Positions 1 through 64,000 of a stretch of 64,000 nt of DNA are shown here, piece by piece. Source of the DNA: Amphirosellinia nigrospora (Eukaryota; Ascomycota; Sordariomycetes; Xylariales; Xylariaceae); contig SCHM01000003.1 in assembly GCA_004123355.1 (NCBI GenBank), forward strand, positions 3,615,058 through 3,679,057, given 5' to 3'. The notes below the pieces were generated by a model. The model searched no databases and was not told the DNA's origin. It saw only the letters and a program-made list of their open reading frames with translations. Positions within the stretch are counted from its first letter, which is position 1, and every line of letters begins with the position of its first letter. Made by a program: the position numbers and the translations under genes.

Positions 1-609
1 GTACTTTTCGGCATTTCTGGGGTGGGAAATCAGAGAAATTTTGTAACCAGTTGCCCCGTGCCCCGAGCATAGAGGGTTAGAAAGGGATGGATGGGCGTAA
101 GCAGTACAGCAATACATTACCGCCCTGCGAAAACCCCTGCTTAGGCCAGGTCCAATGGGGTTCAACGTGTACAGGGGACCAGTGATTCGTCAGACGACGC
201 CGCGGAACCCCATCCGTGATGCGACGGACGTAGCGTAGCGCAGTGTAAGTACGTACACATCCGGCCGAGCCCGCCCAGCAAGGATTTTAACTGCCGCTCA
301 AATGACGGCGGTAAGGGCTTGAAGGATGCTGTTCCTAGGCAGGCGATGGCGTGAAGGCTGACGGCGCTGCACCTAGGCCGTCTGCCGACTGGCAAGTACT
401 TAGGAACTGGCTTCGCCCGCACGATCCAGTAGTTGTAGCCCTGTGAAGAGCGTAGGAAAGCATACATAAGTCTTCTGGGGGTTCACTACTGTGGTGTGGG
501 CAGGGAGAAACAGAGAAGAGCGACGGTGTCTGCAGATGGGTTATTGGCCACGAAAGAAATGATAAATACGCCTTGTCTGACCGCAATCGACTGATCTCCC
601 CCGGATCTC
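1..609. other. no recognisable gene
   Basis: Several overlapping open frames under about 100 codons occur on the minus strand, but none shows a recognisable domain, signal peptide or consistent codon use. The right end should hold the promoter of the cupin gene. Nothing else seen. Confidence 0.5.
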
Positions 610-1350
610 ATGATGCCGCTTCGAACATCATTGGCGGCCGCCAGCGTCGCATTCGCGACCCTGTTCGCGGGCTGGGCACAGGCGGCGACGCAGTGCGACT
701 CTCGACACCTGGCCCGCGACACGAGCAACAGCAGCACCCCAGCGCGCAGGAGGTCGTCGCCCAGCTGGGCCTCGTCCCCAACGTGGAAGGGGGCTACTAC
801 GTGGAAACGTTCCGCGACGACCGGCTGCTCCCTACCACCAACCGCTCCGTCAGCACGGCCATCTACTACCTCCTCGAAGGCCCGAACGCCCCTCGGTCTG
901 GCATCGCGTCGACGCCGCCGAGGTCTGGCATTGGTATGCCGGCTCGCCCATGGTCCTGCAGCTCTCGAGCAACAACGGCACGCCCACGCGGGACCATCTC
1001 CTGGGCCCTGATTTGTTCGCCGACCAGAGGCCGCAGGTCGTGATCCCCGGGAATGATTGGCAGCGCGCCATTAGTTGTGGGCGGTGGACCTTGGTAGGGA
1101 CTACTGGTAAGTACAGAATATTATTTCTTTTTTTAGAATTTTTCTTTTTTTCCCTTTTCTTTTCTTTTCAATCCTTATTTTATTTCTTGGTATCACGTTA
1201 CCTTATATTCGACGGATATTTCTCCCTAAAATCGTGACACTGCCGTATATGAGATATGATTGACTGACCGACTCTCGTAAAGTCGCTCCCGCGTTCGTAC
1301 CGGAGGGCTATGAGCTGGCACCGGACGGTTGGCAGCCGAACGGCGCATAA
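610..1350 (+). CDS. secreted cupin-family (DUF985-like) protein, two frame breaks, one intron
   Basis: The first 25 residues look like a signal peptide (hydrophobic stretch ending ...GWAQA), which is why I choose the ATG at 610 over the one at 573. The body resembles fungal DUF985/RmlC-type cupins: VEGGYYVETF, then STAIYYLLEG, then VWHRVDAAEVWHWYAGSP, with the cupin histidines, then QRAISCGRWTLVGTT. These segments lie in three successive frames. The changes fall in CCCC runs at 737-740 and 889-892; one extra C at each site would join the frames exactly. A GTAAGT donor at 1107 and an AG at 1282 define an intron, and exon 2 (1283-1350) gives VAPAFVPEGYELAPDGWQ and a stop. The cupin fold is clear but the substrate is unknown. 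It is either a gene with assembly errors or a recent pseudogene; I favour the former because neighbouring genes show the same pattern. Confidence 0.7.
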
Positions 1351-2593
1351 AGCACGAGATCAGATCGTCTTTGTGCCGAGGCCCTGGAAATATGATGGGC
1401 CAATTATTATACAATATGCATATAAAACATGCATGATATGAGGGTGGTAGCATATATAGTCTTATTAGGAGCTAGACTCATCCTAAATTGAGAAGGCGAG
1501 GTTCTGCACCTATTGGCCGCCTTTCTCCAGGTAGTTTACCTGAACGATGAATATTTGCTTTTTTTAATCATGACTGCGTTGCAGAAATGTATGTATATCT
1601 GTTGGCTAGCCGCCGTATATATTACTACTTACCATGTCATAATGGAGTAGCATGCATGTAAATATAGATAAAGTGTGAGACAGTCGTATGCTTTCGGTGC
1701 ACATGATAGCACGTGTGGTAATCCCTTACGGTTTGGAGTTGACCGTACTCTAGTTCTAAGTAGTTATAAGTTGATCTGGGAGATATGAATTGCATGATCT
1801 ATCCTCATCATCGGTTTCCGGTTCCCTTGTTGTCTGAGATTGGAGTGATCACATTTCCCGCATGCTTGGGAGAAGGGTTGGCTGTAGATATCTGGGGCCG
1901 ATAAGTAGACTATTGATGAGCCTGGTGATGTGCTTTAGGTAGACGGTTAGCTGACAGAAAAAGCAGAGGAACGACTGGTTTATATGCTGTGTTTCATATG
2001 TTATTGGATGGGCTCAAAATCTTATCTTATTATATCTATGGGCCACTGAAACGTCAGTAGTTGATCACGGCGGAGAGATATATGCATAATAAGGGCGGAA
2101 ATAATTTGCCTTCCAAAGATCTCTCATCGCCGAAAGGGCCTAGGCTCAAGTTGGTGTTACGTTTAGAACTATGGTATGCTGTGATAACTTCAACGATTGT
2201 CTATTGACACTATTGGTGGATTCATCAAGAGCATAAATACAGAGAAGCTGGACAGACATAGTATTTGCACTATGGTCATGGTTGCTAGGGAAAGCAATAC
2301 TGTCTTTGATCGTCCTGTTGATGTGTGTTTATTAAGAATTGAGAGGGTTATGAGCCGTATGTACGAGATCACACATGTATAGTAGAAACAAGAAATGAAA
2401 GCCTGATGTGAATAATGATAATATATAGTGTTTTTGCTTAATATAGTACTCGTCTTTTATATTACATCAGGAGTACAGAAAGGAACTGTATGTCTATCCG
2501 CCTATGCCAGTGCGGGGCCGTTCCGTGTGTCCATTTGAAATCGTCAGTTCGCTCATTATCGTATGTCGGAAAATCATTTTGGGTATGCCGTAT
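1351..2593. other. gene-free AT-rich stretch
   Basis: No frame above 75 codons makes sense here. The stretch is AT-rich and holds the 3' flanks of two convergent genes, the cupin gene and the membrane protein gene. No repeat family recognised. Confidence 0.5.
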
Positions 2594-3727
2594 CTAGTTT
2601 GTGTTCTGAGTGTCTGTGCCCGATTCAATCACTGCGGCTTTTTCAGGCAGATCCGCAGCCCAGACCTTCTTCTCTCTCCTTAATCCTCTTTTGGTCCATA
2701 TGACGGTTATCCACGTCCATATGACGAAGAACACTAATGGCTCGCCCCATCCTGTCCTCATTCGTTAGCAATCAGTCGTTCACTAGTTGGATATCAATTT
2801 GTTAAGGCAAAACTCACCGACACCGTAGGCAATCTCTTGCTGGGGAATTACCCAGACCGCAGCGAGGGTACCAGCCCCGCTAATCACCGACCCAATCCCC
2901 CAAAACCAATTTAACTCTGCGATGAGACGCCTAAAGGCCTTGCTGGCCTTGTATCTCTCCAAAAGCTTACGACGGAAGCGACGCGCGCCTCCGCCGTCAA
3001 CGCCCACCACATCCTCGACGGCGGTTAAGACGTAAGGCGGCTGAGGTGCGCCTTTAGGTATTGAGCTCACTTTGCAAGCCGTTCTCATGCCCAATGCGGA
3101 CATAGTGCCTGTAACTATGCATAACATGCCGGCGGCGATGAAAAATAGAGGAACGGGGATGGCTAGTGGCCGGACCAGCGGCTCGTTTGGAATGGAAGAA
3201 CCGATGAGGATTCCCGTCATGATTGTATAACATATCGATAGGGTGTGATGCGTGAAGTCGAAGCGCCACCGCGTGCCATCGAGCGGTCGGTATTTATCGT
3301 TCTTGTGGATCAGGCGCCATGACCGGTGGGCGAACTCGAGGCCCGATACCAGTCCGAAAAACGAGGTAATAATTGCAAAGACTGGGGCGTTCTGAGTTAG
3401 CATGGCTAGACTGACTTCAATATTCATGAGATGATGCCCAGGGATATACTCACGAATTCCATGCCTCAGGTTTGTAGCGTACCAAAGGGGATAGAATAAG
3501 ACAAGGGGCAACACGCTACCCTCGGCTATGAGAAGCCCCGACACGATGAATAACTTCTTCTTGTGGTCCATCAAGTTATACTCTAATCGCGGTAATCCGG
3601 GTAGGTTCCCGTACCGGTCTTCGGCCATAGAGCGTCTCGCGGTGGTGAGGGCGTCGCCATACTCTGGAGCCCTACTGCACTCCGCCGTATTTTCTGAATC
3701 ATAGTTGGACTCGGCCATGCTAGCCAT
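2594..3727 (-). CDS. fungal multi-span membrane protein of unknown function
   Basis: Two exons, 3727-2818 and 2751-2594, joined by a GTGAGT...CAG intron, give 355 codons with no frame break. The unspliced frame would end after the donor with an unlikely tail; splicing instead gives VGWGEPLVFFVIWTW, another membrane segment, and a charged C-terminus. The N-terminal 50 residues are polar. At least six hydrophobic segments follow, at roughly residues 58-85, 108-132, 165-185, 190-218, 270-295 and 303-320. I recognise it only as a conserved-looking fungal integral membrane protein. The start could be Met1 or Met4. It stands alone between gene-poor flanks, with its promoter in 3728-4610. Confidence 0.7.
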
Positions 3728-4610
3728 TGCGCATCGAGTGACTGGTGCGTGAGGAAACCAGCCACCTCAAAAAACGATGGGAGATGAAGATGGAGAAGTT
3801 CGCCTCCAGGAAAGAAGCGAGCGGAATCGTTGGAGTCGATGGGAAATGGCGTCGATATCAATCAGCAGATGGACGTGATACGATATCGAGTTTGGTGTAA
3901 GGAAGAATCTTCAGATCAGCCCCACTTAGAAAGAAGGTTAATGGGAAAGGTAACTAGATATCCCCGGGTGCACCATAGACGCTAATGTAGTGCTGTGTCT
4001 GATAACAGCCAAGCGTACTGACGAAAGCCGAGTGTGAGAATGGCCAGAATGGGGTGAGATCTAACCAACCTAGAGGTTCATTTGCAGATAGGTTCTGGTG
4101 GTTGATGACGTGGTGTAAGGATGCAAGGATTAATGGAGATTTTATTTTCTGCGCAAAGTGGTTTTTTTACAGCGCCTGCTATATAAGTAGGTAGGTAGTT
4201 GACACATCATTTAAGGGCACCCAGTGCACTATTGTCTTTGAACTTCCTACTTCGCATGGTCCCTAACGGCCAGTAAACCTACCCCAACCTTAAAACGTAA
4301 TGACGTTCCCCTGCGCCCCGCTAAACCCTGACAGTGGGCAATGCAGGATGACGGATGATGTCATCGCCAAGCCTGTTTTCAAGCTACCCAACTCGCGATT
4401 TGCTGTGGAATTAGGCCTACTCTCTTATCTACATTTACGAATCTTCTTATGCTATCAACATTTGTGGAGAAGGAAAGGTATGATTCTAGTGTTTGTATGA
4501 CTTGGGTATCGTGAACAAACAAATATATGGGAAACGCCAACCATGAATATGCTCGGAACGGTAGTATATACTAGTGAACTTTCCCACCCAAACTTCTCTG
4601 CTAACACGAG
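3728..4610. other. intergenic, probable promoter of the membrane protein gene
   Basis: Only short frames without domain signal. It holds the upstream region of the minus-strand membrane protein gene and the 3' flank of the hydrolase gene. A 66-codon plus-strand frame at 4300-4500 has no supporting features. Confidence 0.4.
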
Positions 4611-5774
4611 CTATTTACCTCCTTTAGGTATAACCGCCGGCGGCACATGACGGGGTCGCTCAAGTATATAATGTTTATTATCGCCGTTGAAGACCCTCCA
4701 AAGTCCTGTGGAACATTCTCTGTACATTTTTTCTGACTTGTTCGGGGTTTGAGTAGATTTGGAGCCTTGTCCCAGCCATGCCGGACTCCACGGACCATAT
4801 GATAGAATACGTGCTTGGAAATCGGCGGCTGCTCTAACCGCCGGGCTAGAAACTCGCCTTCATTCAAGAGCATGTCCCATTCGCAAGTAAAGAAAAGACG
4901 TTGTCTGGTATACTCTTGATGAGAAGCTCATCAGAGGCTTTGTTTGGGGAGAGACATGGATCCGCTACGTCTAGCTCTGTGGGGAAAGAGGTACGATGCG
5001 TCAAAAAGATTGGTCAACGACGCAGGGAGCGTGGCCTCTGGTTTCACACAGCTGGCTCGCCTCTCCTCCCTGCTAAGTGTGTAATCCGTAATGGGATAAA
5101 ATGTGGCGAGTGCGACAATCGTGTGCTTGGGTATTGACATTGTCTGGCCAAGGAGGTGTAAGTGCATGGGTGCTGTGATAGCGATGTTCCCCCCTGCCGA
5201 GAATCCCGAAGTCGCCAGCCTATCCGGATCAATCCGCAGCTCTGCAGCGTTTTTAATGACATATAACAACGCATCGACGCCATCTTCTACAGCAACAGGA
5301 AACGGATGTTCCGGGGCGAGGCGGTAATCGACCGACACAAATATGGCATTGCTCTTTTCAGTAACAAATCGTGCAAAGCGAGCGTCGTCGGTCGCAGAGC
5401 CTATGGTGAACCCTCCTCCGTGGAAGTTGACTACTGCAGGCCATTGTGTGTCTTTATTACTCGTTTTGTATTCTGGCGGGGCGTAAATTGAATTGTGAAC
5501 CTCCCTGGTCGACTCGATATCGTAGAAGGTATTGACCTCGTGAAGTCGGGTTCGGTGGCCGCGGAGGCGCCAGAAAATGAAAATTCATGCCTAGGCATTG
5601 CAAATGCCGCCACGTGTTGGCCGAGATACGCAGCGACATCCGCGAAGGAGGGGTCCCTGTTTTGTCTTTCGCTTTCTGTGGGCTTTCGGTCGGAGACAAA
5701 TTGGATCCGGATACCGCTGTGGTGGTTCGAACACCTGGCGCGACTCCGGAGATACCCTCAACAACAGCAGCCAT
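4611..5774 (-). CDS. alpha/beta hydrolase (HSL-like), candidate ergosteryl-aspartate hydrolase ErdH
   Basis: The reading frame is spread over several frames, but in order the gene encodes: an N-terminal part (DPSFADVAAYLGQHVAAFAM); VNTFYDIESTREVHNSIY; the oxyanion-hole motif NFHGGGF; VSVDYRLAPEHPFPVAVEDG; the nucleophile elbow SGFSAGG; CEWDMLLNEGEF, which supplies the acidic residue; RGVRHGWDK, which supplies the histidine; and a conserved-looking tail ending PPAVIPKGGK with a stop at 4611-4613. The full triad is therefore present. Frame changes map to short runs, for example AAAA at 5574-5577, GGGG at 4981-4984, AAAA at 4893-4896 and GGGG at 4744-4747. The gene lies head-to-head with the AspRS-DUF2156 gene, the arrangement expected for a dedicated Erg-Asp hydrolase. 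The fold and triad are seen; the ErdH role is inferred from context. Alternative: an unrelated esterase of the hormone-sensitive lipase family. Confidence 0.65.
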
Positions 5775-7576
5775 TTTGCTAGCCCCGCAGGTGCTCTAAT
5801 ATTCTAGCACAGTAGAAGTTCCGAAAATCGTGTAGGCTCTTTTGTTCAGAACGATAAGCTTCCAAGCCTCTATCACCAGTATACCGGCCGTCTAGTAAGA
5901 CGGCAAGGATGAGAATAACCTAGACACCTGCATTCTTAAGAGGGCAAGGTACTATATACGAGAAACAGGTTCTTGAGAGCGCGAGCTGACCCAATATTAT
6001 GGAAACGAGGCAGAGGCGGCATGACGATCGGAAGCACATTTACATATAGTCCTAGTGACTAACTCTTGCCAACTACTGTCTAAACATTTTACAATAAAGG
6101 TTCCTCGTTATGAGAGATCGGTACTGGCCTAGAGAGATCTAGATAACGATAGGGAGCTGAAGACGCGATTGAGACGACGGATCGGGGCTGATAGGGCGCG
6201 CTGGCCGGCGATGACGTCGCTATTCTAGCTTCAAGCCACTAAAATACCTGTACCTGACGGTCTATCTCATCGGAAACTACCGTAGCACATTCGTCGATTG
6301 CACTAACTTACTCAGTAGGCGGGCTATTGCAGTCTCAATTGAATCTAGATTCCATCTCGAGTGATTCAGGCTACCTAGTATCTTTTATGTGCATTAGGTA
6401 GGTACCTAAGGTATAAGTGCCTACGCAATAGGACGAGAACATGTAATGACGTCACCATGTCTTGCATTTAGAAAATAGGTTAAAAGTGAACACCGCTACT
6501 AAAGGGGATCGCATTGAGCGTCTGATAGGGAATTGATACCAGAATTCTCAAACCTACTCGATCAAAAACTTGTGTCTTGTTTTGGTATCACAATATGGCT
6601 TCACATGCATTGAAGAGGCGTCCTCTGAGAATCTGGAACCCGGAGTGATGGCGTCACAGCTTGCCTAAGTCCCCCACAAGTATCGATGGTACCAATAGTA
6701 CCATGTTATGCTGGCAGCGACTCGCGTCCCCCTGTCGCTCTAAGTTGCCCAAACGGGATGCAGCTAGGGACATGTGCCGTTGTGATTGGCTTAAGACACA
6801 GCAATAACAGCCCGGCGCAAATGCTCCGCAGCAAACCGGCTCTCCCTGAGAATTTATAGCGATGTCGTCACTGTATCTTCGATCCCAGTTGACCCGTGGT
6901 AACGCTATAACGAAGCCGCTATAACGAAGTCGAGTTGTTTACTGGAAGCGCGTAGAAAGTACCTTGGCACTTATGGAAATAGGGATATAGTCCGTATCAT
7001 ATTTGTCCCGATTAAGCATCGAGAGTTACCAAATTTATCTGTTCGAGTCGGTAGGCCCCGTTCATACCCGTTGAGTCAGTGGTACTTGATTACATGATTG
7101 GGAGCCAACCTGGTACCCCAGAAAGCCGAGGGCGAGTGAGCGTAATACCTGCTTCTACTTGGTTGGCAGGTGCTGCATCACCGAACTTTGCCCTACCACC
7201 TCCGAGCCGCCACGAAGTCTTTATTCTTTATTAACCCGATCAGACCGCCAACCCTCTCACAATTTTCCCTCTCTTGTCCGGCTATTGACACATTCCTACC
7301 CCCAAGTCTCATCCTTGCCCATCTACTCATCGCGCTGTGCACCAGCCAAGCACAGGGGGGTTCCATCCTGTCTTATACTACGAGTAAACGGGAAACCTGC
7401 ACGATCCGTTCGATCGCAACATCGTCGTTCGCTTCTTGCTCCACCTTTAAGCACACACGATACCTGCGCCTAGGGCCGCCGTCAGCCACGATGCCGGGCA
7501 CTCTGAAGCAACCGCTTCTCTACTTAAACCGCATGATTGGTCACACATCTGCGAAAACCACATCACCAAACTTCGG
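5775..7576. promoter_or_regulatory. divergent intergenic region between hydrolase and erdS
   Basis: About 1.8 kb with no convincing coding frame, shared by two divergent genes. It contains a perfect palindromic TGACGTCA at 6447-6454 and a related TGACGTCG at 6212-6219, the core recognised by CREB/ATF-type bZIP factors. Near-matches occur around 6648 and 6867. A short direct repeat, GCTATAACGAAG, occurs twice near 6903-6933. Leaderless or upstream frames such as 7170-7598 show no domain. Regulation by a bZIP factor is inference from motif content. Confidence 0.45.
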
Positions 7577-10225
7577 ATGGGAAATACAGATGCTCTAGAG
7601 CAAGACTCCGACTCCGACAAGAAACATCTCAAATCAGTCTACGAGAAACGAGCGAAGCGACAATCTGCCCAGGAAGAGAGGAAGTCGCTCCAGGTGAAGC
7701 GTCAACAGGAAGACGAGGCCGCACGCGCGGCTGATCCACCCCAGATTAGCGGAAGCTATGGCGCCGTCGACGAGCAAACCGTCCCACCCTCGAAAGACAT
7801 ATCTGGTCTGTCCGCAGCCCAAGCCGGATCAAAGATCAGTTTCACTGCCCGAGTTCACCACACACGCAATATCAGCTCTAAACTAGCCTTTGTTCTTCTT
7901 CGCCAGTCGACAACGACGATACAAGCCGTAGTCCAAGTTCGTGACGGCGTCGTGTCTGAACAATTTGTTCGGTGGGTTGAGCACTTATATTCGGAATGTA
8001 TTGTGCATGTCCAGGGTGAGCTTCGCGCGCCACCCGAAAGCATCAAGACCTGCAACATCCATGATCTTGAGATACTCGTCGACAAAATGCACGTGATAGT
8101 CCCTGTGGAAAATCCTTTATATATCGATGTGTTTGGGATGGACCAAACTGAAGAAAACCCAGAGACGCATGAAAAGCAACTGGCCGTATCAGGCCGCGTC
8201 CGAACTGCTAATCGGATCGTTTTTTTGCGGACTCCCGTTATGCAAAGCGTGTTTCGCATTCGCTCTGGTATCTGCAACATCTTCCGCTCTACTCTCGATG
8301 ATCAAGACTTCATTGAGATCCAAACTCCAAAGCTACAACCAGCCGCAACCGAATCGGGGGCATCGGTGTTCCCAGTCCAATACTTCGGAAGAACTGCGTA
8401 CCTAGCTCAGAGTCCTCAATTAGCCAAACAAATGGCTATATCCGCTGATTTTGGCCGTGTGTACGAAATCGGCCCCGTGTTCAGGGCAGAGGACAGCAAT
8501 ACACATCGCCATCTTACTGAATATACGGGTTTAGATCTTGAGATGGCTATTCTTAACGACTATCACGAGGCGATGGACATCATTGACACAATGTTGAAGG
8601 CAATTTTCAAAGGCATATACGCACGATATCGGAAAGAAATCGACATTGTTAAGGAACGCTTTCCCCATGAGGATCTAGTATGGCTAGATGAGACACTTCG
8701 TCTGACATTCAAGGAGGGTGTGAAGCTTTTGAACGACTCTGGATGGGTAGATGAGGATGGCAAGCCGACCTCAGACGACGAGGACCTTGCGACGCGGGCC
8801 GAGATCCGTCTCGGAGAATTAGTCAAGGAGAAATACAAGACCGACTATTTCATACTCGACAAGTTTCCCGCTTCGGCTCGGCCGTTCTACACTCACCTCG
8901 ACAAAGATGACGATAAAGTAACCAATTCTTTTGACATCTTCCTTAGAGGCCAGGAGATTACCACTGGAGGCCAAAGAATCAATAACCCCAGCTTCTGGCC
9001 GAGAGAATGGTGAAGAGTGGCGTGGAACCAGAAACTATGGAAGAGTATATGCAGGCATTTGAATGGGGTGCCCCCCGCATGCCGGGTGCGGTATCGGTCT
9101 GGAGAGAGTATTATTTCTGCTGCTGAATCTCGGTGATGTCCGGAACGCTTCCCTGTTCCCTCGTGACCCGAAGTCGCTACCTGCGAGAACGGTCGCTCCC
9201 GACAAACTACCATTCCCCGATGCTGATACTATCAAGTATGCATTCGAGGGAGAACACACACATGTCCACCTGCCAGACCTCGAGGAGCTCATAGTCAACT
9301 ATGGCGATGCAACCAATACCTCATGGCTTGATGACCGTTATAAGGTCTGGCGAGACTCCGACACGGGTGCCGCCGTCGGCTATGCCGAGGAAAATGGTTA
9401 CGCTTTAATTATGGGTAACCCACTTTGTGATTCACGACAGTACCCAGGTGTGATCAGCTCTTTCCTCAAGTATTTGAAGAACAGTGAAGACCTCCGGCCG
9501 ATCTGGCTTCTAGTATCTGCCCAAGTAGAGGAGATCCTTGGTTCAAAGTTGGGCTGGAGGACCCTTACGTCGGTGGCTGAGGAGCGCGTTGACACCAATA
9601 ACGCCGCGGGAGTTGCGAAGAAGGAGCGTCAAGCCAAGAATGCGGATATCAAAATCCACTCTACAGCTCTTGGAGAGTCCGTCCCTGAGGAAGTGCGTGC
9701 CAAATGCGATAAGCGCATCCAAGATTGGAAGGACAATAGGAAGGGTAAGAAGCAAGTACACATCACGGATGTGCAACCTTGGATCTCCATGCGGCATCGT
9801 CGGTACCTCTGGGCCGAGGATAAGCAAGGCGAGATTGTTGGCCTTGTCATCCTACATCGTCTTTCGCCACAGAACGGTTACCAAATCAAGTTCGCTCTTG
9901 ACTTCCCTGGGGCCCCGTCTGGTAGTATTGAAGCCCTAATCGCGTCGTCATTGCGACTCCTACAATCCTCGGGCGTCCAGAATGTCACTTTCGGCGCTGG
10001 CGCCACGGACGAACTCGAGGTTGGCCATAACCTTAACGGCATCAAGGCCAAGATCTTAAGCCACACATATAAGACTGTTGCGCAGCAGTTGAAGCTGGGC
10101 CAAAAGAGCGATTTCCGCGAGAAATTTGGCGTGAAGAACGACCCTGTGTACATCTGCTACCCTTCATGGGTCTCGGTGTCTCGGGCGCGAGGACACTTAT
10201 CAAATTCTTCGAGGATGAGATGTAG
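7577..10225 (+). CDS. erdS: aspartyl-tRNA synthetase fused to DUF2156: ergosteryl-3-beta-O-aspartate synthase ErdS
   Basis: Residues 1-70 form a charged extension. An OB-fold anticodon-binding domain follows (about 75-175), then a class II AspRS core with motif 2 ([18 protein letters not shown]) and EYTGLDLEM, then motif 3 (GCGIGLERV). After about residue 530 comes a DUF2156 (GNAT-fold, LPG-synthase type) domain starting [16 protein letters not shown] and NTSWLDDRY. Fungal proteins with this layout are ErdS: they charge tRNA-Asp and transfer Asp to ergosterol. The frame changes at CCCC 8986-8989 ([12 protein letters not shown]), at CCCCCC 9071-9076 ([12 protein letters not shown]) and at CCC 10160-10162 ([22 protein letters not shown], stop 10223-10225). 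One C added at each site restores the family sequence, so I treat these as likely assembly contractions. ATG 7577 is the first in frame; an upstream exon is possible. It converges with the PDR gene. Confidence 0.88.
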
Positions 10226-10777
10226 GAAGTCCATGATCGACAGGGAATGGAGCACAGTAGTCGGGCCATTACCTCAAATCGTAGGTTAATGGCCAGGTTG
10301 CTTGGCGTTTTCTTTCAAGTGACCGGCAGTTGCCTTGCTGCCTGATCACCTTTCGTAGACTGTCATGGCGCATTAGACAGTTCTGGTCGGCTTTAATTAC
10401 CACGTTTATATACCCACAAGAAGGTAGCATTGGTGTTTGTATTTAACTGCTCTTTTGTTAAGATGAGACATGAATTAATAATAAACAATATTACTCTACA
10501 TTTGATGCTAGATTCATTTTGCTACATAGATTATTCTTTGCACCCGTGATACGTGTCAAATTACATACTTTTCATAAGACTACATGTTTATCACATAACA
10601 CACCCGCTATAAGTGGCTCTCGCAGCCACGGCAGGTATGGTGAAGTTTCTCCATCCTAGCTACACACAATATACACACCATGACAATCCATACCTGACAA
10701 TATGACTTTGTCTATTAGCCTATCTTAACAGTTTATAACGTCTGCCCGTTCGCCCAGGCTTAAAAGCCAACAGTCGA
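10226..10777. other. convergent intergenic region
   Basis: Between the 3' ends of erdS and the PDR transporter. AT-rich, no coding signal; holds both 3' untranslated regions. Confidence 0.5.
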
Positions 10778-13700
10778 TCAAGTCTTATTCTTGCTGAAAT
10801 GCCCCAGGGACTTTTTCAAGACGTTGACAAATTTACCCAGTGTGCCGAAGACATACCCAAGTCCGAATTTCCAACCGCGGATGCGCACCGTGTAGATAAA
10901 GAAGTACACTAGGGCCCAATTGGAGACACAGAAAGCGAGAAAGATGCCAAAATCTACGATGAGAAAGACGGTTAGCTAGAAGATGACAATTGAGCATCTC
11001 GATTGCTCTACTCAAAATCGCAGACTCACCTCTCCACTTCTCATTAGCATCGATATTCAGCGTCGACAAATATTGATTCCCGCTGCTGTAGGGGCAGTAC
11101 TGGCAATCTGCGCGCGCGTCCGGGTTTAGCAGGTACCCGCCAGCAGAGCCAGCGTATGCTCCTGCGTAGTCCTGACACGTCTGTCCAGAGGGCGCATCGA
11201 AACGAGCCGTCTCCGAGATCTCGCATTGGACAGGCTGGCCATCGAGAGTTGCTGCGAGCATGCCGCCGATCCAATACGTGCTTGGGTTTAGATAATAGAT
11301 CCAGTAGCGCCAGAAGGCGGGCAACATGCGGTATGGCTGCACCACGCCATTGAAAAGACCGTTGATGACGAAGAAGAAGGGAAGAACCTACACGCGTTGG
11401 TTAGTACCAGTATAGTCATCCAATAGTGCTAATCATGGGAGGGGTGAGGATTGACTTACGTTCGAGATGACAGTGAAGGTAGGCGCGAATGCGCAGATCC
11501 ATTGGCCCCAACTACTCATAAACAAGTACATGAGAACAGTCATCAAGTACGAGTATCCGGATACAGAGCTTTGCGTCGGCAGCCCGGTGGGCCAGTACCA
11601 GAGTGCCCAGTAAAGCGTCCCCGAGACGATAGCGGCCGGGATCTCGGCCACGACGTTGGCGGTGCAGAACGCGACCCAGCCGTAGACGCGCGAGGGATAC
11701 TCGCGGGCCTCCCAGAGCGCCATATTCCCGAAGAACTTGGGCAGGACGGCATTCACGATGGTGGGCGGGATGGTGACGATCAGAAAGCACGTGAAGAGCC
11801 GATTCTGCATGTCCTGAATCGAATTCCCGAGTTTCCAGAAGGTAAAGCCGTTGAAGATGCCGATTATCACCGCCACGAAGAACTTTCCGTACAAGTATGA
11901 GGGGTCACGCCAGTATTGACGGAACATCCGTTTCGTTAACTCAACGGTCTGCGTCCAGGTCGACGCCGCATACTCCTTGTATTCCTCTTTCTTCTTGGAG
12001 CCCTGGTTAGGCTCTGTGGCGGCGCTTCGCGTTCTCTTCAGGCCGTCGATTTCTTCGATGACACGCGCGGCCTGCTCGCTATCACGCCACTCGCTATTCC
12101 AGTCAACTTTCGTACCATCTTCGCGCTTATGAGGTCGCGCCGCCGTCTCCAAGATGAACTCTGCGACATTTTTGCCTGGTGGGGGACGCGCGCCGCGCTG
12201 AGAGAAATACTCTATAACGTCCTTGCCGTTCTCGCCGATGGGGCCGAAGTAAAAGGTGTTTCCGCCTGGGTTCAAGGCTAGGACCATGTCAAACTGCTGG
12301 ATCAGGACCGAGCTCGGTTGATGAATGGTGCAGACGATGGCTTGCCCAGCTCGTGCAAGCTTCTTAAGGAAGGTCACTATCGAGAAGGCGGATTGAGAAT
12401 CCAACCCAGAGGTCGGTTCATCGAGGAATAGTAGGAGCGAGGGTTTCGCCGCCAGCTCTACGCCGATAGTCAATCGCTTGCGGAGCTCAACACCTAGGGA
12501 GGAAATAATGGTGTCTTGGAGATCGTTTAGCTCCAAAAGATCGATGATCTTGTCGACATATGTCAATTTCTCGGAGCGTGGAATGCTGGCTTCTTGACGG
12601 AGAAGGGCGCTGAACTCGATCGCTTCTCGGATGGTTTGCGTACCATCATGAAGATCTCCTTGTAAGCAGAAGCCGGTATTCCGTTGGAAGTCGGGTCCGA
12701 GAGCGCGGCCGTCGACGAACATCTCACCACTGATGACTCCCGTGCGCTGACGCTGCGCCAGCGTGTTCAGAAGCGTGGTTTTCCCAGCGCCAGATGCACC
12801 TACCAGGGCAACCAGGAGGCCAGGTTTGGCATATCCGTTCACTTTGTTTAACAGCTTACGCTCGCCTCCAAGGTAAGGCACCGTATATTCAACGTCACGC
12901 CAAGTGAAGATCGAGTCGCTGCTACTAAGCTGCTCTAAAGCCTCTTCATCCTTTTTAGTTGTATTTCCGGAAATATTTGATGACAAACTAGTATCAGAAT
13001 CGCTGTTCTTCTCGACATCCGAGGGCGCTGCTGCTTTCTTAGCTTGTTTCTTCGCCTTGCTACTCTTCTTGAAGATGAGTGCACCGCCGCCGCCGGACGT
13101 AAAGCTGAAGAGCTCCGTGGCTACAACCGTAACAACGATATAGAGCAACGAGAAAGCGATGACGACGCCGAAGTTCCGCCATAAGTTCGAGCGGCTATAG
13201 TTGAATTGCGTCTGCAAGTAATCGCCGCCTGCGACTTGCGCAGAGTTAACTGTTGCGCCTGCCAGCGCGCATCCCTGAAACCCAGATTGGGCATTGGGTC
13301 CTTGTGGTACAAGTTGCTCTGGAGCACATTGCATATCTCGTCCTGATAGTTCGTTCGAAATAACGGCTTCGAAACTATAGGCTATAGGATTTACCAATAG
13401 AGCCAACCGAACCAGATATAGTCACTCAGCAGCTGTGTCTTTGGAATAACGTATCCGGTGTAAATAATTAGGATGTTCAGTGCTAGTCCAGAGAAGCGAA
13501 CAGCTGTGTCAATCTCTGGAGAAATGCTCGCGAACATTCGATAGAGCGATGTCATCATCAACGTGGTGGTGTAGACGAATAGGAGGTATATCCAGAACTT
13601 GCTGACATCGCGATCAAGATTCGTCAAAAAATACATAAGAATGCCGAATATCACAACTTGGACAAATACTACGGGGATATCTGTGATCACGCGAGCAAGA

Positions 13701-15652
13701 GAGACCGCGGACGGGCGATAGAAGGCGTAGTCTTTCTGTCGCGCAGCCACTGCTCGCCCTGATACTGCCTTTATAAGCTCTGTAAGTTGTAGCCAGCCTA
13801 AGAAGACAATGGAAAAAAAGCAGGCACCGCCGCGAGTAAAGGCGCCCTCGGTGGAAAAAGGTTGGTTGTAGTAGATCGAGCCGACGATTAAGCCATTAGA
13901 GATGATGATGAACAGTTTGGTCCAAAGCGTTGTGGTATCGCCGAGTATTAGCCAGAACTCGCGCTTAGTGCAGTTCAACACCTGACGAGGAAATGATACG
14001 GTGTATGGCGATTTCTTACTAACATTGCCAGATTTTGCTTCTTGAACGGCCCCTTCGAATCTCTTAGTGTCTTCATACTCCGTTTGTTGCAGATGTTTCT
14101 CATAATCTTGGACATCATCGATGAGCCTTTGGTAGTTTGGTGAATTTCGGAACGCCTTTTCCAATTCTTCGGGAGTTTTTGGTGCCTTGTCTTCGAAGCC
14201 TGGTCTAAATTGTCTTTCTTTGGCGTCGGTTACTGCAGTCAAGAAGTCTGCCGTTGTCTGCTGCTCAGGGCACTCGAAACCAAGATCGATGAAGTACTGC
14301 TTCGCTTCCTTGGCCGGGCCCGAGTAAATCTCGCGTCCCTCGTCAATAACCAAGACCTTATCCATGAGTTCGTAGATGCCTTCTCCTGCTTGATAGAGCG
14401 TAACGAGCGTAGTGCGGTTCGTAATATCCGTCATGATCCGTAAAGATTTAGCGTAATCCAATGCAGTCGAAGCATCGAGGCCACGCGTCGAGTTGTCCCA
14501 GGCCATAACTGTCGATTTTGATGCCAACGTCTCGGCAATCGACACCCGTTTACGTTCACCGCCGGAGACGCCACGGACGAAATCATCGCCGACGAGAGTA
14601 TACTTGGTATGGCCGATACCAAAAACCTTCATGAGCGCATCGGTGGTAACCGGAATATCCTCCTTTTCGGACTTTTTCGTCTTGTTAAGTAACGCAAAAG
14701 TCAAGGTTTGCCATACGTTCAATGTAGCATGGTGAATGTCGTCTTCAGGGTTGTAATTGACCTCGCCGCGATACATCTCCTTCTGTCGTTTTGCAGGAAT
14801 ACCACCGTATGAGATATCGCCCTCGACTGCAGCAAAAGATTCGCGATTGTTGGTAATGGCTTTCAGGAATGTAGAGCATCCAGCGCCTGGGCGCCCTAGG
14901 ACCAGCATCATCTCCCCGTCACGAACACATCCAGTGAAGTCATGAATTAACTTCCGAGTTGGTGGCTTCCGAAATAGCAAGGACGGGAATAACTTGGTTA
15001 TATTCTGGTATAGGTCTGGCCCAAAGGTGCCGAGTATCGCGTCTGGGACGGTGCGAACGAAGGACGCCGTGCTCCCAATACCTCTAACGGTAAGATTACG
15101 ATAGACAACCCCGACCCTCTTCTCGGAGCCTGCTTCAGTGCGCTTTTCGAATCGGCCTTCTCTCATGAATTTGCCGAACTCGAAATCGTCGTCTTCCGTC
15201 ACTCCAGCTTCAACGTCGGTATCTCGCCGGTCAATACCCTCTTTCGCCCCTGTTGATGATCGAGTATGCCGAAGACGACGACTAGTCCGTGTATCCTGCG
15301 TCCTTGAACGATGTAATTGGATAAGGTTATGCCGTAACTCTTCCAGCTGTTCCCTAGCTGCTTCTTCATCGATACCACCTCCATCGCGTTCGCCCCAGGT
15401 GCCGTGTAAAGCCGGCATTTCGTCTAGAGCTCTGCTGATTTCGGTATCGTTGGCAGCGGGATTTAAAATGCTTGCATCTATGGGCTGGTCTCCTCTATAC
15501 CATTGGTTCGCCGCCGTATGTTGCGAATCTGTCCGGCTAAGGCCTTTCCCGTCAGCTGTGGATGTCCACATGTTGACGACTTCGTGAGATGATTCGATAT
15601 TTGATCGGCGATTTGTATATTCACAAGGAAAAATTGGTATTTCCCGGTCCAC
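10778..15652 (-). CDS. full-size PDR/CDR-type ABC transporter (ABCG)
   Basis: Layout is (NBD-TMD)x2, typical of pleiotropic drug resistance pumps in the plasma membrane. NBD1 has Walker A GRPGAGCST, signature VSGGERKR and the degenerate Walker B (AWDNSTRGLDAS) usual in this family. NBD2 has GASGAGKTT, a signature-like LRKRLTIG and LLFLDEPTSGLDSQS. Three exons: 15652-11460, 11387-11030 and 10953-10778, with clean GT-AG introns. The last exon gives FGIFLAFCVSNWALVYF and ends HFSKNKT. One break lies at GG 13394-13395: the sequence reads YIWFGWLYW then stop, while VNPIAYSFEAVISNEL follows at once in the next frame, so a GGG probably lost a base. Total length is about 1,570 codons, slightly long for the family because of the N-terminus; an internal Met (about 15571) may be used. 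Likely an efflux pump; substrate not predictable. Confidence 0.92.
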
Positions 15653-17190
15653 CGGAAACCTCTAAACCACAATCCAGGTCCGTGTCCCAAGAACTGGCTT
15701 GAAGGAGCAGTCGTAATCTTCGATTAAAATCTCTAATGAAAATTCATCCCATATTTGGGGTCGAAAATAATGACAACAACAGAAGGGCGATAAATCGAAG
15801 TCAAAGGTTGCTGTCTCAAGACCATGCCAAATATATACTCCGCGCCAAAGATGTGGGACAAAGGCAGCGAGTATTACGATATGCAAGCTGGCAGTCAGAC
15901 CGCTCGGAGATACGGTTAAAAACATCGTTTTCTCCATCTTGCATTATTCATCACAGGTTGGCCTGAACCAGTCTTACATGTCGTCACCGATACAGAGGGG
16001 CTGCAGCCCTATCCAAAGTTGATGTGACGTCTTCATTAGTGATCCTCAATCTTCAGCTTAGACCTGAAGCGGCCTGGGCGATAATAAATGGGCTAACTTA
16101 CACCTGGCAAAAATATAAATATCTGCACTGGGACTGGCAATGAAAATCGCTTCTATCTTTGTCATTAGTATGCGGAGCCTCATCGACCCTGGGATACCGC
16201 TTGGGAGGAGGGTTGGTTGCCTTATCTTTGGTTCTTGTCTTTGGTTTGCATTAAGGTGATGACTGCAGGGAATAAGCGCCTGTGATTGGCTCACAAATGG
16301 ACGGTGATAAGCGATGTTGATCATCGGCAATAAAAGGCGCATCGGAGCTAAGCATGCAGGGTAGGTATGACTTGTTGCCAACAACCACCAGATACAATTC
16401 TTGGCAACTTATTCTCATACGAAAGGAATCTGCGACAGGCTTGTCGGACTTTACTAGGGTGCGGATCATGTAAGCTCAGCATCTTACAATTCACTGTTAT
16501 TGTCCATGTCTCTTTTTCGGCTCATTTAAACCCGAGCACCACCTGCACTACTTCAATATTGAATTAGTACGAGCGGCACTCACGTAAGCCTAGCTAATAC
16601 AAGGTCAAGTCTGCACGTATCAAGGGGCACCCATTGCCCTATAACTTCACATGTCAGTCTTATTTTTTTTTACTATGCATAGTTTTGTCCGAGCAACGCC
16701 CCACGTTACGATGCCTATTACAGTCCCACACCGACTCAATTTCACGATGCATCCCCTAAACCAGACCTCCGTATAGCCCAGGGCTAGGCTACCAAGAGTA
16801 TTAGGCAACTCGCACAGTAACAACAATCTACACATAACCTAGTACTCACGCGATCTTAACATTGTAGTTATTTTTCTGTTCAATTTCACATGAATTCTTT
16901 TGCGTTTAATTCGGTTAGGAAGTCACCCATTTACGTGAATGGATAAGTTAAGCTACGGATGCATATACGCAAGCCTGCCTCCTTTACCAGTGCCCAGATC
17001 AGGTGAATAGTCACATACACCAATGTAATACAAGACGACAACTTGAGGATGGGTTCGGGAGTGGTGTACAGTAACCGATACCTAGTTCCACAGATTTTCC
17101 ACACTACTACGGACATGATGTAAGTAGTTCCAATAATTCATTTCCACAAAAAGACTGCCAATGCCCAAAATCCCTCCATCGCCCATTGCC
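15653..17190. other. intergenic, promoter of the PDR gene
   Basis: Upstream region of the PDR transporter and 3' flank of the RNase H-like gene. Frames of 60-108 codons occur but none has a domain or paired splice sites. Nothing further seen. Confidence 0.45.
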
Positions 17191-17934
17191 TCATGCCGAA
17201 CGACCTCCTCGTCGATTCAAGGCCTGCTTGGCAAGCTGGTGGGCTTCGTCGATTTTCTCTGTCGGAGCCACCCACAGCTTGATATTAATGTCGCGACAAT
17301 CGACGAAGTTGTAGGAGTATAAGCGTTCGTAAAGGGGCATGAAGCTTCTAGCAGTGGGGACGGGACGGCCATCTATAGAAATTTAAAAATTAGTAATTGA
17401 TATCCAACTTAATGTTAGCATACTTCGGGGTTTCAGAATGACATAAGAGAAAGCTTTGTCAAAACAAGAAATGGAACCTAGAGAATACTGACCCCTGCTC
17501 TTTCCATTGTTAGGGCCCCAAAAAGACATTGCCAAACCCAAATATTGCGAATCTGTCGCAATCACAAATCTTCCCAGACAGTTGTTACTGACACAAAGCC
17601 TGTCGATCCTGTTGATGGTGTGCCAGAGCGCATCCGTCTCGGCAGCAGACTGGCCGGCTTGAGTTGAGCCTTTCTCATTGTACTGTGAGCCGGGGCCGAA
17701 GTAGACACCCCATGAGGCTTTGGCGTGGTTGCCTTCGCCTTCACAGTAGCTGCTGATACGAATGATGACAGTACCAGTTCGGTTCTCAAGCCTGGCAATC
17801 TCGGGGTCGGAAGTTCGCAGATATGACAATTGAAGGTCGGGATTGTAGGCGATGAGTTGCTTTTCATCAACCCCACAATGTTCCTCGCTCAATTCGGGCC
17901 GGAATATCAACTGTTCACCCATAGCTGTTTCCAT
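17191..17934 (-). CDS. RNase H-like domain protein, probably inactive
   Basis: Exon 1 (17934-17493) and exon 2 (17372-17191), joined by a GTCAGT...ATAG intron, give 207 codons without a break. The central part fits an RNase H fold: a first strand GTVIIRISSYCEG, then ASWGVYFGPGSQYN, a helix QSAAETDALWHTINRI with an acidic residue, and a strand RFVIATDSQYL with the second conserved Asp. The Asp expected in the first strand is not there, so hydrolase activity is doubtful. Exon 2 continues with FMPLYERLYSYNFVDCR and IKLWVAPTEKIDEAHQLA, matching the C-terminal helices of fungal RNase H-like hypothetical proteins. Biological role unknown. Fold assignment is by eye. Confidence 0.7.
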
Positions 17935-19802
17935 CTTAGCTATTTTCGTAGGGTGTCTAGACCAAGGATGTTATATAGTGTAGCAGATATTGTGCTTATG
18001 ACTATATACCGGATGTTGTGGTGTAGAATGTTGATGTGCTTTTCAACATTGCAAAGATGGAGGCGAAGCCAGCTTATATAGGCAAGGCACCCAGACTAAA
18101 AGCTGCAATTCACTCACTCCCAGTTTGGGTTTGGCCCTTGTATTCACTATACATACAACCATACGGGACATTGAGTTCACTGTGAAGTAATACACAATCA
18201 TCCATTCACTTCTCATTATTTAACTGGCAACAGAAAACATAGTGGGGCGACAAATATGTTTGCATGCGAATTGCGATGTCAATTCACTCCAAGTTTGATA
18301 CTATCTACCTAGATACCTAGGTATGCAGCATGAGTTACATCGCATATAAAGCGTGAGGGAGATATATGATTGGTTGTGTAATGCCCCCCGTATCAAGGGA
18401 GTAGATCAGCAAGCAATTAACAATTGTCGCGGAGATGTGGAGCCTTTACATACATACAGTTAATACGCACGAAGTATTAACAGTGTCGATTTTACTCCGT
18501 GATAATAATCAACATCAAACACAATAGCATCCATGTGAAAACTGAAGCGGCCTCATATGAATGCTCCCTTTTGTGATCACCTTGTCTTGGATTTGTCAAG
18601 ATCATTAGTGAATGCCATTTTCACCCTTAAATAACCTTGTTAATGTTCCTTAATACGTGATCCGCTTGTACTAGATAGTACTCATAGGTCTAATTGATTA
18701 TTTCTTCTTTATCCTCCGGAGCTACACCATTCGCTAAAACCGGTGGTCGAGCTTTAGAGAGCGTCTAAGGCTATTTGGCTATCTAGGACTCTGTGGCTTG
18801 TAGCTCACCTGTATAACAATGCGGCTATAATGCTGCTACGTCCTACGGGCTCACTGTTGCAGGCTTATTCATGATATGACGATTGTTAGACAGATACCAG
18901 TTCTTATCAAACATAAGACACTAAACCTAAAGATAAAGCCTCCCTAGAAATTTTCTAATGCATGTAGTATCTTTAGGATTAATTGCCCGAAACGACACAC
19001 GCAAGTCCGGGTAATTGCTAGTCTTTTTCTGTAGAATTATACTGTTTGATTTAAATACACTCAATTGGCTAAATATGACAATAGATGGATATTACCTACT
19101 AGATGGTATTGTTAGCATAAGGTAACATGCTGAATGAGACAATGTAGTTACAGAATTCTCTGCCAAAAGCGAACCGATAACGTGGTAACGTGCTCCTTCT
19201 CTGCATGTAGTAGAAGGGCCTTCCTAGTTTTGCTTCGGAAGCGGTAGGCACCCCAAGCCTAGGGTGTTCTTTGGTGATTATCTCATTAACCAACCGAGCA
19301 TTAGGCGACTTCATTTGGTTCTATCAAGTCGGGCTAAAGATATTGAAATGCCTTATAACCATTATCCAATTGACATTGCTAGATCTGATATTTGCCCGTA
19401 GGGAGCAGTGCAGGTATAAAATCCTAATTCCATTATTGTGACAATGGTTCGTGCTCAGGGACTTGGAATAAGGTTCATATTCAATTAATAATCCAATAGT
19501 CCCCTTTAAACCCATGGGGTCCCTGATTTCCCTTTCCTCTCTTCAGGGTGACCTCGCCCTTCGCCCCCCAGTTATATCCAAGCCGCGAGGCCTATAATCT
19601 GCCCTTATTTCGGGCAGGCTCCGATCGCAAGCTTCTCTGCAGGCGCCTAGGTTATATTAATCTATCTCAGCCAATAGCCCCTTATCTTTAGCTACATGTC
19701 TCGCCTCGAGGACGAGGCCTGCTTCTAGGCTTCTATGGCTCTGTGGCTCAGCGGTCAGATGATAACCCTGTTTTAGGCATATGAAACTACGCCAAAACTA
19801 TA
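17935..19802. other. AT-rich gene-poor stretch with possible decayed repeats
   Basis: No supported coding frame. Two GC-richer patches, near 18720-18870 and 19550-19770, share short phrases such as CTCTGTGGCT and CTAGG/CTTCTA and look unlike their surroundings. They may be decayed repeat fragments, but I could not assign a family. Confidence 0.35.
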
Positions 19803-21403
19803 TCATTCGTCCTTCGTATAAGTGGAAAGCTGTCGCCACCGTGCCCCGTATCGGAACACAAAGACAGGAATGGGTGCGAGGACAAGTCCAATTCCTCCTA
19901 ATACGGAAATCCCAAGACCCCAGTCGAACTTCCTTACCAAAGGGTCGGTAGCCAAGGGTAAGAGCGTGCTCATAAGGCAGCGGGTGACGATAATGGCCGT
20001 CATTCCCGAGGCGGCATAAATTCCGTAGGCATCGACGACGTAAGAGCTCAGCGGTAGGTATACAAGCATCAGCGTTGTGCCGAATAGACCGACAGCGAAC
20101 ATCAAAACCGGGAGAGGAAGTCGTAACTGCGAAACCCAGCCGTACAGAATGACGCTCAAGGGAAGACCGAAGGCACCGACAATGGCGATGGGCAGCCGAA
20201 ACTCGGGGCACCAACACCCTTGTTTTTCTCTCGAAGCTTTATGTAGATTTTATCTAAAAATAGATTCTGAATAATGACGCTTAGAGTCGAACCAATACCT
20301 GTGATGTGTGTTAGATATTTATTTTTAGGTAAGCCACAGGACGTTGGGGAGTCGAAAGACCACGTACTAAATGCTATGAAAGCTAACCCGGTCGCGGCCG
20401 CTGAGAGACCATATAGCTGTTGCAAGATGTCCGGTAGTGTTGTAGAAAACACGTAGTAGTAACTGAACGTAAGCGCGCCATGCAGGGACATAACCTGCAA
20501 GACACTCGACCCAGATAACACGATCGCAGGCCGGACGGCGCATTCCCAGATTTTATGAAGACTGGACTGGCCGTCATTTGTGTCAAATACGGTCCTCAGC
20601 TTCGGATTGCCGGTCTCCTTTCGTAACCGAGCGGCCCGCCGCCTCAGGATCGCCACCTTATACGTCTCCCGAAAGAAGGTGAAAAAAATGATCTCACAGG
20701 TAAGCGCTAGGGCCACTGATAGCCATAACACCCATCGCCAACCTAGTGTCTCGGCGATGGCGCCTCCTATTGCCGGACCAAGTGAGCCTCCGATTAATGG
20801 TGCCAGAGCAATGGTGCTGATCGCAGACCCGCGGTGCTCAGTTCCGAATATGTCGCCGACGATGGCCGGCCCTAACACATTGGATGCGACCGACAGGCCG
20901 GTAAGCGCACGGGCAAAAATGAAGACTGCTGTGCTCTCTGATGCAGCCGCCAGCGCCGTGGCCAAAATGAAGAGAACGGTCGCACCATTCATCACAGGGT
21001 ACCGCCCGAAGACCTCTGACAACGGCGCGATGAGTAAGGGGCCGGCGGCCTCACCCAGCTCCCAGATGGTCACCAGCAGCACGCTAGATGATTTGCTCAC
21101 GCGCCCATTGTCTAGGTCCGCGACAATAAGATTTGCTACAGGGACAACAGAAATGCACGTAAAGGTTCTAAGGATTGTATGTCAGGGGCGGAATATCTAC
21201 TCCAAGTATGTGGGAACGTACACCGTGAAAGCCATAAAAGAGAGTAGTGAAACGATGCCCCATTTATAGGCGGTCGGCCATTCCATAGGATTTTCAGCAT
21301 CGCCGTCGACGTCGAAGTCGACGATATCTTCGCGGGAAACCTCATCGCAGCGCTCGATGTCAACTAAGTTGACCTCTGCCAACAACGGCTGCGTCTCGTC
21401 CAT
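19803..21403 (-). CDS. MFS drug:H+ antiporter-type transporter (DHA1)
   Basis: Exon 1 (21403-21222) encodes a polar acidic N-terminus and the start of TM1 (ENPMEWPTAYKWGIVSLLSF). Exon 2 (21167-20368) gives FTCISVVPVANLIVADLDNG, GRYPVMNGATVLF, the DHA1 region RALTGLSVASNVLGPAIVGD and GWRWVLWLS. Exon 3 starts at 20298 (SIGSTLSVIIQN). Introns are 21168-21221 and 20299-20367; the latter is 69 bp and in frame, so the unspliced frame stays open. A break at GGGG 20205-20208 (CCCC on the coding strand) separates NKGVGAP from EFRLPIAIVGAFGLPLSVIL; one missing C explains it. The C-terminal part (19803-20159) holds TM 9-12. About 500 residues and 12 TMs in total, as expected for DHA1 pumps. Substrate unknown. 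Confidence 0.87.
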
Positions 21404-24400
21404 CCTAGTGCCTAAATTTTAGTCCAAATGAGAACGAACAGCAACAGTGCTCATATACTTAGTATCTTACCAGGTGGAAATAAGATTTATGATTATAAGA
21501 GTTGCCAGACAGAATATTGACCGGTTAAGATTTAAAGATTCAAGATTTGCCTTTTATGTAAGTGGTGGAATGCTCTAACCAGGGTGAGCTACCTGCATCG
21601 GCTGGTCGCGGCCTGCAACCCTGCTAATGTGCTCCGGGGGTGTTCGTGTTGAAACTCGGATTGTTATTGGATATACACAGACAGCGGCCACGCCCTTTAC
21701 CTTGACGACATCGGCCAGCACCCACAACGCAGATAAGCTAACCTTAGGTAGTTATCTGAGTTGGAATGGAGGTGGTATCGGTGTGTGGAGGGTGGAATTA
21801 TACAATTGTATAGCCTACTTAAGACCTAGCCCAAGGATTAGATCAAGGGTCTTAATAAGGGTCCGAATAAGGGTCTGGGTTCGGGGTCTTACGGCTTGAA
21901 ATTGCAATCAAGCCGAAGCCGAACCAAAAACCGCGTTTGCAATGAATACAACGTACAGTAGCTGGTCGCACATGTTCCGTGTAGCTGTCTTAGATCCGTG
22001 ATATGGCAAGCCGCTTGGTAAGAAGATGACTCGATGAGAACAGTGTATTTACGCATCACCATCATGAAGTGTGGTGGTGACACGGCATAGCTCAAGACAC
22101 CCTCAGTCATTGCCCCTCACACGCCGATACCGCATTCACCCCGTAATCGAGATCCGAAAGAATTAAGTGACATCGACGTGCAACACGCCATGGAATTATT
22201 AAACCTCCGGAATTTCTTTTCATCGCGACACATGACTGGTTCGTGAATTGGCCAAGCTGTTGATGATTTCTCGTTTTAGTAGTCATACCTCTAGACCGAT
22301 GACAACCGACTTGGATTTTGCCACTTAGCTGCTCACATGAAAGATATATATGTCTATCAACCGTACAATGTGCATTCTTGGTTAATTCGTTCAATCCGCA
22401 AACGGTCCCTGCTGCCGAGTGCATATCGTAGATTCGTAGATGTGTCCGGTGCCTGAATGCGACAATTTCAGATAGACTGGCCTACGCATGAGATTGGTGG
22501 CTACAATTGCCCTAACAACGTCGAAAATCAGTTAATATGTAAAAGCTAGGTATTTCCCGAGTCCACTATATTCTGCAAGGTTCTTTTCAGACTAAAGGTA
22601 GCCTCTTGCAATTCGGCGATGTATATTGTTCTCCTACATTTAGCTTTGGGCTTAAGTCTTCTCTCGGTGCTTGATATCGGCTTCGGTCCAGTGCCCCCGA
22701 TCTCGTTTTTTGAAGTTCGGAATTCCACTCCTGCCACGGTCACGGCTAGTATGAAGGTAGGTCTAGGGTCGTTCTATTTTCAATCTATTCAATAAGAGGG
22801 TCGATTTTGGTGATTCGAAATGCCCCCATTATTCCGTCGAAGAGAGATCCCGAGACCGCCAAGCTGGTGCAGCAAATTACTAGCATATAGCGACCATGCC
22901 TCATGAGTACGTGGAGGCGACCTAGGAAGCCCCGGCGACACTAAGCGAGTAGTTACTATTAGCTTGGGAGAGGGAAGGGAGATGGACGAGCTTGTGTCGA
23001 AAACTATCGACTAGTCGAGAAAGACACCTGGAATAGTGAGCTTCCGCTTGCATGGCAATCATAGCCTCAATAACACGCTAATTGGAAAGGTTAGTATGAG
23101 CAAATTTAGGCGGATATCTCACGCTTCCGATGCCATCCAAGAGACGTTGCTTTTGAAGTTGAAAAGAAGACATGAAGTATGGTCTGGTAAAACGATGATG
23201 TTCGGAATGTTTCGATATATGTGCACCACGATGACGTGAACTGATATGGCATTTGCTATATCGACGCAAACACCGAAGTAGCCTTCGGGATTTGACACAA
23301 TTGCCGTCTCTCATACTTGTATTGTATATCATCTTGTTGCCTGACGTTCTAGCACGTCGCACTGAACTTGCCGTGTATCGCAAACGCTTGCTATAGAAGA
23401 AACCCCACCTTTTAGAGGCGTGTCAGACAAGCTCCGGTGTGCATCGGTGATAGCATCCAGCATTTACTAACCAATCATTCGCCTGGAAACTGATGACAAA
23501 GCTATAAATATTCTATCATCAGTCAGCCAAATTTCCCGGGGTTTTCTCGCCTTCGTCAACAGCGGCCGGAGCTTCCATTCTCTCATAATCATTGCACGAT
23601 ATATGTTAGTCATTCAACTTACAACATCTCATAGCACTAGACCGCCGCTCTAGACTACCGAAGTGAATTCGAACACCGACATCTAAAGAATCATACCACT
23701 GGAAACAACCCCAACCACAGAGAGGAGACTAGTAGGCTCAACGTCAAAACAGCTAGTCTTGGGCGACACCCCTTCATTTAATTCAAGTAGCTACTACGGA
23801 GTACCTGAAGCCCTCCCGATCTATAGGCAGTTTTCTGGGGTGCATAAAGGACAACGCCGTTCTATTTACTAGTCGCAATAACACTGGGGGACTTGGAGGG
23901 CCTAAAAACGGCAATGAGCAGTTCAAGTAGAAGGTATATGAACGTGATCTTTGATGCGGTGAGTCGATTTTAAATAAAAAAAATATTAGCAGTTTGTAAT
24001 CTCATATACCCAATAATACGTGCCGTGTGACCGTGGACTACATTTCCAATATGCCGTATAGCTCATCGGAGCATACAACACAATTGCGCTGACTGAGCAT
24101 ATCCATATACCACATTTCAAAGAACCATTCTAGCGGGAAGAAGCAGAATTATAAACTCCGAGAGACAACGGAACTATCGAATTTAGATATTACAGGCAGA
24201 AGGTTTTGGCGTAGGCTTCTTTCTCTATTCCACTGTGTTTACCATCGACGGGATCCGAAAAAACTTGCTCATAATCGAGCATTGGTAATTAGATTTCTGC
24301 TTTGAAATAGGTCTGTAGCTTCATAGCTTCATTCACGATGTATAAGTATCGACAAGGAGCCGCTTGGTATTCGCATGTTGATTCAGCAGACACATCCTCA

Positions 24401-24465
24401 CATCACACCTTCACATCATCCTATACTAGACTTACCACAATCACACTACTTCATATATACCAAAA
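21404..24465. other. 3 kb gene-poor stretch
   Basis: Frames up to about 105 codons occur on both strands without domains, signal peptides or consistent splice structure. It includes the promoters of the MFS gene (left) and of the HD-domain gene (right). Near 21835-21880 there is a short AGGGTCT-type repeat. No transposon recognised. Confidence 0.4.
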
Positions 24466-25363
24466 ATGAGAGCTCCGTCTGTTATTCGCGTCGCGCTGCT
24501 AGGCCTCCAGGCATCGCTCTCGACGCAGTTAGCCCTTCCTAGCATCCCCTACCCAACCACCACCCTTGCAAACGTCACTGTCATTGACACCGAGCTGGTG
24601 CGCGAAGCTCAAGCTTTTGCACGTCAACATAGTAACGACATAGTCTATAATCACGTCATACGTGGGTGGCGTAAGTAGCTTGCTTCCAGAACCATCTACC
24701 GTTACTACAAGATACCAAGTACTGACCCGACGGAATGATTAGTCTACAGCTCCATCGCCATCGCTCGCAATGAGACCCTCCGCCGCACGGTGGATCTCGA
24801 GGCGCAAGCCATAGCCTCGCTCTTGCACGATCTCGGCTGGGGGCGCCCAACTCGTCACTCATCAGCCCCGACAAGCGCTTCGAGGTCGACGGCGCCTTCG
24901 CGGCGCGGGACTTCATCCGCAGCCGCAGCCGCAACCCGGCCGCCTGGAGCGACCAACGCCTCCAGCTCGTGTGGGATTCCATCGCTCTCCATACCCAGCA
25001 GTCGATCTTCCAGTACAAGGAGGACACCGTGGCTCTCACGGGTGCCGGCATCTTCATGGACTTCACCGGCCCGGCCATGGGAGTGACGCAGCAGGAGTAC
25101 GATGCCGCCATCACCGCGTTCCCGAAGACGCAGTTCTTACAGGGGGTCAAGGAAGAGTATCTCTGGCTCTGCGCAACCAAGCCAAACACTACCTATGGTG
25201 AGTTTGCGCCAGCGTGTTTCCTGTCATCTTGAATTTCCTTTTCTATCTTGATTGAACTTTGGCACTAATTTTCCACCCAGACACGTTCCTAGAACCGTTT
25301 GGCGACGCCTATGTCGCAAACTATTCTTCGAAGGGACACCGCATCTTTGACATGACTCCTTAA
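24466..25363 (+). CDS. HD-domain protein with N-terminal signal peptide
   Basis: Exon 1 (24466-24670) starts with a likely signal peptide (RVALLGLQASLSTQLALPS). It then encodes ELVREAQAFARQH and NHVIRGW, the first HD-domain histidine. Exon 2 (24743-25197) continues LYSSIAIARNE, ASLLHDLGW (the HD pair), then after a frame change SLISPDKRFEVDGAFAARDF, WDSIALHTQQS and GAGIFMDFTG, which carry the later metal ligands. Exon 3 (25281-25363) ends GHRIFDMTP. Both introns have canonical borders. The change sits in GGGGG at 24839-24843; one more G joins LGW to GAPNSS. Family: fungal HD-domain proteins related to cyanamide hydratase-like hydrolases; the substrate is not evident. A signal peptide on a metal-dependent HD hydrolase suggests a secretory or vacuolar location (inference). 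Confidence 0.78.
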
Positions 25364-26680
25364 AGCTTGTTAACTACAAGGCCAAGTCATCAGAATTGTC
25401 GAGTTGGGATGTAACGACTATTGGAAAGTTGGGGATGAGAGCAGGATAGAATTTGGAATTTGGAATTTGTGAAATAGACCTTCGCCATCCTTTATTGTTT
25501 TATATAGATCGTCATGTAAACACCCACAATACTTGTATTGTTAGACCTTTGCTCCTGTCTCTCCTGATCCGCGATGAGATGTCTCTATGCGTATAAAAAT
25601 ATCTGCGTACCCAGAGTACCTTTTTGTTACACGGATCTAACAGAATACGGACTTACATACATGAATCGTACGAGTCTCGGAGTCTACACCGAACAGCCTA
25701 CACCGAGGACCGAGACAAACCAGACTCCGGAAGCACATGCTTACAAGACTATGGGATACGACGCTGCTGAAGTATACAAGGTCCAGGAGTCTCCTGCTTA
25801 GAGGGATAGAAAGAGAGATCCTCATGGCGGCCTTGGCTCCATAGTTAATTATAAAAAATTGATCTCTTTCTAAGCCCTTGTTACACTTTTAGGCAGGTGG
25901 CTTTTCTTGAGGCTTGGTGATTGGACGTACTTGTAGAATATTGAAGCCGAGGAACCCCCGCCCGTCGCGAAGTTATAGGACTCGAGGGCGGCGATATACT
26001 GCGTCCAAATATCACACAAGTGCGCAAGATGAGTTGGCTTCCGATGTAAGTGTCTCGGGGTTTATGACACAGAATACCTAGAAACAGGCAATGAAATTTA
26101 TGTTTTAATTATTCCTCGCTACTACGGCTCCAGTTGAGGATAAAGGTAAATAGTACATAGTGCGAATAACACTCGGTCGACCTGAGGGCGTACATTGCAG
26201 AATATAAGGTGGGCTAGTCACGTTGTACAAGAAGATGTGGCCGTACCTGGACTTACCGCTAAGGATATTTCACCTTTCCACTTAGATTTACAGGCGGTTA
26301 GACGACATTGATGGTGCAATTGTCTGCGAATGGAGATATGGCATGATTACTGGTCAATTTGCCTGTCTTCATAGAGTGCAGTGTTTTCGTGCGCAAGCAA
26401 GTTGCTAGTTGCTAGTTGCTAGTTGCTAGTCCTACTTCGCATCATGATGGTGCAGGTTCATTACACATTACGAAAAGCGACGACGTGAACATGGTTTCGG
26501 TTTCTCCCGCCCTCCCATCCGCTCCACCCACCTCGTTGAGAATCCGTGCCCATTAACGGTAACGGGCCATATCCAACGGTGGGCGAAACCGAACTCCGTA
26601 ACCGTCCCCTTAGTCATGATTGGCGCGCGCCTGTCGAACGGGGTAGAGGTATTGAGCAGATAAGGCATGAGCTCGAAGAG
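25364..26680. other. intergenic; contains a small tandem repeat
   Basis: No supported gene. A plus-strand frame at 25574-25801 lacks any domain. At 26401-26430 the 7-mer GTTGCTA is repeated four times. The right end is the 3' flank of the tma20-like gene. Confidence 0.4.
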
Positions 26681-27467
26681 TTAGTCAGTGCCCAGCTTCC
26701 ACAGCCCATCGCCCAAGTAATGCGCATCCTCGATGACGGGCCCTTTACCCTTATCCTTCACCTCCTTTGTGCCCATTACTAGGAACCCCACCGCGCATGC
26801 CTCCGTTTTCCCCTCGGCCCTTACGATAACAGGCTCGCCCTTCTCCAGCTCCCTCGTCCACCTATCGTCTTCGTCAAGGCCCTCCCCCGCACCATCTACC
26901 GCGCGATCTGTAAGGACGCCGCTGGGTAGTCGTCCGCCGGCCGATGTTAGGCCGGGCGCCATAAGTGTTGCGCCCGAGAGAACGAAGCGGATCGCCCCGG
27001 TCGATGCGTATGCTAGGAAAAGCGGCAGGGAAGCGGTGGACGAGCCTGAGGTGTGGCAGGAGCGTTGCCATATCATGCTGGAAGAACAATGGTTCTCCAT
27101 CTAGGACGTACAGCGTACATCGGTCGGGCAGCTTCATAGACTCTAGAGAGCCCTTCTTAGGGAGTATCTCTTCGATATAGCGGCTTAGGAGCGGGTATGT
27201 TTGTAACAGCGATTGTCGGAGATTTCGCTGTACTGACGACTTCAGTTTTGATTTGGGGGCCGTCTGTATCCTGCAGATTGTTGAGAGCACTTGTTAGTCT
27301 TGATCATCTAGATCTCTTCCAGGGGACAAAAGGGCAGGCGGAGTTGGAGTTATAAGAAACTGGGAAATCGGAATGTGGCGAGGCATTGGTGGCGTATTGT
27401 TCAATCGTGACGGTATAGTATAGTTGAAATCTGGAAATCAATCATCGACTTACTCTTTCTTAAACAT
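26681..27467 (-). CDS. tma20: Tma20/MCT-1 family ribosome-associated PUA protein
   Basis: Exon 1 is only 14 nt (27467-27454, MFKKE), followed by a 183-bp intron and exon 2 from 27270. Together they give MFKKEIQTAPKSKLKSSVQR, the hallmark start of Tma20/MCT-1. The N-terminal DUF1947-type domain continues TYPLLSRYIEEILPKK, KLPDRCTLYVLDGEPLFFQH and LRLVHRFPAAFPSIRIDRG. The PUA domain has AIRFVLSGATLMAPGLTSAGG, EKGEPVIVRAEGKTEACAVG and EDAHYLGDGLW. The protein partners Tma22/DENR in 40S recycling and re-initiation. The frame changes between DRG and AIRF at CCCC 26995-26998 (GGGG on the coding strand); two missing G would restore it. An acidic insertion between the PUA strands (GEGLDEDDRW) is slightly longer than usual. 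The identification is strong. Confidence 0.9.
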
Positions 27468-28031
27468 TTTGGCTGCTCCGTCCGCGGTAGGGGCAGTTAA
27501 TTTTGGTATGTACGGTGGTGCTATAGAAAGCTTGTGAAAGTTTGGAGGGGCAATTCTGTAGCAGACGCGTGAAAAGGACAGCCCCGCATTGCGCATTGGC
27601 GGGACATAACTATATTGGGACGAGGGGCAATCCCGCAAAGTGGGCCCCCGTCACATGGGCTAACCTTGGGGCCTCCGTCATCATACGAGCCGGCTTCGAA
27701 CAGGCTCCCAGGACTTCTGCTGAGGGTCAAGGGACGGACGGCCTAGATAGATTTGGATTTGGATTTGGATTTGAACGCCGAATATCTCGAATATCACGTA
27801 TATAAAGTGCCCTACAAAGTGGATGCACGACGTGACTTATACGCATGGTAAGTCGTTATTGTAAAACCATCATGCTTCATTATTCGTACATGTAGCGACA
27901 GCTACACTATGATCATCATTAACCCTATTGATACAACCCCCAGCAGCAGCATCATCGCATCATCGCATCATCGCATCGCATCCGTAGGGATAGTAGTTGC
28001 GACTCATGTATGGATGAGAAGCGAGGCCGGT
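27468..28031. other. intergenic between tma20 and I78 gene
   Basis: Contains the tma20 promoter and the 3' flank of the I78 gene. Low-complexity repeats: GGATTT units at about 27752-27772 and CATCGCAT units at about 27951-27982. No gene seen. Confidence 0.45.
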
Positions 28032-28363
28032 CTAGCCGTGCTGAACGTGTGAGACGGTGCCGTCGTCCTTGACGTGGACGTTGAGTCTGTCGGGCTTGAA
28101 GTCCTTGGTGACCATCATTCCGGGTTTAATTACGCGGCATTCCTGAGGTAGGTCTTTTACGCAAAAGTTCTGCAGGGCGCGAAAAGAGGCACGTTAGCCG
28201 AGCTGGGCTGAAGAAGCGGGATGTAAGAAAGAATGACCTTCCGGCGTATACTCACTGTTTCGCTGTGCGAGTCATCGGAAACGGTCTTGCCAACCAACTT
28301 GTTAGTCCACTGCTGCGTCGCATCCGACGAGTTATCAGTGATACCGGGGACGATTAGAGGCAT
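28032..28363 (-). CDS. small peptidase inhibitor I78-family protein
   Basis: Exons 28363-28256 and 28169-28032, with a GTGAGT...CTGCAG intron of 86 bp, give 81 residues with no frame break. The start is the only in-frame Met. Key segments: WTNKLVGKTVSDDSHSE, CVKDLPQECRVIKPG, then KPDRLNVHVKDDGTVSHVQ and a terminal HG. The RLNV...DDGTV..V pattern and the RVI.PG loop are typical of the I78 family of small serine-protease inhibitors (potato-inhibitor-like fold). There is no signal peptide, so it is probably cytosolic. It may protect the cell from its own subtilisin-type proteases, as known for some family members. Small size with two exons and a conserved ending makes the call fairly secure. Confidence 0.83.
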
Positions 28364-29573
28364 GTTGCTGGCTGTTCTGGTTTGTGGAGTTTGTGAAGTT
28401 TGTTATGGTGTGTAGAGTTGTAGGGGAGGATTTGGTGCTGTCAAGGCTTAAGTGTGAATTACCTGCTGAAAGACAAGCTTGATTCTTTATACTCCAAGCT
28501 GCAGAGAGCCGCGCAACATCTAGGCAATCACCTCGGCCAGTGACGTCAGCTTTAGATCGTACCTGTCCTACCTACCATATCACGTGGCGCGCTCCGCATC
28601 GGGTAAGGTAAAAAGAAACCAGTAAGCTATCCTGTTATTTCATCATATAGAACCTTAACAACTTTCGTTCACCTGATTCCTTTGCAACTTGTCGAACCCA
28701 GGCGTTATTTTCTGGGTCACCGCAAAACTAGCAACTGCCAGGCGAGCTATAAAGTTCAAACCGGTCCCGAATGACGAGATGCAGATCTTTTGTTTCAATG
28801 AGGACATGACGGTGGACAACTGCCTCCCTTACTGGCAGGACAGGCGTGATACGTGTGATACGTGTAATACGCCACAAAGCGAGCAAACAGGAACTAATGC
28901 GAGTGAGAGCCATGTCTTGGGTGATAATTTGGGCACCTATACCAAATCAACTATGTACCTATTCACACTGCAGGCTCAAGTTCTGTTCGTTCTGTCAAGG
29001 CACGGCTGACACATACGCACAGCCACGTCCCTCTCAACATACATAATCTAGCAATAGCCCTGAGACAATGTCTCGGCCATGGGATTTAGCACGTACAACC
29101 CACCAATCATCGATATATCCAGCCCTACGTTTTAGACCGAAACTCATACTCTTCACGACAATGCGTGATTATACATAACCACACTCTGCTTCCTGTAGGA
29201 CTTCTGCTCTGTATCTGTTATCGAGCAACCGGTAGGAGGATGTGATTCGGAATCTCTTTCTAATATTTCCGTGAAGCAAAACGATTAGGATGATGCATGT
29301 CACCTAATAGTTTCCGGCCATAGTGGTCTCTGAGGCCGCATGACAATATCCCACGGCATGTTCAGTCGCTTTGTGGCCGTATGGCGGGGGAAAAAAACAG
29401 CGACACGTTTTCATTTTAATTAGCGCGTAAAATACTTCGAATTGTCCAACGTTGCGCACAAGATGCGAGGCTTGGCTTGCTTGTTATCTAAAATAAGCAG
29501 CAACATGTGTAATCAGTCTCAGCTCATCCTAATGTGGTGACCAGGGAAGGTATAGGGCATTAGGGGGCTGAGC
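28364..29573. other. intergenic left of the MITE
   Basis: Promoter of the I78 gene and gene-free sequence. Contains short repeats of GTGATACGT type near 28846-28870. A 106-codon plus-strand frame at 28689 has no recognisable feature. Confidence 0.4.
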
Positions 29574-29575
29574 TA

Positions 29576-29941
29576 CGGAGGTCTGGGCCAAAATCACCCA
29601 TTATCCTTGACAATGGTGCAAAGTGCAAATAGAAAAGATTGTATACGGTATGACGGCTTAGAGAGCAGTGTTTCGGGCGGCAATAGTTTTAAGAATACGG
29701 ACCACTAATTACGCTATAACGTTAGCGCAGATGGGGCACAGCAAGCGCTAGCTACAGCGGAGCTCAGGGCTGAGCCTACCTGGTTGGGTAGATGCCTAGT
29801 TAGCTTCTAAGGTTGTTAACGCTGTCGGGCTGCAGGCGGCCCGATGGACTGCTTGCCAAGCCGCCACACCGTATAGAATCTTTTCTATTTGCACTTTGCA
29901 CTATCGTCAAGGATAATGGGTGATTTTGGCCCAGACCTCCG
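29576..29941. mobile_element. MITE, 366 bp with long terminal inverted repeats and TA target duplication
   Basis: The left end (from 29576, CGGAGGTCTGGGCCAAAATC...) and the reverse complement of the right end (to 29941) match over about 90 bases with only a few differences. Weaker similarity runs further inward, to over 100 bases. The dinucleotide TA flanks both sides (29574-29575 and 29942-29943), as expected for Tc1/mariner-type insertion. The loop has no transposase frame. This is therefore a non-autonomous miniature inverted-repeat element, and its transcript would fold into a long hairpin. The slight divergence of the arms suggests it is not very recent. The family name is unknown to me. 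Confidence 0.85.
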
Positions 29942-29943
29942 TA

Positions 29944-30465
29944 CACATCCCACACATCCCGGCTGGCTGGCTGAGCTAGAGCTGCATTGTGCTGTAGACA
30001 GCAGAAAAGCAGCAGTCTCATTGCGCGGCGCCTAGTCACCGCTTAGACCTACATGGCCAAAGGACCAAAGCCCACCTCAGCTCATCAGCTCATTCGGGTT
30101 AAAATGGGGAATTTGCTGTAGGGCTGGCAGCTGGACCTCATCGTGGAGATGAGACGAGGCTTTCCAGACGTTATGGGCAAGGGTCTGCGTGATATAGGAT
30201 GTACAGTTCATGACAAAAACACTTTGCCAAACATGATAATAATCAGAGGTCATCCGCCTGGATGACTTCGCTCTCTGTTTGAGTTATAGATCACTTTCTT
30301 TGTTTTCTTGTTTTCACCGGTCACAGCAGCCTGAAGCTTGGAGTGACCTGTACTACATGAACCGACACACCGCAGGCGACGGTTCGTATCTTGAAAAAGA
30401 AAGAGTGAACGGACGGCCGAACACTGGTTAATCGATTCCACGACTATACTTATATAATATTTACC
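29944..30465. other. intergenic, promoter of the Cys-rich membrane protein gene
   Basis: No gene supported. It lies between the MITE and the next plus-strand gene and should include that gene's promoter. Confidence 0.4.
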
Positions 30466-30531
30466 TTGTCCATTCCCCAAACCCTCAGATCTGGATTCGC
30501 CAAGGCCGATCCTTGGAAGAACGTATTCACC

Positions 30532-31541
30532 ATGCATATACTATCAAGCTCCGCGATCCCTGCCGCGTTGATCAACATCCTTCTCCTTAACTTATTGTAT
30601 ACGGTTAGCGCAGCATCAGACCGATCGATATGTGTCCGGCAAAATGCTGCCGTATTAGCTGAAGCAGTAGGATGTGGAGACCGAGACACGTTAGAGAAAT
30701 GTTTCCTCGATGTTCCCAACTTCGTCACATTAGATGATGTGCAGAGATGTTTCATAGACGTCAACTGCACGACAGCAGAGGCGGCATCGGAGGCCGTGCT
30801 CATTCTTAACGGTTGCGATGAGAGCAAGCCAGTGCCCGAACTGCGCCGGGCGGGGCCCGGAAGCGGTGCCAGGTAAGCAACACAAGCCTTCCTTAACATG
30901 ACGTAAGAGCAACTCGACTAATGGCCGATTTACCAAAACCAGCTGCAACGCCCAACCCCACATCACAAGATAAGAGCCCAGAATCTACGAGTCCTGCGAC
31001 AGCAACAACCTCAAAGCTCTCACGGCCAACGGTATGCAGCACGGCACGCGTGTTCGGAACGACAGTTTGCCCCGTGACATCGCTCGGACATGACCACTTC
31101 TCTAGGCTACCATGCACATCAACAACGCTCACAACGATGGAGTGCGCAGCGACCAACGTCTGCTCGGATGACGGGATCTGCATATTCCGAGACGACAGCC
31201 TACACGTCAGCGGGTTGATCGTGACGATCGTGCTATCGCTCAGCATCGTCGGCGTCGTGGCCACACTGCTCTACTTTTACGCGCTGGAGCGGAGGGCGCG
31301 GCGGCTCGCGCGCGAGAAGCTCGAGGAAGAAAAGCGCTTGCTCAAGCTTAAGCTCGACCAGGAGGCCTCCGAGGCCAAGGCAAGAGAGTTTGCCAAGTTC
31401 CAGATGCAGAGAGAACGCCTCCGTCGCCAGCACACGGAGGCGCAAGAGTGGGCCAATAGACGCGGCATGAGTAGCCAGAGTAGCCAGAGTAGCCAGAATT
31501 CGCTGAATCCCTTTGGGAGCGGTGCTGCCGCCGTGGCTTGA
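30532..31541 (+). CDS. single-pass membrane protein with Cys-rich ectodomain and coiled-coil tail
   Basis: I prefer Met 30532 because a signal peptide follows (LINILLLNLLYTVSAAS); an upstream in-frame Met lies at 30466. Exon 1 encodes a six-cysteine ectodomain (CVRQNAAV, VGCGDRDT, KCFLDVPN, RCFIDVNC, LNGCDES) resembling CFEM-like extracellular proteins. A GTAAGC donor is at 30873. Exon 2, from about 30943, has a Ser/Thr/Pro-rich stretch, six more cysteines (TTVCPVT, RLPCTST, MECAATNVCSDDGIC), one transmembrane helix (LIVTIVLSLSIVGVVATLLY) and a basic/acidic helix likely to be a coiled coil (REKLEEEKRLLKLKLD). It ends with a SQSSQSSQ repeat. The splice phase does not fit by one base with the best acceptor, so the junction or one run in exon 1 is uncertain. 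Possibly a cell-surface sensor or adhesin; function not known. Confidence 0.6.
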
Positions 31542-32716
31542 GGCGTCTTCTTTTCTTTTTCTCTCGATGACGACTAAAAATAGGGGTTGGCTTTTTGGTT
31601 AATATTTGGGGCAGGACAGGGTCGTTTAACGATTGCATTTTCAAGGCGTTTTGGGTGTTGGGGCGCAGGCTCTTTTGAGTTTCTTTTTCTGCCATTTCTT
31701 TCCAATTCCTTCCCTCTTTCCTTTACTGTTACATCATGGTCAGGGAGTAGATCCGGTCGGTTCATTGCGTTAGTATGCGGGATTATTTCGCGTCAGAGAC
31801 CTCCAGTCTGATCTACGTAGGTAGCCATTAGCCTTCTCATCTATCATTGGGATCGCAATCTCCAACCCGAAATCTTGTTCTGCATCATCCAACTAAGCCG
31901 AAACAGTGAACGTATTAAAGTAAACTCGAGATCGGACCGTTAGTAGTCCAGTGAACACGGAGTGTTTTCTTTGGTTAGGTCGAATGTTGTGGCTAGTGCT
32001 TCAGAGAGTTGTCGGGCAAGGCTCTTCGTATACCGCTTTCTCGCTAACCCATTCGTCTCCGGCTTCCATTTGCTTGTATAAAGAGATGTCATCGATGAAT
32101 TTAATAATTGAATCTGTTGTCATCTTGGGTAATAAAATGGTCGTTCGTGTGGATTCTGTTCCGGTTATCCGCAACCCCCATCCTTGACCCCACCAATGAG
32201 ATAAACCGCGGTCTTTTCGTCAATGCATTTGGTCAATGTCCCAGCCTTATTGAACCCGATATCTGTTGTTGTATTGGTGAGTAAAAAGGCCCGTGTTAGT
32301 CACAAGAAGAGTATTCGAGCACGGTGGGTAGTGAATCCAGTGTTACCATCATCATCATTAACTTTTAATTTCTCTAGTAGTATCCCTAACCGTCGAAGAA
32401 TAGCCCAACCCGAGCCCACAAGCTGTATCGAAATATGTACGTGAAAAAGAATGCGAAAAGGGTTAAGAAAAGCCGTGAGGCAGGATAGAATACCTTGCAG
32501 CGAAGGCTAGTAAGTTTACACGGATGTAGATAGATCGGGGTTGTGACAGCACAGCTCCCACCCCCTTTGATCAATCTATGCATCCATCCTAATCCACCCC
32601 ATGTCGTGATTATTGTGGTAAAAAGACCAAGTTAGATGGCCCTTCAAAGAACGAGTTTATGTGAAAGGCGCTTGGCGGAATGGCGAGAGTTGGCGCATAG
32701 GAGGATCGTGACGCAT
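31542..32716. other. convergent intergenic region
   Basis: Between the 3' ends of the Cys-rich membrane protein gene and the TPT transporter gene. Short frames only; no domain seen. Confidence 0.45.
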
Positions 32717-34447
32717 TTACGCGGCGGGTGTAGGCAGAGACGAGCCAGGAAGACCACGGGACCAGCTCATGAAAACCAAGGCCACAAAGAAGAGACCACC
32801 GCAGATAGCGCCTAGCTTGAAGCCAGCGGGGTTGCTGCGGCGCACTTCGTTGATCGTTAGCTTGGCATCTGTGGTCATTTGTTGCAGCTTCTCAGAACCG
32901 AGCTTGTAGTAGACCAGACCAGCAAGAGCGATGGAGTAGCCGAAGTACTGCTGGAGAGTGACCGGGTCACCAAAGATGGCCATGGAGGCGACAACCAGCA
33001 GGATATCCTTCAGCACACCTGACATGGTAAGAACAACTGCGTTCGTTTTGCCAATCTAAAACAGTATTAGTCCCAGAACAATCGACTCAGCGTTCGTAGT
33101 TCCATTATTATACATACCAGTAGCACAACAGATACATTCAAAAGGAAGGCGACGAATGCGTTGGCAAGCAGTGTGATCAGGCCAACTTGGAGGATATCGC
33201 CTGTAGTCATACGCGGAAGCTCAATCAAAATGGTGAAGAAACCGTTAATGACAGCGCATGCAGGAGCATAATCTAGTTGGAAATTAGCTGTTGCTCCAAT
33301 AGCGTATGATTTCAATGACCATGATAGGAACGCCGGCGTGATGACACAGCCTCTGCGTTCCTCGACCAAAGAAACTGATGTTGGGCGGTCTCTTACAGTA
33401 TACAGACACCAGAGGGTCCATCTTGAATTCGTCGGAGCTCAGTAGGCGCTGAACCATGACCAGTCGTAGTGCCTCACATACAATGCCGGTAACTTGGACT
33501 AGACTGGGTGTTAGATTGACTTTTCCAACAATTGAGGGCAAATCGCATCGTACTGATAAATCCTAGCCCGTCGAACTTTAGCTCGCCGAAGGAGGCGATA
33601 GCCACACCAATCACAATGGCCGACACATTGACCAACTTGTTCAAGTTCGGGGCAGCCATGCCGAATGCCCATGTGGCGAGGAGAGTGGCAACAGCGTTTG
33701 TAGCCTATCATGAAATAGTTAGATATGGGGGTAACGCTCATCGTGCACCACGAAGCAACTAACCTTGAGCATCTGGATGAAGGAAACACTCAGGTACAGG
33801 TAAGCAAAGTTACCAAAGATCAAGCTCAAACTGAACATAATGCCGATGGGCACAATAGCCTTCCTATTCCGTTCATCAGCAAGCTGCCCTTATTCTATAG
33901 CCTTCTGTTCACGCAGTCTCACATGTAAGTGTTGGTGTTCATGGGCACCTTGTGGCGCGAATCAAGCGTTGTCGTGAATTTGGCCATGAGCTGTGTCATG
34001 ATTGTAGCAAAGGCCATGTGCCATGTTGTCAAGAATAAGGCTAAAAACAGCGGATATTAGAACTCTATCATAGCGCCGACGCGTAAACGTGCCATCGAAC
34101 GGGCGCAGAAATACTACTTACGGTAATCTAGTCATCCAGTTAGTTGATGCTCATCACAACGGGTTTCCACCCTAAAGAGAAAAGGGCTCGACATAGTAGA
34201 GCTAGGGAGAGACATACCGAACTTGGCGCTGAAGAGAACCCATTTGTTGAAGAGAATCACACTAGAACTTAAAGCAATCCACAGCCTACAGAAACGGTCA
34301 GCGATCTATCCTTCACGGCGGTGGTTGTCTCGTTGATGGGTTGCTCTCATACGCGATGTAGAATGCCGGGTGAATGTTTCGGGTTGTTGGTGCCGGAGCC
34401 ACCCCGCCGCTCTCGAGCTTGCGCTCGTCATTGCTCGGTGCACCCAT
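32717..34447 (-). CDS. TPT/DUF250 (SLC35-like) nucleotide-sugar or triose-phosphate transporter
   Basis: Nine exons: 34447-34353, 34285-34218, 34127-34122, 34040-33923, 33863-33764, 33704-33554, 33498-33397, 33272-33118 and 33055-32717. They sum to exactly 1,134 nt (377 residues) with no frame break. The chain reads FYIALWIALSSSVILFNKW, FLTTWHMAFATIMTQ, IFGNFAYLYLSVSFIQMLKA, NAVATLLATWAFG, GIVCEALRLVMVQRLL, YYAPACAVINGFF, and GKTNAVVLTMSGVLKDILLV plus GYSIALAGLVYYKLG, which are the classic TPT-family signatures. About ten membrane helices; probably a Golgi or ER antiporter. The C-terminal 50 residues are less conserved-looking. Exon 3 is only 6 nt. The exact substrate (GDP-mannose, UDP-sugar or phosphate ester) cannot be read from the sequence. 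Confidence 0.9.
34122..34127 (-). other. 6-nt microexon of the TPT transporter gene
   Basis: The coding-strand sequence ATTACC lies between CTAG and GTAAGT. It supplies D-Y and the first base of a Pro codon, turning ...SAKF|PLFLTT into SAKFDYPLFLTT, which fits the family. Without it the frame is still kept (6 nt) but the conserved aromatic residue is lost. Confidence 0.75.
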
Positions 34448-37400
34448 GGTGATGTGAAGGAAGTATACCAGAAAGCGTTGTACACGAGGAATCTAGTAGA
34501 TAAGTGAATAGCAGGCTCGGCTTGGCTAGGCTCACGGCTGTGGTGTTTTGGGGTGGGATGATGATAAAGTCGTGGGAATTGAAGATTGAAAATTCTAAAA
34601 TCTGGAGGAAATCCAAGTGACGGGACCCATGATTTTTGATTGAGGACCTTGACTGGGACAGATGCAGATCGGTACTTGTTGATCTTCTGGGAGCCACCCC
34701 TGCCTTCCTCTAGCGTTAGGTGATCCCAGCTGAAGCAAGCACATAATCTTGCTAGTGTAGCAGCGATAAGCGGCCAGGGAGCTGCGACAGGGTGTCAACA
34801 GCATGTTAGCAGGGTGTCGATAGGGCAAGAGATTAGGGGGATTAGATTTTTGAACTGCCACTCATGCTAGCAGCCATTCAGCGTCCATTCAGCGTCGTCC
34901 GCCCGGTGCAAGTCCCGCCAAGACTTTAATTAACGGGAAATTGGATGGACCCGTTCTACTGCAATGTACGGTCTATCGATCGACAGTCGCTTTGACGTCA
35001 GTTAATAGGGTGAACCCGGGACCAACCAGGACAGGCCGATAAGCCCCTTTCTACCCCACGTGCTATTTATTATACTCTATGCGTGTTTAGTATCTGTCTA
35101 GTATAACATGATCGCCTTTTTCTTGCTAGCACTAGGTCAGCGATTGTCAGCGTTACCGTTTCATGCCCAGCCGGAAAAGGGGTTTGGTAAAAACGATCTG
35201 AGGAATGAAAAAGTGTATTAGATAACAATAGAATTCCAATCGCGCTATGTGCGGCTATAATAATCGATTTAGCTGGCGGCTTGGGCGTAGGCCACAGGGA
35301 TCTCAGGAGTGTTACACGCATACGCGTACTATTAAGTACATTGTTCGGCCAAACCACCAAACCACACGCGCGTGTTGGCTCATCGCTGACTTAACGTGAC
35401 GACGCGTTCCATCAACCCGAAACTTAATCATGCTGACACCCTGATTTCTAACTATTGAGAACAACGTGTCACATTCATTCATTCATTCATTGACAGACAC
35501 CAACTTACACTATCGTACCAACTTGATCTACTTGATCTACTTGATCTTCGGGCTCTCCCTCTCCCTCTCCCTGCTGGACACGGCTAAATACCCGCCGGTG
35601 TCCGACACCAGCTTACTGTGATCAATAGCATTCGCGAGTGCGCATTCTTAAGAACTTTATATGCAAGACAACGTCTAGGGGAGTGATCGCTCCAATGCAA
35701 ATCATTGCCGGCAATCATGCCGCTTGGCATGTCCATATACTATCTATCCTCCATGTCAACTCAATATGAAGTAAGTTGTCGGAAAGGAATACCGCTACAT
35801 TTGTATACTCAATTCTAGTACTCGCTCTCTCTCCTCCGAAATGGGTGTCGAGCCTATATGAGATCTACACAATCACCTTACAGCTAACACCACAGCTAGT
35901 ATACCTACCTTGGTAATCGGAGCAAAAAAGGGCCATGCTTCGCTGGGAGGTCCTAGCCCTTAAAAGTCAAATGCTGAAGTGAGCATGGCTGGTTAAGCAC
36001 TAATTTGACGTTCGATATTCTAGCCTATTTAGGCTACCTAAGAATATGCGATACGAGCTTTGGCTGAGCTCAATACTTGAATCTGACATACCCGGTACAA
36101 CTCCCTAAACACTGTAATCTGTCATCCCCAGGCCGGCCACTATCAAATTGGATGATAGTACTATCAAGCTTCCGAACCACCTCATCCGGCATGAAAGCTC
36201 TACCTAACATGAAGCGTCAACACAGCCAATGTTGTAGACAGCGAAGACAAGGTTTATAAAAATAAGGTGGGGTTTTCGGGAGCCTGGGACATGCGGCGTA
36301 GTTCGAAACGGCATCGTCAGCCTTATGGGTGTCAATGCCACCCTTGAAGCAAAGTACTAACCTAAGCAATTTACCTAAGCAATTTACTTACCCACCACCG
36401 TCACCAGGGTACCTAATATATGTTTACTTGAAAAGTCATGTGGCCCTACGTATTATAATAACAATGAAACAAACTGCATAATCTCTCTTATGTATCAAGA
36501 GGACGTAAGTAGTGCCCTTTTATCATTCAGGCATACTCTATCGTGGCAATTCGTTGTGTCCGAAGCTTAGTGCCTGAGGTAATTAGTAGATACTTATTGT
36601 CATAGGTAGGGTCTACTTAGCCACTTAGAGTGTAGGAGGGATCTCATCCTCACTCATGAATTCGCTATAATAACTTACAATTGACTACAACCACCTATAG
36701 AAGTGTATGATTAGCTTTGCCTTCATAAACAAGAATGTTATAATAATGACTTTTCTCTCATTATTACGCGCATCACGCCTAGTCCGTCTATTATTGCGTT
36801 CTAAAGTCGGGCTATTAATCATTAATTTTAGAACAGAGTTAATATGTGAACATTTAATGCTTCGCGGGGTTTGAACCCGACCGTTGGCACACGCTTCTTA
36901 TTGCAGTGATACCATCATCATGCTATCGAGCTCTCCATTCTCCGACGCGGAGAACATATCAGCGCCATGGTCGCATGATAGGGTTAAAAGCCGCTCTCGC
37001 GATCTTATAAGTAACTCTTAAACATACTGATCTAGATGATGTCAGAGAAACTTAAACTTAAATTTTTCACCAAGTAGAACTAAATCCTGGGTCAGCCATC
37101 CCTTACATTTAAATACCGCATGGTATTAGGCAATATGAGGTGATTTCGAGGAACGGCGTAGTTTCCTTGCTTTAGATGCATATCATCCCTACCCTCATCG
37201 ACTGATACTTTGTGCCCGGTCTCCCATTCCATTCGATTCGCCTCGCTGCCGCGTTGGACACTGAGCGGCATCGCTCACACCAGTGTCATTGGCTTTAAAG
37301 GCTCAGAGATCTTTCGCTACGACCGACCTTGATATTTGGGTTTCCCATTAATTAATACCTACCGTACTCAATTACGTGATCTTCTTGTAGTAAGCTTGGC

Positions 37401-39158
37401 CGGGACTTTTGCTAGCATCACCTTAATCTTCTCAATCATATCACGTGTGAAACGGATCACGCGTGGGCGTAGCTCCTAATTGAAGGTATATTTTTTCACT
37501 GGCGAGTGTATCTTCTCAAATCCAACAACCAAAACAAACACTATCTTTGATTTAACAAAATGATCAAAGAAATGCATGGTTTGGACAACAGCAAAGCTCA
37601 AAGGTTTATCCAACGAGTGGCTATTTATCGCACTCAAAAGAAAACAGTAGGAGAGGATTCATAAGCACCGCGAGATGCCTCGAGAAACATAATCCCTTAG
37701 TGGTGTCATGATAAATTAGGGCTGAACATATACGGTCCTTAGTAGGTAGCTAATTAATTGATGAAACTCCATTGCTTGCCGTGCTGGGCTACAGGAGCTT
37801 TTGATTAATCGATTGAAGACACCCTCTAAAAGTTGTGATTCGAGAGTAAAATTGACGTGCATATCCCCCTTAGCCTTCGGGTTTTTTACTTATTCACTGC
37901 ATAAGTAACAAGTTCTCCTAGAAAGTTCTCCTAGATCGTGGTGATAATATTATTTCCTTCCAGTGCTATTGTTATTATATGAGGATAAAATCACGTGTTG
38001 AGATCGGTCTTATTAAGTTGATAGGCTTTATAATTTAAACTGTCATATACACTAAACAATAGGAAAAGGGTAGATTTACCGAAATTATTCTGGTATTGGC
38101 GCATTAGGATACTGCTTTCTTCTAGTAGGCAATTTCGCCCTTGCATACGTTGGCTCGTGGCCGCCGATATCTGCGGCTCAAATGCTGGACCCCATGCGCG
38201 GCCCGTTCCGCTCAGCGCCGCAAAACGAGGCGCTAATGTTGCCATAATGAGCTAGAAAATACTCTCACCAAGTTGAATTTTTAATAGTTGAGGAATAGGG
38301 GAAGAAAGAGCAACAGTAGATGGAAGCTAGTGCTCAAAGATATAGTTTAAAAATGAACTGAGTAAAAATAAAATAAAAGCAAACTTGGACTTAGAAACTC
38401 CTGAGTGCCTATGACTCTGCCCCTGGCATAAGGATTTGTCGTGCCGAGTACTTTATCATGCGGCAATAGATATCATAGTTGGGAAGGTCACTGTTGGAAA
38501 ATGCTGCAGACGTATCGAGGTATATCTTTGCCCTTCGAGCAACAAAGGCTTCCTCTCTCCTAGGTAGTAGCCCCTGAATATTAGCAAGCCGATCAGCGCA
38601 ATCTAGACATGGATAGCCATACTACTACCACCTCAAGATAGAATACTTCTCGCTCAGTCAGACTGCCATTCCTTAATTTGCCTCGGGGCAGTTTAGTTCG
38701 AAGTGACTTACACCCAACGAATTCGTGATGAACACGATTCTACTTCCGCATGTCAAAGTAGACACAAGCAGATTTGAATGTAAAAGTTTAACAGGTAATT
38801 CTTTAGCAATACCAAGTAGTCTGTGTTGCCTACGGTACCAAGCAAGGCGCAGAAAGCAATCGCCTTGGTGAATCAGTGTAGGCTGCCACATGGACATCCC
38901 TTACCTCTCTACATGGGAGGATGGATGTTCGACCCACGTCCCGCAAAAGAAAAATACGCCATCTATTGTACAGTGGAGCCGCGTTATGCTCACCAGCACG
39001 CGACGTAAAAATCCCTCCACAACGATGTGCGTGTTACTCCTTGACACTGGGCATTTGAATTTAAGGAAGCCAATAACAGTGACAAGGGTATGAAATGAAT
39101 GATCCCAAGAAAGTGCCAGTCCATTGCCATGGCCAGCAAGATCGGCAACGCCCACGAT
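34448..39158. other. 4.7 kb gene-poor, AT-rich stretch
   Basis: The longest gene-free interval. Frames up to about 96 codons show no domain. Simple repeats: CATT units at about 35472-35490, ACTTGATCT then CTCCCT units at about 35520-35575. On the minus strand a GGTTCAAACCC block near 36868-36880 resembles a tRNA B box, but I could not fold a tRNA around it. A minus-strand frame at 37991-38245 (84 codons) has no support. Confidence 0.45.
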
Positions 39159-42100
39159 TCAAGTTAGGCTCTTATCGGGTCTAACCACGAGAGAATGGTA
39201 TGCCTGCCCGACGATAGGGCTTCCGATTTCGCCAGGAGCCCCAACATTTCTCGGGAACGGACTAATTCCTGAACCAATGTTCATTTCGAACCGGACAGCA
39301 ACTTTGTCATTATCGTCACGACGGATATCAAAACTACCGCCCCCGTTCTGAGGATTTCCCTCCGTCTCACAGATTTCAAGCAGCTCGGCCTCTTTTATCG
39401 ACTCAGTGGGAGAAGGGTTGATTGAATCCACATGGCCTTTGATGGCAGATAAGTCGATATAGCCTTTTGCATCTGCTGCATAATTTTCTAAGTCTTTGCA
39501 GGTACGCACAAGCAACTGGCGAATTATGACTGGACGAGGCTGCGCCGCTCTTGTCACGGGAGGTGGGATACCAAATGTCGGATTTGGTGGCCAACCCCCA
39601 TTGCCAGGAATATGGCCAAAGCCTGGTGGAGGTGGGAATATGCCTGGAGCGCCCCAAGGTGTGCCAGGGGACCCAAAAGCCGGGTTCATGAATGATGGAC
39701 CAGGGAAGGGAGGTCGAACGCCCGGGGGTTGTACCCCGATGAGCCGTATCAAAACGGTTCAATAAGGGCTCATCTGTGTCATCTAGCAGGGCGCTGCTGC
39801 CAAGATGGTTGCTCATATCGTCGATATCCGTAGACATGTTATTGCTTCGTTGGCCGTGGACGATACTATCTGGACGGCCTATTGGCGTTGGCTTTCCGAT
39901 GGGATGAACGCTCGGGGGGTTTGCATCAAAAGATGTCGAGCCTTGACGCGAATGTGGCGAAGGGTGACCTGGGGGGGCTCTGGCGAGGAGAAACCTTGAT
40001 GCAAGCCCGGTAGATGTGGATCTATTCCTGGCTGGGGAAATCCCGGCGGTGGCATGTGAAACGGTCGACCACCCATCGGACCACCTAAGCCCGGGGGAGG
40101 TACCGGTATACCAGGAGGGCGGAACTGTCCAGCCATCGGTGGAAATATAGGCTCCTGCATTCGGGGGAAGCTGTGACCCATCGGCGGAATCCCCGGCGGC
40201 ATTTGCATCGGCATTGGTGGCATACCCATGTCGAAAGGACTATGTTGAAGACCCGGGGGACCTTTAACATTGTTATGATGGGGGGTCATAGGAGGGATTG
40301 GAGGCCCAGCAGAGTGTATCTTGCCTGGTGGTCCAATTGGCCCTGGACTGGCGTGCAGGGGACTGAGGGCGTGTGGTGATGCTGTTTGACTAGGGCCAGA
40401 TGCCGAGTGAGATGCCTGTGAAACTGATCGCGTGACCTCTTGAGAAACAGATCGTGGCTTTATCGGCGTATGGATCAATGGTAAAACCGGTGTTGCAACT
40501 GGAATTTGTGGGGAGGCATGATTCGCTAGAGGCTGCTGAGGAAGAGCGGGTATTGAGATTGGGTACTGTTTTCTCGCCGGCTGTGTTGGAATAGGGGCAG
40601 CTAGGGAGGCTGGCTTCGCTGTTGTCTTTTCCTCCTGCTTCATTTTCTCCTTAGCCTCGCGCTCGGCAGCCCTCGATGCCTTTTCCTTCTTGTCCTTCTC
40701 ATGCTTCTCTCGCCGTTCGCGGGTTTCACGCTCCTTGATTTCACGTGCCTCTTGCTCTTTCTTTCGCTGTTCCTCCTTTAACTTCTTCTCGCGTTCCTTT
40801 GCTTCTCGAGCTTTTCGCTCCTGTTCGGCCTGTCTCTCCTTCTGCTCTTGCGCGCGACGTTGTTTCTCGCCCTCTTTTCGCAAACGTTCCTCTTCCTCGG
40901 CTTTCTTTTGCGACTCCTTCTTCTTTCGCCTCTCTTCTGCCTTGGTGCGAGCTTCCTCTATCCGTCTGGCTTCCTCGGCTGATCGGGCTTGTTCTTCGGC
41001 AGCCTTTTCGGCCTCACGCCTCGCTTTCTCTTCGAGAAGAGCTTGCTTTTTCTGGAGAGCCTTTTCTTTGCGTTTCTGGGCGTCCTTCGCTTTCTTGGCC
41101 TTGCGTTGTGACTCCTGGGTTTCTTCTTGTTCAAGTTCCTCTAGTAGTTTCTCTTGTCGCTCCTTGGCGACCTTTTCTCGATAAGCGGTCAGTACCCTCT
41201 GTTCAAACATCCGCGCGGCAAATATCTGAAACATTCGGCGGCCCTCCTCCATGCGTTGTTCTTCAGTCATCTGGTCCTACGTAATGATCAGCACTCTGTG
41301 CGTGGTGGCCGACTCTATTTGATATACCTCTTCCTCTTCATAATCCTCCTCCTGGCTTTCGTACTCCTCTTCCTCCTCTTCCTCCTCATCGTACTCTTCG
41401 TCTTCGGGGGAGGATGGTTATGTGGACTTGATAAGCCCCCATTTACGTTATGACTGTAACTGCTGTAGTGAGTAGCATCCTCTTCGCGTGCCATCCTACG
41501 TTCAGCTAGTTGTTCCATCATCTCGATAAATTTCTGCCATCGTTCTTTAAAAGGTCATCCGCTACGGTAAGAATGCCGCCTAAAATAGGTTAGCCAAGTC
41601 CATGGAAGTTACGAGAATTAGGGGTAATGATGCACCTTTCACGGTGAGGCTCTGCCCAAAGTTGAAGAAGTCGTTTGGATATGTATCTCGCGGAATTTCT
41701 TCAGGTTCGTCCTCATCGTCCTCATCCTCTTCTTCTTCCAAATCATCTCCCTCGCTATACTCTTCGTCTCCACCCTCAAGCTCGTCTTCTTCATTATCCA
41801 CATGTTCTACTATACGCCCGCGCGATGGATGATGGTTGGAGTACCTGGAAGGCATTACACCGGGTGGATGTAGCCCACTCATAGGGCCGAACCGTTTAGG
41901 AGCGAACATGGGTGGACCATTAGGATTGCCGTGAGGCTGGTTGGCGAAAGATTCGAGTTCCTGATAATACGCATCGTAGAGTCCTTCTAGCTCCTCCTCG
42001 ATGGCAGTGCGCTTGCGGCCGCAGACAGAGCAGCTACAGGTATGCTTCTGCTGTTCCTTCATCTTGCGGAGTACAGCATCCTTCTCAACCTTGACAAGAG

Positions 42101-42802
42101 ACTTCCGTTCTTCTTCGCCCAGGCCTAACCAAAATTGCTTTATCCGTTCTCGCTCTTCCGGGCCGGAGGTATTCCATATCTTCTCTCTCGAAATACCGGA
42201 AGGGCGAGCAGCTTCGGGTTCTATAGCAGCTTCCTTTTTCGGCTTCTTCTTCTTCTTAGACTTCTTCAGCTTGGGCCCTGCGCCGTTTACCGACAGATGC
42301 TGAGAGTCTCGGGTGAAAGCGTCATTGAGAGAGCATCATCGCTTTCTGTCTCTTCGCCCCAGTCATCATCATCATATTGATTACTTCGCGAGGGGACAGA
42401 TCCAAGTGGTGGGGCGTTCCGAGGAGTAGGTGGGTGGTTCTGATGTATGGCCTCCGAAGTAGGTAGCGGCGCGCTCGACGTTGATGCTGGGCTGGGCAGT
42501 CCGTTAGTAGCAGCATGTTCTTTCTCAGCAGCAGCCTTGCAGCAGCTTTTGCACGCGTTTCTGCTTTTTCTTATTCACCGTTGTCGGCGCTTGGGGCTCA
42601 GTGGGAACTGGCCCATTTGTCGGCGCACCACCTCTCGAGGACGAGGTTGTTGTCGGCGATGGTTGGGCCGGGGCGTGGATGCCGAAGACTTGGGAACAGA
42701 TATGTATTTGGTGCCATCTTTATTGGTGTACTTGGCTGTCGTCTTCGGTGTCGGCGACGCAGCTGGGACGGCAGCAGGCTGCCGTTTGCTATTGGCGGAC
42801 AT
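39159..42802 (-). CDS. nst1: NST1-like stress response protein
   Basis: Long low-complexity protein with the layout of fungal NST1. A basic N-terminus ([19 protein letters not shown]) leads to an Ala/Lys stretch, then the hallmark Cys region ending [20 protein letters not shown] and [17 protein letters not shown]. Acidic runs follow ([17 protein letters not shown]), then [15 protein letters not shown]. Next is a 200-residue charged coiled coil ([19 protein letters not shown]) and a Pro/Gly/Met-rich C-terminus with [16 protein letters not shown]. Introns: 41580-41635 and 41277-41327. At least six frame changes occur, mostly at runs such as GGGG 42670-42673. Each shifted segment continues the family pattern, so I read one gene, with a total of about 1,180 codons. 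NST1 is a negative regulator of salt tolerance in yeast; the fungal role is less clear. Confidence 0.85.
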
Positions 42803-45221
42803 TTCAAGGAGGCGGGATCACAACACAGGACAAGCTGGCGTCATGCAAGAAAGCGGGAGACGAAGGCAATGGGCGAGGAAACAGGATGCGACCTATTGTC
42901 GAACAAGGAGCGCAACCAGCATTGGCGGGGAATGCAGGCACGGGAACCGCCACCACAGGATCAGAAAGCCGGAGGTCAAGCACCAGGTGCACGGGAGAGG
43001 TGTGTAGAGTACGTTGAGCTTTGTCTGGTACGGATGAAAGCCACGGCGGTGGTGATTGTGGTTGTGGTTGCGGTGGAGGGTGGGGTTGGAGGCGCCTTGC
43101 AACCGAGACGTGGGAAAATGGCGTTGGTGGTTGTAGGTAGGTTTCAAGGTGCGCTGCGTGTTGCGTGGTGTCCTTGGGGGCGGGTCACCGGGGGGGCGGA
43201 GGGCGGAGGGAGGAGGATGGGCGGCGGCCGACCTTGGGACTCTGCTGGAGAAAACAACTGTAACAACTGTATGTAGTGTTGTTTCGCTGGGGAGCCGCTG
43301 GTCATGAGACGGCCAGCGAATAGCTTATATGAATTGGGCAGGCGTGGTAATGAATGGACCTCCTGTCTTGTAACCTAATTGTTACTGCATCTTGCAATTT
43401 GTACCTGAAAAGAGGCCGGATGAGTACTTCTAGAGTGATGTACCTACCTACATTGAAACCACCGGGCGGGTCAGTAAGTGCCCGTCCTGACCTACTTGGG
43501 GCGCCTGCTTCTGCGCAGGTGGCTTGGCAACTGTTGTGCCAACCTGTAGTTCCCCAGCTTCAGCCCCAGGGAGCTTTACCTAAGGGTAGGTAGTCACACG
43601 TGTTTCAGCCCAAATACTATGTTGATTCGGTAGGTAGTTCTTTGGGTGGTGGCTAAGAGCTGATATGCACTCACGTGATTATGTTGCAGAAGATCTATTG
43701 CAACAGTAAGTACTTCAAAGGTACCTAAAATACCTCCTTAACCTAGGTACCTAATTCTTAAGACCCTTACTTCACTTATATTAGGTATGAACTAAAGGTT
43801 TCGGGGCCTATATCCGGTAGCTATACTCAAGTATTTATACACCTAATTGCAATAGGGCAAATTATAATATAAAAACATGCTCGCCTGGGCAACTGGCCAA
43901 TCTATCCACTATAGTGCCTATTACCTGAGTGCCACACCAAGTGCTACAAATGCTTAAGGCCCTTATAAAGTAAATCACCCAACATTGTGGATTAAGATGT
44001 TAAGCCGCCTACCTTTAGCGTCGGCGCGCCATAAGCTTTGATATTCTAATCTTTAAAGGGCCCGATTGCGGATGGAGGCTAAGCGTCGGCTGTTGCGGAC
44101 AACAACACCGGCATTGCCACTTGTAACGTAACTTTCATGGTGTTCTAATGCCGAATGTTTCTTTTCAATTCCGGACACAACCAAAGCGAAACCTCTCGAT
44201 GATCTGCAGGCCTGCGACGAATTTCAAATGCGCTGGAGGTGAGAAAGTAGGTCGTCGGAGGTTTGATGAAAAATATAACCAGATAGGACTGAATAACACT
44301 TACTCGGTACCATAAGCCGCGACGATAGGAGCTGAACTAGCTGGCTAGCAGGGGGCGGCTAGTGGACCGCGGTGGCCTGCGTTGCAGCGTTTTGGCTCTC
44401 TCTGGTGCCACGGTGCGAGTGCGTACTTGTCCTCCTTTCATTCAAGGCTGCGTTGGCGCTGGCCTTAAACATTTATTTTTATCCCCTCTTAAAAGATCCC
44501 ATCATCTGCTGCTACTCGGCCTGTTTCTATATTGTTTTTTTTTTTTGCTACAAAAACCTGATCTCTATCGTTCTGCCTAAGGTTTGTAAACCTGAGACAG
44601 AGGGACCACAACACAGAACCTGAAGAATTGTACTTGTACCTGCCGTACCTACCTACCCAGGTACCTACCTATCTAACCCCTAGACTTTATTAGGCTTTTA
44701 GGTAGTACCTAGGTAATTAGGTACTCTAAGGCCGTAGCTTCATCGCGTACCTCTCCATCCTTATTTGTTCCCAGACCAACTCAACAACCGGAGGCCTCGA
44801 GATTCTCCTGTACATTCGCTTATCCCGACTCACACTACCCTCCCGTATAACCACATACTGCGCTTAGCCTGAGACACAACTGGCTTGCCGTGCCTCACGC
44901 CGACGTGGAATTCTCCACCCTGTATCAGCTATTATATATCAGCTAATATTACCATCAACACTGCAACACTGCGCTCTCTACGGTTTCTTTGTCTCGGGCG
45001 CTGCGCTTATCTCTTACTCGCAGCCTGTCCCAACGATAGCATATCCCGATTACCGATTCCCAAAACTCCAAACTCTTAACCCGCCTGCCAACCAACCAAA
45101 TCCGACGCCGGCCCTTCTTCCGCTTCGCTCCTCCTAGCCTACGGCTTACGCGGACCAGTTCGAACTGGTCTTGTGACGCTTTCTCCCGACAGATCGGCTA
45201 CCGCCCGAGACATACAACACA
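42803..45221. other. divergent intergenic region between nst1 and rho1
   Basis: About 2.4 kb with no supported gene. It is rich in CCTACCTAGGTA-type motifs, for example around 43735-43755 and 44640-44725, often seen upstream of genes in Sordariomycete-like genomes. CT-rich sequence precedes the rho1 ATG. Short frames at 42893-43276 are antisense to the nst1 start region and its leader. Confidence 0.5.
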
Positions 45222-46240
45222 ATGGCCTCTGCGTCTACGTCGGGCGTTAATGCGATTCGTAGGTATGTACATCTAGACTGCCGATGCCGATCTTCTCCAG
45301 CCTGTTCGCCTTCCTAGAGTAATGTTCGTGCGACAACCTGTCGCGTCGCTATCTGTTGTCTCGTTCTCCCTGCAAGCGCCAGTCGACACTTGTCTCAATT
45401 CATAAGAAGGTCGTTAACTTATCGATCGGATCGGGATTCGCTACTCTGTGTCGGAATGCTAATCATGGATCGATAGAAAGCTCGTCATTATCGGCGACGG
45501 CGCCTGTGGTAAACATCTTTGTTGAGCGTTTTTACCTTAGGATATTTTCCAACAGTGAGTCTCTCTGGCTACTTGTCTTTTCTAATCCATACTGATCGCT
45601 TCTAGCACTATGTAAGCAGTCTCGAAACGGGACAGCACATTTGCCCGCGATCCCATATCGGCCTACGATGGCGATTGATGGCTGAGATTTTTAGGTGCCA
45701 ACCGTTTTCGAGAACTATGTCACAGATTGCAGGGTCGATGGCAAATCGGTACAACTAGCATTATGGGATACGGCTGGTCAGGAAGACTACGAACGCCTGC
45801 GCCCCTCGCTTATGCCAAGGCACACATTCTCCTCATCGGGTTTTCAGTCGACACGCCTGACTCATTGGATAATGTGAAACATAAGGTCAATAACATCCCT
45901 TTTACGATTGTTCCGCTCACGTTCCGACAGACACTAATGGTTTCGACAGTGGATACCCGAGGCGACTGAACGATGTCCTGGTGTTCCGATCATCCTGGTG
46001 GGTCTTAAGAAGGATCTTAGAGATGATCCACACACAATCGAAGAGATGAGGAAGAAGAGTCTAAGGTTCGTAACGGAACGGCAAGGGGAGGCGGTCGCAC
46101 AAGAGATAGGAGCTCGCAAATATCTCGAGTGCTCCAGTTTAACTGGCGAGGGCGTCGACGATGTGTTTGAGGCGGCAACCAGAGCCGCCCTGTTGACTTT
46201 CGAGAAGGGCGAGCGTGGAGGGTGTTGTGTGATCTTATGA
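45222..46240 (+). CDS. rho1: Rho1-type small GTPase
   Basis: Exons: 45222-45262, 45477-45554, 45606-45611, 45695-45885 and 45950-46240. The protein reads [20 protein letters not shown] (P-loop), [16 protein letters not shown] (switch I), [15 protein letters not shown] (switch II), [22 protein letters not shown] (the NKxD-equivalent region), [16 protein letters not shown] and a CAAX box, CVIL, for geranylgeranylation. These mark Rho1, the GTPase that activates glucan synthase and the cell-wall integrity kinase Pkc1. Exon 3 is a 6-nt microexon. Frame changes occur at AAA 45511-45513 (GK|T) and CCCC 45802-45805 (RP|LAYAKA); one extra base at each restores the universally conserved sequence. Since Rho1 is essential in fungi, errors in the assembly are likelier than decay. 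It is transcribed divergently from nst1. Confidence 0.95.
45606..45611 (+). other. rho1: 6-nt microexon of rho1
   Basis: CACTAT (His-Tyr) lies between CTTCTAG and GTAAGC. It supplies the invariant HY of switch I (YFPT-HY-VPTVFEN). The flanking introns are about 51 and 83 bp. Skipping it keeps the frame but would delete two residues of the effector loop. Confidence 0.85.
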
Positions 46241-47337
46241 GAACAATATCCGACTCGAGGATCCGAACCCAGTGAACAACACGGTCGTTTTGAAGGGTTC
46301 CGGTCATGCTGAGAAGCATCACTGACGAGCTCGGTACCACATGCGGAACACGTCGCGAGAAGAAATCCTAAGGATTATGAGATAATTCACTAACAAGCTC
46401 TCGCTTACTACAACGATATCAAATCCGCATCCTACGAGATAACGTGGATCTCGAAAGCTACTTCATCGAACCAAGGACCAAACTGTTATAATAAACCTTT
46501 TGGGAGGGCGACTGTATTAATCACGAAAGCTGCTTTTTCGACCTCTTGGCTTTCCTATTCACGAATTTCCTCTATCATCCATGAACTCATAGACAGCGGC
46601 AGTCTACGCCGAGGCACTCAGGGCATTTTCTCTCACAAACTGGACCGGGATTGGTAAAAAAAACATCCGAGGGAAGCGAAAATTTTGATTTTAAAACGGG
46701 ACAGGGACGGGACCCTGAATCACATGCTACTAACTATTATTACTGCAGATATAGCACCATCACTCTTTGTATCAAGTTGCAGCATATCATATTACATAGT
46801 TTTGATGTGATATTAATTCATTACAACAAGAACTACTCTATCGTTACAAAACTATGCTGTGATTAAGAATTCTGGTGATACATTTGCATGGCTGACAGTA
46901 GGGCGGAAATTTCTTATATCACAACTTTACTATTCTTGCTGTGGTTGTATTTTAATTGTCCTTTTGTTGTTTTTCACCTCATGTAATTGCTGACCCGCAA
47001 AGGCGAGTATCATCCCAAGCATTCATAAACACATGCTTTTCATCCGATGTAGACGAGATAAGTACTCAACTGGCAGTCCCAATAAGACAGATGGGACCAA
47101 AGCAAATCTAGCTAGCATAAGACAGACCAGTACAACTAAACAACCTAGCAAAGGATGCGATTTTCCTTCTTCGACGCCGATTGTTCCATCTCCTCCTCGT
47201 CTTGCCACTTTATCTTGAGGCAGTCGTGTCGCATAATATCGTACAATAAAGGGTAATGGCAGTTCCCCCGTAGTCAGCTGTCTCCTCGTATCGTACAAGA
47301 GAGCTCATGTGAAGGAATACCACCGCGGGAGGACAGT
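46241..47337. other. convergent intergenic region
   Basis: Between the 3' ends of rho1 and the mL40 gene. AT-rich; only short frames without features. Confidence 0.45.
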
Positions 47338-48068
47338 TTATCGTGTCCACTCATGGTTCCAAGCCTGCCGGGCCGGCGTCTCGGTCTGCGGACGGGCGTA
47401 CTCGATGGGCACGGCGTTGTGGCCGTACATGCCGTGCTTCTCCATGGCTACGCGGTAGAGGTAACCTTCCTCGCGGGTGCCGGGGCCGCTGGTGTTGCGG
47501 AGCTCTTCGCAGGCGTTGCGCATGGATTGGTACATTCTGGGGGTTCGCTGTGTCAGTTTGGAGTGCTGTAGGTCTTGTGTGCGAAGTAGGCAGATAGCTA
47601 CGAGGCAATAACTAGAGGGATGCGTAATGGGAAAGAAGAGGCTCACCTCTCGAGTTCATGCGCCCGTCTTTCCCGCTCTTGACGTTGATACAACAGCCAC
47701 GCGCGATGGATCGTCCAATGCCGGAGGGCGCGGTTGCGGGCGAAGCGCAAGGGCGATGGTACGGCGCGCGGCATGGATGACTTAAGATTGACGATACGCG
47801 GGTCCGGGGCCTCGCCCCTGCCCTTCTTGCCCTTCCGCTTCTTCTTCTTATTGCCCTTGGACATGGTAGCCGCCTGAGCCGAAGTGATATGGAAGGGACG
47901 TGTCTGCGAACGCCATTGTGTTGTGGAAGGGGACGGGAGCGACGGGGTACTGAGGGACGAAATGGCTGCTGGTAGGCTGCCCGAAGGCGTCGTTCGGGAG
48001 ATGCATGAAGTCGGGGGAGAAACTAAGGTCAGTCTCGCGAAGAGGCTACGAATTATAGGTGCCGACAT
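47338..48068 (-). CDS. mitochondrial large ribosomal subunit protein mL40 (Mrpl28-like)
   Basis: Exon 1 (48068-47647) and exon 2 (47536-47338), with a GTGAGC...CCCCCAG intron, give 206 residues with no frame break. The first 65 residues are Ser/Arg-rich without acidic residues, a mitochondrial targeting peptide (SAPIIRSLFARLTL). The body has a basic KGNKKKKRKGKKGRG patch, PDPRIVNLK, RFARNRALRHWTIHRAW, RMYQSMRNACEELRNTSG, GTREEGYLYRVAMEKHG and a C-terminal PIEYARPQTETPARQAWN, the strongly conserved tail of fungal mL40. The start overlaps the end of the upstream same-strand gene by about 20 nt if both frames are right; a downstream Met would leave too short a targeting peptide. Confidence 0.87.
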
Positions 48069-48669
48069 AGTCGAAGGGACCGGGCGTGTACGTATTGAAG
48101 TTTGGCGGTAGAGGCTGGGACGGTTGCGTTGCGAAATTGTTCACGAAGGCCGGGGCGTCTTGCCACTGTGGTGTGGCTTGCCCTTGTCCGCGATGGTGCG
48201 GGTAGCTGCTGCTGCGTTCCAGCGACGTCAGGCGCCGGGTATCGTGATAGGTATCGTTCGAGTTTCTCGTCAAGTTTCAGAATGCGATCGTAAGTCACTG
48301 GGAGCTCTGGTCCGTTGCGGTCGGAGATCTGTGCAAATTATTATATTATGTTAGCGGATTGGGTTCGTGACAAGGATCGTGTGTACAGTGGGGTGCGTAT
48401 GCTAGGATCGAATGGGGGATAGTGGGAGAATCAATAATCCTCTCCGGAGTCCCCCGCCATACCCGGGTTCCAGTTCTCTGGAGCTGTACCCGGTCCCGGG
48501 ATTGTGGCGTCGGCCTGTGCCCCGAGGTTGGCTTGGTGTCATGCAAGGAATCAAACTGGAAAAAAAGAAAAAAAATAGAGCTATAACATACCTCCTCACT
48601 ATTCCGTTCCTCATTGGCTTGCGTGTAGATCAGAATGTCATCCACTTGGCCACGGTCCAGGAATCCCAA
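48046..48669 (-). CDS. small unknown protein, two exons, overlaps mL40 start
   Basis: Exon 1 (48669-48592) encodes GFLDRGQVDDILIYTQANEE; an intron with GTATGT...CACAG follows; exon 2 starts at 48328 with ISDRNGPELPVTYDRILKLDEKLERYL. Two frames are open afterwards. One ends at 48053. The other ends at 48046 and has a Ser/Pro/Gln-rich tail (FATQPSQPLPPNFNTYTPG) that looks more natural, which would need a frame change near 48240. The helical, charged part at residues 40-60 could form a coiled coil. I do not recognise a family. No membrane segment or signal peptide. It runs in the same direction as mL40 and its end overlaps the mL40 ATG. Confidence 0.5.
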
Positions 48670-49310
48670 CTACTGACTAACAGAGCCCAGCAAGGTTATG
48701 AATGAGATACACAATTCAGAGGATTGTCCGCAAAACCCCGATACTCAACAGTAGGCCAAAACCCTAGCATGGAGTGACGATTTATATCATTTACGAAGCT
48801 CATTTATCGCGTCCTCGGACAGGGGGCGTAAGGCGTAGGCTTGCATTTGTCGTTGTCTCTCGCAAGTCAATGCTTGTCGCTCTTGCCATGAGATTTCATA
48901 ATTACAGCTCATAAAATCCGATTGACGAATAGGCTTCGGATGATGAAGTTGATTGAAGACCTAATAGCTTATGGAGGCTGAGGCGTTACTTATCATATAT
49001 AGTATCATATGAGTGTAGCCATTTGCACAAGGCCTCGGCTATCTAACTACTCGTCTGTTGTCTAGGCCCTAAGACAGCTATATTAAAGCGAGAGAACAGA
49101 GGCAAATAAAGCAAAGCAACTAGAAGCAAGGCTATTGAGAGCTACGAACTGGAGATATTCCACGCCATAGGGAGAGATGATAAGACCATCATGGTTCCCT
49201 TGTCTCCGACAAGATTATTGGAATCTGAGTATCTTGCCAAACTCTTGAACAAAGATTCTCGCGCCTAATATTTAGCAGCTGGTCTCCCTGAACTCCATAA
49301 TATAAATCTA
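48670..49310. other. intergenic
   Basis: Promoter of the small unknown gene and 3' flank of the monooxygenase gene. No gene seen. Confidence 0.45.
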
Positions 49311-51143
49311 TTACAGAAAATATTTGTAGTAGTACGACACTATTCCTACAGCGATACATGCCAACATAGCTAGCAGGCCTAGGCCATTTGTTTTGGGTCT
49401 GCGTTTTGCCATGACTGTCGACTGCCTCATACCAAAGTCCTCCCAACAAACGAAAATGCTCCGCAACCAAAACATACACTGCCAATCGGGAAACATGATC
49501 GTATTTCTCCTAGTTCTGGGGTCGATAAACCAAGATGAACACCCTGTTGACCAGACAAGCTTCTCAGCTTTTTCTGGACGTCATAAATATCCTTCATTTC
49601 GGCCTCTGGCAAGACTTCGACGATATCGGACGTCGAAGAATTAAAAACAGATCTAATAGCTCCGATTGCCTGAAGGACTGGCCGTATAATGCGCAAAGAA
49701 AAGTTAACTTGGCATTCGGACGTGTAAATGACTGACAGATGACCACTTAGAGTATTAGGTCCCATCATGACAAAGAGGTTCGGAAAGCCTGAGAAGCATG
49801 TCCCGAAATATGAAGATGACGATCCATCGCTCACATGATCCCACTGTTACTCGCCTTAGTGTGGATGTTATAGTACGTGGTCTTGGTATAAACTTACATG
49901 TTCATTGATGGTCATACCGCTCTTGCCAATGATTTCCATTGGTGCTAATGGCTTCTGAGTTTCGAAACCATGTGCCATAATAATGGCATCGGCAGTTATG
50001 ATCCTTCCAGATTCAGTTCGAACCCCTGTAGAGACAATCTCTTTGATTGGATCCTGATACATCAATTCCACGTTGTCGCCATGTAAACAGGCTAGGTAAT
50101 CGGTGTCGTTGACCCGGCGCTTGCAGCCGATCTCTGTTTTAGGTACTAGAAATTCCCTGTACTGAGCTGGGGAATTCCTCAGAATATACTCTGTGGCGTC
50201 CTCGGTCCAGTTCTTGCGAATCCGTGATCCGGCAATCACGTCGAAGCCTCTGAAGTCCCTCTCCTTTTCCCAGTAGAGCTTGGCACGATGAAATCGCATG
50301 GCAAATGGTATCCATCTCATTATTCTCTTAAATGCAATTGAATACTCCGGATTCGGCCGGTCCGCTAGCCAGTGAGCTTGCCTAGCAAACTGAGTGATTC
50401 TCTTTGCAGCACCGTCACCAAAACTCATGGCTGGAATTGCCTGTGTTGCACTACAGCCATTGCCTGTCGGTCAATAAAGTTAGCTCATTTTATCATCACC
50501 ATCCAGATGAATTTGAACATACCAACTACCACTATATCTTTGTCTTTCCAATCGAAAGAATGATCCCATTCGGCCGTGTGAAATAGTTTTCCTTGGAAAA
50601 GTGATGCCCCGGGGATATCGCACTTCTTCGGCACCGAGAGCGCACCAACGGCTGAAACTAGGATCTTGCATCGCCTTTCACTGACTTCAGATGTGTTTGC
50701 ATCTTTTAGGACTACAGTCCACGTCCCTGACTGTTCCTCCCATCTGGCTGATAGAACACTAGTTCCGAATTTGATATGCTGCCTGAGGTGATATTTATCG
50801 GTGAGATCTTCAAAGTAGGCCTTTATTTCTGGTTGTAATGCAAACTTGCAAGACCAGTCTGGATTCAAGGCAAAAGAATAAGAGTAAAAGTGGGATGGGA
50901 CCTTGTGCAGAAATGCTGTAAGTAGTCGTCGTCAAATCAGAATGGACTTGTACTCACATCACATCCGCATCCCGGATATGAATTCGACCCCCATGTCCCA
51001 GCGACTTGCGTTGTCTTTTCAATTATCTCAAAACTCCTGACGTTGTACTGGCGAATAAGCTGGATGGCAAATGCCAGACCGGACATGCCAGCGCCAATAA
51101 TGAGAATAGGCGTGTCATATTCCATGGTGTGAGATTGCAACAA
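49311..51143 (-). CDS. type I Baeyer-Villiger / flavin monooxygenase with C-terminal membrane anchor
   Basis: Exons: 51143-50958, 50901-50523, 50463-49898 and 49843-49311. The FAD-binding Rossmann motif is [14 protein letters not shown], followed by [14 protein letters not shown]. The Baeyer-Villiger fingerprint FxGxxxHxxxWD is met by [12 protein letters not shown]. The NADPH Rossmann motif is VVVGNGCSA. Later come [13 protein letters not shown] and [16 protein letters not shown], all typical. A frame change at TTTTT 49569-49573 separates QKK from [12 protein letters not shown]; one missing A on the coding strand explains it. The true C-terminus then has a hydrophobic helix ([19 protein letters not shown]) and ends KYFL, so the enzyme is probably tethered to a membrane. 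An internal start at 51125 (MEYDTP) is equally good. It is the first gene of an oxidative cluster with ADH, SDR and regulator. Confidence 0.88.
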
Positions 51144-51501
51144 ACCAAAGAATTTTCATTGGTAAAAGCTACGACTGAATAAATTGGTGACTATACTATA
51201 GATTTATGAACTCTGGACGTTTGAAGAGCTATACTTATGTAATCTACATATTTCCATAGTCACCGGCGACCAAAACGTAGTTGGAAAGCGAGCCGAATGT
51301 CCCCACTCATAATTGGAGGCCACTGAAAGAGGTATTCAAGCCGAGATTCCTGATTGGGCAAGTGGGGTCAATTACATTGCACCTTGATCAAGCTCACCCC
51401 TGTTGGCTTATTTACTATGTAGAGGAATTACATGCACAGATACCTAGGTAGGTAATCTCCACGAGATTACCTACATAACTACATGTCCCTTTGCCTGCCA
51501 A
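51144..51501. other. short intergenic region
   Basis: Upstream region of the monooxygenase gene and 3' flank of the ADH gene. Contains a TACCTAGGTAGGTA motif near 51442-51455. Nothing else seen. Confidence 0.4.
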
Positions 51502-52817
51502 CTAGCATGTCTTCCCAAAGACCTTTTCGTACCCCACGAGTGTGACACGATACTTCGGTTGACCGAGCTGTACTCTCTGAATTGCTTCCTGGCACCCGGC
51601 CTCACTAATATCAATCGTTTGGACCCAGCTAAACCTCCCAATTATGAGCAACCATTTCCTGGACTTTCGAGCAAAACCATGAGATGGCTTACCTAGTAAT
51701 CTTCATTTCGCTTGCCAATTTTAGCATCTGAAGCATCTCGGTTCTGCTTCTAATGTGGCTCACAGACATGCTATCTGCTGGGCATGTAATCAAAAGCTGT
51801 TATCGTAGGGGAGCGGTTGATCAGGCAAGCCCACGTGGTGGAATACTCCATTCACGGCCAATGTGCTCATGTATTCCTTCATATTGAATCTGTCCGCAGC
51901 ATCTGCCGTGTTAAGGATAAAATCGAAAGTGAAGGCCCAAGGTTTTTGCCAGTCTACGTCACAGCTTGAAATGAATCCAGATGCGCCGAGGGCTACCGCA
52001 TCGGCTGCCTTAGAAGGACTGTGGGAAATAGCGTAGACGTCAGCGCCGAGTGCCTTCGCCCACATGATTCCAAAGTGGCCTAGGCCGCCGCTATTCCCAT
52101 GTTAGTTGACGTCTTCACAGAACTAGCAAGCAGTGACAAACACACATTCCTACGACGGCAACTTTTCTGCCAGGCCCGATGTTAGCACGAACAAGCGGGC
52201 TGTACGTGGTGATACCGGCGCAAAGCATAGGCGCAGCCTTGGCAGACTCGATATTGTCTGGAATCTTGAAGACGAAGTATTCGTGGGCTCGGATGTAATT
52301 CGAATAACCCCCTTGACTAATTGTCCCGTCTGGATAGCGGCCATCGTAGGTATCTATAACTGATTCAATAATTCTCTCTACCTTTTCCTGGTAGTGGCTT
52401 CGGCTTACCAACCATATGTGGACAGTAATTCTCATTGTTAGATAGGCAATTCTTGCACTTAAGACAAGCAGAGACCTGAGCACCAACACCGACTCTATCT
52501 CCAATGCCAATAGTCGAGACCTTGGATCCTGTCTGAACTACCTTTCCGACAACTTCGTGTCCTACACATAGAGGTAACGAACAGGGTCCCCAGCCGCCAG
52601 TTATTTTGTGGACGTCGCTGCCGCAGACTCCGCATGCCTCGATGGCAATATCAACGTCATAGTCCTCGAATTTCTTCGGCTTTAGCTACATATAACATAT
52701 CAGTCAGATTATAGATTGTAGAGGTGATTCAATCATGCATACCTCGGCTTTCCGAAATGTCGGGCTCGTCGACTGAGAGTCAATGACAAACCCTTCAAAC
52801 GTCTCCGGATATCCCAT
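51502..52817 (-). CDS. zinc alcohol dehydrogenase, cinnamyl/ADH6 type
   Basis: Exons: 52817-52743, 52685-52409, 52353-52146, 52090-51693 and 51628-51502. Catalytic zinc ligands are in IEACGVCGSDVHK and LCVGHEVVG. The structural zinc cysteines are in ACLKCKNCLSNNENYC. The substrate region has YPDGTISQGGYSNYIRAH, and a Rossmann motif VVGIGGLGHFG spans a splice site. The C-terminus is SWVQTIDISEAGCQEAI and YRVTLVGYEKVFGKTC. These match NADP-dependent medium-chain dehydrogenases of the CAD/ADH6 group, which oxidise or reduce a wide range of alcohols and aldehydes. Two frame changes occur around 51770-51815, where LPDQPLP continues as TITAFDYMPS and then SMSVSHIRSR. They are not as clearly tied to runs as elsewhere. 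Divergent from the SDR gene. Confidence 0.85.
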
Positions 52818-53441
52818 TTTCTCTTACAAAAAGAGATCACCAAAATAGACCAGTGGTGTATATTTTGCTCGTCTGCTACTTTAGATGTACTATTGCCACG
52901 GAACAGAAATATAACACTATACTAGAGCACAGCTGAAAGTAGAACGTTATCAAGGTGGATGCTTTGCTGTCTACCGCCACTTATATATATTTACGGCTAA
53001 AACTGTAGTAGATATCATAGTCCTCCTTTTGTTATACTTGACTATGTTCCTACTCTGAAACTCCTTTAGATCTCTCTGAGCTTGGACGTATAGCTAGTGA
53101 ATGGTGGGCCACTTAGAGTGTTGGGTTTACTTGATCAAATGGGAAGTTAGACCGAGAAAATGAATCTACCCCTCATCCATCTGGTTAGGGAAATGTTCGC
53201 GAAGCGCGTGGAGCGAGCTCATAGTGCGTTAAGCAATCCAACCCAAACAAAATTATTTTCAATACAAAACTCGCCCTACCTTTCGGAGGGAAATAGAAGG
53301 ACAGCTAATCAGAGGTGTAGGTTTCAAAAAAAAAGGTAAAAACAGCACACTGCAGTCTCATAATATTTTCTTTCCCCCTCTTATACCTTGTTTTCTTGAG
53401 AAGTAACTCCTTTTTCCAACAGCCCTTTCACTAGCCTCATA
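52818..53441. promoter_or_regulatory. divergent promoter region, ADH / SDR
   Basis: 624 bp shared by the two head-to-head dehydrogenase genes. AT-rich near the ADH start and CT-rich before the SDR ATG. I did not find a clear CGG-N-CCG inverted repeat of the type bound by Zn2Cys6 regulators. Confidence 0.4.
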
Positions 53442-54575
53442 ATGGCCTCTCAGCGGCTCTTAAAGAAAGTTGCTATTGTTACAGGATCTTCTTCTGGACT
53501 TGGGAGAGCCATCGCCCTGGCCTACTCTGCAGAAGGTGCTCATATCGTGTGTGCCGACTTGCGGCCCGAAGCCCGCGCTGATGTACAATCCGAGCTTTCG
53601 GTCACTACACATGAACTCATCAAGCAAAACGGAGGGCGCGCCATCTATGTTCAGACGGATGTGAGCAACTCGTCGAATGTCGAAACACTCATTAAGAAGG
53701 CAGTCGAGGAATACGGCAGAATTGACGTGTATGATCTCTTTCACATCTTGTCCATTTCATGTCTGATATGATACAGGCTAGTAAACAATGCAGGGATATC
53801 TCTTGAGGCCGGGCGACCGCCTATGAAAATTCATGAGACCCCAGAGGATATGTGGGATTTGACCAGTGCGTAATTCTTGAAACCATCTTCCTGTTTTGGC
53901 AGCTTTCAGAGCGAAATATTTCTTTATTTCTTTCCGGGATGTGATCATGCTTCAAGCTTCCGAAGCCCTCAAAATTGATGCTCTACAGGCAACAGCTGAC
54001 TCCGAGTGTTGTAGTGGCAGTTAACGTCAAGTCGGTATACTTGATGAGTAGATTTACTATCGAGCAGATGCTCAAGCAAGACTCACATCCCTCCGGAGAC
54101 AGGGGGTGGATTGTCAACATATCTTCAATTTTTGGACTAACTGGCGGCCATGCAATCTGTTAGTCCTCTCTCTTGATCCGTCGAATACCTCGAAGCTGAT
54201 TAAATAGCATCGTACTGTGCTTCAAAAGGAGCAGTCTCTAACCTAACACGCCAAGTGGCGATTGATTACGCCGACGTCGGTATTCACTGTAATGCAATTT
54301 GCCCAGGGTGTAAGTTTTTACTATCCTCCTGTCAGGTGTCGATGGAGTTGGAATAGAACTTGGGCTGACATCTATGCGAAATAGATACCGAGACTGCTAT
54401 TTTCGTTAATACGATCAAGCATGCTAACGACAAGGCAATTCGAGCTAGCCACCCCCTCCACGGCGTCGGCTCTCCTCAGGATATTGTCGGCGCAGCTATC
54501 TTCTTGGCCAGCCACGAGTCCCACTGGGTTACTGGAGTGTGCCTCCCAGTAGATGGCGGCTACACCGCTCAGTAG
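53442..54575 (+). CDS. short-chain dehydrogenase/reductase (classical SDR)
   Basis: Exons: 53442-53728, 53777-53865, 54015-54158, 54208-54309 and 54385-54575. They sum to 813 nt (270 residues) with no frame break. The cofactor motif is [11 protein letters not shown], and CADLRPEA follows the second strand, suggesting NAD(H) preference. Further motifs: [17 protein letters not shown] (catalytic Ser region), [10 protein letters not shown] (YxxxK) and ICPGYTETAIF. The tail [13 protein letters not shown] is usual for classical SDRs. The exon 3 acceptor is TGTTGTAG at 54014; the nearer CTACAG would insert eleven unlikely codons. Likely oxidises a secondary alcohol; it sits in the oxidative cluster. 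Confidence 0.9.
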
Positions 54576-55242
54576 TTTCGAGACTTAACCCGTGGGGAGG
54601 TTGACGATGACATTGGTGTATTTTCATACAACAAGTCGATATTATAACGCGAGTGGAGGTTCGGGATGCGTAGTATGCGATTATGAAGCAGGTCAAAATT
54701 CCGTATCCATTTCCTTCAACTATCCGTTAGCATCGTAATAGCACATGAACATTTCCCATAGATTTCTAGCGACTACGAACTACATAATTTGTGGAAGAAA
54801 CGCTATCAAACTACCAAGTATGAAGTGCATTAGGTGGCCCCGTGGCGAGTCGATTCCAACCTTGCTACTCAATATCATCCCGCCATCATCCATCCTCGGT
54901 TGTGCTGTATGTGGAAGCCAAGACGAGAATAGGGGTGGTGTAGTGTATAATCTGCTGTCGACTTTCGCCAGAAGTGAACGGAAGACCGGACAAAACTCGG
55001 CTTGATTGCTACTTTGAAGTTTAGAGGTGGTCTCTTGGCCCACTCTCTCACGTCCTCGCTTTCGTACTGAGCTAACTACTGCGTATAGTCAGTTACACTC
55101 TATAGTCTTCCCCACACGCCAGCCCACATTACTATAAACAAACCCACCTCCTGGTTCTATGGTTCGGGTTGATCTCCCTTTTCTCTTTCTTCTATAGATC
55201 TAATACTGCCTACTAATCATCCCACATTTCCATAAATCGACA
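54576..55242. other. intergenic
   Basis: 3' flank of the SDR gene and promoter of the Zn2Cys6 regulator gene. Two overlapping 86-87-codon frames on opposite strands are not supported. Confidence 0.45.
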
Positions 55243-57345
55243 ATGCCCAGAGCCTCTCTTAGCAATGCGCTCGTTCTCTGGCTGGTACGTTCTCGGCTAC
55301 CCTACCGCAACGGCATCGCTAACTTTCCTTACTTGGGACAGTTTAACATGCAGGCATCGGAAGCTGAAGTGTGACGAAGTCAAGCCCAATTGTGGCCACT
55401 GCACTAAAAGTTCCGAGACTGTGATTATGGAGAGCGAACCGTTTTTCGCAATTTCGAGGCTCATACGCCATCTAAGCGAAAGCAGGGTGGCAAGACTGGA
55501 CCCTCCTCGCCCCGAGAAAGCAAACCTGGCTTAACGTGCCAAGGCAACGTAAGCTTTCTTTGGCCCTAATATGTTCTAACTGATACGTCTCCGTAGTCAC
55601 GTTTATTAATGTGGAGGATCCTTTTCATATCCCACAGAGCCCGGAAGGTCCGCAGGAAGCCGACCAAATAGGAGCTGAAGCGGATGAGCTAGAATTGGTT
55701 GAGTCTATCGATGAGGCCACCCCCAAGCCCTTCCCTCAGGCTTTCCTTCTAGGTCTCAGGATAGAGACACAGAGTCGAGCCCCTTGGCGTTCGTCGAGTC
55801 TCCTCTCCCGGCTGATATCAGCGCGGAGGCTCAAGTTGATCATGACATACTCGCTTTGCACTTGCTACGGCATTTCAAGGAAGGCCCTGGATTATGGTCA
55901 GTATCGCAGACCATCTTCCATCGGCTCTATCCCGCTTACCCATCGTAGGATGGATCTTTTTGACACTGGTTCTTATTTCTCCTCAAAGCTACCTGTGATG
56001 GCTGCCACCAGACCTTTGCTAAAGTTTGCCGCATGTGCTCTTGCTGCGAAACATTTGTATCGTTTAGGCGTATCTTCGAACAACAATCACCACTTTGTAC
56101 TGAGAGCCTCACGGAGAAACCATTTCGCATCTCAAATTGAAAATATAGATTGGGCATACCAGTCTGCCAAGTTTTACAGCCAAGCGCTAAACCACTTGAA
56201 CACGGCTATGGACTCTCATCACTTTGAGGATGACTTAGCCAATCACGAAAAAATATTCGCTGCAGTGGCACTGCTCAGTACTTATGAGCTAATGGACGCG
56301 CCCAGCACCGCCTGGAAAGCGCATCTTAGCGCGTTGCCTCTTTTCACCCCTCCAGCGGATCTTGCATCATCATCTACATTTCCCCGAGATCAGCCATCTC
56401 AGGGCCCGTCTTTTGGAGTCTGGCTCGGCAGGACCTCCTATGTGCTTGTAGGGCTGTCCTAGCAACTCGATATCACGAATGACTTTCTAACCGTTCCAGT
56501 CATCAGCGAGACACTTACTCGTCTCGACTTGAAGAACATGAAGCTATGGCAGCACGCTGGTCTAGCCGCCGATGCACAAGGGCTGCTGCTCCCTTTGGAC
56601 CACCGAGCTTCGCTAACCCATGCATCTCAGCAGATATCGAAGAGGATACGAAGAGCAATGAACTGACATGGCTTCTTGGCAAGATCGCTAATCACATCGT
56701 GTCCGGTGACGCGCTGGTCTCCGAGGATTTCACGCTGCTCCAGGGCAGAGACCTACCCTCGGTGTCGCACAGGAGCTGCTCCTGGAGAGATGGTCCGAAT
56801 TGATGAATGAGTTGCAAAGATGGTTCCGGAGCCTTCCATCGACGTTCAAAGCCTGCAGCCGCACTAAAGCTAACCACTTCATCGGCGCCCATCAAGATCT
56901 ACCAGATGGGTTTGAACAGTCTTGGTACGACTTGCCTTTGTGTGCAGCGACGATACAGAGCTATCACCAGGCCAATATTCTATTACTTGTGAATAAGCCA
57001 CAAGAATCTACAGCGATCCGATCAACTATATCAGCTCGGCTTCACTCCTATCGAGAAATTCAAAAGCAGGCTGCATATCATGCCAAACAGATTTGCAGCA
57101 TAAGCCTCGCAAACCCAACTGATCCTGTCAGGGTCAACTCGGTGCATGCGCTCTTTGTGGCTGGGCAAGTCTTCCACAAACGTGAAGAGCAGAATGTCGT
57201 GCTTCGTCTGCTCTCTGATATTGAACACGACCTGGGATGGACTACCAGTTTCCACATCAAGAGACTAGTAAAAGAATGGCGAATGTTGAAAATAGTGAGG
57301 CAAACTACTGATAAGAAAACTTTTGTCATAATTTTAATGACTTGA
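55243..57345 (+). CDS. Zn2Cys6 fungal-specific transcription factor
   Basis: Exon 1 is 55243-55284; exon 2 is 55342-55548; later exons begin at 55597 and 55949. The DNA-binding domain reads GCLTCRHRKLKCDEVKPNC, GHC and a sixth Cys in RDCDYG, spanning the first intron. A mid-protein acidic/Ser-Pro linker follows (PLPADISAEAQVDHD). Then come LHLLRHFKEGPG, MDLFDTGSYFSSKLPVMAA and RPLLKFAACALAAKHLYRLG, the fungal-specific TF domain start. Its end is PLCAATIQSYHQANILLLVN. Frame changes occur near AA 55264-55265, CC 55413-55414, around 55745 and again around 56380-56810. Several fit one-base losses in runs. Stop at 57343-57345. It ends the BVMO/ADH/SDR group and is the likely regulator of it (inference from position). 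Confidence 0.83.
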
Positions 57346-59296
57346 CATAAGAGACAACATGTTGCAATCAAAGGATAATATGATTAATTTGTGGCCCGCT
57401 GAAGTAAGCCTGAGATACTTTCTATCATAAGTAGCTAAGTTTTGTATAAAAATAATAAAATGTATTTGGCATATTTTTGTACCCATCGACGCATATAACA
57501 CCTCTTAAGAAGCTTGCGCCTGTTAAAGCAACCTTGAAGTATCATGAACGATTCGTACTTTGACACTGTGTGTGATTTGATGTTTCTTTCGTTATCCCCA
57601 ACGCGGATGAGCGCGGATGAGCGCGGATGAGCGCGAAGGTGTTCAAAACACCACAAGCTCGTTGATGATGCATGCGAATTGTTCCTAATAAGTCTGAGGG
57701 ATAACAGCGGACTTAGTTGAGAGCGGCCACGGTCCTTTTCAATGGGTAGTGAGTTTTTGCCTTTATCGATATGAAGGCTTAGGGGCTCCGGTCTTCTAGA
57801 GACTGAACATAATCGTACGGGTCATAGTCGGGGTTATCTGCCCTCGTCATCAGTAGTCGTCCCAAGTTGTTCCTGTACACTTCTGGTTGTTTCCTAATGT
57901 TGCCTCTAGACAATTTTAGGTTCGTTGTCCTTCATTTTCCCCACTCTCAAGATACTAACGCCGGGACGTTAGCGGAGCACTGAACTACAGGTCTTGATGC
58001 GCGCTGGGACTCTCGGGAACTTTGCCTTTTGGCTTCTTTTCCTAATTTTTATCAAGGTAATGCATGGTTGCTAGTACTAATATCATGTCCTTGTCGAGGG
58101 ATAGTCTATTACATTGGGAGCTCTATGCCGGATGAGTTTCTGGTGTCTAGTTGATAACCTTCGGGTAGGACTTCATACAGGAAGATGTGCGCTAGACACG
58201 CATTCATGTGGACGAATCCTCTTGACCCAGATACCAGATAAGAGTTTTACGCGTTCCCATTGCACGCTGACGGTTATCTAACTCTAGCTCGTTTTAAGGG
58301 GATAAGGTAATTTCTAAAAAAAGCTTGCTAGACTCTAAATTGGCCACTCGATCTTGACAATCACTCCCCACTCGCGAACCCAGTTCCACCCCAAACTTCC
58401 AAGTAGAGTCGTAAGTGTGATCGCTTTTACATCCCCAGCATGAAGAAAGCATAATCTGAGTCTACAACCACACCTGACTCGCCGACATGGCCGGCAAACA
58501 GTCTTGTTGCACCAGGAAGTTTAACGCTACCTGAACCCTACCTTCGGCATTCCGCTCTTACCCTCGTACCTACAAACCCTAAAAGAGCCACATCATCAGG
58601 CAAAAACTAAAAACAGGCTAAAGGTTAGCCGCATAAAAAAGACCTTTGAGATGATAATATTAACATGTTGAAATTAGAAGTTCAAAGAGCACCGGGCGCC
58701 GGATGAAAACTGTGTGTCCCTCATAACTTCCTTACATATGCTGTCGAATGTAAAGTCGGCAGCCGCTACAGAGTTTCTCGTAGTGTTAAGGTCAGGATCT
58801 ATATATCATAAAAGCTGAAAGTGCCATGTTTATATCACCATTGCGTTTGGGGACTTCTGATCCTGGCACACTTTTAGGTTTTCATCATAGAGCTGTGAGT
58901 TTATGCCACGCAAGCAAAATAGCAAGATTTTATTTTGGGATTAAGCTTTGACCGGTCCGAGCCGCGTCACCGTTGAAGTTTTTTTTTTTTTTTTTTTTTT
59001 TGAAAAGTAGTAGGTCAAGGAGTTGTCGCATGCCTCGTTTATAAGTATAGGGCCTTCCCACCTCCCCAGATATTAAATAGCTGAATGGTACGCTCATACA
59101 CCTTCATTTCCATTGAGATACCTATCTATAGAGAGAAACGCCATAGCATTTGAATTTACTACAGCAGATTCTTGTAACTCACTAGATTTGACAAATATCC
59201 TATTTATCCAAAGATTCACGCTTACGCTACGAAGAACATCGATTCCCCCAGAATCCATCACTACACCTATTATCTAGTATACCCTACCACATCGAA
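57346..59296. other. 2 kb gene-free stretch with low-complexity tracts
   Basis: No coding signal. Contains three and a half copies of GCGCGGATGA at about 57602-57636 and a run of 22 T at about 58979-59001. It may hold the promoter of the next gene. Confidence 0.5.
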
Positions 59297-59857
59297 ATGT
59301 CGTCCGAAACTCCAACCTCAACTCCTACGATAAATAACTATTTTGACCAACTTGAGAGGCCGCAGCATCCTCTTTGCCAGTACTTCCCAGCCGCGATGCA
59401 TTCGGAACTCGATCAGGCTTATAGGAGGTTTCTTGATGGGAACTCGGAGTCATTTATGGTTCCGACAAAAGAAACATTTGCGACGTCTAGCACAGGTCTG
59501 GCCTCTATTCCGGATCTAAACTTAGATGGACCTGCCAGCCCACCAGCAATGGAATTCGACACCATCCACAGAATACGGACTCTTGGTTCGCCAGGGCGAA
59601 CGGGACCGTCCAAATTTGGCAAGCTGATAGTCGGGACCCAAAAACCACTCGACGAAGCGAACGATCGAGCCATGAAGGAGGTGTACGAATTCCACCACGC
59701 GCGGGCGCACGCCGACGGGAACTTCTTGACCCCGCCGAACCCGGACTGGATTCGAAAGGCGGGGACAGAGGCAGCATGGTGGCCAATGACTTGGAAGGTG
59801 GAAAACGGACAGCTGAGGTTTTCGTTAACCATCGATAAGGGCATTACAAAGTGTTAG
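59297..59857 (+). CDS. unknown 186-residue protein, single exon
   Basis: Continuous frame from the ATG with a good context (GAAATGTC), 186 residues. N-terminus SSETPTSTPTINNYFDQLE is polar. The middle is LCQYFPAAMHSELDQAYRRF and GTQKPLDEANDRAMKEVYEF. The end holds two Trp-rich patches, WIRKAGTEAAWWPMTWKVE, then SLTIDKG. No signal peptide or membrane segment. I do not recognise a family; it may be a lineage-specific fungal protein. Codon use is ordinary, and the antisense frames are shorter or shadows. Confidence 0.6.
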   Translation: MSSETPTSTPTINNYFDQLERPQHPLCQYFPAAMHSELDQAYRRFLDGNSESFMVPTKETFATSSTGLASIPDLNLDGPASPPAMEFDTIHRIRTLGSPGRTGPSKFGKLIVGTQKPLDEANDRAMKEVYEFHHARAHADGNFLTPPNPDWIRKAGTEAAWWPMTWKVENGQLRFSLTIDKGITKC

Positions 59858-61120
59858 AAGAAATCCTCGTTGTCAAGAGCGGCAGCCCTTGCATTGATGA
59901 AGCGAACGTAGACAGTGGCATGCTTGAATACTTGGATCCTATGGCCGGACGAAAACGGAAGCGGGATACTAAAATGGCCGTTTGAGGATGCAGGTTGCCG
60001 GAAATGACGTGGTTGTGGGAATTGTCACGATACCTATCCCCTAGCGCGATACTTCTATGTCAGGATCTCCGTATACGGGTGTAATATGGTACTTGTTGTC
60101 ACGCAAAGGAGCTAAAATCTCTTGAGCTATAGGCTGGTCTCCTATACTGTGGCGAGCCATATATACCGTGAATACTCACAAAGTGTTAACGGCGTCGTTT
60201 TTCACTTCATCACATATATCTAGCTATATACATACTCCTTCTTTATTCTAGAGCAGCATTGTGGCATTCTACAAGAGGAAAGAAAGAATATTCAACTATA
60301 GTTGTATTGTTTTTTATAAAGGTGATTGGGCCCCTTGCGTGACCTATATTCTCTGTGTACCCATTCTGCGATATTCTAGAAGTGCTTGGTTGGTTGGTTG
60401 GTTGTACAACCTCATTCAATTTCAACAGGTACCTACCAACCTTCAAATAGAAATAACTATGAGTTACCTATCTACCCAGAGCTAACGAAGGTGCGGGTTG
60501 ATTACCTATTCATTTGAGATAGATACCAGGTAGGTACTGTTAGTATCCGATCCTATACGTAGGTACTGTCTACCTGCCTCCTCATTAGGGACACGGAAGT
60601 CACGTAGTGATCTAAGCATTATCTTCCTGATTGGTTGATTGGTTGATTGGTTGCTACAGCAGCATCGGCAGGTACATGTAGTTGCCGACAATGTTCCGTA
60701 TGGTCTGTTTACTGGCTACTCGGTTGGGACTTATATATTGTTACTCCTCTATGTTTCCCCCCGGCTACCCCATATGTTTTTGAGCGTTGCCAAACTGCTG
60801 GTCATTATCCTTACAAAGGAACAGTTACATCCCTGCCTGTTTGCGAGTCCTAGTGACACGTTTCAGTTGCCCTCCTAATCGGCTAGATGGTCCGGCTGCT
60901 GCCTGCATCCTTCTCTTGCCGATTCCTGTGCGATTTGCTGGTGCGATTGGTGTTTTACAGTTCGCGCACACTTTGCCGTCCTTACTACAATACCTTCAAC
61001 CCTCTCCCCCCAACTTGCTACAACTAGAATTGATGGGAATTAACCGTTACTAGTCAGTGCATTATAGTAATCGCAATTGACACATTCTAACGTTTTCTAG
61101 TGGACCTGCGAAATCCGCCG
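59858..61120. other. intergenic with TTGG/TTGA simple repeats
   Basis: Gene-poor stretch. TTGG units occur near 60389-60405 and TTGGTTGA units near 60628-60652. Frames such as 60639-60878 read through these repeats and have no domain. Confidence 0.45.
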
Positions 61121-61984
61121 ATGACGTGGCGCTGGGAGGATGAAGAGCAGCTGTGGCGACATATCAACAGTCGTCCCGCATATTCGGTCCCGCACTCGGA
61201 TTCTCAGTTCATGGCAGCACCATCGACTTACTATCAAAATCCTATTGGAAGTACTCAGGTGGCGCCCATGTATCCAAGCAATCTTGGATCCCTATCCCAT
61301 GGTCTTCCCGCACTGTCTTCGTTGCCCATACGGGCAACGACGACGATGAGAACCGATGGTTTAGAGGTACCCAGACAACAACAGACAGAGGTGCGTCCTC
61401 AGCCAGGCCCCAGATCAGCTTCCAGTCGTAACTACATCGAGGCTTCTAGGAGCCATCCGCAAGCCGCAACTCTGAGCAAGAAGCAAGTTCAGCGCCAGGA
61501 CGAGCTCAAAGACGAAGTTTATCCATTGAAACTTGTTCGGGGGCTAGACCGGATTTCGGGTAGACTACCCCATGTCAATAAGGGGAAGCCGGTTTTCGGA
61601 GTGATTCACGTCAACAACTCGGTAGAAAATGGTCTTACAGTCGAGAATGTTAGCACCTACTCGTCAGTTCGGGCCGCCAATTACCGAGCCCTTGATTTCT
61701 GGGATCGCAAATACGGTACAAGAATGTTTACGGAGGTCTCTCGAAGCGCTGAGACTGATACAACCTCGCTGAAATTTGAGAATATTGAAGACCTAGACGG
61801 CCAGTTTTGTCATGTCTCACAGGGCAAGAAGCTGAATTATCGCTTGTCGGGCGGCGTTCCGACTAACAGCAGCCAATGGGTTATCGACAATAAATGCCTC
61901 TCGTTAAATCACGACGGCGAAGGGGAATATAAAAAGGTTTACGTTGTGATATCGCACGTGCAAGATCAAGGAATTCACGCTTAA
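61121..61984 (+). CDS. unknown protein, about 287 residues
   Basis: Open frame from at least 61101. The first ATG in frame is at 61121 (MTWRWEDEEQLWRHINSR). A TTTTCTAG just upstream (61093-61100) could be an acceptor for an earlier exon that I could not place. The N-terminal third is Pro/Ser/Gln-rich and probably disordered. The C-terminal two thirds is denser: PLKLVRGLDRISGRLPHVNK, GKPVFGVIHVNN, NYRALDFWDRKYGTRMF, GQFCHVSQGKKLNYRL and KKVYVVISHVQDQ. No known domain, signal peptide or membrane helix recognised. Possibly lineage-specific. Confidence 0.55.
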   Translation: MTWRWEDEEQLWRHINSRPAYSVPHSDSQFMAAPSTYYQNPIGSTQVAPMYPSNLGSLSHGLPALSSLPIRATTTMRTDGLEVPRQQQTEVRPQPGPRSASSRNYIEASRSHPQAATLSKKQVQRQDELKDEVYPLKLVRGLDRISGRLPHVNKGKPVFGVIHVNNSVENGLTVENVSTYSSVRAANYRALDFWDRKYGTRMFTEVSRSAETDTTSLKFENIEDLDGQFCHVSQGKKLNYRLSGGVPTNSSQWVIDNKCLSLNHDGEGEYKKVYVVISHVQDQGIHA

Positions 61985-62759
61985 GGCCGTGCGGTATGCA
62001 TAGAACAGTGTTACAAGAGGAAGTGTCAATTGGCGGGAGGTTCAAGTGTATTGCTCGAAATGAAGGCTGAAAACGAGTTTCATGACTAATGAAAGAAAGA
62101 AACAACTGGCTTTAGAAGTTTCGTGATATTCGAAACGTTGTTCAACAATTCAAGATGTTAAGGATGCAAACAAAGGAAACATAGTTCACCTACCTAAGGT
62201 TAGGTACTTATGTAGATGAAGTTGAATGGGGGGTTTTGCCGAGCTTCTGCCGCCTGAATGGTGGTCTTGGCACCAATTAATAGGTTAGACGTCATGCCTG
62301 GACTCTCAACTACCTAGGTACCCTGCTCTACGAATACCATTCATCCCTTCGGCCCTCCGGGACATTGATAATGAGAATATGGACCTAGCACAGGGTGGAA
62401 TACCTTTTAGAGGCCATACAAGAAATAAATCAGCAGCAAAAGGTAAGCGCGTGTGTCCGATGCTGCCATTGTGACCGCCCGCCCTTCTGCCTTGACTACC
62501 TCCATCAACTTTAGAGCCGTCACAAGCTGGAAGGTACAAACATCGCGTTGAGATAGCGGCTTCATTTTTTCATTTTTCATCTACTATGCGTTACTGCCTG
62601 TGCCTGATTAGAATTTCTCATAAGATGGGTTGCCGCCTGTTACGAGCATCTCAAAGTTGTCTCTCATATGTCCACCTATAGTCATGACGCCGTTTACTAA
62701 CCTTCTCCGTTCTGCAGCATCTCGGCCTAGATCATCCACAAAAGGTCCTTTAGACGTAG
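61985..62759. other. intergenic
   Basis: No gene supported. Contains a CCTACCTAAGGTTAGGTA-like motif near 62189-62208. Confidence 0.4.
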
Positions 62760-62966
62760 ATGAGTACGCCCCCAAGTTTTTTTAAACCGGACACGTGAGC
62801 GAAAGGGACTAAAACAACAAATAGCAATCCCCTGGCTTCACCCACCGGAGTCGCATCGCAAGCCAAGCGTCTCAGCAGTAGCACAAGCCAGAATGCAAGT
62901 CCACGCACTAGTTTGTCGCAGACACGGTCTCCAGTGAGGGCCTCGGCACCCCGATCTGAAGTCACC

Positions 62967-64000
62967 ATGATAAGACGAGACTTGTCATTTCTCCTAAAGC
63001 CCGAGATCTACCACCAAATCTCTCCCCTCTCCATCCCGCCTCCCTTCCGCAACCCCGCTAGGCAGCCAGCCGCCGACACGCCCATCCCATCTCTACTCGC
63101 CAATGGGCACTTCCGCGCCGCCGCCATCGCCGCCGCGCAGGAACTCACAGGGACGGCCAACGCGGCGGTATCTGCATCATCAGCCAAACCCCCTGTGTCT
63201 CCGACGGACCACGTGCGCATCTTCGATCTGCTCTACGTCCGCCTATCATGCCTGTGCCTCATCGACGCCGTGCCTCTCGCCGCGCAGGAGGCGAAGGCGC
63301 TCGAGGACCTCAACTCGGCCTTCTACGCCGACGCCGACTCGGGCACGCACCTGGCCCCCTGGGCCCTGCGCATCCTCGTTGTGCGCCTGCAGACCATCGG
63401 CTTCGGCGACCCCCGTCGCGCCGTCATGAGCTACTACGAACTGGCACGCGAGGCGCGCTCCGAGATCGCCCGCGCCGCGCGCGCGCACGACCACTCGGCC
63501 GCCGAGCTCTGGAAGCGCAGGCTAGTGGATCTCGGCATCCGCGTCGCAGGCGCGCTGATCGAGATGGATGACCTCGCGGGCGCTGCGGCGCATCTGGCTT
63601 CGCTGGCTGAGGCGCAGGGTGGTGGGGCGGAGGCGGATAGAGGCCGGCTGGCTGTTAGTCGGGCGCTGCTGTGGCTGCATGTTGGCGATGTCGATGCGGC
63701 TCGGCGCTGTGTTGGTCAAGGTGCTGCGGGCGAGATAGCCGAGCGCGTCGTGGATGCCCTTGCGAACATGGCGGATGGCGAGTATGATGCCGCGCTCGAG
63801 AAGTGGCGGGCCTTGCGCGATGAGATGAGCGAGAATGGGGCCGAGGATGAGATGGTTGGTGTCAATCTTGCTGTGTGCCTGCTGTATACTGGTCGGATGC
63901 CTGAGGTACGTCTATATTTTCTCCCCCGTGCCGTCTCTCTATCCCCATCTTTTTGCTCGCTTTCCTATTCCCTATTGGCAGAGAGCCATGGAAAAGATTC
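62967..64000 (+). CDS. TRAPPC12-like TPR protein, 3' end outside the window
   Basis: From ATG 62967 the frame reads LSFLLKPEIYHQISPLSIPP, PFRNPARQP, LLANGHFRAAAIAAAQEL, HVRIFDLLYVRLSCLCLID and GTHLAPWALRILVVRLQ. It continues with the helical repeats DLGIRVAGALIEMDDLAGAA, RALLWLHVGDVDAARRC and GEYDAALEKWRALRDEM. This is the pattern of fungal TRAPPC12 homologues (a TRAPPIII/tethering complex subunit acting between ER and Golgi). A GTACG donor at 63906 and CAG at 63981 define an intron, and exon 2 begins RAMEKI before the window stops. Family members usually have a longer Ser/Pro-rich N-terminus. In-frame sequence of that kind lies just upstream (SSSTSQNASPRTSLSQTRSP) but is cut by a stop near 62797, so the true start is uncertain. 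GC content is much higher than in the neighbours. Confidence 0.78.
   Translation, partial: MIRRDLSFLLKPEIYHQISPLSIPPPFRNPARQPAADTPIPSLLANGHFRAAAIAAAQELTGTANAAVSASSAKPPVSPTDHVRIFDLLYVRLSCLCLIDAVPLAAQEAKALEDLNSAFYADADSGTHLAPWALRILVVRLQTIGFGDPRRAVMSYYELAREARSEIARAARAHDHSAAELWKRRLVDLGIRVAGALIEMDDLAGAAAHLASLAEAQGGGAEADRGRLAVSRALLWLHVGDVDAARRCVGQGAAGEIAERVVDALANMADGEYDAALEKWRALRDEMSENGAEDEMVGVNLAVCLLYTGRMPEVRLYFLPRAVSLSPSFCSLSYSLLAESHGKD

Follow-up and report, generated by a model that had tools for sequence, protein, structure and literature searches.

The enzymes closest to this locus are ErdS, which makes an aspartylated ergosterol (Erg-Asp), and ErdH, an Erg-Asp hydrolase with an alpha/beta fold. 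ErdS is the ergosteryl-3-beta-O-L-aspartate synthase of Yakobov et al. 2020, so named in PMC9437257, and its attachment of aspartate to ergosterol is already published there. Enzymes that take amino acids off again are also published, and PMC8172173 mentions them as deconjugating enzymes. ErgS is the ergosteryl-3-beta-O-glycine synthase (PMC10449517). MprF-type enzymes and LysX, unlike ErdS, have glycerolipids as their substrates (PMC10580965, and in part general background).

In the literature searched, which did not extend to the primary reports, no single paper mentions ErdH, ergosterol and hydrolase. The primary paper may already describe erdS and erdH side by side.

The window is the whole stretch of DNA analysed here, 64,000 nucleotides at C5:3615058-3679057, from a genome of 11 contigs and 48.1 Mb. 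Judged by its sequence, a + strand gene in it is almost certainly ErdS. Its - strand neighbour would, from fold, motifs and position, probably be ErdH. That both identities hold and that both genes work is, taken jointly, likely. The features are as follows, with coordinates in the window.

4601..4902, - strand: C-terminus of the hydrolase, where CEWDMLL would hold the acid and RHGWDK the His; from motifs and a weak PF07859 end
4903..4989, - strand: hydrolase segment in another frame, by eye
4990..5574, - strand: alpha/beta hydrolase core with HGGGF and GFSAGG; PF07859, E 4.1e-35
5575..5774, - strand: probable N-terminus of the hydrolase, split between two frames, with the first visible ATG at 5774; by eye
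5775..7576, no strand: divergent intergenic region, about 1.8 kb between the first visible starts; from the ORF list and a motif scan
7577..8990, + strand: AspRS half of ErdS, with the OB-fold and the greater part of the class II core; putative N-terminus at 7577, the first ATG in frame
8991..9074, + strand: short AspRS-core stretch in a frame unlike either flank, read by eye
9075..10165, + strand: AspRS motif 3, then the DUF2156 / LPG_synthase_C domain of ErdS; PF09924, E 2.7e-18
10166..10225, + strand: probable C-terminal end of ErdS up to the stop at 10225, in yet another frame; by eye

The preliminary description had read the + strand gene as an AspRS-DUF2156 fusion. The Pfam search agrees: PF01336, PF00152 and then PF09924 follow each other at about 7577-10225. 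The ORF at 7451-9013 (+) holds the OB-fold PF01336 (E 2.1e-08) and tRNA-synt_2 PF00152 (E 2.7e-58). The piece 9063-10226 of the ORF at 9063-10289 (+) holds the end of PF00152 (E 1.1e-07), and PF09924 at E 2.7e-18 over profile positions 14-298 of 298. The OB-fold, the class II core and the C-terminal DUF2156 (PF09924) fusion are thus all present. The last segment stops at 10225, which is also where the preliminary description ended the locus.

A search of PDB sequences places the two pieces on consecutive parts of one chain, 9w9f (66-529, then 554-931). This chain has 947 residues and is named 'Aspartate--tRNA ligase, cytoplasmic'. The AspRS half is identical to 9w9f at 239 of 455 aligned residues (52.5%, 512.7 bits), and the part with motif 3 and DUF2156 is identical to 9w9e at 191 of 366 (52.2%, 387.9 bits). 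The pieces become one gene only when joined across frame changes. The AspRS half scores lower against canonical AspRS chains, with 350 bits for the best, 4j15, and 327.6 bits for 1eov/1asy; we take these to be human and yeast AspRS respectively.

The ErdS layout claimed for the gene is therefore borne out by a near full-length match to the solved proteins 9w9e/f/g, which likewise consist of AspRS and DUF2156. From that layout we infer that 9w9e/f/g are ErdS proteins themselves. The gene had also been called divergent. This stands only in the sense of 52% identity per half to one relative (9w9e/f/g), and nothing beyond that.

Given the domain content, the domain order and the near full-length relation, ErdS would share the chemistry and substrate of its family. 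The AspRS half would charge tRNA-Asp. The DUF2156 half would then take the Asp of Asp-tRNA and attach it at the 3-beta hydroxyl of ergosterol, which yields ergosteryl-3-beta-O-L-aspartate.

The + strand gene is not the canonical AspRS, because the genome has a separate one, L009 on contig C4, and that reading was rejected. The C-terminal piece of L009 scores 108.2 bits against 1eov/1asy versus 102.0 bits against 9w9e in the PDB search. At E 1e-5 its N-terminal piece has four PDB matches, each a short AspRS chain without the length for DUF2156, and none from the 9w9 set.

PF09924 has one match in the whole genome, the window's own, in a six-frame search that scored the best candidates only. When the DUF2156 piece is searched against the genome, the hits are the piece itself and four short matches within residues 1-54 of the query, its synthetase end. 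Therefore no free-standing, ErgS-like DUF2156 gene was found genome-wide among the best candidates of the six-frame search.

Both genes of the pair are broken into several reading frames in this assembly. ErdS consists of four segments with three frame changes. The hydrolase consists of five, with about four changes in about 390 codons (by eye), which is denser than in ErdS. Introns are disfavoured as the cause in ErdS and in the core of the hydrolase, because segments there adjoin or overlap; near the N-terminus of either gene an intron may lie. Read differently, the breaks could be signs of decay into a pseudogene, in one of the genes or in both, with the pathway or its removal step lost in this fungus. 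The greater density in the hydrolase could likewise point to decay of that gene alone.

Hsp70 genes of the same assembly serve as a control. Of 20 matches, 15 were paired by hand, which gave 5 loci and 10 joins; the five that did not pair were left out. Every join (10/10) changes frame. Six of the ten, in 4 of the 5 loci, overlap by 4-14 bases, so that an intron would not fit; at the remaining four there are gaps of 10, 17, 49 and 134 bases. One of the unpaired matches, C5:4071527, sits in a 657-codon open frame and is unbroken in its matched part, so the breaks do not affect every gene, a point in favour of decay. The coding sequence of the canonical AspRS likewise lies in several frames, although introns are possible there. 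The Hsp70 genes at C8:855379-857197 and C7:1398639-1400377 are examples of frame changes without intron room.

The assembly thus seems rich in small indels. Because four Hsp70 loci also change frame without intron room, assembly indels are likelier than decay, and assembly errors are the most probable source of the breaks in ErdS and the hydrolase. Both genes are therefore taken as working. Decay is not the first choice, with the Hsp70 loci and the canonical AspRS likewise broken. The motifs are also kept, and before as well as after its breaks ErdS remains 52% identical to a solved protein. We consider decay of either gene very unlikely.

The preliminary description had placed an alpha/beta hydrolase with HGGGF and GFSAGG head-to-head with ErdS. 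Both points hold. The hydrolase is a PF07859 protein on the - strand at about 5774-4601, ErdS is on the + strand, and their starts face apart. Its stop lies at 4601, or at 4611 in another frame, the position where the preliminary description began the locus. In the Pfam search the main ORF, 5584-4931 (-), matches PF07859 at E 4.1e-35; the N-terminal piece 5757-5434 has no Pfam match. A whole-genome scan reads the pieces as one PF07859 match that contains two stops and covers profile positions 1-208 of 210.

All four motifs start in one frame: HGGGF at 5422, GFSAGG at 5206, CEWDMLL at 4885 and RHGWDK at 4783. The Asp and His candidates of the triad come from these motif positions and from a PF07859 match at the C-terminus that is weak when taken alone (E 0.014). 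Among the best 60 of 126 distinct PDB sequences at E 0.001, the relatives are esterases, lipases and carboxylesterases, with 2c7b best at E 7e-24. Matches to NCBIfam models are short, and the best, LipP1, reaches 115.8 bits against a cut-off of 350.

With this fold family, a nucleophile, oxyanion-hole motifs and a head-to-head position next to ErdS, the substrate of the hydrolase may well be Erg-Asp. It would then act as a serine esterase that cleaves this steryl ester. Should the hydrolase prove to be ErdH, the turnover of aspartylated ergosterol could readily be addressed through this pair.

The genome holds many hydrolases of this kind. PF07859 has 42 matches, which merge into 34 loci if those on the same strand and less than 1 kb apart are joined. 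With the window hydrolase as query, 16 other matches are found. The best, on contig C6, is 42% identical over 109 residues and 57/162 (35%) over a longer stretch, and at the C-termini 17 of 38 residues are identical. It has HGGGF and GFSAGG as in the window gene, plus a CEYDMLL region; a gene on C7 has GFSAGG with HGSGF. The motifs of these fetched loci were read on one strand only. Since GFSAGG also occurs in the C6 and C7 genes, it is not special to the window locus.

In another reading ErdS is real, but the hydrolase beside it is one of the general esterases of fungi, of hormone-sensitive-lipase type, and acts on a different substrate. ErdH proper would then be elsewhere, and the C6 hydrolase, from its sequence, could be it. 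About 34 loci supply candidates, HGGGF, GFSAGG and the CE-DMLL region recur in the C6 gene, and the closest solved relatives of the C6 and window hydrolases are alike named carboxylesterases, esterases and lipases. The C6 gene, however, is not beside an ErdS, as the only DUF2156 match found is the window's.

Position also counts against a general esterase. A given gene has a PF07859 gene on at least one side with a chance of only 0.45-0.68%, and as its immediate upstream divergent neighbour with one of 0.11-0.17%; neither figure is corrected for the pair's having been picked out by the preliminary description. These figures assume 10,000-15,000 genes and about 34 PF07859 loci. The adjacency supports a functional link between ErdS and the hydrolase, but does not name the substrate. 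We regard the general esterase as unlikely, and ErdH remains our reading of the - strand gene.

The preliminary description had also called the pairing close and taken it to suggest co-regulated synthesis and removal of the lipid. The genes are indeed neighbours, but their first visible starts, 5774 (-) and 7577 (+), are some 1.8 kb apart, so 'close' is generous. No ORF of at least 100 codons lies wholly between about 5800 and 7090.

The window was scanned with an SREBP-type consensus, which we take to be a sterol-regulator motif. One site with one mismatch lies between the genes, at 6015-6025. The motif is not enriched in the window: there are 22 sites with at most one mismatch where 17.5 are expected, and 16 of 100 shuffles reach 22. 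Shared sterol regulation is not supported. Co-regulation is thus not shown, given the distance between the starts and the unenriched motif.

A wider proposal must stay tentative and is somewhat doubtful. In it, aspartylation would be the only tRNA-dependent sterol modification of this fungus (no ErgS), with synthase and remover driven from one intergenic region. If true, a divergent pair at a single locus would set the level of sterol aspartate.

The window has other recognisable features. Beside ErdS, at 11433-15661 (-), is a CDR/PDR-type ABC transporter. It is split over at least two ORFs, two of which each carry PF06422, ABC_tran and ABC2_membrane, and a third, down to 10833, seems by eye to be part of it. 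An NST1 salt-tolerance domain lies at 41583-42335 (-) (PF13945, E 4.3e-50). ORFs in other frames down to 39159 seem by eye to continue it; the one of these that was searched, 39882-41276, has no Pfam match. The presence of genes such as the transporter and NST1 indicates a fungal genome. A Cupin_5 (DUF985) domain at 456-1040 (+) covers profile positions 1-51 of 139 and is probably shortened by a frame change or intron. The 327-codon ORF at 2783-3766 (-) looks by eye like a membrane protein, and has no Pfam match at E 0.01.

Models of the bacterial relatives fit ErdS poorly. The MprF model scores 21.3 bits on the DUF2156 piece, where its cut-off is 600. The LysX model scores 55.8 bits against a cut-off of 742, and its match is in the AspRS half. 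Single-sequence structure prediction of the DUF2156 piece is poor (mean pLDDT 43.9, pTM 0.34). A fold search with this model, considering the best 50 of 841 matches, has 4v36 (L-PGS) first (E 1.7e-05, TM 0.27), followed by acetyltransferases and MprF-type chains; 9w9e/f/g are absent from these 50. The predicted fold may be said to fit the DUF2156 assignment, and this carries little weight. Among viral contigs, six stretches matched the pattern sought for relatives and none was confirmed.

Compared with known systems, the locus is a sterol aspartylation pathway of known type in one more species, and not a new kind of system. The bacterial MprF and other aminoacyl-phosphatidylglycerol synthases, and LysX, share DUF2156/LPG_synthase_C (PF09924) with ErdS, and LysX is like it also a fusion with an aaRS. 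ErgS resembles the window ErdS as a DUF2156-type transferase acting on ergosterol; unlike it, ErgS uses glycine and a separate glycyl-tRNA synthetase. ErdH and the window hydrolase are both alpha/beta-fold serine hydrolases, and the window candidate adjoins erdS. The solved 9w9e/f/g differ from the window ErdS in being 52% identical to it, and in that the window frame is broken in the assembly. Known ErdS and the window gene share the same construction, with DUF2156 fused at the C-terminus of AspRS.
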